DNA of 64,000 bases, from NCBI RefSeq assembly GCF_019052805.1, contig NZ_JAHQRJ010000001.1, forward strand, positions 3,038,001-3,102,000, given 5' to 3'. The notes under the pieces were generated by a model. It was not told the origin of the DNA. It saw only the letters and a list, made by a program, of their open reading frames with translations, and did not search any database. This stretch comes from Noviherbaspirillum sp. L7-7A. Lineage in GTDB: Bacteria > Pseudomonadota > Gammaproteobacteria > Burkholderiales > Burkholderiaceae_D. Shown here one piece after another: positions 1 through 64,000 of the stretch (position 1 is the stretch's first letter; every line of letters begins with the position of its first letter). The position numbers and the translations under genes are program-made.

Positions 1-524
1 CCCAGCGCTTCCTTTACGCCCGGATCGTCGGTCAGGTTGATGAGGCGTTCATAGACGATCTTGGCGCGCGCCTCGGCGGCGATATTGGAGCGCAGGTCGG
101 CGGTGGGCTCGCCGATGGTGTCGATATAGGCAGCCGTCCAAGGCACGCCAGCCGAGTTCACCAGCGGCGGGCCGCCGCCGTACAGCACCTGGGTCAGGTG
201 GCTGTCATTGCCGGCGCCGGTGATGGAACGATAAATTTCCGCCTCTGACTCGACGCCTTCGGCCAGCCTGCCCTTGGCGCCCTTGTTGAGCATCGCAACG
301 ATGGTGCCGATGACTTCCAGGTGGCTCAATTCCTCGGTCGCGATATCGAACAGCATGTCCTTGCGGCCCGGATCGTCTTCGCCCAGCGCCTGGGTGAAGT
401 AGCGGCATGCGGCCGCCAGTTCGCCCTGTGGACCGCCGAACTGTTCCAGCATCAGATTGGCCAGGCCCGGATTGGACTCGCTGACCCTTACCGTGTACTG
501 CAAACGCTTGTTATGAGCAAACAT
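1..524 (-). CDS. Manganese catalase, C-terminus beyond the window
   Basis: Non-haem dimanganese catalase that breaks down hydrogen peroxide. The first 174 codons are visible; the gene runs off the left edge. The start ATG at 522-524 is preceded by GGAGG. Visible family features are the metal-ligand Glu35 in GPQGELAAACRYF, the EExxH pair (Glu65, His68) in ATEELSHLEVIG, and AEARAKIVYERL, the region that carries the next Glu ligand. These fall almost exactly where the lactobacillal Mn catalase ligands lie. The gene is divergent from the ExoVII-like gene at 910, with about 385 bases between. Assignment is firm; the C-terminal half cannot be judged. Confidence 0.9.
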   Translation of the reverse strand, partial: MFAHNKRLQYTVRVSESNPGLANLMLEQFGGPQGELAAACRYFTQALGEDDPGRKDMLFDIATEELSHLEVIGTIVAMLNKGAKGRLAEGVESEAEIYRSITGAGNDSHLTQVLYGGGPPLVNSAGVPWTAAYIDTIGEPTADLRSNIAAEARAKIVYERLINLTDDPGVKEAL

Positions 525-909
525 CGGATCCTCCAGTCGGAATTCATGAAAGGAATGACATGTCGGCAACAAAGCTCTTTTCAACTTCCCGACAAGCGAA
601 AAGCCAGCTTAGGCAGCATTGGCGGCAGGCTGTATAGGACGCCTTCTCAAGCGCGTGTAGGACAATGCTGAACACGAACAGATTTCGATGCGATTGACGA
701 ACATCAGAGCAAAAGCCACTATCTGCGGCAAGGTGCTTAATTTTGAGAAATAATTGTTATTTCTGAAAAAGTACTGCGTAGCAACAAATCCCGGCGCACC
801 GTTCATCCCTACAATTCGTTGTCGTTTCGATACGCATTGCGCAGTCAGGCTTGAAGGACGGACCGGAACACCTTCCGGTTCATGGACAGAATTTGAACAA
901 AGGACAGTC
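525..909. other. Divergent intergenic region with an operator-like palindrome
   Basis: AT-richer 385-base spacer between the Mn catalase and the ExoVII-like gene, which face away from each other. At 746-764 it holds a perfect 8-base inverted repeat, AGAAATAA-TTG-TTATTTCT, a plausible operator. It does not match the Fur consensus well (about 9 of 19). No gene is supported in this stretch. Confidence 0.4.
746..764. promoter_or_regulatory. Palindromic operator candidate
   Basis: Perfect inverted repeat with 8-base arms and a 3-base centre (AGAAATAA, TTG, TTATTTCT), AT-rich within a GC-rich genome, between two divergent genes. The arrangement suits a dimeric repressor or activator controlling the catalase or the 910 gene. 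The regulator is unknown. Confidence 0.35.
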
Positions 910-2118
910 ATGGAGCATGCAGGCGCCAGGACCCTGGATCACTGGTACGCGAATCGCGAATTACCCTTTCCGACCAACTTGCGCAGGCTGGCGGTCATCG
1001 CCCCGGACACCTCGCCCGGGCTGGCCGCGCTGCGCCAGCGTCTGAGCCTGCGTGCCACCCATCCGCTGCGCTGCGACCACTATGCCGCCGGCTTCAATCA
1101 GGCTGGCAGCGCTTCCCTGGAGCAGGCGTTCGAACAGATCCGCCTGCAGCATGGCATCGAGCCTTACGACCTGGTCCTGCTGCTCGACGGCAGCGCCGAC
1201 GCATTGGGCATTGCCGAGTCCAATGGCGTCATTCCCGGCCAGGTCAGCCGCACGCCGGCGCCGGTCTGGACCGCCATCGGCGAGGACGATGCCAATACCG
1301 AACTGGGCGATGTGGCTAACCGCGTGTTTTCCAGCGTGTCGGCGCTGATCGAGGCGCTGCCGCTGGCGGTGACAGCACAACCGGACATCGCGCGGTCGTC
1401 AACGGCTGCCAACGACAACGCTACCGCCAGGCAGCCGGCGGCCGAGGCCAACACGCCAAACGTGATGCACCTGCCAGTGCTTGCCAACACTGGCCCGGCC
1501 ATGCCGGCGACAGCCACAGGCACCCATCCGCTGGTCCTGTGCGCGGCCGGCGCGGTGATCCTGGCCAGCTTCACCGCCATTGCGGCCATGCTGGGATGGT
1601 TGCCGAATCAAAAACAGGTTGCGGTCGCCACACCGACGCACGCCGTTGCCGTCACCGCGCCAACGCCGGCGGCCACGCCGGTCGCGCTGCCGGCATCGCC
1701 AGGTCCGGCACCGGGCACGGCGCCAGCGCCGGCGCTCGCCGTGCCTTCAGAGCCGGCGCCCGAACCGGCTGCAGCGCCGGCCAGTCCGCAAACCCGTGGC
1801 AATGACGAGCCGGACGGCGCGCCGCTGGGCGCGGTGGCAGCGCTCGGCGCGGCCGGGCTGGCCGCAGCGCCTCGCAAAGTGGAAAGTTCTCCCGCAACAA
1901 AACCCAGGCGGCCGGCGCGGCGCACGACGCGTCCGGCGCCGGCACAGGAAGCGCCGCGCCAGGTCGGCAGCAATGAGGTGCCGGTCGTGGAATTCGTCGG
2001 TACCAAGACCCGTGAACAGGTGATTGCCGAAATGATGCAGGCCCGGCGCGCCGCCGCCCGGCAGGCAGCCCGTGGCGGCCCGATGACCGTCCCGGACAGC
2101 CGCATATTGCCCAATTGA
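910..2118 (+). CDS. Degenerate ExoVII large-subunit-like domain fused to a membrane anchor and Pro/Ala-rich tail
   Basis: A 402-residue protein of unknown function. ATG at 910 was chosen over an in-frame upstream ATG (754) because AAAGGA lies just before it. Residues about 20-150 resemble the catalytic region of the divergent exodeoxyribonuclease VII large subunits: LAVIAPDTSPGLAALRQRL, then YDLVLLLDGSADALG where ExoVII has a glycine-rich RGGG motif, then VWTAIGEDDANTELGDVANR where ExoVII has IGHERD. Both signature motifs are altered, so nuclease activity is unlikely. A hydrophobic helix spans about 206-232 (HPLVLCAAGAVILASF onward). The rest, about 233-402, is rich in Pro and Ala with basic patches. 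ExoVII kinship is my inference from motif order; the membrane topology is clear. Confidence 0.6.
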   Translation: MEHAGARTLDHWYANRELPFPTNLRRLAVIAPDTSPGLAALRQRLSLRATHPLRCDHYAAGFNQAGSASLEQAFEQIRLQHGIEPYDLVLLLDGSADALGIAESNGVIPGQVSRTPAPVWTAIGEDDANTELGDVANRVFSSVSALIEALPLAVTAQPDIARSSTAANDNATARQPAAEANTPNVMHLPVLANTGPAMPATATGTHPLVLCAAGAVILASFTAIAAMLGWLPNQKQVAVATPTHAVAVTAPTPAATPVALPASPGPAPGTAPAPALAVPSEPAPEPAAAPASPQTRGNDEPDGAPLGAVAALGAAGLAAAPRKVESSPATKPRRPARRTTRPAPAQEAPRQVGSNEVPVVEFVGTKTREQVIAEMMQARRAAARQAARGGPMTVPDSRILPN

Positions 2119-2289
2119 TTCCAATCAATGGTGACGCAAAGAAACCAAGAACTTTTTCTATGGAAACATGTCTCAGTTGTTCGCATGCATCGATATGCGA
2201 GCTAACGCACCGATCAGAGTGCAAACAGGAGGCAGAATTCCGGTTTTTTCGGCGCTTGCGCCTCTTACCCCTATCTTAAAGAAGACAGC

Positions 2290-3243
2290 ATGATTCCTGC
2301 AGACGAGATCCATAAAGCGAAAATTCTCGTAGTGGACGACTGCGAGGATAACCTCTTCATGCAGATCGAAATCCTCAAGATGGCCGGCTACAGCCAGATT
2401 TCCTCGTGCAAGAATTCAAGCGAAGTGCTGGCGTTGCACGTGGCCCATGCCTATGACCTGATCCTGCTGGACATGCACATGCCAGGCATGAACGGGCTGG
2501 AAGTCATGGCCAGGCTGCGGGAAGTGGAGAAGGACTCCTACCTGCCGGTACTGGCAATCACCGGCGACCGTGGCTTCAAGATCGCTGCGCTGGAAGCCGG
2601 CGCCCGCGATTTCCTGACCAAGCCGTATGACATGACCGAATTCCAGATGCGGGTGCGCAATATGCTCGAAGTGCGCCTGCTCTACAAGACCGTGGCGGAA
2701 CAGGGCCGCATGCAAAAGGAAATGGCGCTGCATGATGCGCTGACCGCCCTGCCCAACCGGCGCCTGCTGGTGGACCGTATCGAAAAGGCGATGCAGCATG
2801 CCAGCCGCGGCCACAACATGATGGCGGCGATGTACATGGACCTCGACGGCTTCAAGGCCGTCAATGACACCCACGGCCACCAGACCGGCGACGAATTGCT
2901 GAAAATGGTGGCCGACCGCCTGCTGCGCGCGACCCGCAAGGAAGACACGGTGGCGCGCCTGGGCGGCGATGAATTCGTGGTGGTGCTGTCCGATATCGCC
3001 CATGTCGACGACGTGGTGCGCCCGGCGTCCAAGGTGCTGCGCTTCCTGTCCACGCCGTTCGAGATCGGCGAACTGACCGTCAAGGTCAGCGCCAGCATCG
3101 GCATCGCCTTCTACCCGGGCGACGGCAACGACGTCGAGGAATTGCTGGCGCGCGCCGACAAGGCGCTGTATGACGCCAAGCGGGCCGGCAAGAACCGGTA
3201 TCACTTCAGCGATCTGCCCATGTTGCTGGGCGCGGTGATGTAA
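2290..3243 (+). CDS. Response regulator with diguanylate cyclase output (REC-GGDEF)
   Basis: Makes c-di-GMP under control of a phosphorylated receiver. Residues about 10-130 are a receiver domain with acidic pair Asp16/Asp17, phospho-acceptor Asp61 (LILLDMHMPGMNG) and the conserved Lys in LTKPYD. A short linker leads to a GGDEF domain with the intact motif GGDEF at 225-229 and an RxxD inhibitory site (RKED, 216-219) five residues before it, so activity and product feedback are both expected. Length (317 aa) is typical of WspR/PleD-like single-receiver cyclases. No cognate kinase is adjacent; it is monocistronic. Confidence 0.92.
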   Translation: MIPADEIHKAKILVVDDCEDNLFMQIEILKMAGYSQISSCKNSSEVLALHVAHAYDLILLDMHMPGMNGLEVMARLREVEKDSYLPVLAITGDRGFKIAALEAGARDFLTKPYDMTEFQMRVRNMLEVRLLYKTVAEQGRMQKEMALHDALTALPNRRLLVDRIEKAMQHASRGHNMMAAMYMDLDGFKAVNDTHGHQTGDELLKMVADRLLRATRKEDTVARLGGDEFVVVLSDIAHVDDVVRPASKVLRFLSTPFEIGELTVKVSASIGIAFYPGDGNDVEELLARADKALYDAKRAGKNRYHFSDLPMLLGAVM

Positions 3244-3441
3244 GCGCTGCCCGGTTGCAGGTATATGCCTCCAAACTGATTCGAAGCTGCACGATGCTTT
3301 CACGCAATGTGAAAGATAGTGGTTTTTCGCATAAAGTTGGTAGAACAAAGCCGTTAAATTTCCCAAAAGAAATATTGTGTCATACAATGCGTTATCGGCC
3401 GCAACCAAACGTTGCCACCTGCTTCAACGGAGTTTCACGCC

Positions 3442-3750
3442 ATGCATCGCCCCCTGCTGTTTCTCGCCCTGCTGCTGCCGGCACTGTGCGGCCACGCCAG
3501 TTGCCGGGTTGCGCCATCGGCCAGCGATACCATCTCGCTGGTGGTGGGCGAAGGCGGCTGCCTTGGCAGCGCCGCGCAGCGGCAGGTTTTTGCGGAGGAA
3601 TTGAAGTCGGCCGTGCAGGCGATGGAAGGCGGACGCCGGCCGGGCCTGCAACGCAAGTCCACGGCCGACCAGCTGAACGGTTTTGGGGACCTGCGGCGCC
3701 AGGCGGAGCATCTCAGTCCGCCGGCGCCGGTGTACTACGGTCAGCGCTGA
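3442..3750 (+). CDS. Small exported protein, function unknown
   Basis: 102-residue protein from ATG 3442; an ACGGAGT stretch lies about 15 bases upstream. The N-terminus is a clear signal peptide (MHRPLLFLALLLPALCGHA) with likely cleavage before SCRVAPSA. Two more cysteines follow, at VAPSAS and EGGCLGS distance, which could pair in the periplasm. The remainder is hydrophilic and ends in APVYYGQR. No family recognised. It converges with pagP across a 24-base gap. Confidence 0.55.
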   Translation: MHRPLLFLALLLPALCGHASCRVAPSASDTISLVVGEGGCLGSAAQRQVFAEELKSAVQAMEGGRRPGLQRKSTADQLNGFGDLRRQAEHLSPPAPVYYGQR

Positions 3751-3774
3751 AGCGTCGCGCACCGAGCGCGCCGC

Positions 3775-4350
3775 TCACAGGGCGATGCTGAAGAACAGCA
3801 GCAGCACATCGCCATTGCCCTTGTGCTGCGATAGCCGCGGCACATAGGACGCGCGCAGCTTGATGTCGCGGCTGCCCAGGGACATGATGGGCAGCACCAT
3901 CGGAAACGGAATGCCGTGGAAGTAGTCGGCACGGCTCATCAGCATGGCGGTGAACCCCCCACCCACTTCCAGGCCCGGGCCCAGCGGCTGTATCCATTCA
4001 TGGCCGTAGCCCGCCATCAGCTGCGGCTTGCGGTGTGAATCCGACAGGCCAAGCGCGTACACCATCTCGTCGTTGCCCCTGTCATTGCGCACGCGCCGCC
4101 CGATGCCTATGCCCCAGGCCTGTTCATTGAGTTCGGCCAGGCGTTCCCGCGTATAGGTATTGCGGCCATGATGGGCATAGCCGGACAGGTAAAGATCGGT
4201 TGCGCCCTGGTCCGCGATCGTTTCGAGCCTGTCGCCAGCCTCGCGCCACCAGTCGGGCGCGGCATGCGCATGTGGCGCAAGCAGAATGGCGCCGGCCAGC
4301 ATGGCGGCGCGCGGGAACCGTGGGCGCCATGCCTTCCATTGCATGCGCAT
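3775..4350 (-). CDS. pagP: Lipid A palmitoyltransferase PagP
   Basis: Outer-membrane beta-barrel acyltransferase that moves palmitate from phospholipid to lipid A. Family landmarks are in order: LSGYAHHGRNTYTRE (catalytic His), WGIGIGRRVRN, ALGLSDSHRKPQ (Asp-Ser pair), AGYGHEW, GGGFTAM, PFPMVLPIMSLGS and a terminal aromatic/aliphatic strand LLLFFSIAL. From ATG 4350 it has 191 residues, close to the E. coli enzyme, with a normal signal peptide (WRPRFPRAAMLAGAILLAP). GGAG precedes that codon. An in-frame ATG at 4467 also has GGAG upstream but would add 39 residues ahead of the signal peptide, so I prefer the shorter form. Confidence 0.85.
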   Translation of the reverse strand: MRMQWKAWRPRFPRAAMLAGAILLAPHAHAAPDWWREAGDRLETIADQGATDLYLSGYAHHGRNTYTRERLAELNEQAWGIGIGRRVRNDRGNDEMVYALGLSDSHRKPQLMAGYGHEWIQPLGPGLEVGGGFTAMLMSRADYFHGIPFPMVLPIMSLGSRDIKLRASYVPRLSQHKGNGDVLLLFFSIAL

Positions 4351-4529
4351 CGTCGCTCCAGTCATCGATTGCGCCAAAGCATGCCACTCCGATGCACCGG
4401 CGTGAAGCGCCTGCCGCAGCGATACGCGCCTTCGTTGTCTGCTGTCAAAGCGTTGCCAGAACTTCATCTGTCCACTCCACTCTATTTGATGATCGGACGA
4501 TGAGTAGCATTTCTAACGGGAAAAGTTCT

Positions 4530-5384
4530 ATGAGCACAATCGAAGTCGGCCAAGGCACGGAAAACCAGGCAGTGAAACTGTTTTACCAGGATATCGGCCA
4601 TGGCCAGCCAGTGGTGTTGATCCATGGCTGGCCGGTCAGCCATGCCATGTGGGAACACCAGATGCTGGAGTTGCCGGCGCACGGCCTGCGCGTGATCGCC
4701 TATGACCGGCGCGGCTTCGGCAACTCGTCCAAGCCGTGGGAAGGCTATGACTACGACACCTTCGCCGACGACCTGAAGGCCCTGCTGGACCAGCTCGACC
4801 TGCAGGACGTGGTGCTGGTGGGCTTTTCGATGGGCGGCGGCGAAGTGGCGCGCTACATGGCGCGCCATGGCGGCGCAAGGGTGAAGAAGGTTGCCTTCAT
4901 CAGCGCTGTCACGCCCTTCATGCGCAAGACCGCGGACAACCCGGACGGCGTCGATGACAGCGTGTTCCAGCAAATGATAGCCGGGCTGAAGAAGGACAGG
5001 CCGGACTTCCTGACCACCTTCGGCAAGCATTTCTTCAATGTCGGCATGCTGCGCCATCCGGTCAGCGACGCCACCCTGGAATGGACCCGCAGCCTGGCGC
5101 TGCCGGCCTCGCCCAAGGCCACGATCGACTGCGTGCGCGCCTTTTCCGGCACCGACTTCCGGGAAGACCTGAAGTCGATCGCGGTGCCGGTGCTGATCGT
5201 GCACGGCGACGCCGACCAGACGGTGCCGATCAAGGCCAGCGGCGCGCTGACCGCGAAAGCCCTGCCCGGCGCGCAGTACAAGGCGTATGACGGCGCGCCG
5301 CATGGCCTGTACATCACCCACAAGGATGACCTCAACCGCGACCTGGTGTCCTTCATCAAGGGCGATGCCAAACCCCGACCATGA
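4530..5384 (+). CDS. Alpha/beta hydrolase, non-haem chloroperoxidase type
   Basis: Cytoplasmic serine hydrolase of the cofactor-free haloperoxidase/esterase family, 284 residues. The oxyanion region HGWPVSHAMW follows the first strands; the nucleophile elbow is GFSMGG (Ser100), the acid is Asp229 in HGDADQTVP and the base is His258 in GAPHG. ATG 4530 matches where relatives begin; another in-frame ATG lies at 4500. The gene is seven bases upstream of the PEBP gene and likely cotranscribed with it. The physiological substrate cannot be told from sequence. Confidence 0.88.
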   Translation: MSTIEVGQGTENQAVKLFYQDIGHGQPVVLIHGWPVSHAMWEHQMLELPAHGLRVIAYDRRGFGNSSKPWEGYDYDTFADDLKALLDQLDLQDVVLVGFSMGGGEVARYMARHGGARVKKVAFISAVTPFMRKTADNPDGVDDSVFQQMIAGLKKDRPDFLTTFGKHFFNVGMLRHPVSDATLEWTRSLALPASPKATIDCVRAFSGTDFREDLKSIAVPVLIVHGDADQTVPIKASGALTAKALPGAQYKAYDGAPHGLYITHKDDLNRDLVSFIKGDAKPRP

Positions 5385-5390
5385 CGCGCC

Positions 5391-6029
5391 ATGCTTGAAA
5401 AACTGCCTCAGGCGCTGGGCCATGCCCTGCGCAACCAGCGCGCCGGACTCGACCAGATCGCCTTCAACCTCGTCAGCGTCGGCGGCGGCACCGCGGCGAT
5501 CCAGGTGCGCAGCCTGGCCTTTGCCGACCATGCGCCGATACCGGCGCTGTACACCGCCGACGGCGCCGGCATCTCGCCGCCGGTCGAGTGGACCGGGGTG
5601 CCGCCGGGCACCGCCTCGGTACTCCTGATCGTCGAGGATGCCGACGCGCCGACGCCGCATCCGCTGGTGCATGCCATCGTGGTCGACCTGCCGCCGCAGG
5701 ATGGCGCGCTGCCCGAGGATGCATTGAAGAGCAGCCACAGCGAAGGCCTGGGCTATCACACCGGCCGCAATTCCTATCTGCAGGCCTCGTGGCTGCCGCC
5801 CGACCCGCCGCCGGGACATGGCGTGCACCGCTATGCCTTCCAGGTATTCGCGCTGGAACAGGCGCCCGACTTCGGCGGCACGCCCGGCCGCGAGGCGGTG
5901 CTGGAGGCGCTGCGCAGCCACGGCATCGCCAGCGGCTGCCTGATCGGCACCTATCTGCGGCCGGACGGTACGATCCCGGTCGAGGAAGCGGCGCCGGCGG
6001 CGGTCAACATCGACCAGCCGCTGGCCTGA
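5391..6029 (+). CDS. YbhB/YbcL family (phosphatidylethanolamine-binding-like) protein
   Basis: 212-residue member of the bacterial Raf-kinase-inhibitor/PEBP family. Diagnostic elements are GAGISPPVEWTGVPPGTAS, VLLIVEDADAPTPHPLVHAI (the DxDxP and HxxxH-type pocket) and HRYAFQVFALE. The function of bacterial members is poorly known; anion or lipid head-group binding is assumed. There is no signal peptide, so it is cytoplasmic. An N-terminal extension of about 40 residues (LPQALGHALRNQRAGLDQI) precedes the core, which many Burkholderiales members share. It follows the hydrolase gene with a 6-base gap. Confidence 0.85.
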   Translation: MLEKLPQALGHALRNQRAGLDQIAFNLVSVGGGTAAIQVRSLAFADHAPIPALYTADGAGISPPVEWTGVPPGTASVLLIVEDADAPTPHPLVHAIVVDLPPQDGALPEDALKSSHSEGLGYHTGRNSYLQASWLPPDPPPGHGVHRYAFQVFALEQAPDFGGTPGREAVLEALRSHGIASGCLIGTYLRPDGTIPVEEAAPAAVNIDQPLA

Positions 6030-6041
6030 TGCCTGGCCGGC

Positions 6042-6698
6042 TCAGCCGCCGGCGGCGATCTGCCGCAGCGCCTGTGCAAACACCTGCGCCGGCTGGCCGC
6101 CGGAAATCAGGTGGCGGTCGTTGATGATCACCGCCGGCACCGAGTGAATGCCCGCATCCAGGTACATGCGCTCGCGCTCGCGCACCTCGGCGGCATACGC
6201 GTCCGAGCCGAGGATGGCCGCGGCGCGGTCGCGGTCCAGGCCCACCGACTCCACCGCCGCCAGCAGCACCGCATGGTCGCCCGGGCTTTCGCCGCGCGTG
6301 AAATAGGCCTCGAACAGCGCATGCTTGAGCTCTCGCTGCCTGCCCTGCCCTTCCTCCTCCTCGGCCCAGTGCAGCAGGCGATGCGCATCGAAGGTGTTGT
6401 AGATGCGGCTGCGCTTGCCTTCGCCGAAGATAAAGCCGACCTCCTCGCCGCGGCGCCGGATCTGCTCGCGGTTGGCCGCCATCTGCTCCTTCGATGCGCC
6501 GTATTTCTGCGCGATGTGCTCATCGATATCCTGGCCTTCGGCCGGCATCTGCGGATTGAGTTCGAAGGGCTGGAAGTGCAGGTCGGCGCTGATCTCGCCC
6601 TGCACCTCGGCCAGCGCCTGCTCCAGCGCATTGAGCCCGATGGCGCACCACGGGCAGGAAATATCGGAAACGAAGTCGATCTTCATTGCGGCTGGCAT
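6042..6698 (-). CDS. DsbA family oxidoreductase (FrnE-like)
   Basis: Thioredoxin-fold protein of the 2-hydroxychromene-2-carboxylate isomerase/FrnE group, 218 residues. The CPWC motif (Cys15, Cys18) sits at the end of the first strand in SDISCPWCAIG, and the cis-Pro loop is GIHSVPAVIINDRHLISGGQP. There is no signal peptide, so it acts in the cytoplasm, unlike periplasmic DsbA. The start at 6698 has GAGGAA upstream; a second ATG lies at 6686. It converges with the PEBP gene. Confidence 0.88.
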   Translation of the reverse strand: MPAAMKIDFVSDISCPWCAIGLNALEQALAEVQGEISADLHFQPFELNPQMPAEGQDIDEHIAQKYGASKEQMAANREQIRRRGEEVGFIFGEGKRSRIYNTFDAHRLLHWAEEEEGQGRQRELKHALFEAYFTRGESPGDHAVLLAAVESVGLDRDRAAAILGSDAYAAEVRERERMYLDAGIHSVPAVIINDRHLISGGQPAQVFAQALRQIAAGG

Positions 6699-6843
6699 GG
6701 CATTCCTCGCAGGTTTTCGTGAAAGCTGGCATATGCATCCATGCGCGGGATATTCAAGTCGCCGGTGATTCTACGCAACGGCCTGCGCGCTTGGCGGGGA
6801 CAGAATGAACGGGTCCTTCCATCGATAGCCCTTCAGCCACTTC

Positions 6844-8577
6844 ATGAATGCTCCCACCAGTCCGGCCAAGCTGCGCCGCCGCGCCACCGACATGTTCACC
6901 CCCATCCTGCGCAAGACCTTCGGCATCGATCGCCTGCGGCCGGGTCAGCGCGATGTGATCGACAGCGTCCTGTCCGGCGCGGACACATTCGCCCTGATGC
7001 CCACCGGCGCCGGCAAGTCGCTGTGCTACCAGTTGCCGGCCCTGCAGCTGCGCGGCCTGGTGCTGGTGGTCTCGCCGCTGATCTCGCTGATGCGCGACCA
7101 GCTCGCCAAGCTCGACGAGATGGGCATACCGGCGGTGCAGGTCAACAGTTCGCTCAACCGGGAAGAGGAAGGCGCGGCGCTGGAAGCGATTGCGCAGGGC
7201 AGCTGCCGCATCGTGTTCGCCACGCCCGAGCGCCTGACCCAGCAGGAGTTCATCGCGCTGCTGCGGCGGCAGAAGATCGCGCTGTTCGTGGTCGACGAGG
7301 CGCATTGCGTGTCGCAATGGGGCCATGACTTCCGCCCCGCCTATCTCGACCTCGCCGCCGCCATCCGCGCGCTCGGCAAGCCGCCGGTGCTGGCCCTGAC
7401 CGCCACCGCCACCGAGGAAGCCATCGCCGACATCGTCAAGCAGCTCGGCCTGTCGCGGCCGCGCATCATCAACACCGGCATCTACCGCAAGAACCTGCGC
7501 TACAGCGTCACCCAGGTCACCAGCGACACCGAGAAGCTGTCGCAGCTGCTGGAGACAGCCGTGCAGCAGCCGGGCCCGGGCATCATCTATACCGCCACCG
7601 TGGCCGCGGTTGAAGCGCTGCATGCCGCGCTGGCCGAGCGCGGCGAGAGCGTCACGCTCTACCACGGCCGGCTCGGCGCAAGGGAAAGGCAGGCCAATCA
7701 GGACCAGTTCATGCAGGGCGAGAAGCGGCTGATGGTGGCCACCAATGCCTTCGGCATGGGCATCGACAAGGCGGACATCCGCTTCATCATCCATTACCAG
7801 ATGCCGGCCAACCTGGAAGCCTATTACCAGGAGTCGGGCCGCGCCGGGCGCGACGGCGAGCATGCCGAATGCATCCTGCTGTTCCAGTTCAAGGACAAGC
7901 GGGTGCAGCAGTTCTTCCTGGCGCGCGACTATCCCGACGGCGACGACGTGCAGCATGTCTATGCCGCCGCCGCCACCCTGGCCGAGCAGGGGCCAACGCC
8001 CTTTGCCGACCTGTCCGCGGCGCTGCCGTCGATGTCGGCGGCGCGGGTGCGGGTAGCGCTGAAGCTGCTGAAGGAAGCCGGCCTGCTGGCGCAGGACAAG
8101 CAGCTGCGCATCTGCGCCGGCAGGAAGGCGGCCGCGGCCGACAGTTTCGACATCCTGGCCGGCGCCTATGCCGACAAGGCCGAACGCGACCGCGAGGCGC
8201 TGGAGCAGATGGTGTCCTATGCACAGAGCGGCACCTGCCGCTGGCAACTGCTGCTGCAATATTTCGGCGAGGCAGAAGACACAGTCGAGCCCTGCAATAC
8301 CTGCGACAATTGCCAGCGTACCCGGCAGCTCGAAGCCAGCATCCCGGCCCCGGTGGAGGTGGCGCCGCCAGCGGCCGTCGCGCCGGCGCCGCTGTTTTCG
8401 GTTGGCAGCCGCGTAAGGGTGCCGCGCCACGAGGAGGGCGAGGTGATCGCCATTGCGGGTGACATGGTGACCATCGCGTTCGGCGACGGCAGTGAAAACA
8501 AGACTTTCCTGGCCAGCTACGTGCAACCCAGCGATGCCGTGCCCGGCCAGCAGACCGAACAAAGGGGAATAGCATGA
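6844..8577 (+). CDS. recQ: ATP-dependent DNA helicase RecQ, without HRDC domain
   Basis: 3'-5' superfamily 2 helicase for recombination and fork repair, 577 residues. Motif I is MPTGAGKSLCYQ (Lys58), motif II VVDEAHCVSQWGHDFRP with the RecQ aromatic loop, motif III ALTATAT, motif VI QESGRAGRDG. The RecQ zinc site is present (Cys465, Cys484, Cys487, Cys490). The usual C-terminal HRDC domain is replaced by an Ala/Pro linker and a small beta-rich stretch, GSRVRVPRHEEGEVIAIAGD, resembling an SH3/KOW fold. The stop overlaps the start of the next gene by four bases (ATGA). Confidence 0.9.
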   Translation: MNAPTSPAKLRRRATDMFTPILRKTFGIDRLRPGQRDVIDSVLSGADTFALMPTGAGKSLCYQLPALQLRGLVLVVSPLISLMRDQLAKLDEMGIPAVQVNSSLNREEEGAALEAIAQGSCRIVFATPERLTQQEFIALLRRQKIALFVVDEAHCVSQWGHDFRPAYLDLAAAIRALGKPPVLALTATATEEAIADIVKQLGLSRPRIINTGIYRKNLRYSVTQVTSDTEKLSQLLETAVQQPGPGIIYTATVAAVEALHAALAERGESVTLYHGRLGARERQANQDQFMQGEKRLMVATNAFGMGIDKADIRFIIHYQMPANLEAYYQESGRAGRDGEHAECILLFQFKDKRVQQFFLARDYPDGDDVQHVYAAAATLAEQGPTPFADLSAALPSMSAARVRVALKLLKEAGLLAQDKQLRICAGRKAAAADSFDILAGAYADKAERDREALEQMVSYAQSGTCRWQLLLQYFGEAEDTVEPCNTCDNCQRTRQLEASIPAPVEVAPPAAVAPAPLFSVGSRVRVPRHEEGEVIAIAGDMVTIAFGDGSENKTFLASYVQPSDAVPGQQTEQRGIA

Positions 8578-8813
8578 GCAAGGAGCAGTCCAGGCGCCAT
8601 GACGACGATGACACCTCGATGTGGATCGTCTACGAGGAGCCGCCCGCCTTTCCCAACCAGTACGTGGCGCGGCGCTATCGCAGCTATGTCGAGACCGGTG
8701 AATTCGTAGTGGGCGACACCTTGAACGATGTGCGCGCCAAGCTGCCGCCCGGCCTGATGCGCCTAGAGCGCAGCAGCCAGGACGACCCGATGGTGCGCGA
8801 GTCCTGGATCTGA
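8574..8813 (+). CDS. Small conserved-looking protein coupled to recQ, function unknown
   Basis: 79 residues, starting at the ATGA overlap with recQ, which implies translational coupling. The AGGGGAATAGC stretch before it serves as ribosome site. It is acidic at the N-terminus (RHDDDDTSMW) and ends RSSQDDPMVRESWI. No cysteine pair, signal peptide or membrane helix is visible. A role with RecQ is guessed only from the overlap. Confidence 0.7.
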   Translation: MSKEQSRRHDDDDTSMWIVYEEPPAFPNQYVARRYRSYVETGEFVVGDTLNDVRAKLPPGLMRLERSSQDDPMVRESWI

Positions 8814-9017
8814 GTCGGGAGCGTGCAGGTCGTGGACAGTGGCGCCGTATCGAAAGCTTTTGTGGTTGCCATTTAAATTCCGTTGAGGCGTCGTGACGGC
8901 GATTCCGGAAGCGGAAAATGCGCGGCATCTTTCGTTTGGTGGAATACCTCGAAGGGGCATTCCACTGATGGTAAATCACGGAAATCGAGCGATAAGACCG
9001 CCCCAGTTTGCGAAAGC

Positions 9018-9044
9018 GGTGCAATGCCCTTCGGGCATTGCACC
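9018..9044. repeat. Perfect 12-bp hairpin
   Basis: GGTGCAATGCCC and its reverse complement GGGCATTGCACC separated by TTC. It lacks a following T-run, so it is not a simple intrinsic terminator for recQ; it may be a REP-like unit. Confidence 0.6.
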
Positions 9045-9136
9045 CTATGAAACCGGTAGCGTTTGAAGTACGCGCAGCGACAGTTGCCGTTGCGTTTGCT
9101 TTTGACGTGGCAGGTCAAGTCCCCGTTGAGCGCGCC

Positions 9137-9234
9137 GTGCCGGCGATGCCTGAAGCGGATAAGGTGCGGCGTCTGTCTGAGCGAAACGCAGTGTAGCGAG
9201 TTTAGCCGCGCCCCGCTTCAGGCGTCGACGGCAC
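9137..9234. repeat. Imperfect 22-bp inverted repeat with 54-base loop
   Basis: The left arm at 9137-9158 (GTGCCGGCGATGCCTGAAGC onward) pairs with the right arm at 9213-9234 (CCGCTTCAGGCGTCGACGGC onward) at 20 of 22 positions. The loop contains GTCTGTCTGAGCGAAACGCA, a string of the kind I associate with dispersed intergenic repeats of beta- and gammaproteobacteria. Confidence 0.55.
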
Positions 9235-9239
9235 GGGGA

Positions 9240-9254
9240 CCCCGCGCAGCGGGG
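9240..9254. repeat. GC-rich 6-bp hairpin
   Basis: CCCCGC-GCA-GCGGGG. It lies between the large inverted repeat and the 9281 hairpin and is probably part of the same composite element. Confidence 0.45.
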
Positions 9255-9280
9255 CGCGATCACCGGGTCGCCTTTTTTGC

Positions 9281-9310
9281 CCCTCTTTTTTGGCGAAGCA
9301 AAAAAGAGGG
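9281..9310. repeat. Perfect 12-bp hairpin with A/T core
   Basis: CCCTCTTTTTTG, loop GCGAAG, then CAAAAAAGAGGG. Because it is symmetric it could end transcripts from either side, but no gene lies close enough to need it on the left. Similar hairpins followed by TCGCCTGCCGGGG-type sequence occur as repeats in related genomes, as far as I recall. Confidence 0.6.
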
Positions 9311-9617
9311 TCGCCTGCCGGGGCGAACTCCCGGCCTGGTCATGATGCAAGGACATGCGTATTGGGTCATCAGGCGTGAAGGCGTCACCGCGAAGCAGCA
9401 GTTGCTCTTAAAGCGAGCGATTCAAAACGACCTCACTACCGTCAAAACAAGTTGACGAAATGCGCCTTTAAACCAATTACCCCCCTGCGACACACCTTCC
9501 CTGCCTCATACCCCGCCCACACGGCCGCCACCAACCGCGCTGGCAGCCCGAAAGCCCCAGCCATCCCCATTACGTCGACGCAAACCCACCCCAAAAAATC
9601 GTATGTAAAATTTTTTC

Positions 9618-10136
9618 ATGTTCGATTTGACAAGCCGACAGCAACACAACCCAACCAGCGCCAGGCCCCGCAACGACAGCCAGCCCGAAACGCTGAAGGA
9701 AGAACTGAGCAATATCCTTGAGGAATGCCGGATACTGCTGCCCGGCATGCAGGCCCTGTTCGGCTTCCAGACCATTGCCGTCTTCAACGAGCGCTTCGAG
9801 CACCTGCACGGGCCAAGCCCGGTGGCCCATCTGCTGTCGCTGGCCATGGTGGCCGTGGCGATTGCGCTGGGCATGGCGCCTGCCGCCTTTCATCGCATTG
9901 CCGAACCGGGGCGGGTATCGCGCCGGCTGATTACCCTGTCTTCCCGCTGCATCTGCGCCGCGCTGTTCATGCTGATGCTGGCCTTCGCCCTTGAAATGTT
10001 CGTTGTATTCAGCCTGGCCACTGGCGAGCAGCCCTTCAGCATATCGGTCGCCGCGCTGGTCTTCCTCATCACCGGCGCCGCCTGGTTCCTGCTGCCCTTT
10101 CTCATCCGCCGGCGCTGGCGGCGTCCCTCCCCATAA
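9618..10136 (+). CDS. DUF6328-type membrane protein
   Basis: 172 residues. After a hydrophilic N-terminus (about 1-35) comes LLPGMQALFGFQTIAVFNERF, the hallmark of the DUF6328 family, then about four hydrophobic helices (near 38-55, 72-90, 105-128, 138-160) and a basic tail. Function unknown; an inner-membrane location is clear. The ribosome site is weak. The gene ends 19 bases before the CinA-like gene and probably shares its transcript. Confidence 0.75.
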   Translation: MFDLTSRQQHNPTSARPRNDSQPETLKEELSNILEECRILLPGMQALFGFQTIAVFNERFEHLHGPSPVAHLLSLAMVAVAIALGMAPAAFHRIAEPGRVSRRLITLSSRCICAALFMLMLAFALEMFVVFSLATGEQPFSISVAALVFLITGAAWFLLPFLIRRRWRRPSP

Positions 10137-10155
10137 ACAGAATGGAAACTCCTCC

Positions 10156-10662
10156 ATGGATCAACAACTGCAGAGCGTCTTGCGCTATCTCGAAGACAAC
10201 AAGCTCAAGCTGGTCACCGCCGAATCCTGCACCGCCGGCATGATTGCCTCAACCCTGGCCGACGCGCCGGGCAGCGGGCAATGGCTGGAATGCGCCTTCG
10301 TCACCTACTCGGAGGAAGCCAAGATGCGCTGCCTGGGTGTGAAGCAGGAGACCATCGAACGCTACAACCTCACCAGCGAGGAAGTGGCGCGCGAAATGGC
10401 CGAGGGCGCGCTGGCCTGCACCCGCGCCAATGTCGCCATTTCCGACACCGGCGTCGCCGGCCCCGGCCCCGGCGAGGGCGGCATCGCACCCGGCACCATC
10501 TGCTTTGCCTGGTCGTTCGAGCACAAGGGCAAGGTTGCCACCTTCACCGAGACCCGGCGCTTCGAGGGCGACCGCAACGAAGTCCGCAAGGCCGGCACCG
10601 GCTATGCGTTGAAGCGCATCTGGCATTACCACAATGAAGCACAGGGCGCGAATGCCGCATAG
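10156..10662 (+). CDS. CinA C-terminal domain protein (nicotinamide-nucleotide amidohydrolase, PncC type)
   Basis: 168-residue stand-alone CinA C-terminal domain. The family enzyme deamidates nicotinamide mononucleotide to recycle pyridine nucleotides. Seen motifs: TAESCTAGMIASTL, FVTYSEEAKMRCLGV, and SDTGVAGPGPGEGG followed by PGTICFAW. The N-terminal molybdopterin-binding-like half of full CinA is absent, as in E. coli PncC/YdeJ. ATG 10156 is preceded by GGAAA. Confidence 0.88.
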   Translation: MDQQLQSVLRYLEDNKLKLVTAESCTAGMIASTLADAPGSGQWLECAFVTYSEEAKMRCLGVKQETIERYNLTSEEVAREMAEGALACTRANVAISDTGVAGPGPGEGGIAPGTICFAWSFEHKGKVATFTETRRFEGDRNEVRKAGTGYALKRIWHYHNEAQGANAA

Positions 10663-10697
10663 GACGCTGGTCCCATCGGCCGGCGCCGCGCCGGCGG

Positions 10698-10898
10698 TCA
10701 GCGCTTCTGCTCGATACGCCTGAATTCCGCGTCCGAATCCGGCACGCCCTCGATCATCTGCTGCAAGGCGCGAGCGTCATTGAGCGCCTCGTCGCCGCTT
10801 TCCTCCGGCCGGTCGCGATCGGCTTCCTCCTGGCCAGGCTGTCTGCTCTGGTCATTGCCGGCGCGCTGCGCGCCGGGCTTTCCGGTTTCCATTCCCAT
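10698..10898 (-). CDS. Small hydrophilic protein, function unknown
   Basis: 66 residues, very polar and acidic (QSRQPGQEEADRDRPEESGD), with no hydrophobic segment and no cysteine, probably largely disordered at the N-terminus. It has a strong ribosome site, GAGGAGAACGGA before the ATG, which is why I accept it as a gene. It converges with the CinA-like gene across 35 bases. No family recognised. Confidence 0.55.
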   Translation of the reverse strand: MGMETGKPGAQRAGNDQSRQPGQEEADRDRPEESGDEALNDARALQQMIEGVPDSDAEFRRIEQKR

Positions 10899-10999
10899 TC
10901 CGTTCTCCTCGATGATGTTGTGCCGCCATGGTTGGACCGGTCCGCGCCGCCATCATTCTGCAAGCGGTTTATGCATGATCAATGAGGGCAATTGATTGA

Positions 11000-11029
11000 T
11001 TGCCTGATGGAAATAAAATGTGGTATAAG
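11000..11029 (+). promoter_or_regulatory. Candidate sigma-70 promoter of the light-sensor operon
   Basis: TTGCCT at 11000-11005, 18-base spacer, TATAAG at 11024-11029 with a TGG just ahead, about 60 bases before the start of the PYP-like gene. The spacing is acceptable and this is the most AT-rich part of the gap. Read by eye only. Confidence 0.35.
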
Positions 11030-11089
11030 TATATTTCTACGAAGAAATTTTCTCGATTTCCCAGTTTACCGGCTCAGCCCTATTTCTCC

Positions 11090-11482
11090 ATGACCCAGCT
11101 AGCACAATACGCTTTCGCCCAGCCCGAACTGCTTCCCATCCTGACATCCGCATCGCCGGAGTTGCTGGACAGCCTGGACTTCGGGCTGATCGGTTTCGAC
11201 GCCGACGGCATGGTCCGTCAGTACAACGCTTTCGAGTCGCGCGCTGCCGGCCTGTCGCCGCAGCGGGTGCTCGGCCAGTCCCTGTTCACCCATGTCGCGC
11301 CCTGCATGAACAATTTCATGGTGGCCCAGCGCTTCGAGGATGCCGCCGGCGCCGGCAGCGCGCTGGATGACACCATCGACTATGTACTGACCCTGCGCAT
11401 GCGGCCCGTGAAGGTCAAGCTGCGCCTGCTGTCAGCCCCGGCGCAGGCCATGCGCTATGTGCTGATCCAGCGCGCGCTGTAG
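11090..11482 (+). CDS. Photoactive-yellow-protein-like PAS sensor
   Basis: 130-residue single PAS-domain protein. From ATG 11090 it aligns without a gap, at a constant offset of three, to Halorhodospira PYP from the first strand to the chromophore cysteine: QYNAFE carries Tyr45 and Glu49 (PYP Tyr42, Glu46) and HVAPC carries Cys72 (PYP Cys69, the p-coumarate thioester). Farther on, MRPVKVK matches PYP MTPTKVK. Thr50 and Arg52 of PYP are replaced by Ala and Leu. Chromophore binding is therefore plausible but unproven; no tyrosine ammonia-lyase or coumarate ligase lies in the window. It opens a three-gene operon with two c-di-GMP enzymes. An earlier in-frame ATG (11000) would add 30 residues with no PAS match. 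Confidence 0.75.
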   Translation: MTQLAQYAFAQPELLPILTSASPELLDSLDFGLIGFDADGMVRQYNAFESRAAGLSPQRVLGQSLFTHVAPCMNNFMVAQRFEDAAGAGSALDDTIDYVLTLRMRPVKVKLRLLSAPAQAMRYVLIQRAL

Positions 11483-11494
11483 GCAAGGCCCGGC

Positions 11495-12814
11495 GTGGAA
11501 AACCTGGAAAGCGAATACGAGGCGCTGCTGCAGTTCCTGTACCTGGCGCCGGTGGGCATCGTCCAGACCGCACTGGACGGATCGATTGCCATGATCAATC
11601 CGCTGTCGGCGCAATTGCTGATGCCCCTGTCGCGCGACGGCAGCCTGGACAACCTGTTCGACGCGCTCGAACAGGTGGCGCCGGAACTGCGCAACATGGT
11701 AAGCCAGTTCCCGCAGCCGCACGGCACGGTCTGCGACAGCCTGCGGGTGCAGCTTTCGGCCGGCATTCCCGGCAAGAAGGATGCGCGCATGCTGTCGCTG
11801 ACGGTGCTGAAACTGGACGACAGCCGCATGATGGCCGTCATCAGCGACATTACCCAGGCGGTGCGGCGGGAACGCCAGCTGAAGCAGAGCGAGGCCTGGT
11901 TCAGCGCGGTGCTGACCGGCATTACCGATTACGCGCTGATGTCGCTCGATCCGAGTGGCCGCGTCGAATCCTGGAACCAGAGCATTGCCCGGGTCACCGG
12001 CTACAGCGAGCGCGCCGTGATCGGCCGCCAGATTTCACTGTTCCATCCGTCCGGCGCCATCACCAGCGACCGCATCGCCGACCGCCTGGTGGAAGCCGAT
12101 GCCAACGGCTGGAGCCTGGACAATGGCTGGTGCATGCGTGCCGACGGCAGCCGCTTCTGGGGCAACACCATGATCGCGCCGCTGTCGCGCGATGACGACC
12201 TGCCCGAGGAAGAGCGCGGCTATGCGCTGATCATCCGCGACATCACCGACAAGCGCGAAGCAGGCGACAGCGTGCTGCGCGCCAGCGCCTGCGACTACCT
12301 GACCGGCATCGCCAACCGCCGCACCTTCTTCGAGGCGGCCGAACTGGAGCTGGAGCGCTGGCGCCGCTTTCCGCGGCCGCTGTCGGTGGTGGCCATCGAT
12401 GCCGACTTCTTCAAGCAGATCAACGACACCTGGGGCCATCCGGCGGGCGACGAGGTGCTGCGCAACCTGGCGCAGACGCTGTCGGCCACGGTGCGGGAAA
12501 TCGATGTGGTGGCGCGCCTGGGCGGCGAGGAATTCGCGGCGCTCCTGCCCTCCACCGACCTCGAGGGCGCATTCAAGCTGGCCGAGCGCTTTCGCACCGC
12601 GGTCGAAAGCCAGCGGGTGATGGTGGGCAGCCAGGAAATCCGCTACACCGTCAGCGTCGGGGTGGCCAGCATGGACAGCCAGATCAGCGGCATGGACCAG
12701 TTGCTGAAACTGGCCGACAGCGCGCTTTACGCCGCCAAGAAGGCCGGCCGCAACCAGGTCTGGCCCAGGCGCTCGGACCATGTGCTGGCAGGGCCGGAAG
12801 TTGGCGCTGCATGA
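11495..12814 (+). CDS. PAS-PAS-GGDEF diguanylate cyclase
   Basis: 439 residues from a GTG at 11495, with AAGG six bases before. Residues about 3-125 form a first PAS-like domain (LAPVGIVQTALDGSIAMINP), about 128-258 a second (DYALMSLDPSGRVESWNQS), ending in the usual IIRDITDKREA. The GGDEF domain, about 263-425, has DYLTGIANRRTFF, an intact GGEEF signature in ARLGGEEFAALL and an RxxD inhibitory site (REID) five residues before it. It lacks a membrane helix, so it is a soluble sensor cyclase. It starts 12 bases after the PYP-like gene and overlaps the next by four, so all three should be one transcript. Confidence 0.88.
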   Translation: MENLESEYEALLQFLYLAPVGIVQTALDGSIAMINPLSAQLLMPLSRDGSLDNLFDALEQVAPELRNMVSQFPQPHGTVCDSLRVQLSAGIPGKKDARMLSLTVLKLDDSRMMAVISDITQAVRRERQLKQSEAWFSAVLTGITDYALMSLDPSGRVESWNQSIARVTGYSERAVIGRQISLFHPSGAITSDRIADRLVEADANGWSLDNGWCMRADGSRFWGNTMIAPLSRDDDLPEEERGYALIIRDITDKREAGDSVLRASACDYLTGIANRRTFFEAAELELERWRRFPRPLSVVAIDADFFKQINDTWGHPAGDEVLRNLAQTLSATVREIDVVARLGGEEFAALLPSTDLEGAFKLAERFRTAVESQRVMVGSQEIRYTVSVGVASMDSQISGMDQLLKLADSALYAAKKAGRNQVWPRRSDHVLAGPEVGAA

Positions 12815-14553
12815 CGCCTGAGCCGGAGCAGCCTGGCATGCCGCAGGCCGAGGGCAATGCGGCTCGCCTGCTGGAACTGCGGCTGCTCCAGCGCTCGGTG
12901 GAGGCCAGCGCCAATGCCATGGTCATTACCAGCGCGGCCGGGCCGGATTTCGTCATCGAATATGTGAATCCGGCATTCGAGCGCATCACCGGCTTCAGCG
13001 CGGCCGAATCGCTTGGCCGCAATTGCAAGTTCCTGCAGGCCGGCGACGACGAGCAGGAAGGCCTGGTGGAAATCCGGCGGGCGCTGCGCGAGCAACGCGC
13101 CGGCAATGCCGTGCTGCGCAATTACCGCAAGGACGGCACGCCATTCTGGAACCATCTCTACATTGCCCCCGTGACCGATGCGCAGGGCACGGTCACCCAT
13201 TTCGTCGCTTCCCAGTACGACGTCACCGAAACCCGCAGCGTGCAGGAAGCGCTGCACCACCTGGCTACGCATGATCCGCTGACCGGCCTGCCGAACCGTA
13301 CGCTGCTGCATGACCGGCTGCAACGCATGATGGCCGCCGCACAGCGCCACAACAGCCAGATCTGGGTAGTGTTCCTGGACCTGGACCGCTTCAAGTTCTT
13401 CAACGACAGCCTGGGCCACAAGGCTGGCGACACCTTCCTGAAGACCGTGGCCGAACGGCTGCAGCATGTGCTGCGCCAGACCGATACCGTGGCCCGCCTT
13501 GGCGGCGATGAATTCGTGCTGCTGTTGAGCGAACAGCCTGGCACCCGGCTCAATTTCGTGCTGCTGGACCGCATTGCCCATGCAATCGGCCAGGGCATCA
13601 CGTTCGAACAGAAGGAATTCTTCCTCGGCTGCAGCATGGGCGTGGCCGCCTACCCGGCCGACGGCGTCAATGCCAATGCGCTGATCGAGCGGGCCGACCT
13701 GGCGATGTTCCAGGCCAAGGAGCGCGGCCGCGGCAATTACCAGTTCTATACCGCCGACATGAATGCCCGCGCGCTGGAACGGCTGCGCATCGATAATGCG
13801 CTGCGCACGGCGCTGGAGCGCGGTGAAATGCTGCTGCAATACCAGCCGCAGCTCGATCTCGAAAGCGGCCGCGTGGTCGGCATGGAAGCGCTGCTGCGCT
13901 GGCACCATCCGGACATGGGCCTGGTGCCGCCGGACCGCTTCATTGCGGTGGCGGAAGAGACCGGGCTGATCGTGCCGATCGGCGACTGGGTGCTGCGCAC
14001 GGCCTGCCGCCAGGTGCGCGCGCTGCACGACGCGGGCTTTGCGCAGATGCGGGTGGCAGTCAATCTCTCGGCCCGGCAGTTCGGCCACAGGGAACTGCTG
14101 GCCAGCATCGAGGCGGCGCTGTCCGAAGCCGGCATTGCGCCGCGCTTCCTGGAAATCGAGCTGACCGAAAGCCTGATCATGAAGGATGTGGACCAGGCGA
14201 TCCGCATCCTCAACGACCTGAAGTGCCTGGGCGTGACGCTGTCGATCGACGACTTCGGCACCGGCTATTCCAGCCTGGCCTACCTGAAACGCTTCCCGCT
14301 CGACATCCTGAAGATCGACCGCTCCTTCGTGGCCGACGTCAATGCCGACCCTGACGACGCGGCCATCGTCGCGTCCATCATTTCACTGGCGCACAACCTG
14401 CGCCTGAAGGTCATCGCGGAAGGCGTGGAAACCGGCGAGCAGCTGGCCTACCTGCGCCAGCTGGGCTGCGATCAGATGCAGGGGTATTACTTCAGCAAGC
14501 CGGTGGCGTTTGACGGGATTGAGCTGCTGATGCGGTCGGGGCGGGGGTTGTAG
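12811..14553 (+). CDS. LOV-GGDEF-EAL blue-light-type c-di-GMP enzyme
   Basis: 580 residues. Residues about 28-145 are a LOV domain: GRNCKFLQ holds the flavin-adduct Cys72, and FMN-contact residues Asn104 (LRNYRKDG), Asn114 (FWNHLY) and Gln135 (ASQYDV) fall 32, 42 and 63 residues later, the same spacing as in phototropin LOV2. Then come a GGDEF domain with intact GGDEF and an RxxD site (RQTD), and an EAL domain with EALLRW, NLSARQF, the metal-binding DDFGTGYSSL and EGVET, all consistent with active phosphodiesterase. It starts inside the stop of the cyclase gene (ATGA). Blue light probably shifts the balance of the two activities. Confidence 0.9.
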   Translation: MTPEPEQPGMPQAEGNAARLLELRLLQRSVEASANAMVITSAAGPDFVIEYVNPAFERITGFSAAESLGRNCKFLQAGDDEQEGLVEIRRALREQRAGNAVLRNYRKDGTPFWNHLYIAPVTDAQGTVTHFVASQYDVTETRSVQEALHHLATHDPLTGLPNRTLLHDRLQRMMAAAQRHNSQIWVVFLDLDRFKFFNDSLGHKAGDTFLKTVAERLQHVLRQTDTVARLGGDEFVLLLSEQPGTRLNFVLLDRIAHAIGQGITFEQKEFFLGCSMGVAAYPADGVNANALIERADLAMFQAKERGRGNYQFYTADMNARALERLRIDNALRTALERGEMLLQYQPQLDLESGRVVGMEALLRWHHPDMGLVPPDRFIAVAEETGLIVPIGDWVLRTACRQVRALHDAGFAQMRVAVNLSARQFGHRELLASIEAALSEAGIAPRFLEIELTESLIMKDVDQAIRILNDLKCLGVTLSIDDFGTGYSSLAYLKRFPLDILKIDRSFVADVNADPDDAAIVASIISLAHNLRLKVIAEGVETGEQLAYLRQLGCDQMQGYYFSKPVAFDGIELLMRSGRGL

Positions 14554-14606
14554 GGAAGGATTGGTCGGATGCACGCCGCTGGAGCGGGCATCCGGGAAGA
14601 ACTGGA

Positions 14607-15086
14607 TTACTTGCAGAGATTCTTACCGATACAGGTACCGCCGACGCTCCAGGTCACCTTTCCAGCGGCATAGTTTGGATTCAATATATAAGTCTCACCC
14701 TTAAGGCCCTCGCCTGTAATAGCAGTAGCTGTAATGACGCCGTTAGTGGTGTTCAGGCTCGTGACGTATTTGGAAAGATTAGCGGGCGTTGCTGAAGCAT
14801 TGGAAGAAGTGCCGGAACTGCCCGACGAAGGCGGAAAATTTTCCGGAATCTGGTTTGTACCCGCATTGCAGCCGGTCAAGGTATCCAGATCCTGGGCGCA
14901 AATTTCCACGCCGATCTTCGCTGCCGACGTTGCAAGCACTACCTCAGTGAATTTGGCTCTTTTCGTATAGTCCTGATAAGCCGGCAGCGCCACCGCGGCC
15001 AGGATGCCAATAATGGCTACAACGATCATCAGTTCGATCAGGGTAAAGCCGCTTGCGCGGCCGCGCGGGTAAGGTTGTTTGATCAT
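14607..15086 (-). CDS. pilA: Type IV pilin (PilA-like major pilin precursor)
   Basis: 159-residue prepilin. A short basic leader ends in Gly before [20 protein letters not shown], the class IVa N-terminal helix with Glu5. The C-terminal part has four cysteines: one pair brackets a Ser/Gly/Asn-rich loop ([11 protein letters not shown]) and the last pair ends the protein (CIGKNLCK), forming the D-region loop. GGAGC precedes the ATG. A sigma-54 element lies about 65 bases upstream, the standard control for pilA through PilS/PilR. Gene symbol given on family grounds; other pilins may exist in the genome. Confidence 0.88.
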
Positions 15087-15428
15087 GATTGCTCCATGCG
15101 GGTTGGACGGAGCCGGCAGAGAAGAGAAATGTACCGGCGCAACACAAGAGCAAAGCGGATGCCATCAGAAATTAATCCATTGACGATCGTGTGTTCGTTT
15201 AATGATTCTTTTTGGAAAGTGACAGTTGTCTACAGCTGTTCATGACCGTCGTGACCGGGCTCCACGGGCAATTATCGCCATGGCCATCAGCTGACTGATG
15301 AAGCGCCGCGTCCTTATGGCTCTCCTCGCCTGGCCGACGTTGCTGACCCTGCCAATCTCTGGAACCGCCCGCGCATCCTGGTGACCACAAGCCGGTTCAA
15401 GGCAATCCACCCATGAAAGGCCACCTCC
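15087..15428. other. Intergenic region upstream of the pilin gene
   Basis: It holds the sigma-54 element described separately. Nothing else is evident in the remaining 250 bases, which carry no plausible gene. Confidence 0.5.
15149..15164 (-). promoter_or_regulatory. Sigma-54 (RpoN) promoter of the pilin gene
   Basis: Reading the minus strand, TGGCATCCGCTTTGCTC matches the -24/-12 consensus TGGCAC-N5-TTGCW with only one change, and GG and GC are correctly spaced. It lies about 65 bases upstream of the pilin ATG, leaving a leader of about 50 bases. RpoN control is usual for pilA. Confidence 0.75.
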
Positions 15429-15968
15429 ATGCGCACCGTCAGCCTGTCGACCGCGATGACCCTGAGCGACTTAAGCGAGAGCACCTTCCGGCGCAGGATT
15501 AGGCGCGGGGAAATCCGGCTGCTGCCGCTGCCCGGTCCGGGCGGCCGTGAAGGCATCGCCATCGATCCGGATGCGGCCTATATGAATGCGGCCATTGCGA
15601 TTGACCACTGGGAACTGGTGAAGGCTGCCGACCGGGGCGACGCCACGGCCCAGACAGAACTGGCGCTGATTCTGCAGCAGCACCGCAAATTCAGGGCAGC
15701 GGTCTACTGGCTGCGGCTTGCCGCAAAGAGGAATGACAGCCATGCGCTGCACTGGCTGGCGCGCTGCCATCTGGAAGGCAAGGGGGTGGCGAGAAACGAG
15801 GACAAGGGCATCATGCTGCTGGCCCGCTCCGCATTGCTGGGGAACGTGATTTCAGCACACCAGCTGGCTGCCCTGCGCCATGGCTTCGTCCAGCATTATT
15901 CCACGCAGGCTTCAACCGAACCACGCATGGACGGAACAAGGCGCCCGGCTTTCCCGCCCGGCGCCTGA
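15429..15968 (+). CDS. Sel1-like repeat protein
   Basis: 179 residues. The first 50 residues look like a helix-turn-helix-type or linker segment (TMTLSDLSESTFRRRIRRGE resembles an excisionase/MerR-like fold). From about 60 on, helical repeats of Sel1/TPR type follow: ADRGDATAQTELALILQQ, YWLRLAAKRNDSHALHWLAR, CHLEGKGVARNEDKGI. Such proteins act as adaptors. There is no signal peptide. Function otherwise unknown. Confidence 0.65.
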   Translation: MRTVSLSTAMTLSDLSESTFRRRIRRGEIRLLPLPGPGGREGIAIDPDAAYMNAAIAIDHWELVKAADRGDATAQTELALILQQHRKFRAAVYWLRLAAKRNDSHALHWLARCHLEGKGVARNEDKGIMLLARSALLGNVISAHQLAALRHGFVQHYSTQASTEPRMDGTRRPAFPPGA

Positions 15969-16004
15969 AGTTGCCCTGGATGTTGGCCTCGCGGCCAGCA
16001 CAGC

Positions 16005-16265
16005 TTATTGCGCCCTTGCCGGCACGCTGCTGTTAGTCGACTGGCGGGCCTGCGCCTGGGTCTGGGTCTTTTCCGCGTCCTTCTTGTTGGCGCGATGCCG
16101 GCCAACCGCGCAACCGGCCGCAGCACCCAGCACGCCGTGACTGCCGGCCACATGGCCAGCCACGCCGCCGACGGCGGCACCCTTGAGACAACCCTTGGCC
16201 GAGGCAGCGCCGGACAGGCCGGCAAGCGAGGCAAACAGGCATACGGCGATCAGCTTGGCTTTCAT
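16005..16265 (-). CDS. Exported glycine-zipper protein
   Basis: 86 residues. Signal peptide MKAKLIAVCLFASLAGLSGAASA, then a glycine-zipper segment (KGAAVGGVAGHVAGSHGVLG) of the kind that packs in the outer membrane or periplasm, then a polar Gln/Thr-rich tail. ATG 16265 was chosen because AAGGAG lies five bases before it; a GTG one codon earlier is possible. Its role is unknown; relatives are often called osmotically inducible or 17-kDa-antigen-like. Confidence 0.7.
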   Translation of the reverse strand: MKAKLIAVCLFASLAGLSGAASAKGCLKGAAVGGVAGHVAGSHGVLGAAAGCAVGRHRANKKDAEKTQTQAQARQSTNSSVPARAQ

Positions 16266-16396
16266 CACATCTCCTTCAAATCAGCATGGACAGGGCCAGG
16301 GCGCTCGTCCCTGGCTGGTAAGAATCATCATGCCGATTTGATTCAATGCTGGCGGTGCGCTGCCCAACATAGCCGCCGCGCTGCCTGAAAAACGTC

Positions 16397-16714
16397 TCAG
16401 GTCTTTGCCGGCTTGGGCTTGCCCTGCGCATCGCTCAGGCGATATTTGGTGCGACGGTCGCCCATCAGTTCACGCAGTTCGCGGATGTCCATGTTCGACA
16501 CTTCATGCATGCGGATCAGCATCGAAGCGCCGACCGGCAGGCGGCGATGGCGGATCTTGCTGATCACCGGCGGCGCCACTTCGAGCGCGCGCGACAGCGC
16601 CGCATCATTTTTCAGGTTGAGCCGCTCGATCAGGGAGTCCAGCAGATTGTCGGGGTTGTAGGTCACTTGCGAGGTCAGTTCATGCGCTTGCTGCGGTTCC
16701 TGGGGCTGGTCCAT
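16397..16714 (-). CDS. Small helix-turn-helix DNA-binding protein
   Basis: 105 residues from ATG 16714, nine bases after GGAG. The core NDAALSRALEVAPPVISKIR is a Cro/C1-like helix-turn-helix, preceded by LLDSLIERLNLK and followed by MHEVSNMDIRELRELMGDRR. It resembles short regulators common in Oxalobacteraceae. A longer in-frame start at 16780 exists without a better ribosome site. Targets unknown. Confidence 0.65.
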   Translation of the reverse strand: MDQPQEPQQAHELTSQVTYNPDNLLDSLIERLNLKNDAALSRALEVAPPVISKIRHRRLPVGASMLIRMHEVSNMDIRELRELMGDRRTKYRLSDAQGKPKPAKT

Positions 16715-16873
16715 TTGGTCTCTCTCCAACGCGGTTGATCGGGCGCCGCTTCGGCACACCGGATAATGCCAATTTGACATGAAAAAAACTTGGTCGAGAA
16801 TATCACTTTGTCAACGAAATTTGAAAGAGTTTGCCTGAGCAAATTTCACCAGGTTCTGACCAAATCGGTGTTT

Positions 16874-19402
16874 TCAGCGAATCGAGTCGGTATCCGAACC
16901 AGAAGCCGTATCCCCGCCGCCCGATGTTCCCGCGCTGCCGACCGGCTGCCGGTCGCCATAATCCACCGCGCTGCGCGCCGCCATCCGGGCACCGCTGACC
17001 GGATCGCGCCCCATGCCGCTCATCACGCCGCTCAATTCCTCCTCGGTCTTTGCCGCCGCCATGCTGTCAGCCTGGGCGGCTGACTCCCTGTCGCCGATCC
17101 AGATGCCGCCGCCGGCATAACGGCGCACCACGATACCGGCCATGGTGGTGGCAGGCGGTGGCGGTGGTGTGGCCGGACGCTGGCTGTCGGCGCTGATGAT
17201 TTCGCCCTGGGCATCCATGCCGTAGGGCAGCGGCGCCGATACCATCACCGGCGGACGCTCCGGACGCGGGAAGGACGCCTTCGCATCCAGCTTGCCGGCC
17301 TGCATCGCTTCCCGGAAGAAGTCGCCCACCAGCAGCAGCGCATTGTGGCCGCCCTGCCCCCAGTAGTCGCTGCGCATGGTGACGCGGGCATCGTTGAAGC
17401 CGACCCAGGCGCCCATCACCAGCGCCGGATGCATCAGCATGAACCAGCCATCGGTATTGTTCTGCGTGGTGCCGGTCTTGCCGGCGATATCGGCGCTCAC
17501 CTTGAACTGGGTCTTCATCGCAGTGCCGGTGCCGCGGCTGATCACGCCGCGCATCATGTCGATCAGTTCGACGGCGGTATGCTCGCTGATCACCCGTACC
17601 GGGGCGCGGCTGAATTCGGCCAGCACCCGGCCATTGCGATCAGTGATGCGACGAACGAAGATTGGCTCCTGATACAGGCCGCCGCGGGCAATGGTGCCGT
17701 AGGAAGCCGCCATTTCCAGCAGCGTTACCGGGCTGGTGCCCAGCGCCAGCGATGGCACCGCGTCGAGCTTGCTGCGGCGTACGCCGGCGGCCTGGGCCAG
17801 GTCGACAATCTGCCTGACGCCGACATCCTGCATCACCTGCGCGGTGATCGTGTTCTTGGAATACACCAGGCCGTCGCGCAGGCTCATCATGCGGCCGCTG
17901 GCGCCGCCCATGTCGCCAGGGCGCCAGACGCGGCCGTCGCCAAGCCGGATCTCCACCGGGCCATCGGCATACATGCGCTCCGGCGCCAGGCCGGCTTCCA
18001 GCGCCGCGCCATAGACAAAGGGCTTGAAGGTGGAGCCGGGCTGGCGTTCCGCCTGCGCCACATGGTCATACTGGTCGCGCTGGAAGTCGCGGCTGCCGAC
18101 CCAGGCCCGGACCTCGCCGCTGTCCGGGTCCAGCGCCACGAAGCCGGCTTCGAGCCGGGTCTTGGCCTGCTGCAGCCGGTTGATGAAGTCCGGATCGCGC
18201 CTGAGCCTCTTCAGCACCGCGGCCTCGCCCTCGGCGGCCACGGCGCGCCGGAATTCCGGCGTCTCGCGCAGGAAGGCGTCGAGCAGGTCGGCGCGCTCGG
18301 TCCAGAAATGTTTGAACGGGACTACCTTGCCCTGCAATTTTTCATAGGCGGCGGGCGTCTTGGACAGCAGCTTGCCGGACGGCTGGCTCCATTCCACGTC
18401 GGCCACGGCCTGCAGCACCTGCGCCTGGCGTTCCACCGCCTGCGCCGCCATGGCCTGCAGCTTCGGATCCAGCGTGGTCTGGATCACCAGGCCGTCGGCG
18501 CCGAGGTCATGGTGATTGCGGTCGGCCCAGTCCACCAGCCACTTGCGCACGTATTCGGTGAAATGGGTGGCGCTGCCGGTCGGCTCGGCCTGGCGCTGGA
18601 AGCGCAGCTGCAGCGGCAGGCCGCCGAGCTGGTCGACGTCGGCCTGCGCCAGATTGCCGCCGCGCACCATCTGCGCCAGCACCACGTTGCGGCGCGCCTT
18701 CGCCCGTTCCGGGTTCACGACCGGATTGTAGTAATGGGTACCCTTGAGCATGCCCACCAGGGTGGCCGCCTCGACCGGCGCGAGTTCGGTGGCGGGCTTG
18801 GCGAAATAGGTGCGCGCAGCCATCTCGATGCCGTAGACGTTGTACAGGAAGGGCACGGTATTGAGATAGGTCTCAAGGATCTGATCCTTGCTGTAGCGCT
18901 GCTCGATGCGCACGGCGGTGATGATTTCCCGCAGCTTGCGGCTGACGGTGCGGGCGCGACCGATTTCTTCCGGGTGCAGGTTGCGCACGAGTTGCTGGGT
19001 AATCGTGGAGCCGCCCTGGGTCTCGCCATTGGCGGTATGCAGCGCCGCCGACAGCGTGCGCCTGATATCGAAGCCGCGATGTTCGTAGAAGCGCCGGTCC
19101 TCGGTGTCGATCAGGGCATGGATCACGTGCGGCGACATCTTTTCCAGCAGCAGCCATTCCCGCTGCACATTGCGCAGGGTGGTCAGTTCGCTGCCATCGG
19201 CCGCCAGAACCACGCTGGGCTGCATCGCGCGCACGGTCTGCAGACGGTCCACCTCGGGCGTTTCCTGGATGGTCACATACACCAGCCCTGCCAGCAGCAG
19301 CGCCACGGCAATGCCGGCAACCGTCATGACCTTGATGGCATGCCAGCCCATGCCGGCAATCGACCACATCCAGCCACGACGCTGGCTTGTGCGCTTGTCC
19401 AC
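16874..19402 (-). CDS. Class A penicillin-binding protein (PBP1A-type)
   Basis: Bifunctional peptidoglycan glycosyltransferase and transpeptidase, 842 residues. Membrane anchor at about 20-45 (VMTVAGIAVALLLAGLVYV). Glycosyltransferase motifs: DTEDRRFYEHRG with the catalytic Glu, and QGGSTITQQLVRN. Transpeptidase motifs: PGSTFKPF (SxxK Ser and Lys), SKN in VYSKNTITAQ, and KTG in AGKTGTTQNN. The C-terminus (about 760-842) is a Pro- and Ser/Gly-rich tail ending GGGDTASGSDTDSIR, probably disordered in the periplasm. It is monocistronic. Confidence 0.9.
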   Translation of the reverse strand: MDKRTSQRRGWMWSIAGMGWHAIKVMTVAGIAVALLLAGLVYVTIQETPEVDRLQTVRAMQPSVVLAADGSELTTLRNVQREWLLLEKMSPHVIHALIDTEDRRFYEHRGFDIRRTLSAALHTANGETQGGSTITQQLVRNLHPEEIGRARTVSRKLREIITAVRIEQRYSKDQILETYLNTVPFLYNVYGIEMAARTYFAKPATELAPVEAATLVGMLKGTHYYNPVVNPERAKARRNVVLAQMVRGGNLAQADVDQLGGLPLQLRFQRQAEPTGSATHFTEYVRKWLVDWADRNHHDLGADGLVIQTTLDPKLQAMAAQAVERQAQVLQAVADVEWSQPSGKLLSKTPAAYEKLQGKVVPFKHFWTERADLLDAFLRETPEFRRAVAAEGEAAVLKRLRRDPDFINRLQQAKTRLEAGFVALDPDSGEVRAWVGSRDFQRDQYDHVAQAERQPGSTFKPFVYGAALEAGLAPERMYADGPVEIRLGDGRVWRPGDMGGASGRMMSLRDGLVYSKNTITAQVMQDVGVRQIVDLAQAAGVRRSKLDAVPSLALGTSPVTLLEMAASYGTIARGGLYQEPIFVRRITDRNGRVLAEFSRAPVRVISEHTAVELIDMMRGVISRGTGTAMKTQFKVSADIAGKTGTTQNNTDGWFMLMHPALVMGAWVGFNDARVTMRSDYWGQGGHNALLLVGDFFREAMQAGKLDAKASFPRPERPPVMVSAPLPYGMDAQGEIISADSQRPATPPPPPATTMAGIVVRRYAGGGIWIGDRESAAQADSMAAAKTEEELSGVMSGMGRDPVSGARMAARSAVDYGDRQPVGSAGTSGGGDTASGSDTDSIR

Positions 19403-19771
19403 GGAAATTCCCCAAAAACTTGATCAGATGCAAGTTTGACAAGGTTTTAAGAAAGGAGTTTTGCGTCGGTCGTGGCGGTCGGGTTTGTGGACGATCGTTT
19501 TCACGCTTCTTTGCGCGAAGTCGTATTGGCTTAATACGGGGAAATATTGCGCTCGACAACGCGGCCGGAGGCTGTAAGGAAGGAATTGCCACAGAGGCAA
19601 CACCAAGGCGGATGCTGTCTGGATTCCGGATTCAGCCCTGTCCTGGCACACTTGACTGGATTTCAGTTGCCGGGACGTTGACGGCAATGACCGCAACAAC
19701 GCCAACGCCAACGCCAACGCCAACGCCAACGCCAGTGGCGTCGGCATCGGCAAAAGCCGCTGATGCCAGGG
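19403..19771. other. Intergenic region between gspC and the penicillin-binding protein gene
   Basis: 369 bases with no supported gene. It contains a hexanucleotide tandem repeat (separate entry) just past the end of gspC. Composition is lower in GC than the flanking genes for about 150 bases near 19440-19560. Confidence 0.45.
19701..19736. repeat. Hexanucleotide tandem repeat (GCCAAC)
   Basis: Five exact copies of GCCAAC at 19701-19730 and a partial sixth (GCCAGT). It is a potential slippage site, located 36 bases after the gspC stop, so it would not change a reading frame there. Confidence 0.8.
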
Positions 19772-20389
19772 TCAACGCTGCATGCCGCCCATGGGGCTGG
19801 CAAAGCCCTGCGCCGGCGGCGCGCCCTCCGGCACTGCCTGGACCTGCGGCGGCATGGGCGCCGATTGCGGCTGCTGCATCTGCATTTGCGGCTGCTGCAT
19901 CTGCATTTGCGGCTGCTGCATGCCTGGCGGCGGCGGCATGGCTCTTGAAACAGGCGGGCGATTGCTGGTATCGGCCATCGTCCCGCCCTTGCCCTCGTCC
20001 AGCAGCTCGACCCGCTTCATCACGCCGTTTTCCTGCAGCAGCACATAGCGCGGATGCACTTCCTTGATCAGCACGCCCGGCTGGAACTCGCGGTTGGCGC
20101 GCACTGCCTCTGGCGGCTTGCCGTCGGCCGACAGGATCGCCACGCTTTCGCCGCTGGTGCCGGACGACACCACGCCGCGCAACTGGTAATTGGTGGCGAT
20201 CGCCACCGGGCCCTGGCGGCCGCCGAACAGCACGGCCGCGGCGCGCGGGTCGGGCGGCGCCTGCACCGCCGGCGGCGGCGCGGCGACCGGGCGCGCCGGC
20301 GGTTTCAGCAGCTGCATGCCCCAATAGGTGGCGGACACGCAGAGCGCAATGAACAGCACGAAACTGGTAAGCAGCGGCCAGCGTTTCAT
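19772..20389 (-). CDS. gspC: Type II secretion protein GspC
   Basis: Inner-membrane clamp that links the cytoplasmic platform to the GspD secretin. 205 residues from ATG 20389. One membrane helix near 8-26 (LTSFVLFIALCVSATYWG), a Pro/Ala-rich linker, then the homology region NYQLRGVVSSGTSGESVAIL with ANREFQPGVLIKEVHPRYVL. Instead of a PDZ domain it ends with a low-complexity Met/Gln/Pro tail containing a 7-residue repeat (PQMQMQQ). It is the last gene of the operon, whereas gspC often lies first or apart. Confidence 0.85.
   Translation of the reverse strand: MKRWPLLTSFVLFIALCVSATYWGMQLLKPPARPVAAPPPAVQAPPDPRAAAVLFGGRQGPVAIATNYQLRGVVSSGTSGESVAILSADGKPPEAVRANREFQPGVLIKEVHPRYVLLQENGVMKRVELLDEGKGGTMADTSNRPPVSRAMPPPPGMQQPQMQMQQPQMQMQQPQSAPMPPQVQAVPEGAPPAQGFASPMGGMQR
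19861..19923. repeat. 21-bp in-frame tandem repeat within gspC
   Basis: About two and a half copies of a 21-base unit (GCGGCTGCTGCATCTGCATT plus one base, plus-strand view) encode PQMQMQQ repeats in the GspC tail. Being a multiple of three, copy-number change would lengthen or shorten the tail without a frameshift. Confidence 0.7.
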
Positions 20390-20420
20390 TCGACTTCCCT
20401 TATCTGTGCGGCTTTTGGCA

Positions 20421-21641
20421 TCAGCGCACCAGCTGGTTGATTTCAATAATCGGCATCAGCACTGCCAGCACGATCAGCAGCACCACCACGCCCATGGCAA
20501 GAATCAGCGCCGGCTCCAGCAGGCCGGCGATGGTCAGCGCCCGCCGCTCCAGGTCCTGTTCCTGGGCATTGGCGGCGCGGTCCAGCATGGCCGGCAGTTC
20601 GCCGGTGACTTCGCCGGCGCGGATCATGTGGATCAGCATCGGCGGAAAATGCTTGTGCGCCGACAGCGCCCGCGCAAGGCCCACGCCTTCGCGCACGCTG
20701 TTGGCCGCTTCCTCGACCTGGGCCCGCATCGCCACGTTGGACAGGGTGTCGCGGCTGGTTTGCAGGGCGCGCAGGATAGGCACCCCGGAACCGGTGGTAA
20801 TGGCCAGCGTGCTGGCAAAGCGGGCGGTGTTCAGGCTGCGCTCGAACTTGCCATACATCGGCGCCGTCAGCAGCCAGCGATGCCAGCGCATTTTGATCAC
20901 CGGGTTCTTCAGCGCCCGGCGCCAGGCCCAGAACAGCGCGATCACCACGCCCGCCACGATCAGGCCGTAGTTGCGCACGAAGTCCGAGATCGCCAGCATC
21001 ACCACGGTCAGGAGCGGCAGCTTCTGCTTGGTGTTGGCGAATACCGAGACGATCTGCGGCACCACATAGGTCAGCAAAAAGATCACGATGGCGAACGCCA
21101 CCACGGTGACGATGGCCGGATAGGTAAAGGCCAGCCGCACCTTCTGCACCAGCGAGTTGCGGCGCTCGATGTAATCGGCCAGGCGCGACAGCACCTTGGC
21201 CAGCTGGCCGATCTGCTCGCCGGACGCGACCAGCGCCCGGTAGATGTCGGCAAAGTCGCGCGGATGCTGGCCCAGCGCGTCGGAAAGCGACGCGCCGCCC
21301 ATGATCTCGGAGCGGATCGACGCGATCAGGTCGCGCACATAGGTGCGTTCCGCCTGCTCCAGCAAGGCGGTAAAGGCCTGCTCCAGCGGCAGGCTGGCTT
21401 CCAGCAGGCTGGCCAGCTGGCGGGTGAATAGCGACAGCTCGACCGTCGACAGCCGGTCGCCCAGGCCGCGCCGGCGCGTCTGGCCGCTTTCGTCGACCTG
21501 CGAGGCGATGGCATCGACCACGATGGGCACCAGGCCCTGGGTGCGCAGGTCGGAGCGGGCGGCGCGGGCGCTGTCGGCATTGAGCACGCCCTTGCGGGTG
21601 GCGCCCAGCGTGTCGACGGCTTCATAGCGGAATGCGGGCAC
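20421..21641 (-). CDS. gspF: Type II secretion inner-membrane protein GspF
   Basis: Platform protein with two homologous GspF domains, 406 residues. It starts MPAFRYEAVDTLGATRKGVL, typical of the family; the domains (about 70-195 and 270-400) contain LFTRQLASLLEASLPLEQAF and FASTLAITTGSGVPILRAL, the paired signatures. Three membrane helices are visible, the last ending with LIVLAVLMPIIEINQLVR. It follows gspE by 12 bases. Confidence 0.93.
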   Translation of the reverse strand: MPAFRYEAVDTLGATRKGVLNADSARAARSDLRTQGLVPIVVDAIASQVDESGQTRRRGLGDRLSTVELSLFTRQLASLLEASLPLEQAFTALLEQAERTYVRDLIASIRSEIMGGASLSDALGQHPRDFADIYRALVASGEQIGQLAKVLSRLADYIERRNSLVQKVRLAFTYPAIVTVVAFAIVIFLLTYVVPQIVSVFANTKQKLPLLTVVMLAISDFVRNYGLIVAGVVIALFWAWRRALKNPVIKMRWHRWLLTAPMYGKFERSLNTARFASTLAITTGSGVPILRALQTSRDTLSNVAMRAQVEEAANSVREGVGLARALSAHKHFPPMLIHMIRAGEVTGELPAMLDRAANAQEQDLERRALTIAGLLEPALILAMGVVVLLIVLAVLMPIIEINQLVR

Positions 21642-21653
21642 GGGTTTTCCTCG

Positions 21654-23078
21654 TCAATCCTTGGTCACGCGCAGCAGTTCGGCCTGCGTCGTGGTGCCGT
21701 CGGCCAGCCAGCGTTCCCCATCCTCACGCATGGTGCGCATGCCGTCGCGCTGGGCGGTGGCGCGGATGTCGGCCTCGGCGGCGCGGTCGTGGATCTGGGA
21801 ACGGATCTGGTCGGTGGTCTGCAGCAGCTCATAGACGCCAACCCGGCCCTGGTAGCCGGTCATGCCGCACTTGTCGCAGCCGACCGCATGCCACATGGTG
21901 CCGTCATGGCGCCGGCAGTGCGGGCACAGCTTCCTGACCAGGCGCTGCGCCACCACCCCCAGCAGCGAGGACGACAGCAGGAAGGGCTCGATGCCCATGT
22001 CCAGCAGGCGGGTGACGGCGGCGGCCGAATCGTTGGTGTGCAGGGTCGCCAGCACCAGGTGGCCGGTGAGGGAGGCCTGCACCGCGATCTGCGCGGTTTC
22101 CAGGTCGCGGATCTCGCCGATCATGATCACGTCCGGGTCCTGGCGCAGGATGGCGCGCAGGGCCTTGGCAAAGGTCATGTCGATGCGGGCATTGACCTGG
22201 GTCTGGCCGACGCCGGCCAGCTCGTATTCGATCGGGTCTTCCACCGTCAGGATGTTGGTGCTGGCGGCATTCAGGCGCGACAGCGCGGCGTACAGCGTGG
22301 TGGTCTTGCCGGAACCGGTCGGGCCGGTCACCAGCACGATGCCGTGCGGCTGGGCGATCAGGTGGTCGAATTCCTTCAGGGTAGGGTCGTCCATGCCCAG
22401 GCTCTGCAGGTCCAGCCGGCCGGCTTCCTTGTCCAGGAGACGCAGCACGGCGCGCTCGCCGTGGCCGGTGGGCAGGGTCGAGACGCGCACGTCGACCGGC
22501 TTGCCGCCCACCCGCAGCGTGATGCGGCCGTCCTGCGGCAGCCGCTTCTCGGCGATGTCGAGCTGGGCCATGATCTTGATGCGGGAAATCATCGAGGCAT
22601 GGATCGCCTTCTTGGGCCGCACGATGTCGCGCAGCGCGCCGTCGATGCGAAAGCGCACCACCGAGATCTGCTCGAAGGGCTCGATATGGATGTCGGAGGC
22701 GCCTTCCCGCAGCGACTGCGTCAGCAGCGCGTTGATCATGCGGATCACCGGCGCGTCGTCGGCCGACTCCAGCAGGTCTTCCACCGCCGGCATGTCCTGC
22801 ATCATCTTGGCCAGGTCGAGGTCGGACTCGTATTCGTCGATCACCTGGGCGGCGTCGTTGCCGGCGCCGGCATAGGCGCGGGCGATCGCGGCGTCGAGCG
22901 CCTCGCGGTCCATGCGCTTCAAGCGGATGCGGCCGAAACGGCGGCTGACCTCGGCGATGGCGCGGGGCGCGGTGGCGTCCGACACCCAGACCTCGACGCC
23001 GGTATCGGGCGTGGCGCCGCGCTGTGCAAGCACGGCATGGTCGCGGGCGAAGGCATACGGTAACAGTCGGGCTTCCAT
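21654..23078 (-). CDS. gspE: Type II secretion ATPase GspE
   Basis: Secretion ATPase that powers pseudopilus assembly, 474 residues. The N1E-like domain (1-140) leads to the core with Walker A GPTGSGKTTTLYAAL, Asp box EDPIEYELAGVGQTQVN, Walker B-type DPDVIMIGEIRD and the His box LVLATLHTNDSAAAVTRL. A four-Cys zinc site, CPHC and CDKC, sits near the C-terminus, as is usual for GspE. Frame and length are complete. Confidence 0.95.
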   Translation of the reverse strand: MEARLLPYAFARDHAVLAQRGATPDTGVEVWVSDATAPRAIAEVSRRFGRIRLKRMDREALDAAIARAYAGAGNDAAQVIDEYESDLDLAKMMQDMPAVEDLLESADDAPVIRMINALLTQSLREGASDIHIEPFEQISVVRFRIDGALRDIVRPKKAIHASMISRIKIMAQLDIAEKRLPQDGRITLRVGGKPVDVRVSTLPTGHGERAVLRLLDKEAGRLDLQSLGMDDPTLKEFDHLIAQPHGIVLVTGPTGSGKTTTLYAALSRLNAASTNILTVEDPIEYELAGVGQTQVNARIDMTFAKALRAILRQDPDVIMIGEIRDLETAQIAVQASLTGHLVLATLHTNDSAAAVTRLLDMGIEPFLLSSSLLGVVAQRLVRKLCPHCRRHDGTMWHAVGCDKCGMTGYQGRVGVYELLQTTDQIRSQIHDRAAEADIRATAQRDGMRTMREDGERWLADGTTTQAELLRVTKD

Positions 23079-23099
23079 GATTTCTCTCTTTGCCGCCGC

Positions 23100-25457
23100 T
23101 TACTGGGTGAACTGCGGCAGGCCTGGTTGCGGCGCCGCCGGTTGGGGCGGCAACGCGGGTTGAACGGGCATGGGCTGCGTCTCGGGCGGCAGGCCCGGCT
23201 GCAGCGGATTGCGCGGCGGTATGCCATTGGCGCCCGGCGGCAGGTTCAGCAGGTCGCCATCTTTCAGGCGGCCGTTTTCCATCACCGGCACGATGGGCCT
23301 GCCGACGTTGGGCAGCACCGGCGACTCGGGCTGCTTGGTCTGCAGCTGCTGGCCGCGGATGTATTCGTAGCGGTCGCTTGCCACGTTCAGGTTCTGATCG
23401 GCGCTGCGGATCAGGGTGGGTCGCAGGAAGACCATCAGGTTGGTCTTTTCCCGGCTGGTGTTCTGGTACTTGAACAGGTTGCCGACCACGGGGATGTCGC
23501 CTAGCCCCGGCACCTTTTCCGTGCCATTGCTGTTGCGGTCGTCGATCAGGCCGCCCAGCACGATGATTTCGCCATTGTCGACCAGCACATTGGTCTGGAT
23601 CGCGCGCTTGGTGGTGATCAGACCGGAGACATTGTTCTTGGTTTCGTCGATGGCCGAGGTTTCCTGGTAGATCGCCATCTTCACGGTGCCGCCTTCCGAC
23701 ACCTGCGGCTTGACTACCAGCGACAGGCCGATGTCCTTGCGCTCGACGGTCTGGAACGGATTGACGCCGGCGGCGCCGCCGGACGCGGCGGTGGTGTACT
23801 GGCCGGTCACGAAGGGCACGTTCTGGCCGACGATGATGCGGGCTTCCTCATTGTCCAGCGTGATCAGGTTGGGCATGGACAGGATGTTGGCATTGTTGTC
23901 CGTCTCCAGCGCGCGGGCGATCAGGCCCAGCGTCAGCTGGCCGGCCACTTGGCGGAACACGCCGAGGTTCAGGCCATTGCCCGGTGCTGCCACTGCCGGA
24001 GTGGCACCACCGGTGGTACCGGCAAGGCGCGCCGCCGCCTGCGTGATCAGGTTGTTGCCGCCGCTGGAAAAGCCGGTGATGCTGCCGACCCGGTAGGCGC
24101 TGTCGCCGTTGCCGGACAGGCCGGCCCACTGGATGCCGAATTCGGCGGCGCGCTTGGCGGTGACCTCGACGATCAGCGACTCGATATAGACCTGGGCGCG
24201 GCGGGCATCGAGCTGGTCGACCACGCTGCGCAGGTTGCGGTAGACCGCCTCGCTGGCGGTGATGATCAGGGAATTGGTGGCCGGGTCGGCCTGAATGAAG
24301 CCGCCGGGTCCGCCGGTGGGCAGCGGGCCGCTGCCCTGGCCCTGACCCTGGCCAAAACCCGCGCCGCCCTGCCCCAGGCCGCCCTGACCGAGCCCGCCGC
24401 CGGTCTGGCCGAGGCCCGCGCCGCTGGTGTTAGTCAGCGCCGGATTGGTCGGCGTGGATGCGCCGGTGTTGCCGGTCTGCAGGCCGGATGCCGACGGGTC
24501 CGACGCCACCACCGCGCGCAGGGTCAGCGCCAGCTTGGTGGCTTCGGCGTTTTTCAGGTAGATCACATGCACATTGCCGGGCATGGCGGTAGGCTGGTCG
24601 AGCTTGTCGACCAGCGAGCGCGCCAGCCGGGCGCGGGCTTCGGACGGCGCCCGGATGATGACCGAGTTGGTGCGGCTGTCCGCCAGCAGGCTGGTGCGGT
24701 CGCTGCCGCCAACCACGCCCTGCCCGCCCGGCTGGCCGCCGGCGCTGCCGCCGTCCAGCAGCCGGTTGACCATGGTGGCGATATCGGTGGCCACCGCATG
24801 CCGGATCGGCAGCACGTCGAGGTCGGCCGCGGCCGGCATGTCCAGCGAGGCGATGATGCGGCCCAGCCGGCGCAGGTTGTCGGCATAGTCGGTAATGACG
24901 AGGCTGTTGGTGCCGGGATTGGCATTGATGGTGTTGTTGGGCGAGATCAGCGGCCGCAGCACCGGCACCATGTTCACCGCCGACTCATAGTTGAGCTTGA
25001 AGACCTGGGTGGCGATCTGGTCGCCGCGCACCGCGCCGCCGTCGCCGCCGCGGCCGGGCGTGGTCTGGATCGGGCCGGCCTGCAGCTTGGCATCGGCTTC
25101 CGGCACCACCTTGGTGAAGGGGCCGCTGGCGACCACCGTATAGCCCTGCAGGCGCAGCGCCGAACTGAGCAGCTGCATGGCCTGGGCCTTGGTCACCGGC
25201 TTTTCGGAAATCAGGCTGATCGTGCCCTTGACCCGCGGATCGATCAGGAAATTGGTGCCGGTGTAATGGCCAACTGCCTTAACCACGGACTCGATGTCGG
25301 CGCCAACGAAATTGAGCACCGCCTCGTTGCGGGACGGGTCCTGCGCCCGCGCCGGGGCCATGCCGGCCAGAAGGCTCATCACGAGCGTGGCGGCGCCAGC
25401 GCGGCGCCAGGTTGCCTTGGTCGGCAGGCATTTTGCCAGTGGGAAGATTTTTTTCAT
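23100..25457 (-). CDS. gspD: Type II secretion secretin GspD
   Basis: Outer-membrane secretin that forms the exit channel, 785 residues. Signal peptide near 20-39 (LVMSLLAGMAPARAQ), N0 domain beginning VLNFVGADIESVVKAVGHYT, N1-N3 repeats, a Gly/Gln-rich linker (GLGQTGGGLGQGGLGQGG) within N3, then the secretin domain with ILSMPNLITLDNEEARIIVG, VPFVTGQYT and GLIDDRNSNGTEKVPGLGDI. The end is Pro-rich and may hold the pilotin site. The start overlaps the stop of gspN by four bases. Confidence 0.95.
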   Translation of the reverse strand: MKKIFPLAKCLPTKATWRRAGAATLVMSLLAGMAPARAQDPSRNEAVLNFVGADIESVVKAVGHYTGTNFLIDPRVKGTISLISEKPVTKAQAMQLLSSALRLQGYTVVASGPFTKVVPEADAKLQAGPIQTTPGRGGDGGAVRGDQIATQVFKLNYESAVNMVPVLRPLISPNNTINANPGTNSLVITDYADNLRRLGRIIASLDMPAAADLDVLPIRHAVATDIATMVNRLLDGGSAGGQPGGQGVVGGSDRTSLLADSRTNSVIIRAPSEARARLARSLVDKLDQPTAMPGNVHVIYLKNAEATKLALTLRAVVASDPSASGLQTGNTGASTPTNPALTNTSGAGLGQTGGGLGQGGLGQGGAGFGQGQGQGSGPLPTGGPGGFIQADPATNSLIITASEAVYRNLRSVVDQLDARRAQVYIESLIVEVTAKRAAEFGIQWAGLSGNGDSAYRVGSITGFSSGGNNLITQAAARLAGTTGGATPAVAAPGNGLNLGVFRQVAGQLTLGLIARALETDNNANILSMPNLITLDNEEARIIVGQNVPFVTGQYTTAASGGAAGVNPFQTVERKDIGLSLVVKPQVSEGGTVKMAIYQETSAIDETKNNVSGLITTKRAIQTNVLVDNGEIIVLGGLIDDRNSNGTEKVPGLGDIPVVGNLFKYQNTSREKTNLMVFLRPTLIRSADQNLNVASDRYEYIRGQQLQTKQPESPVLPNVGRPIVPVMENGRLKDGDLLNLPPGANGIPPRNPLQPGLPPETQPMPVQPALPPQPAAPQPGLPQFTQ

Positions 25458-26227
25458 TTGAGTTCGAGTGAGATGTAATCCTTGCCGCCTTCGGTACGAC
25501 GCTGTCCGAGCAGGTTCAACAGATTCGCCAGCCGTTGCTCCTGCCCTGGCGCCGCCTCGGCCCTGCCGGAAAACTGCATTCTGCCGCGGTCAAGCCGGCC
25601 GGCGCCGCTCAACAGCAGCGGGCCGTGCAGGGAGTTCAGCTGCAACTGCGCCTGCTGGCCGCGCCATTCCAGTGTCATTCGGTAAGCGCCCAGCGGCTTG
25701 ATCGGCGACAGCCGGGATGCAATATCGTCGAGCGTCAGGCGCATCGTGCCGGTCATTGCCACCTGCTGGCCCTGCCGCGCGATCTGCAGTTGCTGCCAGT
25801 CCAGCATCATGCGTCCGGACGGCTGCAGCGTGTTGAGCGGCGCGCCCAGCGCCGTCAGGCGTTCGGCCGGCAGGCTGATGGAGGCCGCACTGATGGTCCA
25901 GGCAGTCCAGCCGCCGGTAATCTTCACCGGCTTCGACAGCGCCGCCGGGTTGCTCAGTTCGGCATCCACCGTTCCCAGCACCACCAGCGGCGACAGCCGC
26001 CAGGCAAACCGGCCCGGCAGCAGCGGCGTCACCGCCGCGTCCGCGCCGGGCGCGCCGCCCAGAAAGGCCGACCCCTGCCACAAGGTGCCCTGCGCATCGC
26101 CCAGCGAAAACCTGCCGCCGGTTTGCCGCTCCAGCAGCACCGACATCCAGGCCGCGGGCAGGAAAGCCAGCACGGTCAACACGATAGCGAATGTTGCCGC
26201 AAGCAACCATAGCACGGCCCTCAGCAA
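25454..26227 (-). CDS. gspN: Type II secretion protein GspN
   Basis: 257 residues. One N-terminal helix (VLWLLAATFAIVLTVLAFLP) then a periplasmic beta-rich domain of the GspN family, recognised by GDAQGTLWQGSAFLGG, FAWRLSPLV and NSLHGPLLLSGAGRL. GspN is an accessory part of type II systems and is not always required. Its stop overlaps gspD. Confidence 0.85.
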   Translation of the reverse strand: MLRAVLWLLAATFAIVLTVLAFLPAAWMSVLLERQTGGRFSLGDAQGTLWQGSAFLGGAPGADAAVTPLLPGRFAWRLSPLVVLGTVDAELSNPAALSKPVKITGGWTAWTISAASISLPAERLTALGAPLNTLQPSGRMMLDWQQLQIARQGQQVAMTGTMRLTLDDIASRLSPIKPLGAYRMTLEWRGQQAQLQLNSLHGPLLLSGAGRLDRGRMQFSGRAEAAPGQEQRLANLLNLLGQRRTEGGKDYISLELK

Positions 26228-26290
26228 TTTCCCGCCTTTTTGTGCGATTTCCGGTTTTCATCTGATAACGCCATGGAGACTGCCTTTCGC

Positions 26291-26809
26291 TTATTGCGCC
26301 TTCTGCTGGCGCAGGGTCAGGCTGGCATTGACGATGTCCGGCGTTGGCTGGGCGGTGATGCTGGCCTCGGTCACCGTCAGCTGGAACGCGGTGCGCGCTT
26401 CATTGAGCCATTCGTTGAGCGTGCTGAACGAGGCGCCCTGGAGCTGCAGGCGCACGATCTCGCCGGCCACCGAGGTGTTCTCGGCTTTCAGGCCGCGCCG
26501 CTGCAGCGCCGCCTCCAGCGTTTCGCGGCTCAGCGGCACGGCGGCCGGCGCGGCGGCGTCGCCCTGGGGCAGCATCACCGCCTCCTGGGTGAGGGCCTGC
26601 AACTGGGCCACCTGCTGGCGCATTTCAGGCAGGCTGCGCTGGTAGCGCGCAATGCCTTCCTGCGCCGGTGCGACCAATAGCAGGTAGACCAGTGCGGCCA
26701 GGATGGCGGCCATGCCGGCCAGCAGGATGCGCTGCTCGCGCAGGTTGCGCTCGGCCCAGAAACGGGAAGCGGCCTGGCCTGCTTCCGTCATGCTTGTTTT
26801 CACACTCAT
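26291..26809 (-). CDS. gspM: Type II secretion protein GspM
   Basis: Bitopic inner-membrane protein of 172 residues that pairs with GspL. The cytoplasmic start AASRFWAERNLREQRILL is followed by a helix (GMAAILAALVYLLLVAP) and a periplasmic ferredoxin-like domain with LEAALQRRGLKAENTSV and FSTLNEWLNEART. It follows gspL by 10 bases and precedes gspN by 63 bases. Confidence 0.88.
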   Translation of the reverse strand: MSVKTSMTEAGQAASRFWAERNLREQRILLAGMAAILAALVYLLLVAPAQEGIARYQRSLPEMRQQVAQLQALTQEAVMLPQGDAAAPAAVPLSRETLEAALQRRGLKAENTSVAGEIVRLQLQGASFSTLNEWLNEARTAFQLTVTEASITAQPTPDIVNASLTLRQQKAQ

Positions 26810-26819
26810 CTGCCCTGCC

Positions 26820-28094
26820 TCATTTTCCGGTCTTGACTTGCCACATCACCACGCCGGCCTGCTCCGGCGCGGCGGTCAGGGACAGATTGCGCCGCGCCAG
26901 CGCCGCGCTGACCGCGTCGAACGGCACCTGCGCCTCGGGCTTGAGGCGCACGAACAGGCTGCGCTCGCGGTATTCCAGCCCGGCCAGCGTGGGCGGCGCG
27001 CCACCCGGCGCGCGCGCCGCGGCGCTCTGCCAGGCTTCGCCGAAAGCCGCGGCCAGCGCGCTGAAATCGTCCGGCGTGCCCTGGCCGGCATTGCGGCGGC
27101 CGGCGGCCACCTTCTGCCGGGTCTGGGCCAGCGGATCGACGATCACGGTTTCGTTCGGAAACGCTGCCTTGTAGATCTGCGTCATCGAGGCGCGCAGGCC
27201 GTCGTATTCCCGTTTCAGGCGCATCCATTCCAGGTTCAGCGGCACCAGGTTCACCGCCATCAGCAGCAGCGCCAGCGCGATCGGCAGCCGCCACGGCTTC
27301 CAGTTCAGCTTGGGCCGGGCCGAGGCGCCCAGGCCGATCGCCAGGTCGATGTCGGCGCCGCCGGCGCCGGTAATCCATTGCTGCCAGCTGTCGGCCTGCA
27401 CCGTGACCAGTTCGGCCGCGCCCAGGTCCGCCGCCGCCTGCTGGTAGGCCGGCACCCGTTCGCGCGGCACCCGCAGCAGCAGCGGCTGGCCGTGCGCCAT
27501 CGCCAGCGCCGCGTCGACCGCCTCGCGCGCCGCGCTGGCCGGATGCTCGGGCAGGATCGCCAAGCCCATGCCATCCTGCGGCGACAGGCGCAGCGTCAGT
27601 TCGATGTCGGCATCGTGCTCCAGCACCGCCGCCTGCACGAAGTCGGCCACATGGGGCACGCACAACTGGGCCGGCAGGGCCGAAATGCGCGCCATGCCGG
27701 AACCGAGCACGGTGCGCGTCATCAGCTCCAGCCAGGCCCGTTGCACCACCGCCACCGTGCGCAAACCATCGGCCAGGGCGCCGCCGATGACGATGCATTC
27801 GGCCGGATCGGTGATCAGCTGGTCTTCCACCAGGTTGGGCAGCGCGGCCCGCTGGCGCGCCGCCGACATCGGCGGCAACTGCACCCGCAGCATGGTGACG
27901 TCGCTGGCCGCCACCAGCAGCACCACGCGCTGCGCGCGCGCGGCCAGCGCCGACACCTGCGACAGGGCAGCGACGCCCTCCTGCTCCAGAAGGCCGGACG
28001 GCGCGGCGAGCGCATAGGGGCAGTCCAGCACTTCCCACTGGGAGGTGCTGTCGAAAGCTGCCTTGGACGGCAGGCGTAGATACAGTGTGCTCAA
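26820..28094 (-). CDS. gspL: Type II secretion protein GspL
   Basis: Platform protein with an actin-like cytoplasmic domain that docks GspE, one membrane helix and a periplasmic domain; 424 residues. I place the start at a TTG (28094), read LSTLYLRLPSKAAFDSTSQW, because AAGGAAG is five bases before and the relatives start with this strand; the in-frame ATG at 28151 would overlap gspK by 47 bases. The helix is PIALALLLMAVNLVPLNLEW, and the periplasmic part has FSALAAAFGEAWQS and AGLEYRERSLFVRLK. Confidence 0.88.
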   Translation of the reverse strand: MSTLYLRLPSKAAFDSTSQWEVLDCPYALAAPSGLLEQEGVAALSQVSALAARAQRVVLLVAASDVTMLRVQLPPMSAARQRAALPNLVEDQLITDPAECIVIGGALADGLRTVAVVQRAWLELMTRTVLGSGMARISALPAQLCVPHVADFVQAAVLEHDADIELTLRLSPQDGMGLAILPEHPASAAREAVDAALAMAHGQPLLLRVPRERVPAYQQAAADLGAAELVTVQADSWQQWITGAGGADIDLAIGLGASARPKLNWKPWRLPIALALLLMAVNLVPLNLEWMRLKREYDGLRASMTQIYKAAFPNETVIVDPLAQTRQKVAAGRRNAGQGTPDDFSALAAAFGEAWQSAAARAPGGAPPTLAGLEYRERSLFVRLKPEAQVPFDAVSAALARRNLSLTAAPEQAGVVMWQVKTGK

Positions 28095-28104
28095 GGACTT
28101 CCTT

Positions 28105-29169
28105 CTAGTTTTCGCGTATCCATACCAGCTGGGTTTTCGCGGACGGGCCACGACCCGTGCGCTTCATCAGCGCCTGGATCTGCAATGCAGCCCGGTTCAG
28201 CTTTACCCGACCATTGACCAGAAAATAGTTCGAATAGACATCCAGATTGCTGGGACCGACCGTCGGGATGCCCGGCAACTGGTTCGCAATCGTTTCCTTG
28301 CTGCGAAAGCTGGCGGTGGTGCGGGTTGCCACGATCACTGCCGCGTCCGACGTCGATATATTTTCGATCACCGCCGCCAGAACCTCCACCGGCGCGGTGT
28401 TGATATTCAGACTGGTTCCCCCCTGCGGCAGGAAGATTACCAGATTGCGCAGCCTCTCCACCGCTTCGGGCGTAAAGCCGGGTATGGCCAGCAGGTCTTC
28501 CACCTGGGTCATCGGCATCAGGCGCTGGCTGCCGACGGTGACCGTTGGCGTGCCCTGGTTGCCGGTGGCGCCGGTATTGGGATTGGGATTGGCGTTGGCG
28601 CGCGGCAGCCCGGTCAGGGGATCGATATCCTGCCCGGCGCCGGTTCCGCCGGCAACAGGCAGCAGCTGCCTGGGCACGCTGGACGCCACCATCGCCGCCG
28701 TATCCTGCGCCAGCGACGGATTGAGCCGCTGGCTGGCCAGCAGGCGGGCGAAAGCCTTCACTTCCTTTTTCACGATCTGGCCGTTCGGGGCCAGGTTGGT
28801 CAGGTTGTACAGCGACTGCGCATCCACCATCTGGCCCGACAGCGTGGCGTCGCTGCTCTCGGTATCGGCCCGGTTGTTTTCCACATACTGGTCCAGCCGG
28901 GTGTCGAGCAGCGGCACCGCCCATGGCTGGTCGAGCGAATCGTAATTGGAAAGACGGGCGTTTTCCCGCAGGATCAGGCGCGCCCAGTCGAGCGCGCCAC
29001 GCAGTATCCATTGCTTCTGGAGTTGCAGGCGCTGGTTCTCGATCGAGCGCACCTGCACCTGCTGCTGCCAGAACAGGCTGGCCACGATGGTCACCGCCAG
29101 CGTGGTCAGCAGCAGCGCCGTCACCACCGCAACGCCGCGCTGGCGATATCGATATGGTCTACAGGCCAT
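28105..29169 (-). CDS. gspK: Type II secretion minor pseudopilin GspK
   Basis: Large minor pseudopilin that caps the pseudopilus, 354 residues. The leader ends in RG before VAVVTALLLTTLAVTIVASL; the methylation-site Glu5 of other pilins is replaced, as is normal for GspK. The helical domain contains LLAIPGFTPEAVERLRNLVI. Its start overlaps gspI by 11 bases, leaving no room for gspJ, which usually lies between gspI and gspK. Confidence 0.9.
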   Translation of the reverse strand: MACRPYRYRQRGVAVVTALLLTTLAVTIVASLFWQQQVQVRSIENQRLQLQKQWILRGALDWARLILRENARLSNYDSLDQPWAVPLLDTRLDQYVENNRADTESSDATLSGQMVDAQSLYNLTNLAPNGQIVKKEVKAFARLLASQRLNPSLAQDTAAMVASSVPRQLLPVAGGTGAGQDIDPLTGLPRANANPNPNTGATGNQGTPTVTVGSQRLMPMTQVEDLLAIPGFTPEAVERLRNLVIFLPQGGTSLNINTAPVEVLAAVIENISTSDAAVIVATRTTASFRSKETIANQLPGIPTVGPSNLDVYSNYFLVNGRVKLNRAALQIQALMKRTGRGPSAKTQLVWIREN

Positions 29170-29548
29170 TGGGCACCACCTGGGTCAGCTTGATGATGCG
29201 CCGCTCCGGGCTGGCGGCGTCGACCACGCTCACTTCCACCCGGCGGAACGCCGGATTGGGCGTGGCGAACACGCTTTCCTGGCAGACCAGCGCCAGTTCG
29301 CCCTGCGGGCATTCGAAACTGCGGTTGCCCAGCGGCGGCCACTCCCTGGCCATGCGGATCTGCGACAGCCGGTTCTCGGCCGACCAGGTCGCCATCAGCG
29401 ACGCCCGCAGGTCGTTGCTGTTCTGGGTCAGGCTGCCGACCGCGCGCAGGCTCGCCCCCAGCGCGGTGCCGACGATGGCCAGGGCCACCAGCACTTCCAG
29501 CAGGGTAAAGCCGGCATGGCGCGCAAGCGATCTGGACGGGGCAGGCAT
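29159..29548 (-). CDS. gspI: Type II secretion minor pseudopilin GspI
   Basis: 129 residues from ATG 29548, directly after the gspH stop; an in-frame ATG at 29578 would overlap gspH by 29 bases. Leader ends in AG before FTLLEVLVALAIVGTALGAS, then WSAENRLSQIRMAREWPPLG and NPAFRRVEVSVVD, typical of GspI rather than GspJ. In well-studied systems GspI forms a tip complex with GspJ and GspK; here GspJ is not found. Confidence 0.88.
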   Translation of the reverse strand: MPAPSRSLARHAGFTLLEVLVALAIVGTALGASLRAVGSLTQNSNDLRASLMATWSAENRLSQIRMAREWPPLGNRSFECPQGELALVCQESVFATPNPAFRRVEVSVVDAASPERRIIKLTQVVPNGL

Positions 29549-29549
29549 C

Positions 29550-30038
29550 TCAGTCAACGGTAAAGTGGCCGATGCCATCGGCCCGGATCGCCACGCTGGT
29601 ATCGGCCAGCGCCAGCGTCAGCACGAAAGGCTGCTGCACCGGCTCGCGGCCGAACACGATGCGCAGCGGCATGGCATTGCCATCCGGCGGCGGAAACACC
29701 AGCAGGGTGACCGGCGCGCGCTTGAACTGGCGCGGGCGCAGCATGTCGTCGGCGCGCAGCGGCTGCCAGGTTTTTTCCTCGCGCTGCAGGAAGCGGTAGC
29801 CTTCGCTGTCGGCCTCGAAGGCGATCGGCCGGTCGCGCACGATGGCTTCGTCGCGCGCCAGTTGCAGCAGCAGCGCGATGCGCTGGGCGTCGTCCTTCAG
29901 GTTTTGCTGCGGGCCGGGCATGGCGTTGAACGACACAATGCCCAGCGTGATGCCGGCAATGACCAGCACCACCAGCAATTCAAGCAGCGTGAAGCCGCGC
30001 TGTGCGCGGCTGGCCTGGTGGAAGGTCAGAGATCCCAC
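29550..30038 (-). CDS. gspH: Type II secretion minor pseudopilin GspH
   Basis: 162 residues. Prepilin leader ends in RG before FTLLELLVVLVIAGITLGIV, then QRIALLLQLARDEAIVRDRP, the GspH/FimT-type second helix. The body has the beta-rich H-domain ending AIRADGIGHFTVD. The start overlaps the end of gspG by 13 bases, and its stop abuts gspI. Confidence 0.9.
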   Translation of the reverse strand: MGSLTFHQASRAQRGFTLLELLVVLVIAGITLGIVSFNAMPGPQQNLKDDAQRIALLLQLARDEAIVRDRPIAFEADSEGYRFLQREEKTWQPLRADDMLRPRQFKRAPVTLLVFPPPDGNAMPLRIVFGREPVQQPFVLTLALADTSVAIRADGIGHFTVD

Positions 30039-30484
30039 GACCCGATGTCGGCATCGTTGCCGGTGCCGCCTGGCTGGCCGTCCGCGCCCAGCGAGAACAC
30101 GTCAACTTCGCCGCGCAGGCCGGGTGAGAGGTACTGGTAGGGATTGCCCCATGGGTCCTTGGGCAGCTTGTCGATGTACCCGCCCTGCTTCCAGCCGTTG
30201 GCGGCCGGGCCGCTGGTGGGCTTGGAGACCAGCGCCTGCAGCCCCTGCTCGGTGGTCGGATAGCGCTGGTTGTCGAGCCGGTACAGCTTGAGCGATTGCA
30301 TCAGCGTGGAAATGTCCGAGCGTGCCGCCATGATGCGGGCGTCGTCGGTGCGGCCCATCAGCTTGGGCACCACCAGCGCGGCAAGAATGCCCATGATGAC
30401 CACCACCACCATGATTTCAATCAGGGTAAAGCCACGCGCCAGTGCGCGCCGGGAAACGGAAACGGAAGCAGAAGACTTGAGCAT
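30026..30484 (-). CDS. gspG: Type II secretion major pseudopilin GspG
   Basis: Main pseudopilus subunit, 152 residues from ATG 30484 (an upstream in-frame ATG at 30604 would precede the leader by 40 residues). Leader ends in RG before FTLIEIMVVVVIMGILAALV. The body contains LDNQRYPTTEQGLQALV, LPKDPWGNPYQYLSPG and a calcium-site-like DVFSLGADGQPGGTGND, all characteristic. It is the first gene of the gsp operon; no clear ribosome site is seen. Confidence 0.93.
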   Translation of the reverse strand: MLKSSASVSVSRRALARGFTLIEIMVVVVIMGILAALVVPKLMGRTDDARIMAARSDISTLMQSLKLYRLDNQRYPTTEQGLQALVSKPTSGPAANGWKQGGYIDKLPKDPWGNPYQYLSPGLRGEVDVFSLGADGQPGGTGNDADIGSWDL

Positions 30485-30745
30485 GGATTCGGTTACGGGT
30501 GAGGAGAAATGGAAGTATAAGGGCAGTACCGGGACGGCATGCAGAGAAAACAAGAAAATGACATAAAGAAATAAAACGGTAATCATTGGCACGGCTGCAA
30601 GCACCGGCGATCATTCTTTCGTGCATCTTCTCTGACAGCAATACTAGTAGCAAAGTGCCGCGATTAGTTCAAAACGACTCGATCATGCGCAATGCCGTTC
30701 GCGAGCGGCAATGTAGGCTATGAATTTTGCTTTGGGAGAACGTTT

Positions 30746-31111
30746 ATGTCCCTGCCCCATGCCGCCTCTGGCGACTTGATCAACATCGCGCCCCTGGGCG
30801 ACCAACTGGAAAGCGCAGTCTCCACTGCATTCCTGAAGACCGAGCATCTGGAACTGATGCGCCTGGTGCTGCAGGCGGGCAAATCGATGCCTGAACACTG
30901 GGTGGAAGGCGATGTGACGCTGCAGTGCCTGGAAGGCAGTGTCGACTTGGAAGCCCACGGCAGGCGGCAGACGCTGGCGCCGGGCCAGATGGTCTATCTC
31001 GCGCCCAAGGTGCCGCATGCGCTGCATGCCACGGAAAACACCTCGGTGCTGATGACCGTATTGCTGAACCGGCCGGTCAACACCGGCGGCCCGGTCGGCA
31101 GCAAGCCCTAG
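30746..31111 (+). CDS. Small cupin-domain protein
   Basis: 121-residue single cupin barrel from ATG 30746, with GGGAGAA before it. Motif-like segments are GKSMPEHWVEGDVTLQCLEG and LAPGQMVYLAPKVPHALHAT, where a His from each would make a metal site. The second has the family G(X)5-7PxG-type spacing. Enzyme or sensor role unknown. It stands alone, divergent from gspG. Confidence 0.82.
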   Translation: MSLPHAASGDLINIAPLGDQLESAVSTAFLKTEHLELMRLVLQAGKSMPEHWVEGDVTLQCLEGSVDLEAHGRRQTLAPGQMVYLAPKVPHALHATENTSVLMTVLLNRPVNTGGPVGSKP

Positions 31112-31153
31112 GGAACTGCGGAGCGGAAGGCGATTGCAGTTTGCCGTCGCCGC

Positions 31154-32152
31154 TCAGCCCTGCTCCGGCTGCGGATCGCGCGCCATCAGTCGGGCCACCA
31201 TCGCGTCCGGCGCATCGCCGTCGAACAGGACGCCGGCCACCGCGCCGGCGATCGGCATCGTCACGCCATGTTGCGCGGCCAGTTCCCGCACCGCCCGGGC
31301 GCAGCGCACGCCTTCGGCCACATGCCCCAGCTCCGCCACGATGACGTCCAGCGGCTTGCCCTGCGCCAGGCCGAGGCCGACGCGGCGGTTGCGCGACAGG
31401 TCGCCGGTGCAGGTAAGGATCAGGTCGCCCATGCCGGTCAGGCCCATGAAGGTTTCGGGCCGGCCGCCGAGCGCCACGCCCAGTCTTGAGATTTCCACCA
31501 GGCCGCGGGTGATCAGCGCGGCGCGCGCATTCAGGCCCAGCCCCATGCCGTCGACCACGCCGGTGGCAATCGCCAGGATGTTCTTGACCGCGCCGCCGAC
31601 TTCCACGCCCACCAGGTCGTCGGTGGAATACACGCGGATGGCGCCACCGTGCAGCGCCGCCACCACCCGCTCGCACAGGTCGGCGTTGCTCGATGCCACC
31701 GTCAGCGCGCATGGCAGGCCCTGCGCGACTTCCTGGGCAAAGGAGGGTCCGGACAGCGCCGCGGCGGGCAGGTCCGCGCCCAGCACCTCGCGCACCACCT
31801 GGTGCGGCAGCAGCCGGGTCTCTTCCTCGAAACCCTTGCAGAGCCAGACGATATTCGGAATGGGATAGGTTTTGAGCTGGGCAGCCAGCGGCCGAAGGCC
31901 GGCCACCGAGGTGGCAACGATCAGCAGCGCATCGGGCGCGGCCACATGGGCCAGCGCCTCTGGCAGATCGGCGGAGAACCGCAGCCGCGGCGGCAGCGCA
32001 AAGCCGGGAAGATAATCGTGGTTCTCGCGCGCTGCCGCCATGCGGCCGATCGCGTCCTGGTTGCGTCCCCACAGCAGCACGTCATGGCGCGCCGCCAGCG
32101 CCAGTGCCAGCGCGGTACCCCAGGCGCCAGCGCCCAATACCGTGATCTTCAC
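31154..32152 (-). CDS. gpsA: Glycerol-3-phosphate dehydrogenase [NAD(P)+]
   Basis: Reduces dihydroxyacetone phosphate to sn-glycerol 3-phosphate for phospholipid synthesis; cytoplasmic, 332 residues. Nucleotide motif [18 protein letters not shown] at 7-24. Catalytic Lys region: [20 protein letters not shown], and further [20 protein letters not shown]. It closes the block SH3 - secB - grxC - rhodanese transcribed together on the minus strand. Confidence 0.96.
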
Positions 32153-32158
32153 GCTGAC

Positions 32159-32614
32159 TCAGTCGCCCCAGATGTCGGCGGCGCGGATATAGCCGCCCTG
32201 GCCATCGCGATGGCGCACCTTGATCCAGCCCGATGAAATCGGCTCGGCCAGTTCCAGCAGCACGCCCTTGTCGGCGGTGAATACCACAGCGCCGGCCTCG
32301 TCCGCGCTGGCGCGCACCCTGGCGCCGGCGGTGCTGACGACCACATGGCGCCGGTTGTCCAAGGCCTTGGCTTCGACCCAGGACAGGTCGCCCGCGACAT
32401 CGCGCACCTTGGTCCATTCGCCATAGCTCAGCACCACTTCGACCGGCATGCCGCGCGGCGCGACGAACATCTTGCGGCCGCGTTCGGACGGCGCGTCGTA
32501 CAGGATGGCGGGCGCGGCGCCCACCGACTTGAACTCGGCGGCGCGCGCCGCTGGCGCCGCCAGCGTGGCGGCTATGGCAGCCAGGGCAGCGGCCCAAACA
32601 ATACGGCGTTTCAT
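32159..32614 (-). CDS. Exported SH3-domain protein
   Basis: 151 residues from ATG 32614. Signal peptide MKRRIVWAAALAAIAATLAA, then two bacterial SH3-like repeats: APAILYDAPSERGRKMFVAP with LSYGEWTKVRDVAGD, and GARVRASADEAGAVVFTADK with SSGWIKVRHRDGQGGYI. Related proteins bind peptidoglycan or peptide. It lies six bases upstream of gpsA in its direction, in the usual Burkholderiales order secB - SH3 - gpsA. Confidence 0.82.
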   Translation of the reverse strand: MKRRIVWAAALAAIAATLAAPAARAAEFKSVGAAPAILYDAPSERGRKMFVAPRGMPVEVVLSYGEWTKVRDVAGDLSWVEAKALDNRRHVVVSTAGARVRASADEAGAVVFTADKGVLLELAEPISSGWIKVRHRDGQGGYIRAADIWGD

Positions 32615-32622
32615 TGCAATGC

Positions 32623-33123
32623 TCAGTGCTTGGCCTGCGAACCGTCCGGCATCACGATGCCGGCGCCGCCCGCCTGCTGACCCTGCTGCTCGGCCAGCGC
32701 CTGCAGGCGCTGCTGGTAGAACAGCTCGAAATTGATTTCCGACAGGTGCACCGGCGGGAAGCCGGCGCGGGTGATCAGGTCGGCGATGTTGGCGCGCAGG
32801 TACGGGTACACGATGTTCGGGCAGCCGATGCCCAGCAGCGGGTCGAGCTGTTCGGCCGGGATGTTGCGGGCCTCGAAGATGCCGGCCTGCTTGCATTCGA
32901 CCAGGAAGGCAACCTTGTCCTTGATCTTGGCGGTCACGGTGATGGTCACGGTGGACTCGAAGATGCCGTCGGCCAGCGGCTCGGCGCCGACGTCGACCGC
33001 CACTTCCATGTTCGGCGCTTCCTGCTCGAGGAAGATGGTCGGGGAATTCGGCTGCTCCAGCGAGACATCCTTCAGGTAGACGCGCTGGATCTGGAATACG
33101 GGTTGCAGGTTTTCGTCGGACAT
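32623..33123 (-). CDS. secB: Protein-export chaperone SecB
   Basis: Tetrameric cytoplasmic chaperone that keeps precursors unfolded for SecA, 166 residues. Family landmarks: [35 protein letters not shown], and [20 protein letters not shown] with [19 protein letters not shown]. The tail is Gln/Gly-rich. It lies between grxC and the SH3 gene. Confidence 0.96.
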
Positions 33124-33153
33124 GGACTTCTTTCTATGTAGGAAGGTGGTTGC

Positions 33154-33417
33154 TTATTCGCCGCGCAAGAGCGGTTCGAGCTTGCCGGCGCGGTCGAGCG
33201 CGGACAGGTCGTCGAAGCCGCCGACATGGGTGTCGCCGATGTAGATCTGCGGCACGGTGCGGCGGCCGGTTTTCTGCATCATGTGGTTTCGTTGTTCCGG
33301 ATCGAGGTCGATGCGGACCTTTTCGATCTCGTCAACGCCCTTGGCTTTCAGGAGGCGCTCCGCCATCACGCAATAGGGGCAGACGCCGGTGCTGTACATG
33401 AGAACATGCGCGGTCAT
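33154..33417 (-). CDS. grxC: Glutaredoxin 3
   Basis: 87-residue monothiol/dithiol redox protein. Active site CPYC (Cys13, Cys16) in STGVCPYCVMAE, with the TVPQIYIGDTHVGGFDDL segment that holds the cis-Pro and glutathione site. Length is normal for GrxC. Linkage to secB is conserved in many proteobacteria. Confidence 0.95.
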   Translation of the reverse strand: MTAHVLMYSTGVCPYCVMAERLLKAKGVDEIEKVRIDLDPEQRNHMMQKTGRRTVPQIYIGDTHVGGFDDLSALDRAGKLEPLLRGE

Positions 33418-33432
33418 GATGTTGTTCCTTGA

Positions 33433-33834
33433 TTATTTCGCGGTCGGCAGGCCCTGTGCCCGCCACGCGGCCAGGCCGCCATCGAGACTGTAGACTTCGG
33501 AAAAGCCGGCGCTCTTCAGCTGGCTGGCCGCGCGGGCCGACTGCGCACCGGAAGAGCATACAACGATTACCGATTTCGATTTGAACTTGTCCAGCTCGCT
33601 GATGCGCGACTTCAAATCCTTCAGCGGGATGTGGCGGGCGTCGCGGATATGGCCGGCGGCGAATTCATCCTGGTCGCGGATGTCCAGGATCACGCCCTTG
33701 CCCTGGTTCAGCATTTGGGTGGCCTGCAGCAGCGAGACGCGCGCGCCGCCGCGTTGCAGGGTGGGCAGAAAGAGCGCGCCGCCGGATAGCAGGGCCAGCG
33801 CGATCAGCCAGATATTATCGATGAAGAATTTCAC
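33433..33834 (-). CDS. Membrane-anchored rhodanese-like protein
   Basis: 133 residues. One N-terminal helix (NIWLIALALLSGGALFLPTL), then a rhodanese domain with GVILDIRDQDEFAAGHI, DARHIPLKDL and the active loop VIVVCSSGAQSARAA, whose Cys is the sulphur carrier. Anchored in the inner membrane. It starts the grxC-secB-gpsA block and is divergent from gpmA. Confidence 0.85.
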   Translation of the reverse strand: MKFFIDNIWLIALALLSGGALFLPTLQRGGARVSLLQATQMLNQGKGVILDIRDQDEFAAGHIRDARHIPLKDLKSRISELDKFKSKSVIVVCSSGAQSARAASQLKSAGFSEVYSLDGGLAAWRAQGLPTAK

Positions 33835-34005
33835 AAGCTTGCCGTCGTCAGTAGGTGGAATCGGGAGGAGGAAACCGGTTGGATAGGGTTGGAACTGCCA
33901 AAAGAGCGCGACATTATAAAATAGAAGTCGGTTTACAATTCAAAACCTGCAAAACCCGCGTTTGCCCGCATTTGCCCCCATTTCCCCATAGACCATAAAA
34001 GCCCC

Positions 34006-34752
34006 ATGTACAAAATCGTATTGATGCGCCACGGCGAATCCACCTGGAATCTGGAAAACCGCTTCACCGGCTGGACCGATGTCGACCTGACCGAAAAAGG
34101 CGTGGCCGAAGCGCGCCACGCCGGCAAGCTGCTGAAGGATGCCGGCCTCTCCTTCGACGTCGCCTACACTTCCGTCCTCAAGCGCGCCATCCGCACCCTG
34201 TGGATCACGCTCGATGAAATGGACCTGATGTGGCTGCCGGTGAAGAACGACTGGCGCCTCAACGAGCGCCACTACGGCGCGCTGCAGGGGCTGGACAAGG
34301 CCGAGACCGCCGCCAAGTACGGCGACCAGCAGGTGCTGGTATGGCGCCGCAGCTACGACACCCCGCCCAACCCGCTCGACGCCAATGATCCGCGCGCTTC
34401 CTACAACGACCCGCGCTATGCCGGCCTGAAGCGCGAGCAGATCCCGCTGACGGAATGCCTGAAGGACACCGTGGCGCGCGTGATGCCGGCCTGGGACGAG
34501 GAAATCGCGCCGGCCATCAGGGCGGGCAAGCGCATCATCATCTCGGCCCACGGCAACAGCCTGCGCGCGCTGATCAAGATGCTCGACGGGATCAGCGACG
34601 CCGACATCGTCGGCCTGAACGTGCCCAACGGCCAGCCGCTGGTGTACGAGCTCGATGCCAACCTGAAACCGATCCGCAGCTACTACCTCGGCGACGCCGA
34701 TGCGATTGCCGCAGCCATGCAGGCAGTGGCCAGCCAGGGCAAGGCCAAGTAA
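34006..34752 (+). CDS. gpmA: 2,3-bisphosphoglycerate-dependent phosphoglycerate mutase
   Basis: Glycolytic enzyme interconverting 3- and 2-phosphoglycerate, 248 residues. Catalytic motif [20 protein letters not shown] with the phospho-His; second half [20 protein letters not shown] with the other His and Glu in [16 protein letters not shown]. Complete, and the first gene of a group followed by the M23 and S41 genes. Confidence 0.97.
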
Positions 34753-34771
34753 AACCTTCCCGAGACAATCC

Positions 34772-36196
34772 GTGACTGTTCAACGATGGCGCGGCGCCGC
34801 GCTGGGCCTGGCGCTGCTATTGGCGGCCGGCCCGGGCGGCGCCGCCAAGCTGACCGAGCGCACCCGGCAGAAACAGGCCGCCGAGGCCGAACGCGCCGTG
34901 CTGCAGCAGAAGCTGACGGCCTTGAAGCGCGATATCACTCGCACCGAGAGCGCCAAGGAAGACGCGGCCGATGCGCTGGCCGAATCCGAAGCGGCGATCT
35001 CCGACGCCAACCGTGCGCTGTACGACCTTGCCCGCGAGCAGAAGGACACGGCCGGCCGCATCGCCCGCCTGCAGAAGGAGCTGGCGCAGCTGACGAAGGA
35101 AGTCGACGCCCAGAAGGCGCGGCTGTCGCGGCTCCTGCGCCAGCAGCACATGGCCGGCGGCGAAGACCGCATCAAGCTGCTGCTGTCGGGCGACAACCCG
35201 AACCGCGTCAACCGCGACCTGCAATACCTGGGCTATGTGTCGCAGGCCCAGGCCAGGCTGATCGAATCGCTGCGCGCCGACGTGGCGGCAGTGGAAAAGA
35301 ACAAGGCCGATACCCAGGAAGCCAAGGAAGAACTGGATGAGATCGCGTTGGAGCAGCGCGACCAGAAAGCCCTGCTGGAGCGGGAAAAGGCCAAGCGCGC
35401 CACGCTGGTGGCGCAACTGTCGAACAAGCTCGGCGAGCAGCGCAAGGAAGTCGGCAACATCCAGCGCGACGAGCAGCGCCTGGGCGGCCTGGTCGACAAG
35501 CTGGCCAGGATGATCGAGGAACAGCGGCTGGCCGACATCGCCGCCGAGAAGCGGCGCCAGCAGCAGCTCGCGGCGGCCGCCGCCGAACGCGCCCGCCAGG
35601 AAAAGCTGCGCGAGCAGCAGGCGGCCGCGAAGCGGCAGCGCGAACAGCAGGCAGCCAATGCACCCAGGGGGAAACCCCTGCCGGCGAACAATCCGGATGC
35701 GATCGACGCCGACGAGAATCCCAGCCTGGCTGCCAACAAGCGGGAGCGGGCACTGCCGCCGCCCCCGCCGCCGGCGCCGCCGGCCGGCATCTTCCCGGCT
35801 TCCTTCCCGGCGCTGCGCGGCCAGATGGCAATGCCGGTGCATGGCGAGATCGCGGCGCGTTTCGGCGGCGGCCGCGGCGACGGCCCGAGCTGGAAAGGCC
35901 TGTTTATCAAGGCCGCCGAAGGCGCCGAGGTCAAGGTGGTGGCCGGCGGCCGGGTGGTGTTCGCCGAATGGCTGCGCGGCTTCGGCAACCTGATCATCGT
36001 CGATCACGGCGGCCAGTACATGAGCATCTATGGCAATAACCAGTCGCTGCTGAAGCGGCCGGGCGATGCGGTCAGGGCCGGCGAAGTCATTGCCAGTGCA
36101 GGCAATAGCGGCGGCAACGAACAATCGGGTTTATACTTTGAAATGCGGCATCAGGGCCGCGCCTTCGATCCTCTCGGTTGGGTAACTTCCAGGTGA
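34772..36196 (+). CDS. Murein hydrolase activator-type M23 protein (EnvC-like)
   Basis: 474 residues from a GTG at 34772. Signal peptide ALGLALLLAAGPGGA; long coiled coil about 25-300 with Gln/Glu/Arg repeats (LTERTRQKQAAEAERAVLQQ) like EnvC; a Pro-rich hinge; then a degenerate LytM domain from about 350 (GLFIKAAEGAEVKVVAGGRV, LIIVDHGGQYMSIYGNNQSL). The usual HxxxD and HxH zinc residues are incomplete, which suits an activator of amidases (AmiA-C) rather than a hydrolase. The gene order gpmA - this - ctpA is conserved in Burkholderiales. Confidence 0.88.
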   Translation: MTVQRWRGAALGLALLLAAGPGGAAKLTERTRQKQAAEAERAVLQQKLTALKRDITRTESAKEDAADALAESEAAISDANRALYDLAREQKDTAGRIARLQKELAQLTKEVDAQKARLSRLLRQQHMAGGEDRIKLLLSGDNPNRVNRDLQYLGYVSQAQARLIESLRADVAAVEKNKADTQEAKEELDEIALEQRDQKALLEREKAKRATLVAQLSNKLGEQRKEVGNIQRDEQRLGGLVDKLARMIEEQRLADIAAEKRRQQQLAAAAAERARQEKLREQQAAAKRQREQQAANAPRGKPLPANNPDAIDADENPSLAANKRERALPPPPPPAPPAGIFPASFPALRGQMAMPVHGEIAARFGGGRGDGPSWKGLFIKAAEGAEVKVVAGGRVVFAEWLRGFGNLIIVDHGGQYMSIYGNNQSLLKRPGDAVRAGEVIASAGNSGGNEQSGLYFEMRHQGRAFDPLGWVTSR

Positions 36197-36199
36197 CAC

Positions 36200-37663
<1,464 letters not shown>

Positions 37664-37682
37664 TATCGGCATCCATCCCACG

Positions 37683-37709
37683 GGCCGCAGCGATGCGGCC
37701 TTGTTTTTT
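37683..37709 (+). terminator. Intrinsic terminator after ctpA
   Basis: GGCCGCA, loop GCGA, TGCGGCC, followed by TTGTTTTTT. It lies 20 bases past the ctpA stop and ends 17 bases before the next ATG, so the MoeB/ThiF-like gene needs readthrough or its own promoter. Confidence 0.8.
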
Positions 37710-37726
37710 CAGGCCTGGCTCCATCC

Positions 37727-38494
37727 ATGAACGACCAACAACTGCTGCGCTACTCCCGCCATATCCTGCTCGACCCGATCGGCATCGAGGGGCAGGAAAA
37801 GCTATTGGCCGGGCATGCGCTGGTAATTGGCGCCGGCGGCCTGGGGTCGCCCGCCGCGTTCTACCTCGCGTCCGCCGGCGTGGGCCGCATCACGCTGGCC
37901 GACAACGACACGGTGGACCTGACCAACCTGCAGCGGCAGATCCTGCACACCACCGACCGGGTCGGCCAGCCGAAGGCGCAGTCCGGCAAGCTGACGCTGG
38001 CGGGCATCAATCCCGAAGTGGAAGTGGTCGCCCTGACGGAGCGGCTGGAAGGCGAGCGGCTGCGCGCGCTGGCGGCTGCGGCCGACGTGGTGCTGGACTG
38101 CAGCGACAATTTCGCCACCCGCCACGCCGTCAATGCCGCCTGTGTCGCGGCCGGCGTGCCGCTGGTGTCGGGCGCCGCCATCCGCTTCGACGGCCAGATC
38201 TCGGTATTCGACAGCAGCCGGCCGGACGCGCCCTGCTATGCCTGCCTGTTCCCGCCCGACCAGGAGTTCGAGGAAGTCCAGTGCGCCACCATGGGCGTGT
38301 TCGCGCCGCTGGTGGGCATCATCGGCACCATGCAGGCGGCCGAGGCGCTCAAGCTGCTGGCCGGCCTCGGCGAGCCGCTGGCCGGCCGCCTGCTGCTGCT
38401 CGACGCCATGAGCATGGAGTGGAGCAGCATACGGATACAGCGCAATCCGGCCTGCCCGGTATGCGGCGGGCGGCATGCCGGCGCACCGGCATGA
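37727..38494 (+). CDS. ThiF/MoeB/HesA family adenylyltransferase
   Basis: 255-residue E1-like enzyme that adenylates the C-terminus of a small sulphur carrier (MoaD or ThiS). Opens LLRYSRHILLDPIGIEGQEK, with the ATP loop GAGGLGSPAAFYLASAGVG and Arg finger TNLQRQILHTT. Zinc pairs CYAC and CPVC frame the crossover loop; the catalytic Cys is in EEVQCATMGVFAPLVG. Whether it serves molybdopterin or thiamine cannot be told here. Confidence 0.92.
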   Translation: MNDQQLLRYSRHILLDPIGIEGQEKLLAGHALVIGAGGLGSPAAFYLASAGVGRITLADNDTVDLTNLQRQILHTTDRVGQPKAQSGKLTLAGINPEVEVVALTERLEGERLRALAAAADVVLDCSDNFATRHAVNAACVAAGVPLVSGAAIRFDGQISVFDSSRPDAPCYACLFPPDQEFEEVQCATMGVFAPLVGIIGTMQAAEALKLLAGLGEPLAGRLLLLDAMSMEWSSIRIQRNPACPVCGGRHAGAPA

Positions 38495-38693
38495 ATCCAG
38501 GCTGCCATGAAAATTGCGGGCAATTTACTTGCGGCCGACATTGCGCGAAATAAAGGAATGTGCATTCTTGCAATAGCGTTTCTCTGAAACCTTGCTGCAT
38601 CTTTTATAATGGTCGCTGCTATTGCCTTTTGGCATGCATGTCACGCCTTCCCTCCCCCGGCCTGAATGGCACACGTACTTACAAGGAACCGCT

Positions 38694-39551
38694 ATGCAAA
38701 ATGAAACCAGCCGTCTGGGCGATATCATTATTCAACACCAGGAAAAACTGCTCGAAGGCTGGCTGGCTTCATTGATCTCCCGCATCGGCCGGCGCGATGC
38801 GCATGCCGAAACCGAACTTCGCCAGCAGGCCAGCCGCTTCCTCATGCTGGTGGGCACGACGATCAGGAACGCCGGCAGCGCCGATATCGATTCCAATGCC
38901 TGGCAGGAGGCCCGCCAGCTGCTGGGCGACATCTCGGCCAACCGTGTGCGCCAGGGCTACAGCTCGATCGAGACCGCCAACTTCGTGTTTTCGCTGAAGG
39001 AACCGCTGACGTCCTATCTGAAGACGGAACTGGCGAACGACCCGGCCGCGCTGGTCAATGAAATCATGGCGACCAATTCGCTGTTCGACAGACTGGGCCT
39101 GTTCACCGTCGAGTCGTACCAGAAGTCCCGCGAGCAGGTCATCATGCGCCAGCAGCAGGAATTGCTGGAACTGTCGACGCCGGTCGTGCAGCTGTGGAAA
39201 GACGTGCTGGCGCTGCCCCTGATCGGCACCCTGGACAGCGCCCGCACCCAGGTGGTGATGGAAAGCCTGCTGCAGAAGATCGTCGATACCGGCGCCTCGA
39301 TTGCGATCATCGACATCACCGGCGTGCCCACCGTCGACACCCTGGTGGCGCAGCATCTGCTGAAAACCGTTGCAGCCGCACGGCTGATGGGCGCGGACTG
39401 CATCATCAGCGGCATCCGGCCCCAGATTGCCCAGACCATCGTCCACCTTGGCGTGAACCTGGAGGACGTAATCACCAAGGCCACCCTGGCCGATGCCTTC
39501 CTGGTGGCGCTGCAGCGCGCCGGTTCTGTCATCGTCCAGAAAGACCGTTGA
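38694..39551 (+). CDS. rsbR: RsbR-type stressosome sensor (RsbRD-like N-domain plus STAS)
   Basis: 285 residues, ATG 38694 preceded by AAGGA. The N-terminal half (about 1-165) is all-helical, like the sensory domain of RsbRD, and the C-terminal half is a STAS domain with IAIIDITGVPTVDTLVAQHL. Thr213 and Thr216 in GVPTVDT are where RsbT phosphorylates RsbR in Bacillus. It begins a six-gene cluster with rsbS and rsbT. Which stimulus it senses is unknown. Confidence 0.85.
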   Translation: MQNETSRLGDIIIQHQEKLLEGWLASLISRIGRRDAHAETELRQQASRFLMLVGTTIRNAGSADIDSNAWQEARQLLGDISANRVRQGYSSIETANFVFSLKEPLTSYLKTELANDPAALVNEIMATNSLFDRLGLFTVESYQKSREQVIMRQQQELLELSTPVVQLWKDVLALPLIGTLDSARTQVVMESLLQKIVDTGASIAIIDITGVPTVDTLVAQHLLKTVAAARLMGADCIISGIRPQIAQTIVHLGVNLEDVITKATLADAFLVALQRAGSVIVQKDR

Positions 39552-39558
39552 GGTTCAT

Positions 39559-39918
39559 ATGGATCGCATCCCTATATTGAAAATGGGCCAGTTGCTGCTG
39601 GTCACCATCCAGGTCGACATGCATGACCGTCTGGCAATGACGCTGCAGGATGACCTGACCACCCGTATTGTGAAAGATCGTGCCAAGGGCGTGCTGATCG
39701 ATATCTCCGCGCTCGATCTGGTAGATTCGTTTATCGGCCGTATGATCAATAATATTGCTGCAATGGCAAAGATTTTGGATGCCGACACGGTACTGGTCGG
39801 CATGCAGCCCGCGGTGGCGATTACCCTGGTCGAACTGGGCCTGACGCTGGAAGGCGTGAAGACCGCCCTGAATGTCGAACGCGGCATGACCATGCTGAAC
39901 CTGGGCAGTTTTTCATGA
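39559..39918 (+). CDS. rsbS: RsbS-type STAS scaffold
   Basis: 119-residue single STAS domain. Starts RIPILKMGQLLLVTIQVDMH. The phosphorylatable serine is Ser57 in LDLVDSFIGRM, the exact context of B. subtilis RsbS Ser59. In a stressosome RsbS sequesters RsbT until phosphorylated. GAGG precedes the ATG; eight bases separate it from rsbR. Confidence 0.9.
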   Translation: MDRIPILKMGQLLLVTIQVDMHDRLAMTLQDDLTTRIVKDRAKGVLIDISALDLVDSFIGRMINNIAAMAKILDADTVLVGMQPAVAITLVELGLTLEGVKTALNVERGMTMLNLGSFS

Positions 39919-39969
39919 AGCCCGCTGCACGCCGGATGCCGGCCTGCGGTCGGCACGAAAGGTGACGTC

Positions 39970-40386
39970 TTGATTGGCAACGACATCGATGTGAAGGTAG
40001 TTCCGCTGCGGGCGGACGAGGACGTGGTGCGCATGCGCCAGGTCTTGCGCGAGTGCCTGGTGTCCATCGGCTTTTCCCTGATCGAGCAGACCAAGATGAT
40101 CACCGCGGCCAGCGAACTCGGGCGCAACACGCTGCGCTATGGCGGCGGCGGCGAGGCGCATATCGAGAAGGTGACCGACGGCGGCCGGCGCGGCGTCATC
40201 CTCAGCTTCATCGACCAGGGGCCCGGCATCGAGGATGTCAGCCTGGCGCTGAAGGATGGCTATACCACTGGCAACGGCATGGGCCTGGGCCTGGGCGGCG
40301 CGCGCCGTCTGGCCGACGATTTCGAACTGATCACGGCGCCCGGCCAGGGCACGACGGTGCGCATTGCGAAGTGGAAGCTGTTTTGA
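39970..40386 (+). CDS. rsbT: RsbT-type serine/threonine kinase
   Basis: 138-residue GHKL ATPase from a TTG at 39970 with AAAGGTG upstream. ATP motifs: ASELGRNTLRYGGGG (N-box), FIDQGPGIEDVSLAL (G1) and GNGMGLGLGGARRL (G2). In Bacillus RsbT phosphorylates RsbR and RsbS and then activates the phosphatase RsbU. No RsbU-sigma-B pair is in the window, so its target here may be one of the ATPases downstream. Confidence 0.9.
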   Translation: MIGNDIDVKVVPLRADEDVVRMRQVLRECLVSIGFSLIEQTKMITAASELGRNTLRYGGGGEAHIEKVTDGGRRGVILSFIDQGPGIEDVSLALKDGYTTGNGMGLGLGGARRLADDFELITAPGQGTTVRIAKWKLF

Positions 40387-41390
40387 ATTCCCTGGCGCCC
40401 CAGACCATCCACCCGGTCACCGACAGCAGCGGCATCGCCGCCGTGCGTCGTGCCGGCAACACCCTGGCCGGCACGCTGGGCTTCAATGAAACCATGGCCG
40501 GAAAGGCGGCCCTGGTGATCACCGAGGCCGCCACCAATGTGCTGAAGCATGCCGGCAGCGGCGACATCCTGCTGCGGCCGCTGGAACGGGCCGGCAGCCA
40601 CGGCATGGAGATCCTGGCCATCGACAATGGGCCGGGCTTCGCCAACCTCGATCTGGCCATGCGCGACGGCATGTCCACCGCCGGCAGTTATGGCGTGGGC
40701 CTGGGTGCGATGCAGCGGGTGGCGGACGAATTCGACCTGTACACCGACCGCAATCACGGCACCGTATTGCGCATGGCGGTCTGGCCCACTGCGGCGCCGG
40801 TGACGCTGTGGACGGTCGGCGCCGTCTGCCTGCCCCTGCCCAGCGAGCATGCATGCGGCGACGCCTGGGGCTCGGCCTGCAGGAATGCCGAGCTGTTGCT
40901 GATGGTGGCCGACGGCCTGGGCCATGGCCCCGAGGCGGCCCGCGCTTCCCAGGCCGCGGTGGCCCTGGTGGATGCGCAGGCATCGTTCGCGCCGGAAGCG
41001 CTGGTGCAGGATGCCCATGCCGCGCTGCGCGGCACGCGCGGCGCGGCGCTGGCGGTGGCCTGCCTGAATCTGGCCGAGGGCACGCTGCGCTTTGCCGGCA
41101 TCGGCAACATCAGCGTCTCGGTGCATGCGGCATCGACTTCCAGGCATCTGGTTTCGCACAATGGCATCGTGGGCAGCAATATGCGCAAGGTGCAGGAATT
41201 CCAGATGGACTTCGGCGACGACGACATCCTGATCATGCACAGCGACGGCCTGGCCACCCGCTGGGACCTGGAACGCTATCCCGGCCTGCTGCGGCATCAT
41301 CCTTCCCTGATCGCCGCGGTGCTGTACCGCGACTATGCCCGCCATCGCGACGATGTCAGCGTGGTGGTGGCTCAGAGGAACCGGGAGTAG
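40383..41390 (+). CDS. HATPase-SpoIIE phosphatase fusion (RsbT/RsbX-like)
   Basis: 335 residues from a TTG overlapping the rsbT stop (TTGA). The N-terminal half is a second GHKL ATPase (LVITEAATNVLKHAGSGDIL, IDNGPGFANLDL, SYGVGLGAMQRVADEF). The C-terminal half is a PP2C-type phosphatase of the RsbX/SpoIIE group (LLLMVADGLGHGPEAARASQ, with DDILIMHSDGLATRW and HRDDVSVVV). In Bacillus RsbX resets the stressosome by removing phosphates from RsbR and RsbS; here the same is likely, with an added ATPase module. Confidence 0.87.
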   Translation: MNSLAPQTIHPVTDSSGIAAVRRAGNTLAGTLGFNETMAGKAALVITEAATNVLKHAGSGDILLRPLERAGSHGMEILAIDNGPGFANLDLAMRDGMSTAGSYGVGLGAMQRVADEFDLYTDRNHGTVLRMAVWPTAAPVTLWTVGAVCLPLPSEHACGDAWGSACRNAELLLMVADGLGHGPEAARASQAAVALVDAQASFAPEALVQDAHAALRGTRGAALAVACLNLAEGTLRFAGIGNISVSVHAASTSRHLVSHNGIVGSNMRKVQEFQMDFGDDDILIMHSDGLATRWDLERYPGLLRHHPSLIAAVLYRDYARHRDDVSVVVAQRNRE

Positions 41391-41396
41391 CGGCAG

Positions 41397-43190
41397 ATGA
41401 CCAAGCGCATCCTCACCGTGGGCATCCAGGCCGAGTTCGACGTGGTGGCCTGCCGGCAGCGCGCCCGCCAGATTGCGGCGCTGTGCGGTTTTGGCCTGCA
41501 GGACCAGGCCCGCATTGCCACCGCGGTGTCGGAAATCGCGCGCAATGTGTACAACTATGCCGTGCCGGGCCGCGCGGAATTCCTGATCGAGGGCGAGACC
41601 GCGCCGCAGGTGCTGATCATCCGCATCGAAGACCATGGCCGCGGCATCGCCGATCTCGATGCCATCCTGGGGGGACAGTACAAGTCGCCAACCGGCATGG
41701 GCATGGGCCTGTTGGGCGCGCAGCGGCTGATGGACCGCTTCACGGTCGACACCGGCCCTGGCGGCACCCTGGTGGAACTGAAGAAGCTCTTTCCGGCGCA
41801 GGCGCGCCTGCTCACGCCGGCGCTGATCGGCGAGATCGGCGCGCGCCTGGCGGCAATGCCGGCCGAAGCCACGCTGACCGAAGTGCAGCAGCAGAACCGC
41901 GAACTGCTGTCCACGCTGGCCGAGTTGAAGGCGCGGCAGGAAGAACTGCTGCAGCTCACGCGCGAGCTGGAAGACACCAACCGCGGCGTGGTGGCGCTGT
42001 ATGCCGAACTCGATGAAAAGGCCGGCCACCTGCGCCGCGCCGACGAGATGAAGTCGCGCTTCTTGTCCAACATGAGCCATGAGTTCCGCACGCCGCTCAG
42101 TTCGATCCGGGCGCTGTCGAAGCTGCTGCTGGACCGGGTCGACGGCGAACTCACGACCGAGCAGGAAAAGCAGGTCACCTTCATCCTGCGCGGCGCGGAA
42201 GACCTGTCGGAGCTGGTCAATGACCTGCTCGACCTGGCCAAGATCGAAGCCGGCAAGATCGACATCCGGCCCGGCAAGTTCGAAGTGGCCGAGCTGTTCT
42301 CGGCGCTGCGCGGCATGCTGCGCCCGCTTCTGGTGACCGAATCGGTGCGGCTGGAATTCGATGAGCCGGCCGGCGTGCCGGCCCTGTACACCGACGAGGC
42401 CAAGCTGTCGCAGATCCTGCGCAATTTCATTTCCAACGCGCTGAAGTTCACCGACGCCGGCGAAGTCAGGATCAGCGCCGTTGCCGTGCCGTCGGAGCAG
42501 TCGGTACGGCTGTCGGTCCGCGATACCGGCGTGGGCATTCCGGAGGAAAGCCAGCAGCTGGTGTTCGAGGAATTCACCCAGGTCGAGAACCGGTTGCAGA
42601 AGCGGGTCAAGGGCACGGGCCTGGGCCTGCCCCTGTGCCGCAAGCTGGCCGCGCTGCTGGGCGGGCGGGTCGAGCTGCAAAGCAGGCTGGGCGAAGGCTC
42701 GACCTTTTCGGTGGTGCTGCCGGTGCGTTACGCGGCGCTGCCGGAGCCGGCCGCCGCGTCGCCTGCGGCCGGCTCCGGCAGTCACGATGACGGCAGCGAC
42801 GGACGGCTGCCGGTGCTGGTGGTCGAAGACGATGAATCCACCCGCCTGCTGTACGAGCGCTTCCTGCATGGCTCGGCATTCCGGCCGGTGCATGCGACCA
42901 GCGTGCGCGAAGCCGAGGAACAGTGGCTGGTGCAGGAGCCGGCGGCGGTGCTGCTGGATGTCAGCCTGAAGGGCGAGGAAACCTGGCGCTGGCTGGCCGA
43001 CATCAAGAGCGACCAGCGCCGCGCGCGGGTGCCGGTGGTGCTGGCCACCGAGACCGACGACAAGCGCAAGGGCCTGGCACTGGGCGCCGATGCCTATTAC
43101 ATCAAGCCGCTATCACGGCTGGAACTGCTGTCGACGCTGGATTACCTGACTGGCGCCGGCACGCAGACTATCAAGGAGAATCCGTCGTGA
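41397..43190 (+). CDS. Hybrid sensor kinase with an N-terminal anti-sigma-type ATPase
   Basis: 597 residues in four parts. Residues 1-140: a third GHKL ATPase of RsbW/RsbT type (AVSEIARNVYNYAVPGRAEF, GRGIADLDAILGGQYKS). About 155-215: coiled coil. About 216-450: histidine kinase with His228 in SNMSHEFRTPLSS and ATP boxes ILRNFISNALKFTDAGEV and GTGLGLPLCRKLAALLGG. About 475-595: a receiver with Asp521 (LLDVSLKGEETWRW). It lacks a membrane helix, so input may come through the N-terminal ATPase from the stressosome. Confidence 0.87.
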   Translation: MTKRILTVGIQAEFDVVACRQRARQIAALCGFGLQDQARIATAVSEIARNVYNYAVPGRAEFLIEGETAPQVLIIRIEDHGRGIADLDAILGGQYKSPTGMGMGLLGAQRLMDRFTVDTGPGGTLVELKKLFPAQARLLTPALIGEIGARLAAMPAEATLTEVQQQNRELLSTLAELKARQEELLQLTRELEDTNRGVVALYAELDEKAGHLRRADEMKSRFLSNMSHEFRTPLSSIRALSKLLLDRVDGELTTEQEKQVTFILRGAEDLSELVNDLLDLAKIEAGKIDIRPGKFEVAELFSALRGMLRPLLVTESVRLEFDEPAGVPALYTDEAKLSQILRNFISNALKFTDAGEVRISAVAVPSEQSVRLSVRDTGVGIPEESQQLVFEEFTQVENRLQKRVKGTGLGLPLCRKLAALLGGRVELQSRLGEGSTFSVVLPVRYAALPEPAAASPAAGSGSHDDGSDGRLPVLVVEDDESTRLLYERFLHGSAFRPVHATSVREAEEQWLVQEPAAVLLDVSLKGEETWRWLADIKSDQRRARVPVVLATETDDKRKGLALGADAYYIKPLSRLELLSTLDYLTGAGTQTIKENPS

Positions 43191-43203
43191 GGCGGCTGGC
43201 TTT

Positions 43204-44727
43204 ATGAGTGCAAGCATGCATGATCCCCTGGTGCTCAATGTCGACGACAACGACGGCGCCCGCTATGCCAAGACGCGCATCCTGACCCGTGCCGGCCTGA
43301 CGGTGATCGAGGCCGCCAGCGGCAGTGAAGCCTTGCAGATGGCCAATGAACACCATCCCGACCTGGTGCTGCTGGACATGAAGCTGCCCGACATCCATGG
43401 CATGGAGGTATGCCGCATGCTCAAGCGGGATGCGGCTACCGGCTCGATCCTGGTGCTGCAGACCTCGGCATCCTATCTGTCCAGCGCCGACAAGATCCGC
43501 GCCCTGGACGGCGGCGCCGACAATTACCTGTTCGAGCCGATCGAGCCGGAGGAACTCGTGGCCAATGTGAAGGCGCTGCTGCGCCTGGGCCGGGTGGAAC
43601 GGCAGCTGCGCGACGCCGACCGCCAGAAGGACGAGTTCCTCGCCACGCTGGCGCATGAACTGCGCAATCCGCTGGGCCCGATACGCAATGCGGTCGAACT
43701 GCTGCGCCAGCTCGGCAACGATGCGCCGCAGCAGCAGGAGCAGGCGCGCCAGACCATCATCCGCCAGACCAACCATCTGGTGCGCCTGGTCGACGACCTG
43801 CTGGATGTCTCGCGCATCAACCAGGGCAAGATCACCCTGCGGCGCGAGCCGACCGAGCTGGCAGCCTTCATCGGCACCGCGCTGGAAACCGTGCAGCCGA
43901 TCATGGAGTCGCGCCGGCATGCGCTGTCGGTCACCCTGCCGCCGCAGCGTGTCACGCTGCATGGCGACAATGTGCGGCTGGCGCAGATCATCGGCAACCT
44001 GCTGCACAATGCCGCCAAGTTCACGCCGGTGGGCGGCCAGGTCGCGCTCACGGCCGCGCTGCAAGGCGACATGCTGGTCATACGCATTGCCGACAACGGC
44101 ATCGGCATCGCGCCGGGCAGTGCGGCCCGCATCTTCGACCTGTTCGCCCAGGCCCAGCATGTGTCCGACCGGGTGCAGGATGGCCTGGGCATCGGGCTGT
44201 CGCTGGTGAGGAAACTGGTCGAGCTGCACGGCGGCACTGTCACCGTCAGCAGCCAGGGCGAAGGACAGGGCAGCACCTTCGAGGTCAGGTTGCCGGTGAT
44301 GGCCAGCGCGCCGCTGCCGGTGCCGGCGGCGGCGGCCGAGGCCAGCACGGAGCAAGGCTACCGCATCCTGGTGGTGGACGACAGCGCCGACTCCGCCGCC
44401 ATGCTGTGCGCGCTGCTGGAGATCAATGGCCATACGGTTTCCACCAGCAACACCGGCAAGGGAGCACTCGCCACCGCGGCCAGCTTCCGGCCCGACATCG
44501 TTTTCCTCGATATCGGCCTGCCCGACATGACCGGCTATGAAGTGGCGGCGACCCTGCGCGGCATGCCCGAAACAGCCAGCGCAACGCTGGTGGCGCTGAC
44601 CGGCTACGGCCAGCAGAAGGACAAGAAGGATGCGATGGCGGCCGGCTTCGATCATCACCTGGTCAAGCCGATCAATTTCGATGCGCTGATGGCGCTGACC
44701 TCGCGCAAGCCCTCAGCCTCGGCCTGA
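43204..44727 (+). CDS. REC-histidine kinase-REC hybrid
   Basis: 507-residue cytoplasmic protein. Receiver 1 (about 8-125) with Asp58 in [13 protein letters not shown]; histidine kinase with His151 in [14 protein letters not shown] and ATP boxes [35 protein letters not shown] and [18 protein letters not shown]; receiver 2 with Asp436 in [14 protein letters not shown]. It has no sensor of its own; the leading receiver suggests it is driven by the preceding kinase. No effector regulator follows. Confidence 0.9.
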
Positions 44728-44819
44728 GTCAGGCCTGCCCGGCCGCGTGGCGCGCCGGCATTGAACCTGCAGCCGCACCGGCACTCCAAACGGCAGGCCC
44801 ATCTTCCCTTCCCGATTGC

Positions 44820-45395
44820 ATGCTCATGCTGTCCCGCTTCGCCGGCCATCTCGTGCGCGCCGTGTTGCTGCAGTTCCTGCTGTTTCTGCTGTTTCTGGCG
44901 GAGGCGCCGCTGAAGACGGCCTGGTACGCTGCCCGGCTGGCTGCGATGCCGGCGCCGCAGTCAGTGGCCATGCCGGTTGATGGCGTGCATCCGGCCGCGC
45001 TGCGCGACAACTGGCATGCGCCGCGCGACGGCGGCGCCCGCCGCCATGAAGGCCTGGACATCTTCGCGCCGCGCGGCCGGGCAGTGCGCGCCGCCACCGA
45101 GGGCATCGTGCTGGACGTGGGCAATAACCGTCTCGGAGGACAGGTGGTATGGGTGCTCGGGCCTGGCGGGCAGCGGCATTATTATGCCCATCTCGACCGC
45201 TTTTCCGATGTGCGGCGCGGACAGCGGGTCGCCAGCGGCAATGTGCTGGGTTATGTCGGCACCACCGGCAATGCGCGCGGCACGCCGCCGCATCTGCATT
45301 ACGGCATCTACACCAATGCCGGCGCCGTCAATCCCTACCCCTTGCTGGTGCGGCAGGCTCAGACACGGTCGCCGGCCAATGCCTCGGCTGGCTGA
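44820..45395 (+). CDS. M23 metallopeptidase with N-terminal membrane helix
   Basis: 191 residues. N-terminal hydrophobic stretch ([20 protein letters not shown]) as signal anchor. LytM core: zinc ligands in [13 protein letters not shown] (HxxxD), and [11 protein letters not shown] (HxH), so unlike the 34772 protein it should be an active peptidoglycan endopeptidase. The 3' end overlaps the stop of the convergent GGDEF gene by 37 bases. Confidence 0.9.
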
Positions 45396-46699
45396 AGCGG
45401 CTCGGCCAGCGCCGTTGGGCTGGCGGCATGGAATGCATAGCGGCCCTTGCCGCTGCTCTTGGCCATGTACATCGCCAGGTCGGCATTGCGCAGCAGTGAA
45501 GCAGCGCAGGTGCCGTCCTGCGGATACACGCTGATGCCGATCGATGCCTGGGTCTGGCGGCATCCGTGGTCGTTCAGCATGAAGTCCTCCGCCAGGGCAG
45601 TAATGATGCGGTGGGCGACCTGGACGATCTCGGCGTGATCGGCTTCGGCCAGCACGATCACGAATTCATCCCCGCCCAGGCGCGCCAGCTTGTCTTCCGT
45701 ACGGACGGCCGCGGCCAGCCGGCCGGCGGCGGCCGCCAGCAGCGCGTCGCCGGCATCATGGCCGCAGGCGTCATTGACGGATTTGAAGTCGTCCAGATCG
45801 ATGAACAGCACCGCCAGGCTGGAAGCGGTGGCAGCGGCCGCCTCGATTGCACGGGGCAGGAAATTGGTCAGCCACAGACGGTTGGGCAAACCGGTCAGTG
45901 CATCCACGTGGGCCATTTTCATCAGGATGTCCTGATTCGCCCTGGCCTCGGAGATGTCGCGCAGCGTGATCACCAGTCCGGCGTCGGCGCGTACCAGGCG
46001 CCGCTGCAGGCAGACGCGCTCGCCGTCACGTCCGGTTTCGAGCTCTTCCTCATGCGAACCGGCTGCCATTGCGTGGCGGCATGCCTGGACCAGGCCGGCA
46101 ATTCCTTCCCTGTCGCGTAGTTCGCTCAGCCGCCTGCCCAGCAGGTCGCGACACGACAGCCCGGCATGCCCGGCGCCGCGCTCATTGCAGTCCTGAATGA
46201 TGAAATCGGTTACGTGGCTACCGTGGCCCTGTAGCGGGCGCAGGATAAGGAGGCCTTCCTTGCCGGCGTCCATGGCGCTCAGACAGGCACTGCGGACTTG
46301 CTCGGCATGCTGCCTGCGTTTCTCCAGACGTACAGCCAGCAGCATCCCGACCAGCCCCAGACCGAACAGCAGCATGTTGGCGAAGAACAGGTGCTGATGC
46401 ACCAGTTGCTGGTGCCTGGCCAGCATTGCAGGCGCAGAAAGATCGGGCGCTGCAGGCAGAGGGCTGCTTTCCGGTTCCGGCTCGATCGTCGCATTTGCAT
46501 CGCCGAAAGCCGCATGGTCGATGTCCCACCATTGCAGGCTGAGCCAGAGGACGATGGCGGCCAGACCGCATGCCAGCGGCCAACTTAATGCCGCCGTGAC
46601 CGGGCTCTGTGAACGCCTGGCACTGATGAGCCGGCTGCCCGCGTGATATGCGGTGGGCCGGACGAATGAGGCAGATGAAGGCTTTTGAAAAAAAGGCAT
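45359..46699 (-). CDS. Membrane diguanylate cyclase (2TM-PAS-GGDEF)
   Basis: 446 residues from ATG 46699, with AAGGA eight bases before; the in-frame ATG at 46750 has a weaker ribosome site. Two membrane helices (about 35-55 and 105-125, [20 protein letters not shown]) flank a short periplasmic region of about 50 residues. A PAS-like domain follows ([20 protein letters not shown], ending [14 protein letters not shown]). The GGDEF domain has intact [14 protein letters not shown] and an RxxD inhibitory site (RTED). Divergent from the gene at 46899. Confidence 0.88.
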
Positions 46700-46898
46700 G
46701 AGCTGATCCTTAATCGCACTGTGGGCATCCGAGCTTTTGGAACAAAACATGTTCTTTCATCGCACAAAAAATAGCATTCAAGAAAATTTTTCTCGTGGCA
46801 ATTTATTGTTCAAGCGCAACGCATAGGGATATAGAGAATGGCAATTTTGATAGCCATGCTATATATTTCTGAGGAGAAATTCTCTTGCGATAGCATCG

Positions 46899-48686
46899 AT
46901 GAATCAGCGCCTTCCTCCAGAAACCAGCCCTCAGCATGCCAGCCAGGCGCAGCCATCGAGCATGGGCAAACTTCCATCACCCATGAAAGGCGATGCCCAT
47001 CAGGGCCGTTCAAATGCCGGGGAACAGGCCGGTGCGGCGCTGCTGCAGGCGGCGCAGCGCCTGCGCGAGTCGCGGCAGCAGTTGCATGATCTGACGGCAC
47101 TTGCGCCCTGCCCTTACCTGCTTGCCGGTCATGACGGCATGCTGCTGGAAACCAATCCGGCGCTGTGTGCCATCAGCGGTTACGCGCCGGACGATCTGGC
47201 AGGCCGCAATCTGGCCTGGCTGCTTCCCGGCGGCCCGCGCACGCCAGGCGAGGCCGATGCCATGCTGCCCGGCATTTTCACCTTGCGTCATCGGGATGGC
47301 CATGCGATCCCGGTGCGCCTGCATGCCAGCATGAGCCGGGATGCCAGCGGCGCCCCGGACAGGCTGAGCTGTTTCCTGAGCCGCCCCAACACAGGGCTGC
47401 CGGAAAACCGTGAACAGGAACTGGCCCTGCATGATGCGCTTACCGGCCTGCCCGACCGAACCCTTCTCCATCAGCGGCTGCAGCACATGCTGGAGCAAGC
47501 GGACGGCAAGCCCGTCGCGCTGATGTTCCTCGACATCGACCAGTTTCGCAAAGTCAATGAGGCGCTGGGACACGAAGCGGGCGACCAGCTGCTGCGCCAG
47601 GTGGCCTTGCGCCTGCGCGCCATGCTGCCGGCCGATGGCATCGTCGCCCGCCTGGGCGGCGACGAATTCGTCGTGGCGGCAAGCTGCCCTGCCGGCGCTT
47701 CCGATGCCGCTGCCACTGCCGGCCGCCTGCTGGCGGCGCTGGCCGCGCCATGCACCGTGGCCGGGGAGGAAGTGGGCATCAGCGCATCGATCGGCGTGGC
47801 GATGCATCCGGCCGACGCCACTACCCGCGAAACGTTGTTCCGGCATGCCGACGCCGCGCTGCACCGCGCCAAGGCAGCCGGCCGCAACAGCTGGTGCTTT
47901 TTCGAAGCCGAGGTCAATGCAAGGGCGCGCGCCAGAATGCTGATGGAACAGGCGCTGCACCGGGCGCTGGAACGCGGCGAATTCGAACTGCATTATCAGC
48001 CGCGACTCGATTTGCGCAGCATGGCGGTGACCGGCATGGAAGCTTTGCTGCGCTGGAATCATCCGCACCTGGGCCGGATTGCGCCGCAGGACTTCATTCC
48101 GGTGGCGCAGCAGCTTGACCTGATGGACGACATCGGCCATTGGGCGCTGCGGGAAGCCTGCCTGCAGGGCGGCCGGCTGCAGCGCCAGTTCGGCCGCGCG
48201 CTGCGGGTATCGGTGAATCTGTCAGCACGCCAGCTGTGCCATCCGGCGCTGGGAGAACGGCTGGGCATGGCGCTGGAGGCTGCCGGCCTGGCGCCGCAAC
48301 TGCTGGAACTGGAACTGGCCGAGACTGCCCTGACCGACGATCTTGATGCGGCGGCACGGCGTCTTGCCGCGCTCAAGGCCAGGGGCGTGCGCATTGCCGT
48401 CGACCACTTCGGCGCGGGCGGCGGCGCGCTTGCCTGCATCCAGCATCTGCCGGTCGACACGGTCAAGCTCGATCCGGCGCAGGACAGCGCCAGGCCCGGC
48501 TTCCTGAAAGCGCTGGTCACGCTGGCGCATGCGCTGGACATCCGCGTCACCGCCACCGGCATTGAAACCCCTGCCTTGCGCGAGCGGATGCGCGACGCTG
48601 GCTGTGACGACGGCCAGGGCTACCTGCTGGCGGGACCGCTTTCCCTGGCGGAATTCCAGCTGTTCCTGGCCCGCCTGCCGGCGTAG
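46899..48686 (+). CDS. PAS-GGDEF-EAL protein with degenerate EAL domain
   Basis: 595 residues. Residues about 65-165 are a PAS domain (LAGHDGMLLETNPALCAISG). GGDEF domain: [13 protein letters not shown] is intact, but the RxxD inhibitory site is absent (PADG at that place). The EAL domain keeps EALLRW and NLSARQL, but the metal-binding DDFGTG has become DHFGAG and the catalytic EGVET has become TGIET. It should make c-di-GMP without feedback and not break it down, unless the EAL domain acts as a receptor. No signal peptide; the first 60 residues are probably disordered. Confidence 0.88.
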   Translation: MNQRLPPETSPQHASQAQPSSMGKLPSPMKGDAHQGRSNAGEQAGAALLQAAQRLRESRQQLHDLTALAPCPYLLAGHDGMLLETNPALCAISGYAPDDLAGRNLAWLLPGGPRTPGEADAMLPGIFTLRHRDGHAIPVRLHASMSRDASGAPDRLSCFLSRPNTGLPENREQELALHDALTGLPDRTLLHQRLQHMLEQADGKPVALMFLDIDQFRKVNEALGHEAGDQLLRQVALRLRAMLPADGIVARLGGDEFVVAASCPAGASDAAATAGRLLAALAAPCTVAGEEVGISASIGVAMHPADATTRETLFRHADAALHRAKAAGRNSWCFFEAEVNARARARMLMEQALHRALERGEFELHYQPRLDLRSMAVTGMEALLRWNHPHLGRIAPQDFIPVAQQLDLMDDIGHWALREACLQGGRLQRQFGRALRVSVNLSARQLCHPALGERLGMALEAAGLAPQLLELELAETALTDDLDAAARRLAALKARGVRIAVDHFGAGGGALACIQHLPVDTVKLDPAQDSARPGFLKALVTLAHALDIRVTATGIETPALRERMRDAGCDDGQGYLLAGPLSLAEFQLFLARLPA

Positions 48687-48707
48687 CAGCCCGAGCAGCG
48701 CGCCGGC

Positions 48708-49871
48708 TTACCCGCAAGCACTGGCCGTTTCAGCCAGCCGGACCACATTGCGTCCGGCATGCTTGGCCTTGTAGAGCGCGGCATCGGCACGGCCGAGCAG
48801 TGCGGAAAATGGTTCGTCCCTGTCCAGTGTGGCCACGCCAATGCTGACGGTGTACGCCGTCATCGTCAGGGCGCCCGGCTCGGGCTGCTCCAGCAGTTGC
48901 CGCAGGCGTTGCGCCACATGCATTGCCGCCGCCGTGTCGGAATACGGCAGCAGCAGCGCGAATTCCTCGCCACCCAGGCGGGCGAAGCAGTCGATGTCGC
49001 GCACCATCGCACCGGCACGCCGCACCAGATCGACCAGTACCCGGTCGCCTTCGGCATGGCCGCAACTGTCATTGATCTGCTTGAAGCGGTCCACGTCCAG
49101 CACCAGCAGCGAGACCGGATGGCGGTGACGCTGGGCGCGCCGCAGCTCATGCTCGGCCATCTGGAACAGCGCCCGCCGGGTCCAGGCGCCGGTCAGGTAA
49201 TCGCGGTTGGCCCGGTCATCCGCTTCGGCCAGCAGCCGGTCATGCACCATCATCACCGCACCCATGGTCAGGAGCGGCAGCACCACCGTGCCGACCGAAA
49301 GGAACACCAGGTTGATGGTCGTAGCCTGGTAGAAGGCAGTTTGCATGTCAGGCTGCAGCGCATACATCAGGCCCCGGCCGAGGTGCCCCAGCGCCAGCAG
49401 CAGCGCCACCCCGGCGGTGAAATAAAAGGGATAGCGTGCCCGCGCCTGCGACAGCGAGCGCAGCACGGTCACGCCAATGGCGGCGCAGACTAGGCCATGA
49501 AACATGGAGACCACCACGGTGCGGATTTCAATGGCGTCAATCGCGTAATGGAAAAAGGCCACGCCAGTGACAGTGGCCAGCCAGCCGGCCGCCAGCAGGC
49601 GATACGGCACCGCCTGGCCAAAGAACTGCCTGAAGCCGACATGGATCGCCGCGATCGACAGCGCGAACAAGCCGTTGGCCCCTTCGATCGTCAGCGGGCC
49701 TGGCAGCGTGTCACGTCCGGCGTACAGCAGCAGCGCCACGAAAGCCAGCACATTGGCCGCGCGCCAGGCGCTCACGCCTGCCATGCCGCTGCGCGCCAGC
49801 GATCCGAGGACAAACAGCATGACCACGCACAGCGCGGCCGTGATCAGCAAAAGCGTGATGGGACTCAGCAT
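48708..49871 (-). CDS. Multi-pass membrane diguanylate cyclase
   Basis: 387 residues. The first 205 residues form about six hydrophobic helices, a MASE-like integral sensor (LLLITAALCVVMLFVLGSLA to FLSVGTVVLPLLTMGAVMMV). The GGDEF domain has DYLTGAWTRRALF, an intact GGEEF in ARLGGEEFALLLPY, and an RxxD site (RDID) five residues before. It is convergent with the GGDEF-EAL gene (22-base gap). Confidence 0.9.
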   Translation of the reverse strand: MLSPITLLLITAALCVVMLFVLGSLARSGMAGVSAWRAANVLAFVALLLYAGRDTLPGPLTIEGANGLFALSIAAIHVGFRQFFGQAVPYRLLAAGWLATVTGVAFFHYAIDAIEIRTVVVSMFHGLVCAAIGVTVLRSLSQARARYPFYFTAGVALLLALGHLGRGLMYALQPDMQTAFYQATTINLVFLSVGTVVLPLLTMGAVMMVHDRLLAEADDRANRDYLTGAWTRRALFQMAEHELRRAQRHRHPVSLLVLDVDRFKQINDSCGHAEGDRVLVDLVRRAGAMVRDIDCFARLGGEEFALLLPYSDTAAAMHVAQRLRQLLEQPEPGALTMTAYTVSIGVATLDRDEPFSALLGRADAALYKAKHAGRNVVRLAETASACG

Positions 49872-50232
49872 GGCATCGCCTCAGAATGCGACGTCAAGGG
49901 CGTCAGGAGCGGGAGCGATAAATTAAAAGAAGAATATTGCATCCAAACAATTATATGGGGTGAAGGTTATATTTCTCACCGCAAACTATTTTTCCTTGTG
50001 GGTAGCGCCATACGTGGCGGGAAAGCGTCTTTCCTTCAATAGACGCACTCATTGCGCGCCCTCGTGCCTCGTCCGGAAAGCAAAGGCTCGCCGGATTCAA
50101 AGGCGAAGAACAGCACAAGCAGAATCCGGCCAGATGCATTACATCAAATCTGCCAGCGTACGCCGCAATTAAGAATAATTATCATTACGGTGCTACACTT
50201 ACGTCTCCGTGCCGCACCCATCCTCTCAGCCG
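49872..50232. other. Intergenic region upstream of feoA
   Basis: It holds a Fur-box-like sequence near its right end (separate entry). AT-rich around 49920-50000. No gene is supported. Confidence 0.5.
50171..50189. promoter_or_regulatory. Fur box-like operator before feoA
   Basis: AAGAATAATTATCATTACG matches the 19-base Fur consensus at 13 of 19 positions, with ATCATTA intact on the right. It lies 44 bases before the feoA ATG used here. Iron-dependent repression is the expected control of feo genes. Confidence 0.6.
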
Positions 50233-50529
50233 ATGTCACCCATCCAACAAGCCGCCATGCACCCCACCCTTTCGCCGGCTGCAAGCCAGCCCCTGTCGCT
50301 GCTGCGCAAGGGCGCGCGCGCCGTGGTCGCCGGCATGGCCGGCGCTGCCGGCGACGAGGAACGCGCGGTGCAGCTGCGCCTGCGCGAACTCGGCTTCGTG
50401 CCCGGCGAGACCGTGCGCGTCGTGGCGGTATCGTTTCCCGGCGCCGATCCGATTGCGGTGCGCGTCGGCGCCACCACGTTCGCGCTGCGCCGCTTCGAGG
50501 CGGCAATGGTCCAAGTTATTCCTTCGTAA
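50233..50529 (+). CDS. feoA: Ferrous iron transport protein FeoA
   Basis: Small SH3-fold cytoplasmic protein that supports FeoB, 98 residues from ATG 50233. Core: RLRELGFVPGETVRVVAVSF and RVGATTFALRRFEAAMVQV, the FeoA signature. The start is uncertain: GTG 50209, ATG 50233 and ATG 50257 are in frame and none has a clear ribosome site. feoB begins nine bases after its stop. Confidence 0.85.
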   Translation: MSPIQQAAMHPTLSPAASQPLSLLRKGARAVVAGMAGAAGDEERAVQLRLRELGFVPGETVRVVAVSFPGADPIAVRVGATTFALRRFEAAMVQVIPS

Positions 50530-50538
50530 TTACCGTTC

Positions 50539-52425
50539 ATGAATGCCATCCGGCCTTTGCGCCTCGCCCTGGTGGGCAATCCCAACTGCGGCAAGACCGC
50601 GCTGTTCAACCGCCTCACCGGCGCGCGCCAGAAGGTGGCCAACTACGCCGGCGTGACCGTCGAGCGCAAGGAAGGCCAGTTTTTCTCCGCCACCGGACGG
50701 GCCTATCAGGTCACCGACCTGCCCGGCGCCTACAGCCTGAAACCCATGACGCCCGACGAGGCCATCACCCGCGAAGTGCTGCTCGGCGCCCGCGCCGACG
50801 AGGCCGCGCCCGACCTGGTGGTGCTGGTGGTGGACGCCACCCGGCTGCGGCTGAACCTGCGCCTGGTGCTGGAAGTGCTGCGCCTGAAGCGGCCAACCGT
50901 GCTGGCGGTCAACATGATGGACGTGGCCAAAAAGCGCGGCATGCAGATCGACATCGCCGCGCTGCAGCGCGAACTGGGCATACCGGTGATCGAGACCGTG
51001 GCGGTGCAGCCGGGCGGCGCCAGCGCGCTGCTGGCCCAGCTCGACCGGATCGCCGCCGACCATGCCGGCCTGCCGCCGCCCGATGCCGGCGCCAGCGCAG
51101 CCGGCCCGGACAGCGACGCCACCACGGTGGAAGACACCCAGGCCCGTGTGCGGCGCATCCTGGATGCGGCGATTGCCAACCCCGGCCGCGAGAACGTGCC
51201 GGGCGAGCGCATCGATGCGGTGGTGCTGCATCCGGTGGCGGGCTACGTGATCCTGGCCGCGGTGCTGTTTTTGATCTTCCAGGCGGTGTTTTCCTGGTCG
51301 CAGTGGCCGATGGAACTGATCAAGGATGGCGTCGACGGCCTGGGCGCGCTGGTGCGCGACGCCATGCCCGAGGGCCTGCTGCGCAGCCTGCTGGTGGACG
51401 GCATCCTGTCCGGCGTGGGCAGCGTGCTGGTGTTCCTGCCGCAGATCCTGATCCTGTTCCTGTTCATCCTGGCGCTGGAAGATTCCGGCTACCTGCCACG
51501 GGCGGCCTTCCTGCTCGACCGCCTGATGGGCAGCGTCGGCCTCTCGGGCCGCGCCTTCATTCCGCTCCTGTCGAGCTTCGCCTGCGCGGTGCCGGGCATC
51601 ATGGCTACCCGCACCATACAGAATCCGCGCGACCGCCTGGCCACCATCATGATCGCGCCGCTGATGACCTGCTCGGCGCGGCTGCCCGTGTATGCGCTGA
51701 TCATCGGGGCCTTCATCCCCGAGCGCTCGATGGGCATCTTCAACCTGCAGGGTTTGGTGCTGTTCGGCCTGTACGTGCTGGGCATCGTCTCGGCCATGGC
51801 GGTGGCCTGGGTCTTCAAGCGCACGCTGGGCAACAAGGGCGCGCATGCGCTGATGCTGGAGCTGCCCGACTACCACTGGCCCAACCTGCGCAACCTGGCC
51901 ATTGGCCTGTGGGAGCGGGCCCGCATCTTCGTCAGCCGGGTCGGCACCATCATCCTGGCGCTGATGGTGCTGCTGTGGTTCCTCTCCAGCTTCCCGGCGC
52001 CGCCGGCCGGCGCCACCGGCCCGGCCATCCAGTACAGCCTGGCCGGGCAACTGGGGCAGCTGCTGCAGCTGGTGTTTGCGCCGGTTGGCTTCAACTGGCA
52101 GATCGCCATTGCCCTGATCCCTGGCCTCGCCGCCCGTGAAGTGGCGGTGGGCGCGCTGGGCACCGTGTATGCGCTGTCGGCCACCGGCGACGCGCTGGCC
52201 ACCACATTGACGCCCATGATCTCGGCCACCTGGACCCTGCCGACCGCGCTCTCGCTGCTGGCCTGGTACGTCTTCGCGCCGCAATGCATTTCCACCCTGT
52301 CCATCGTGCGCCGCGAGACCAATTCCTGGAAGCCGGTGCTGGCGATGGCGGGCTACATGTTCGGGCTGGCCTATCTGGCGGCATTCGCCACCTTCCAGAT
52401 CAGCCGCGCCCTGCTGGGAGGATGA
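50539..52425 (+). CDS. feoB: Ferrous iron transporter FeoB
   Basis: Inner-membrane Fe(II) transporter with a GTPase domain, 628 residues. G1 GNPNCGKTALFNRLTGARQ, G3 TDLPGAYSL, G4 NMMDVAKKR. The membrane part has eleven or so helices, with two inverted Gate-type motifs: the CAVPGIMATRTI and TCSARLPVYALIIGAFIP segments, each with a metal-pathway Cys. A little shorter than E. coli FeoB (773), as is common in beta-proteobacteria. Its stop overlaps an ATG of the next gene. Confidence 0.95.
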   Translation: MNAIRPLRLALVGNPNCGKTALFNRLTGARQKVANYAGVTVERKEGQFFSATGRAYQVTDLPGAYSLKPMTPDEAITREVLLGARADEAAPDLVVLVVDATRLRLNLRLVLEVLRLKRPTVLAVNMMDVAKKRGMQIDIAALQRELGIPVIETVAVQPGGASALLAQLDRIAADHAGLPPPDAGASAAGPDSDATTVEDTQARVRRILDAAIANPGRENVPGERIDAVVLHPVAGYVILAAVLFLIFQAVFSWSQWPMELIKDGVDGLGALVRDAMPEGLLRSLLVDGILSGVGSVLVFLPQILILFLFILALEDSGYLPRAAFLLDRLMGSVGLSGRAFIPLLSSFACAVPGIMATRTIQNPRDRLATIMIAPLMTCSARLPVYALIIGAFIPERSMGIFNLQGLVLFGLYVLGIVSAMAVAWVFKRTLGNKGAHALMLELPDYHWPNLRNLAIGLWERARIFVSRVGTIILALMVLLWFLSSFPAPPAGATGPAIQYSLAGQLGQLLQLVFAPVGFNWQIAIALIPGLAAREVAVGALGTVYALSATGDALATTLTPMISATWTLPTALSLLAWYVFAPQCISTLSIVRRETNSWKPVLAMAGYMFGLAYLAAFATFQISRALLGG

Positions 52426-52427
52426 CC

Positions 52428-52715
52428 ATGCTGCAGAACCTGATCGTCGGACTGATTGTGGCCTGGGCCGTGTGGGTGGCGGCAAGCCGCCTGCTGCCGC
52501 GGCCGCTGCGCGCCGCGCTGCGCAAGCATACCGCCCGGCTGGCTGGCGCCGTTGGCCTGGGACGGCTGGCGCAAAGGCTGGCCACGCCGGCCAGCAGCGC
52601 CGGCGCCTGCGGTGGCTGCGACGGTTGCGGCGACAAGTCCGCGGCCGCGCCGGCGAAGGATGGCGTGGTTGGCGGCATCGGCGTGGAGGCCTTGCGCAGG
52701 ACGATACGGCGTTGA
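52428..52715 (+). CDS. Small membrane protein linked to feoB (DUF6587-like)
   Basis: 95 residues from ATG 52428, six bases after GGGAGG (an ATG at 52422 overlaps feoB). One N-terminal helix (LIVGLIVAWAVWVAASRLLP), a basic amphipathic stretch, then a cysteine cluster CGGCDGCGDK that could bind metal or an Fe-S unit. It takes the place of feoC, but is unrelated to the winged-helix FeoC. Role inferred only from position. Confidence 0.75.
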   Translation: MLQNLIVGLIVAWAVWVAASRLLPRPLRAALRKHTARLAGAVGLGRLAQRLATPASSAGACGGCDGCGDKSAAAPAKDGVVGGIGVEALRRTIRR

Positions 52716-52925
52716 AGCACAGATTCTGGTCAGGGACAGGCCAGCGGGCAATGCCGGTCATCTGCAGGCTTATCCGTTACAAGCGGCCGCATCCCAACAC
52801 GCTGCATCGCCAACTGACATGGGCGCTGCGAAAGCCTGCGGCAGCGATGGGCAGCAAGCCAGGTAGTTTCACAGGCAAGCGCACGCTGCAGGAATGTCAT
52901 ATCCGGAGGGTATCGCCTCCGCGCT

Positions 52926-53946
52926 TCAGGCAGCAGGTGTGTGAATGGCCTTGTAGTGAAGGATGAAACAAGGCGCCATCCCTTCCGGGGATGGCGACTG
53001 CAAGTTCAGTTTCCCCCCAGGTGGCTGTAACACCGCTCCCAACGCCTTGATCGTGGCACGGCCCTCCTCTCGTTTGCCGGGTGGGAGGAAGGCCAGCTGC
53101 TGTGTGACGGCATTCATGATCTCTGGGGATATTGCTCGCCGCTGACGATTTCCAATGACCGGGGAGCGTAAGGCAATGCGCTTTGAAAGTTTTTATTCTC
53201 CTTAAGTACTGCATTAATTGACTTGATTAAATCGGGTTCAATACCATTCCAGGAAGGATCGAGTTTCTTGATCGTGCCGCTGCCCTTTGATGTCGCCCCC
53301 AAAATATCTTGGTCAACAGCGCGATCTCGATTTCATTAAGAAAAGCTTGTTGAGCGTGCGGTTGACCTTCAGCGCCTCCGACAGGCAGCTTGCTCATCGA
53401 ACTGGCTGTGCCACAACCAAAATCAAGCGCGACAACCGTGCGGTTAACCTTCAGCGCCTCAATCAGCAAAGCCATGTTGGCATCACTGATACCGCCGTGC
53501 TTAACGTGAAGGTCCGCGATCATGCAATCCGGGCTTATTAGCAGCACGGCAAGCGCCCGGAAGGTTTCATCGTGCCTTATATCAAACAGGCTCAATTTGC
53601 CATCGCTGACCGGATTGGCAAGCTGCCGTGCTCGTGGACTGTCTGTCGCCATGCTTACCAAAGGCGCAGCGCTCTGCTTGCCTTCAGCCAACGGCACGAG
53701 CCCGCTGGCGCCAGCACTCACGTTCCTGTCGAACGTTGCGCATGACCTGCTCGATGCCGGCGACGACGCATAGCCTGGCCTGGTGCTGGTTATTATCGTG
53801 GCGGATGTTGACGTGATAGTTGCGGGGGCTGTAATGACGGGCACAGCTGTCGCGGACTCCGGGCTCGGCGGACGGTTGCGCGATGACGCGTCGCCGGCGA
53901 TGAGCAGCGCAGCAGTGTTGCCTTGGTCGTTAGCAGCAGTTGCCAC
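52926..53946 (-). pseudogene. Frameshifted leucine-rich-repeat gene
   Basis: Relics of an LRR protein related to the intact gene at 58875. A frame from ATG 53946 runs 239 codons and contains a Ser/Thr/Pro-rich N-terminus and one repeat, MALLIEALKVNRTVVALDF. In a second frame, near 53340-53380, LSEALKVNRTLNKLFL is a further repeat that ends in a stop. A third stretch (53114-53290) reads IKSINAVLKENKNFQSALPY, and a fourth (52926-53117) reads QQLAFLPPGKREEGRATIKA, which matches the C-terminal end of the intact gene (EQMAALPPNQRQESIASIKA). At least two frameshifts are needed to join them. The composition is AT-richer than its neighbours. Confidence 0.75.
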
Positions 53947-54006
53947 CGCTTGCCGCTTGCCGCTTGCCGTTGGAAGGCCCCGGACGAGGTCCGCGCTGCT
54001 TCGCGC

Positions 54007-55947
54007 TCAGATCTCGACCTGCGTCCCCAGCTCGATCACCCGGTTGGTCGGCACCCGGAAGTAGTCCGCCGCATCCCGCGCATTGCGCGACATGGTGGCA
54101 AACAGCGCCTCGCGCCAGCGCGCCATGCCGCCGCCGACGGCGGAGATGACGGTTTGGCGGGCAATGAAGAAGGAGGTTTCCATCATCTCGAATTCCAGGC
54201 CGTGCCTGGCGCACAGAGCCAGCGCCAGCGGAATGTCGCGTTCGTCCTTGAAGCCGTAATACACATTGACCTGATAGCACTCATGGCCCAGCGGTTCGAC
54301 CTTGACCCGGTCTTCCATCGGCACCATCGGAATGTCCTGGTTGAAGACGGTCAGGAACACGATGCGCTGATGCAGCACCTTGTTGTGCAGGAGATTGTGC
54401 AGCATCGCATGCGGTACGCCGTCGCCCTCAGCGCGGAAGAAGATGCCCGTGCCGTCGACCCGGTGCGGCGGCCCGTAGAACAGCGACTGCAGGAAGTCGT
54501 TCAACGGAATCGCATGCTTCTTCAGGTTGTTGAACACCAGTTCGCGGCCGTTCTTCCAGGTCAGCATGATGGTCACCATCAGCGCCGACAGGGCCAGCGG
54601 GAACCAGCCGCCGCTGACGATCTTCAGCGAGGTCGAGGACAAAAGCGTGATGTCGAGCGTCAGGAAGAAGCCGGTCGCCAGCGTGGCCAGCAGCAGGTTG
54701 TACTTCCATTTGAAGCGCACCACGAAGAAGGTCAGGATGGTGGTGGTGGTCATGGTGGCGGTGGCGGCAATGCCGTAGGCCGAAGCCAGGTTGCCGGAAG
54801 AGCCAAAGCCGACCACCGCCAGCAGCACGATGGTCAGCTGCACCCAGTTCACCAGCGGAATGTAGATCTGCCCCATCTCGCGGTCGGAGGTATAGATCAC
54901 CCGCATGCGCGGCAGAAAGCCCAGCGAGATCGCCTGCTGCGTCACCGAAAAGGCGCCGGAGATGGTGGCCTGCGAGGCGATCACGGTGGCCATGGTCGAC
55001 AGCACCACCAGCGGGTAGACGCTCCATGGGCCGAGCTGCTGGAAGAAGGGATTGGTCACCGCCGCAGGCGTCGACATCAGCAGCGCGCCCTGGCCGAGAT
55101 AGTTCAGCGCCAGCGCCGGGAACACCACCGTGAACCAGGCCAGCCGCACCGGCTTCTTGCCGAAGTGGCCCATGTCGGCATACAGCGCCTCGGCGCCGGT
55201 GAGCGCCAGCACCACCGCGCCCAGCGCGATGAAGGCGAACCAGCCGTTATGCAGCATGAAGTTCAGCGCATGCAGCGGATTGAAGGCGGCCAGCACCGCC
55301 GGGTAATGCACGATGTTGATCACCCCCATGGTCGCCAGGGTGGCGAACCAGACCAGCACGATGGGGCCGAAGAACTTGCCGATGCCGGCCGTGCCCTTGC
55401 TCTGCAGCGAGTACAGCGCCACCAGCACCGTCACCGTCAGCGGCAGCACATAGGGCTTCAGTGCGGGCGTGGCCACTTCCAGGCCCTCGATGGCCGACAG
55501 CACCGAGATCGCCGGCGTGATCACGCCATCGCCATAGAACAGGCCGGCGCCCATCATGCCCAGCAGCATCACCGGATAATGCCAGCGCGAGCCGGTGCCG
55601 ACCGAGGACATCGCCAGCGCGCTCAGGGCCATGATGCCGCCCTCGCCGCGGTTATTGGCGCGCAGCACCAGGGTTACGTACTTGAGGGAGATGATCAGCA
55701 GCAGTCCCCACAGGATCAGCGACACCACGCCGAGGATATTGGCATGGGTCAGCGCAATGCCGTGCTCCTCGGAAAATACTTCCTTCATCGTGTACAGCGG
55801 GCTGGTGCCGATGTCCCCGTAGACAATGCCGATGGCGGCAATGGTCAGCGTCAGGAGCCGGCTGCCATGGACGGCGCCGGCATGGCCATGCGCTTCCTGC
55901 CCGCTGCCTTCATCGGTATGGCTGTCGTTGGTGATGGGAGAGGCCAA
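54007..55947 (-). CDS. kup: Low-affinity potassium transporter Kup
   Basis: KUP/HAK/KT potassium:proton symporter, 646 residues, about twelve membrane helices followed by a cytoplasmic C-terminal domain of about 190 residues. Start region IGIVYGDIGTSPLYTMKEVF is diagnostic; FFGPIVLVWFATLATMGVIN and FYGDGVITPAISVLSAIEG also match. It is complete and lies beside the broken LRR gene, 60 bases upstream in its direction. Confidence 0.95.
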   Translation of the reverse strand: MASPITNDSHTDEGSGQEAHGHAGAVHGSRLLTLTIAAIGIVYGDIGTSPLYTMKEVFSEEHGIALTHANILGVVSLILWGLLLIISLKYVTLVLRANNRGEGGIMALSALAMSSVGTGSRWHYPVMLLGMMGAGLFYGDGVITPAISVLSAIEGLEVATPALKPYVLPLTVTVLVALYSLQSKGTAGIGKFFGPIVLVWFATLATMGVINIVHYPAVLAAFNPLHALNFMLHNGWFAFIALGAVVLALTGAEALYADMGHFGKKPVRLAWFTVVFPALALNYLGQGALLMSTPAAVTNPFFQQLGPWSVYPLVVLSTMATVIASQATISGAFSVTQQAISLGFLPRMRVIYTSDREMGQIYIPLVNWVQLTIVLLAVVGFGSSGNLASAYGIAATATMTTTTILTFFVVRFKWKYNLLLATLATGFFLTLDITLLSSTSLKIVSGGWFPLALSALMVTIMLTWKNGRELVFNNLKKHAIPLNDFLQSLFYGPPHRVDGTGIFFRAEGDGVPHAMLHNLLHNKVLHQRIVFLTVFNQDIPMVPMEDRVKVEPLGHECYQVNVYYGFKDERDIPLALALCARHGLEFEMMETSFFIARQTVISAVGGGMARWREALFATMSRNARDAADYFRVPTNRVIELGTQVEI

Positions 55948-56180
55948 TGGACACCTGTAATTTCTGGAAAAACCCGCATATTAACTGAGAGCATGCCGGC
56001 CGGGCGTTTTCGCCGGCACCCATGATGTCGCCGCCCGAGTATGCCTGCATACCGTTGCTTGTGCCTTGACATGAACGAGCAGCACGGCGGATTGCCGGCA
56101 CCGGGCCGGAAGGAGGCGCCCGGCCGCCATCGGGCGCATAATGCCGCCTTTCCTTTTTTCAAGAAGCGCTGTTCTTCCCC

Positions 56181-57065
56181 ATGAACCCTGGCATGCTGTC
56201 CGCTGCCCTGGCCTTTCTGGCCTGGGGCCTGTTCCCGCTGTATTTCAAACTTTTCCAGGGCATTGCGGCGCAGGAAATCCTGGCGCACCGCATGGTGTGG
56301 TCGCTGCTGTTCCTGGCCATGGTGCTGCTGTGGCGGCGCCAGTGGAGCTGGCTGGCAGCGGCAGCGGGCAAACCGCGCCTGCTGGCCGGTTTCGCCGCCA
56401 GCGCCCTGCTGCTGGCGGCCAACTGGGGCATCTATATCTGGTCGGTCAATCATGACCGTGTGGTGGATGCCAGCCTGGGCTACTTCATCAATCCGCTGGT
56501 CAATGTGGTGCTGGGTTTCTTCGTGCTCGGGGAGCGCATGCGGCCGGTGCAATGGACGGCGGTGGCGCTGGCCGCGGCAGGCGTCGGCTGGCTGACCTGG
56601 CAGGCCGGGCATCCGCCCTGGATCTCGCTGGCCCTGGGCCTGACCTTCGGCATCTACAGCCTGCTGCGCAAGACCGCCTCGCTGGGCGCGCTGGAAGGGC
56701 TGTCGCTGGAGACCATCCTGCTGTTCCCGTTTGCCGTTCTGTACCTGGCCTGGCTGGCGCAGCATGGCCAGAACGGCTTTGCCGCCGCCGCGCCGCTGAC
56801 CCAGGCGCTGCTGGCGCTGTCCGGCCCGATCACCGCGATTCCGCTGCTGCTGTTCGCCGCCGCGGCGCGCCAGTTGTCGCTGTCGCTGCTGGGCCTGATG
56901 CAGTACATGGTGCCGACCATGCAGCTGCTTTTGGGCGTGTGGCTCTACCATGAGCCGTTCGGCATCGGCCGGCTGGTCGGCTTTGCGCTGATCTGGGGCG
57001 GCCTGGCGCTGTACTCGGCCGACGGCATGCTGCGCGCCTGGCGCCGGCCGCCGGCGGCGGGCTGA
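56181..57065 (+). CDS. rarD: RarD-type EamA family transporter
   Basis: 294-residue drug/metabolite exporter family protein with about ten helices in two EamA halves. It starts LSAALAFLAWGLFPLYFKLF and has NWGIYIWSVNHDRVVDASLG, the RarD signature, then ITAIPLLLFAAAARQLSLSL. Substrate unknown. Near a 233-base divergent gap from kup. Confidence 0.88.
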   Translation: MNPGMLSAALAFLAWGLFPLYFKLFQGIAAQEILAHRMVWSLLFLAMVLLWRRQWSWLAAAAGKPRLLAGFAASALLLAANWGIYIWSVNHDRVVDASLGYFINPLVNVVLGFFVLGERMRPVQWTAVALAAAGVGWLTWQAGHPPWISLALGLTFGIYSLLRKTASLGALEGLSLETILLFPFAVLYLAWLAQHGQNGFAAAAPLTQALLALSGPITAIPLLLFAAAARQLSLSLLGLMQYMVPTMQLLLGVWLYHEPFGIGRLVGFALIWGGLALYSADGMLRAWRRPPAAG

Positions 57066-57177
57066 TCGATGCCGGCACGGCAAGGGCAGCGGCGAACGCG
57101 GCTGTACCCTGCCGCGCCCTTGCGTTATCCTTCTCCTCCTTTATCTCCCCTGCCCTTCAAGCAAACCAGACCCCAAC

Positions 57178-58845
<1,668 letters not shown>

Positions 58846-58874
58846 TCAAGGATAGCGCGGCGGGGTCAGGTCTT

Positions 58875-60311
58875 CTAGCGAGGACCGCCAATCGCCGCGC
58901 TCATGGCTTTAATGCTGGCGATGCTCTCCTGCCGCTGGTTCGGTGGCAGCGCCGCCATCTGCTCGATTAGAACATCGGAAATCTCGCTGGGAAATTGCCC
59001 CAAGCCGCTGGCAAGCTCCATGAACCCCGCAGCATGTTTCTTCGTCAGGTGGAATTGCTGATTCCTTTGAAGGCTGGATGCGATTGACCCGGTGCATTTA
59101 GCGTCCCTGTGCGTGGTGTAGTCCTGAAGATCAAGGCTGGTCAGGGTAAGGTTGACCTTCAATGCCTCGGCCAGCGTGCCAGCGCCATCAGTGCCAATAC
59201 GGCAGGCGCGAAGATCAAGCTTGGTGAGTGCCTTATTAACCTTCAACGCCTCCGATAGCCTGACCACGCCTTCATCGCCATCCAGGCTGCCAAAGAGGCT
59301 AAGCGTAGTAAGCGTGTCATTGACCTTCAATGCATTCGATAGCCCCACACATTTGTCAGCGATTTTAGTGCCCTCAAAATGAAACGTAGTAAGTGTTTTA
59401 TTGACCTTCAATACCTCCCAAAGCAATGCAGCGGCATTGGCATTTCCACTACCAGAAAGATCAAGCTCAGTGATCGTGGAGTTGACTTTCAATGCATTCA
59501 ACAACCTGGCAGAGCCGTCAGCGCTCGTCTCGACAGATAAAAGACGAAGATTAGTGAGGCTGCGATTGACCGTTAACGCCTCCGAGAGGCTGGCAGCAAT
59601 GTCATCGCCAATCTTGATGCTGGAGAAGCAAAGGCTGGTGAGCGTTTGATTGGTTTTCAGCGCATCCGCCACCGCACCCATCAGCCTGGCCGCGCCATGC
59701 GTCTGATTGATTTTCAACGCCTCCGCCACCTCATCCATCAGCCAGGCCAGGCCATTACTGTTAGTCGCCGCGTTATAGACACGAAGGTGAGTAAGCGTGC
59801 GATTTACTTTTAGCGCCATGGACAGCATGCGGGCAACATCAGGGCTCATTTCTTTTTGTTTGATCGTTATAACAAGCTTAGCCAACCCGCAATTCGGCTC
59901 TTTCAGGATATGGCAAAGTGCGCCCATCGTACTTGCGTTTAGCGTTTCATCAACTGTCAGAGTGTCCCCATCAATCAAACCGGTAAGCCTCTGCACCTGG
60001 GGGCAAGGTTTGCTGCCGGCCAGCTTTGCCGGCACGACGCTGTGCGAGCCAACGTCCGCATCGCCGGTCTCGCTTTTCCCTACCACTACCGGGCGTGTAG
60101 TTAACGGAGGCGATGTGTCTTGCTGGCCGCCAGCCCACGGGATGAACCGGGATGGGACAACATTCGTGTTGTCCCTTGACTGGACCACGGGAGCGCCGGG
60201 CATGGTGGAAGATGGCTGTTCCACCTGACGCGAGAAGGATGTGAACGCCGCGCCGCTGTCAACGCCGTAGACGCCATCCTTCGGTGAAATGATGGTGGGT
60301 AAATTGTTCAT
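58875..60311 (-). CDS. Leucine-rich-repeat protein (ribonuclease-inhibitor type), possible effector
   Basis: 478 residues. The N-terminal 130 residues are Ser/Thr/Pro-rich without a signal peptide. From about 150 to 400, nine or so repeats of ~28 residues read like ALKVNxTLTxLDL: SMALKVNRTLTHLRVYN, EALTVNRSLTNLRLLS, NALKVNSTITELDLSG, EALKVNKALTKLDLRA, EALKVNLTLTSLDLQD. This is the RI/NLR-type LRR, typical of secreted effectors of plant- or amoeba-associated bacteria. The C-terminus is helical (EQMAALPPNQRQESIASIKA). Codon use is AT-richer than neighbours. No ribosome site is clear. The gene is convergent with ettA. Confidence 0.75.
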   Translation of the reverse strand: MNNLPTIISPKDGVYGVDSGAAFTSFSRQVEQPSSTMPGAPVVQSRDNTNVVPSRFIPWAGGQQDTSPPLTTRPVVVGKSETGDADVGSHSVVPAKLAGSKPCPQVQRLTGLIDGDTLTVDETLNASTMGALCHILKEPNCGLAKLVITIKQKEMSPDVARMLSMALKVNRTLTHLRVYNAATNSNGLAWLMDEVAEALKINQTHGAARLMGAVADALKTNQTLTSLCFSSIKIGDDIAASLSEALTVNRSLTNLRLLSVETSADGSARLLNALKVNSTITELDLSGSGNANAAALLWEVLKVNKTLTTFHFEGTKIADKCVGLSNALKVNDTLTTLSLFGSLDGDEGVVRLSEALKVNKALTKLDLRACRIGTDGAGTLAEALKVNLTLTSLDLQDYTTHRDAKCTGSIASSLQRNQQFHLTKKHAAGFMELASGLGQFPSEISDVLIEQMAALPPNQRQESIASIKAMSAAIGGPR

Positions 60312-60831
60312 ATCGAGGTTTTTAATTGAGGATAAGAGTTTGAATTATTTGGTACAAAATTTAAGAAACCAAATTGCAGAGGGCGTTCGTGAAATTCGAA
60401 CGTTTAGCGGTTATTCGAGAAATCAGCTGCAACACGTTGAAAAGGATGCGAGGCGGATAGCGCTGGAATCCGGGAAACCATTCCTGAAATTTACCGCCGT
60501 TACGGCAATTTCACGCCGACGCTGGTTCCTGGGCCGCATCGCCACCTTCATTTCGGCTTTTGAAGGCGTTCGCAGGTGACTGTCTTTACCGTGAATTACC
60601 AGGAATATGAGGCCGGCAGGAAGAAGCCGCCACACATGGCTGGTACGGATTGCGTGGCGGAAGGTGAAACGTTGCCGGATGACGCAAGGCGATTACACAG
60701 CCGTGGAGGCAAGCCGGGGTCGGCAACGGCGGTCGGGCAAATTTCCTGCGTTCGCCAAATGTCGGCAAACAAGGCGCAACGCCTTTCACGTCCTGCACCC
60801 TATAATTTTTCATTTGACGACGGCCGATGCC
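60312..60831. other. Region holding a decayed ettA 3' fragment; otherwise no gene
   Basis: 520 bases between the LRR gene and cidA-like gene. The left 150 bases are AT-rich and may hold the LRR promoter. The ettA-like fragment covers 60460-60640. Beyond it up to 60831 no gene is supported. Confidence 0.5.
60460..60640 (+). pseudogene. Decayed second copy of the ettA 3' end
   Basis: Plus-strand bases 60460-60640 match ettA 58621-58800. The best stretch reads SRRRWFLGRIATFISAFEGV against [20 protein letters not shown] of EttA, then continues in another frame as VNYQEYEAGRKK against GNYQEYEADKKK, after a one-base deletion (GGCGTTCGCAGG against GGCAATTCGCAGG). There is no start codon or ABC domain with it. 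The LRR gene lies between the intact and decayed copies. Confidence 0.85.
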
Positions 60832-61194
60832 ATGAATGCCCTGCGCGGATTTGCCCTGCTGCTGTTGCTGCAAGCCTGCGGCGAAGGATTGAGCCGCCTG
60901 CTTGCCCTTCCCATACCCGGCCCCGTGATCGGCCTCCTGCTGCTGTGGCCGGTGGTGCAATGGACGCCGCTGCGCGAAGCCGTGGCGGCGGCGGCGCAGC
61001 TGCTGCTCAATCACCTGTCGCTGTTCTTCGTACCGGCCGGCGTGGGCGTGATTGCCCATCTGGACCTGGTGTCGGCCTATGGCATGCGCCTGCTGGTCGT
61101 GGTGGTGCTATCGACCTGGATCGGCCTGGCGGTCACGGCCCTGACGCTGCGCACGCTTCTGCGGCGCGCCGACCGGGAGCGCGGCCATGAGTGA
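60832..61194 (+). CDS. CidA/LrgA family membrane protein
   Basis: 120 residues from ATG 60832, four hydrophobic helices. Starts LRGFALLLLLQACGEGLSRL, then PIPGPVIGLLLLWPVVQW, LSLFFVPAGVGVIAHL, matching the LrgA/CidA (holin-like) family. Overlaps the start of the LrgB gene by eight bases. Thought to affect murein hydrolase release or metabolite export; not proven here. Confidence 0.9.
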   Translation: MNALRGFALLLLLQACGEGLSRLLALPIPGPVIGLLLLWPVVQWTPLREAVAAAAQLLLNHLSLFFVPAGVGVIAHLDLVSAYGMRLLVVVVLSTWIGLAVTALTLRTLLRRADRERGHE

Positions 61195-61912
61195 GTTCGT
61201 CCAGCTCTGGGTATATCTGTCTTCCGCGCCGCTGTTCGGGCTGACCTCCACGCTGGTGGTGTATGTGCTGGTGCAATGGGCCTATGAAAGGCTGGACCAT
61301 GCGCCGTGGGCCAACCCGGTGCTGTGGTCGGTGCTGGCGCTGGGCTCGGTGCTGGTGGCCACCGGCACGCCTTACCAGACCTATTTCGCCGGCGCCCAGT
61401 TCGTGCATGTGCTGCTGGGTCCGGCCGTGGTGGCGCTGGGCTGGCCGCTGTGGCAGCGCCGCAGCGAACTCAGGAGCCGCGGCATGGCGCTGGTGCTGGC
61501 CGCCACCGTGGGCGGCGCGGCAGCCGCCGGCAGCGCGGTGCTGCTGGCCTGGGCATTCGACCTGCCGGCCGATGTGATCCGCTCGCTCGCGCCCAAGTCC
61601 ACCACGGCGCCGGTGGCCATGGGCATTGCCGAGCGGCTGGGCGGCATACCGGCGCTGGCGGCGGTGTTCGCGGTGCTGACCGGCATGGTTGGCGCGCTGT
61701 CGGGCAAGTACCTGTTCGACCTGCTGGGCGTGCGCGACTGGGCGGTGCGCGGCTTCGCGCTTGGCACCGCTTCCCACGGCATAGGCGCGGCGCGCGCACT
61801 GCAGGTGCATGCCGATGCCGGCGCCTATGCCGGCATTGCGCTGGGCCTGCAGGTGCTGATCGCCTCGCTGCTGCTGCCGCTGGCGGCGCGGGCTGTGGCA
61901 TGGCTGGGATGA
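61187..61912 (+). CDS. LrgB/CidB family membrane protein
   Basis: 241 residues with about seven helices. Family markers: LLGPAVVALGWPLWQRRSEL, IRSLAPKSTTAPVAMGIAE and GTASHGIGAARAL. It pairs with the upstream CidA/LrgA protein in one transcript with overlapping ends, the usual arrangement. Confidence 0.92.
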   Translation: MSEFVQLWVYLSSAPLFGLTSTLVVYVLVQWAYERLDHAPWANPVLWSVLALGSVLVATGTPYQTYFAGAQFVHVLLGPAVVALGWPLWQRRSELRSRGMALVLAATVGGAAAAGSAVLLAWAFDLPADVIRSLAPKSTTAPVAMGIAERLGGIPALAAVFAVLTGMVGALSGKYLFDLLGVRDWAVRGFALGTASHGIGAARALQVHADAGAYAGIALGLQVLIASLLLPLAARAVAWLG

Positions 61913-61983
61913 GTATGGCCTCAACGGAAACGATATAGTCCTTCCCTTTCACGATTGCCCGGACACGCGGGCATCCCCCAGCC

Positions 61984-62586
61984 ATGTCATCCGCGCCTTC
62001 CCGCCCCGTCTGCCTCACCTGCCTGCGCCCGGCGCGCGCCTGCATCTGCCCGTGGGCAGCGCCAACCGCCAACCAGGTGGGTGTACTCCTCTTGCAGCAT
62101 CCGCTGGAAACCGGCCATGCCAAGAACAGCCTGGCCCTGCTGCGGCTCTCCCTGGCACGACATACCGTAGCCGTGGGCGAGGCATTCCCGCCCGACCAGC
62201 TGCAGTCGCTGCTCCATGGTGCCAAAGCCGGAAAGACCCAGCCAGTGCTGCTGTATCCCGGGGCACCGGACGCACCGTCCTATCTGCCCGACCCTGACGG
62301 CCCGCCGCCGCGGCTGGTGGTGCTGGACGCGACCTGGCGCAAGAGCCGCAAGATGCTGGCGCTGAACCCGGCGCTGCAGGCCCTGCCCCGGCTGCCGCTG
62401 TCGGCGCCGCCGCCATCGCAGTACCTGATCAGGAAGGCGCACAAGCCGGGGCAGCTGTCGACGCTGGAAGCGGTCTGCCATGCGCTGGCCCGGCTGGAGG
62501 GGAATGCGGCCCGCTACCGGCCGCTGCTGCGGGCCTTCGACGGCTTCGTCGCGCAGCAGCTGGCCTTCCGCGACAAGGCGGATTAA
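61984..62586 (+). CDS. DTW-domain protein (tRNA-uridine aminocarboxypropyltransferase type)
   Basis: 200 residues. Four-Cys start (CLTCLRPARACICP), HPLETGHAKNSLALLRLSL, the DTW-like LVVLDATWRKSRKML and KPGQLSTLEAVCHAL. DTW proteins of this kind (TapT) add a 3-amino-3-carboxypropyl group to tRNA uridine using SAM. Stop overlaps the end of the HD gene by four bases, convergent. Confidence 0.88.
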   Translation: MSSAPSRPVCLTCLRPARACICPWAAPTANQVGVLLLQHPLETGHAKNSLALLRLSLARHTVAVGEAFPPDQLQSLLHGAKAGKTQPVLLYPGAPDAPSYLPDPDGPPPRLVVLDATWRKSRKMLALNPALQALPRLPLSAPPPSQYLIRKAHKPGQLSTLEAVCHALARLEGNAARYRPLLRAFDGFVAQQLAFRDKAD

Positions 62587-63242
62587 CTCCCTGCCGCAGC
62601 CCCGCCCCACTCCTCGATAAACCGGTCGCGATATGCCCGCAGCCAGTCCAGGCGCTCGTTGGCCAGCGCCTGGCCGGCTGCGGTCTGCATGGTGGCCGGC
62701 AGGGTCGCCAGCTTGCATTCGATATGGTCGAGCGCATAGGCGCGGTCGTCCGGTTCGCGATGCATGGCGCCCGGATCGTCCGCATGCGCAAGCGCCGAGC
62801 CCATGCGGCCGGCGGTGTAGAACAGCCGCGCCAGGCCGATCGCGCCCAGCGCATCCAGACGGTCGGCATCCTGGACGATGCGCGCTTCCAGGGTGCGCGG
62901 CGCAATCGCCGCGGAAAAGCTGTGGGCCTCGATCGCATGCGCCACCGCCGCCAGCCGGTCCGGCGGAAAGCCGGCCTGCGACAGCTTTACCGTCGCCAGC
63001 GCGGCCGCCTGGCGCGAGGCGGCGCTGCGCTGCGGATGGTTTTTCGGCAGGTTCACCAGGTCATGCAGATAGCAGGCGGCCAGGACCACCAGGGCGTCGG
63101 CTTCAGGGGAACGGGCCAGCAGCCTGGCGGCGCTTTGCCAGACCCGGTGCAAGTGCTGCAGGTCATGGGCACCATCGTCGCCCGTGGCTGACTGGGCGAT
63201 GGCCGCCAGCCGTGGCTGCCAGTATGTGATCAGGTCATTCAT
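62583..63242 (-). CDS. HD-domain phosphohydrolase
   Basis: 219 residues from ATG 63242. HD-superfamily metal site: DGAHDLQHLHRVWQ, LAACYLHDLVNLPK (HD), and IEAHSFSAA plus IVQDADRLDALGAIG. Resembles YedJ/YpgQ-type small hydrolases. An in-frame ATG at 63350 would add 36 residues with no match. Substrate unknown. Confidence 0.87.
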   Translation of the reverse strand: MNDLITYWQPRLAAIAQSATGDDGAHDLQHLHRVWQSAARLLARSPEADALVVLAACYLHDLVNLPKNHPQRSAASRQAAALATVKLSQAGFPPDRLAAVAHAIEAHSFSAAIAPRTLEARIVQDADRLDALGAIGLARLFYTAGRMGSALAHADDPGAMHREPDDRAYALDHIECKLATLPATMQTAAGQALANERLDWLRAYRDRFIEEWGGAAAGS

Positions 63243-63438
63243 TGCATTCGGTAGTTGATCCGGATGCCGGCATGGTAAGGCAGGCCGTCGTTTTTCCTCT
63301 GCATTGTCGTGTCGTTTTTCAGCAAAAGTTTCTTTATTGCATTGCTGCATCGAAGCATTTCCCCTAGCCTGTCAACTTTCCTCAATGCACTTTTCCGGGC
63401 GCATGCGTGTCGTCTGGTGACTAATTCTTTCTTCTTTC

Positions 63439-64000
63439 ATGCTCATTTCAAGACAAGAACGCAGCCTGCTGCCTTTCGTCACATTGCAGGGCGCAGTCGG
63501 CACCCTGTCCGGCTTCATCGGTTTTTTCCTGATGGGTGGCAGCCGCCATGAAGCAATGTTCGAATTCACTGCATTGCTGCTGACGGTGGCAATGATCGCC
63601 GCGGTGCTGGCCTATGGCCTCGGTCCGCGGCTGGGGCTGGGCGGCAAGACGCTGATGAAGCTGGGCTTTTTCCTGCCGGGCGTGGTGCTGTTGTCCGGCA
63701 ACCAGACCGTATGGGCATTGTCGATTGCCTTTGGCGGCTTTCTCGGCCTGACCTGGAGCGCCCGCCACTGGCTGGAAATGCAACTGCTGTCGGACAGCCA
63801 GCGCGACGGCTACGCCTCGCATGCGGGCGCACTGGGCGTGGCCGGCGGCATCGTGGCCACGCTGGTGGCGACCATGCTGCTGGCCCAGACCGGCAACAGC
63901 GCCCGCCTGCTGTATGCGCTGTACGGCGCGGCCTGCCTGCTGGCCGCCTGGCGGCTCGGACGCGGCATGCCGGATGCGCCGCTGCAACCGCTGAAAGCGC
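63439..64000 (+). CDS. Membrane transport protein (MFS-like), C-terminus beyond the window
   Basis: 187 codons visible from ATG 63439, open to the edge. About six hydrophobic helices: LQGAVGTLSGFIGFFLMGG, TALLLTVAMIAAVLAYGLG, LGFFLPGVVLLSGNQTVWAL and later LGVAGGIVATLVATMLLAQT. The pattern suits the major facilitator superfamily, but the characteristic loop motifs are not clear in the visible half. Substrate unknown. Confidence 0.6.
   Translation, partial: MLISRQERSLLPFVTLQGAVGTLSGFIGFFLMGGSRHEAMFEFTALLLTVAMIAAVLAYGLGPRLGLGGKTLMKLGFFLPGVVLLSGNQTVWALSIAFGGFLGLTWSARHWLEMQLLSDSQRDGYASHAGALGVAGGIVATLVATMLLAQTGNSARLLYALYGAACLLAAWRLGRGMPDAPLQPLKA

Follow-up and report, generated by a model that had tools for sequence, protein, structure and literature searches.

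A clade C PYP operon with a LOV gene in a Noviherbaspirillum species, and a PAS-fold domain as candidate receiver for free PYP

In Ppr and Ppd, photoactive yellow protein (PYP) feeds a kinase or c-di-GMP output as part of a single fused chain with phytochrome (kinase or GGDEF-EAL). For free PYPs, the relay of the signal is unexplained according to the accessible text of PMC9664959, and the partner of Halorhodospira halophila PYP is still unidentified according to PMC13250908 (2026). PMC9664959 (2022) defines PYP clade C by a residue pattern; there, clade C PYPs often adjoin GGDEF genes, instances of both GGDEF and EAL are numerous, no clade C PYP is listed as characterised, and Idiomarina loihiensis is cited as a case in which a clade A PYP is thought to bind the adjoining GGDEF protein and regulate biofilm. 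PMC12826048 (2025) predicts 113 pyp operons, 29 of them with GGDEF/EAL, and reports a BLUF receptor in two pyp operons; in the pyp operons of Caballeronia sp. SBC2, two kinds of blue-light receptor share one predicted operon.

Here, we describe a three-gene locus from a Noviherbaspirillum species, a soil bacterium. As in the clade C cases of PMC9664959 and PMC12826048, for which light-controlled biofilm is proposed, a free PYP is followed by c-di-GMP genes. Published cases of PYP next to GGDEF/EAL genes make the operon a variation on a known arrangement, and they do not support the claim of a sequence-only reading of this DNA that free PYP with cyclase and phosphodiesterase was undescribed. 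The PYP is free, unlike those of Ppr and Ppd; it belongs to clade C, unlike that of I. loihiensis; and the second receptor is of the LOV type, where Caballeronia has BLUF. Two features go unnamed in the accessible parts of PMC9664959 and PMC12826048: a common front domain on the partner enzymes, here called NTD, which as a sequence family is new in this analysis, and a LOV gene in the operon. The latter is also unnamed in the accessible main texts of the literature searched.

The locus and its proteins

The window is the whole stretch of DNA analysed, 64,000 nucleotides in length. The ORF coordinates (Table 1) bear out the layout claimed earlier, with three genes on one strand, a 12-base gap between the pyp TAG stop and the cyclase gene, and a 4-base overlap between the cyclase and LOV genes. 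The three genes probably share one transcript. Separate transcription is very improbable, since the gap and the overlap argue against it, as do the lack of any terminator-like site in 10600-14700 (mean of 2.4 in shuffles) and a pyp-NTD junction kept at 79/79 loci. Three weak promoter-like matches lie at 10992-11056. An upstream TTG at 11000 is a possible start that would extend the pyp product to 160 aa; homologues align from the ATG region.

Table 1. Genes and sequence features of the pyp locus (positions within the window)
Feature	Position	Strand	Remarks
Promoter-like matches	10992-11035	+	Two, overlapping, weak (9/12); upstream of pyp, putative
pyp	11090-11482	+	130 aa, TAG stop; free clade C PYP
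Diguanylate cyclase gene, NTD-PAS-GGDEF	11495-12814	+	439 aa, GTG start, GGEEF motif
NTD	11504-11890	+	Predicted PAS fold; candidate receiver for PYP; contains a near-invariant Cys (C77 of alignment A1)
Second PAS domain (PAS_9) of cyclase	11939-12250	+	Pfam, residues 149-252
GGDEF domain of cyclase	12287-12757	+	Pfam
LOV-GGDEF-EAL gene	12811-14553	+	580 aa
LOV domain	12883-13260	+	PAS_9 match; cysteine motif GRNCKFLQ
GGDEF domain of LOV protein	13264-13734	+	Pfam, 154.5 bits; GGDEF intact
EAL domain of LOV protein	13795-14502	+	Pfam, 276.3 bits (cut-off 31.3); phosphodiesterase predicted

The pyp product scores 79.2 bits against TIGR02373 (photo_yellow), below the curated cut-off of 143.05 for equivalog membership, and among solved structures the PYP domain of Ppr comes closest to it (1mzu, E 1.4e-17). 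It bears the marks of clade C, with Phe92, Phe96 and Trp119 replaced by Ile, Leu and Tyr. In an alignment of 79 loci (the window and 78 relatives), the positions of Tyr42, Glu46 and Cys69 show no variation; the Met100 equivalent is kept in the window PYP and at 77/79 loci. PYP is probably photoactive in this genome, judging by these residues. A second PYP, encoded on C3, belongs to clade A and scores 181.4 bits, above the TIGR02373 cut-off. Next to its gene lies a p-coumarate:CoA-ligase (pCL)-like gene (C3:415414-416577; 306 bits against a cut-off of 334.7), and because the genome has this gene, the idea that it offers no chromophore supply is not upheld. Its sole aromatic lyase, an uncertain source of p-coumarate, is HutH-like (498.9 and 501 bits against HutH cut-offs of 539.15 and 524); we take it, from its selectivity motif, to be nearer a histidine than a tyrosine lyase. 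No urocanase match was found in the genome.

The clade C PYP might instead be a non-photoreceptor, free of chromophore and acting as a dark scaffold or another kind of sensor, leaving LOV as the sole light input. Such a role would suit the position of the pCL-like gene beside the other, clade A, PYP, the lack of a pCL match at E <= 1e-40 in 34/95 PYP genomes, including the sister species N. soli, and the lack of a characterised clade C member in the accessible text of PMC9664959. Against it stand the invariant Tyr42, Glu46 and Cys69 equivalents and the distribution of pCL-type ligases: they occur in 61/95 clade C PYP genomes of the family but in 1/297 others, in 43/77 PYP genomes lacking a second, clade A-like PYP, and with a start <=3.6 kb from the clade C pyp start in 49 genomes. 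We regard a PYP blind to light as quite improbable here.

The second gene encodes a predicted diguanylate cyclase, with a GGDEF score of 158.4 bits (cut-off 23.8) and a GGEEF motif that fits GG[DE]EF. Its first ~125 residues, the NTD, have no Pfam match. When 131 members of the NTD family were compared with Pfam, one each matched four families (best E 0.0023), and against NCBIfam one each matched two families (best E 0.0043); neither result is convincing. The NTD profile had 0 matches at E <= 1 among PDB sequences. A confident predicted model gives the NTD a PAS topology. The label PAS-PAS-GGDEF given from the sequence alone thus agrees with the predicted fold, although only PAS_9 is recognised by Pfam and the first PAS escapes it.

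Clade C PYP and the NTD occur almost exclusively together

Pairing was followed in two sets of genomes. The family set comprises 392 genomes, with 99 strong clade C pyp loci in 95 genomes, of which 79 loci were analysed (78 relatives and the window); removal of weak PYP matches in G158, G226, G332 and G352 (E 5e-4 to 1e-3) had brought the PYP genomes from 99 to 95. For the named set, 80 of 97 relatives were retained. Counts from the two sets are not additive, because the sets have genomes in common.

The NTD starts <=150 nt from the PYP stop at 79/79 analysed family loci (of 99) and at 78/80 named loci; at the remaining two, the distance is 195 nt and 2.2 kb. With the 2.2-kb case included, PYP is followed by an NTD-bearing enzyme gene at 80/80 named loci, and the recurrence of this order is more than chance. 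Across the 392 family genomes, the NTD is present in 95/95 with a clade C PYP and in 1/297 others (96 in total), the exception being G072, with an NTD but no PYP. At the order level (399 genomes), the NTD occurs in 11, PYP in 12 and both in 11; G513 has PYP-like genes and no NTD. The NTD is constant while the output differs, being a cyclase, a GGDEF-EAL enzyme or a histidine kinase, and the genome of the window contains 60 GGDEF domains as against 2 NTDs. None of the 79 family loci or the 80 named loci showed a natural PYP-NTD fusion. The pairing of clade C PYP and NTD is, in short, near-exclusive. The common NTD, the C3-encoded PYP and the ligase beside it, and the place of the LOV gene in a slot that usually holds NTD-GGDEF-EAL had not figured in the sequence-only reading.

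The NTD as a candidate receiver

Because the NTD accompanies clade C PYP so faithfully, it is a good candidate for the missing signalling partner of PYP. Our preferred reading, with a probability of about 0.58, is that the free clade C PYP controls c-di-GMP enzymes by docking to the NTD, with LOV as a second blue-light input. The free PYP, if loaded with p-coumarate, would shift its shape in blue light and thereby bind or release the NTD at the front of the adjoining cyclase. The same PYP may also act on the NTD-GGDEF-EAL enzyme of the C2 replicon via its NTD. One receptor would then address a synthase and a phosphodiesterase through one kind of docking domain, and LOV-GGDEF-EAL would sense blue light on its own. 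We infer the docking, the light control and its sign.

Alternatively, the NTD could be a PAS domain of the ordinary kind, serving ligand sensing or dimerisation in enzymes that accompany PYP, and PYP could target PAS2 (the second PAS), the core of the enzyme or a different protein. The NTD may indeed bind a ligand of its own, because it has a predicted PAS fold and a near-invariant Cys, and coevolution tests do not pick it out. For 106 pairs (effective number 46), mutual information between PYP and NTD was not above that for PYP-PAS2 or PYP-GGDEF. A distance-matrix test on all 106 pairs weakly favoured the NTD (partial r 0.39 against 0.07 and 0.19), a result that was not robust, with raw r values of 0.69 for NTD and 0.70 for PAS2 in a 93-sequence subset. 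When PYP and NTD are modelled as one joined chain, the domains fold, but pTM is 0.53 and pLDDT at the joint is <50, and the modelled arrangement is therefore unreliable. Coevolution and single-chain modelling thus give no clear support for docking. The genomic distribution is harder to reconcile with an ordinary PAS domain: the NTD stays at PYP loci that lack the second PAS and have NTD-GGDEF-EAL alone (3/79 family and 5/80 named loci), it stays with histidine kinase outputs, and it is missing from 296/297 family genomes that have no clade C PYP. We consider an ordinary PAS role unlikely.

The NTD, present in 95/95 clade C PYP genomes of the family and joined to three kinds of output, makes a concrete protein pair with PYP for mixing in vitro. 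If the docking reading is true, the pair would provide a light-gated heterodimer with which c-di-GMP could be controlled optogenetically, and other pyp neighbourhoods could be interpreted by the same rule.

The LOV gene and the usual third gene

The GRNCKFLQ motif of the third gene product is of the NCRFLQ type and aligns with 7r5n, 9vf7 and other solved LOV domains; the protein is a putative photoreceptor. The catalytic residues of its EAL domain were judged by sequence motifs. It shares the architecture of LOV-GGDEF-EAL proteins, with the LOV-activated cyclase 8c05 among its matches, and is an ordinary member of that group, set apart only by the pyp operon in which its gene lies. Two receptor types beside c-di-GMP enzymes, as first proposed, are supported by the intact PYP chromophore residues and LOV signature and by the pCL-like gene in the genome.

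In relatives, the third gene usually encodes NTD-GGDEF-EAL. In the window operon, LOV-GGDEF-EAL has replaced it in that slot, and the NTD-GGDEF-EAL enzyme of this genome has been relocated to another replicon (C2), with a degenerate GGDEF motif (GSDEF). The GGDEF and EAL parts of the LOV protein are ~33% and ~42% identical to those of the usual third gene product, compared with 72% and 69% for N. pedocola; on these identities, the LOV gene and the usual gene are not orthologs. It is a local twist within the genus, colinear in N. pedocola and cleanly absent in N. soli. As a set, the three genes recur only in part: the PYP-NTD pair is found at 79/79 family loci, but the LOV gene holds the operon slot in only 2/4 Noviherbaspirillum genomes. 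LOV-labelled matches at L135 and L171 were 30% matches that lack the cysteine motif and were not counted as LOV.

The presence in only two genomes, the lack of orthology and the 60 GGDEF domains of the genome would each be expected if the LOV gene were an unrelated neighbour that landed or stayed by chance and is functionally unconnected with PYP. N. pedocola, however, has the gene in the same slot, on the same strand and with the same overlap and flanks, though the two PYPs are 67% identical, and a chance neighbour seems to us rather doubtful. In a wider form of the docking reading, which we hold to be about evenly balanced, the NTD is a dedicated, portable PAS-fold receiver for free PYP, used by cyclases, phosphodiesterases and histidine kinases, adjacent or on another replicon, and in the LOV gene a built-in sensor has naturally taken the place of "PYP plus receiver". 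The LOV gene in the NTD-GGDEF-EAL slot would then be a natural case of exchange between relayed light sensing and a built-in form.

LOV domains absorb near 450 nm. Twelve PYPs span 432-465 nm in PMC12826048. The two-colour input suggested by the sequence-only reading is unlikely, because PYP and LOV both absorb in the blue; two time scales or redundancy fit better.

The PYP operon and its shared domain

The sequence-only reading proposed that genes for a protein resembling photoactive yellow protein (PYP), a cyclase, and a LOV-GGDEF-EAL protein are arranged in tandem, with a 12-base gap and a 4-base overlap; their reading frames were confirmed at the positions listed below. The unit consists of three genes because the neighbor upstream of pyp ends at 10662 and the next downstream gene lies on the other strand.

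Features of the window, in window positions (C1 is a contig of the same genome)
Feature	Position	Strand	Remarks
GGDEF gene	~2725		
Dispersed repeat	9071-9371		~290 bp
pyp	11090-11482	+	Reading frame
Cyclase gene	11495-12814	+	Reading frame; GTG start
NTD of cyclase	11504-11890	+	Predicted PAS fold
LOV gene	12811-14553	+	Reading frame
Pilin-like gene (putative)	14607-15086	Opposite to pyp unit	By sequence reading
Three further GGDEF genes	45443-49211		Inside 3.8 kb; C1:3083443, 3085424, 3086747

The cyclase opens with ~125 residues (“NTD”) that also head the usual third gene of these operons, an NTD-GGDEF-EAL enzyme, as seen by comparing 79 family loci (the window and 78 relatives). The NTD starts ≤150 nt from the PYP stop codon in all 79 family loci and in 78/80 “named” loci, which extend to Paraburkholderia, Cupriavidus, Methyloversatilis, Enterovirga, and metagenome bins labelled Archangium and Gemmatimonadaceae; the two exceptions have the NTD at 195 nt (locus L190) and 2.2 kb (L205). 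Both sets were collected via their PYP, and adjacency is therefore a test of PYP loci; NTD presence in genomes was tested separately (see below). By far the most common family arrangement is NTD-PAS-GGDEF followed by NTD-GGDEF-EAL (55/79), with the others being the cyclase alone (9), NTD-PAS then NTD-GGDEF-EAL (4), NTD-GGDEF-EAL alone (3), a single fused chain, NTD-PAS-NTD-GGDEF-EAL (3), the LOV version (2), and three further arrangements (one each). Three loci (L140, L184, and L188) have, beside a clade C PYP, an NTD fused to the front of a histidine kinase that was assigned from motifs. The NTD has no convincing match among Pfam, NCBIfam, or PDB sequences, and a confident structure model (pLDDT 89.3) predicts a PAS-like fold. 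A near-invariant cysteine (C77 of the NTD alignment, in at least 90% of 131 sequences) could bind a ligand or cofactor.

The sequence-only reading regarded the triple as undescribed, which holds only in part. PYP genes with GGDEF/EAL neighbors are already known, as are pyp operons with two types of blue-light receptor, according to the portions of PMC9664959 and PMC12826048 available to us (the latter for the operons); the second receptor is BLUF in those operons, whereas it is LOV here. Neither the LOV replacement nor the NTD as a constant PYP companion was found in the literature searched, including the same portions of these two papers.

Co-occurrence across genomes and a possible PYP partner

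Among 392 genomes of the family, a strong clade C PYP occurs in 95, the NTD in 96, and both in 95; the single exception, G072, has the NTD without a strong clade C PYP. Across 399 genomes of the order, with five positives outside the family, the NTD occurs in 11, PYP in 12, and both in 11. Genome G513 of this set has PYP-like genes (four, at 81-88 bits) and no NTD. These four genes are grouped inside 3.5 kb (locus L229). In the window genome, GGDEF domains number 60 and NTDs two.

The NTD-GGDEF-EAL enzyme lies away from the pyp unit at C2:222940 in the window genome, on contig C83 in N. soli, and on C9 in N. pedocola; a second NTD is present in N. suwonense. In the C2 copy, GSDEF stands in place of GGDEF, and the EAL domain appears intact by its motifs. 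Pooling the family and named sets, duplicates included, GGEEF is present in 118/130 cyclase genes, and the GGDEF motif of 115 NTD-GGDEF-EAL genes is intact in 73, altered in 24, and unread by pattern in 18. Since 73/115 are intact, the usual third gene is, by sequence, often bifunctional, and the purely phosphodiesterase appearance is that of the window genome.

Most likely, free PYP controls the attached enzyme through PAS-PAS contact with the NTD: PYP, in one of its two states, light or dark, would bind the NTD, and binding would shift the enzyme's activity; LOV would fulfil the same role inside one chain. The main value of the finding is that it turns the question of PYP's partner into a testable one. 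In distance-matrix comparisons with PYP (106 pairs), the partial r was 0.39 for the NTD, 0.07 for the second PAS of the cyclase (PAS2), and 0.19 for GGDEF; the NTD value was higher than that of PAS2 in 93% of subsamples and than that of GGDEF in 90%. For a 93-sequence subset, raw r was level for the NTD and PAS2. Mutual information gave no signal for PYP-NTD pairing, and a single-chain model of PYP joined to the NTD (14 sequences) had a pTM of 0.53.

Photoreceptors and chromophore supply

The window PYP scores 79 bits against TIGR02373, below the cut-off of 143.05, a shortfall explained by its membership of the divergent clade C (PMC9664959). Consistent with this assignment, Phe92, Phe96, and Trp119 are substituted and Met100 is retained; Tyr42, Glu46, and Cys69 are unchanged in all 79 clade C family loci. 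A second, clade A-like PYP on contig C3 of the window genome scores 181 bits, above the cut-off; a gene resembling p-coumarate:CoA ligase (pCL) lies 2 bases downstream (both in L110:8990-10608), and no NTD was seen beside this PYP in the locus. The third gene of the window unit encodes a LOV domain, in which GRNCKFLQ and its flanking residues line up with solved LOV proteins.

A pCL-type ligase is present in 61/95 clade C PYP genomes versus 1/297 other family genomes, and in 43 of the 77 clade C PYP genomes in which no second, clade A-like PYP occurs. In 49 genomes, the pCL gene starts 0.5-3.5 kb from the clade C pyp start, with a clade A-like pyp between or beside them in two (G012 and G053). 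This co-occurrence and proximity support binding of p-coumarate, the PYP chromophore, by clade C PYP. No pCL-type gene at E ≤ 1e-40 was found in 34/95 clade C PYP genomes, including N. soli. The sole aromatic amino acid lyase of the window genome (L111:6720-8345, on C1) is HutH-like and may be specific for either tyrosine or histidine; a search of this genome for urocanase found none.

The LOV gene within the genus

We compared the window genome with N. soli (G055), N. suwonense (G015), and N. pedocola (G078). The triple, which the sequence-only reading suggested seeking in related genomes, recurs in N. pedocola, accounting with the window for the two LOV versions, but not in N. soli or N. suwonense. 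Only N. pedocola has a LOV gene ortholog (69% identity); the best matches in the other two are 53% paralogs at other sites. N. pedocola is colinear with the window through the LOV gene (11174-14508). The N. soli alignment, at 90%, runs to 12814, where the cyclase gene ends, and picks up again at 14845; that of N. suwonense breaks off at 12754 and continues from 16050. The LOV gene may have been acquired by independent gains; the slot and flanks common to the window genome and N. pedocola suggest instead an ancestral LOV gene followed by two losses.

Paraburkholderia polaris encodes, beyond its pyp operon and on the opposite strand (L207:5221-8577), a protein that combines a LOV motif (NRNCRFLQ) with GGDEF/EAL-like parts, possibly a second link between LOV and clade C PYP. 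Separately, the ~290-bp repeat of the window has 62 matching pieces in its genome, many of them paired in inverted orientation at a distance of a few hundred bases, with more copies at sister Noviherbaspirillum loci; it resembles an abundant intergenic repeat or a MITE-like element.
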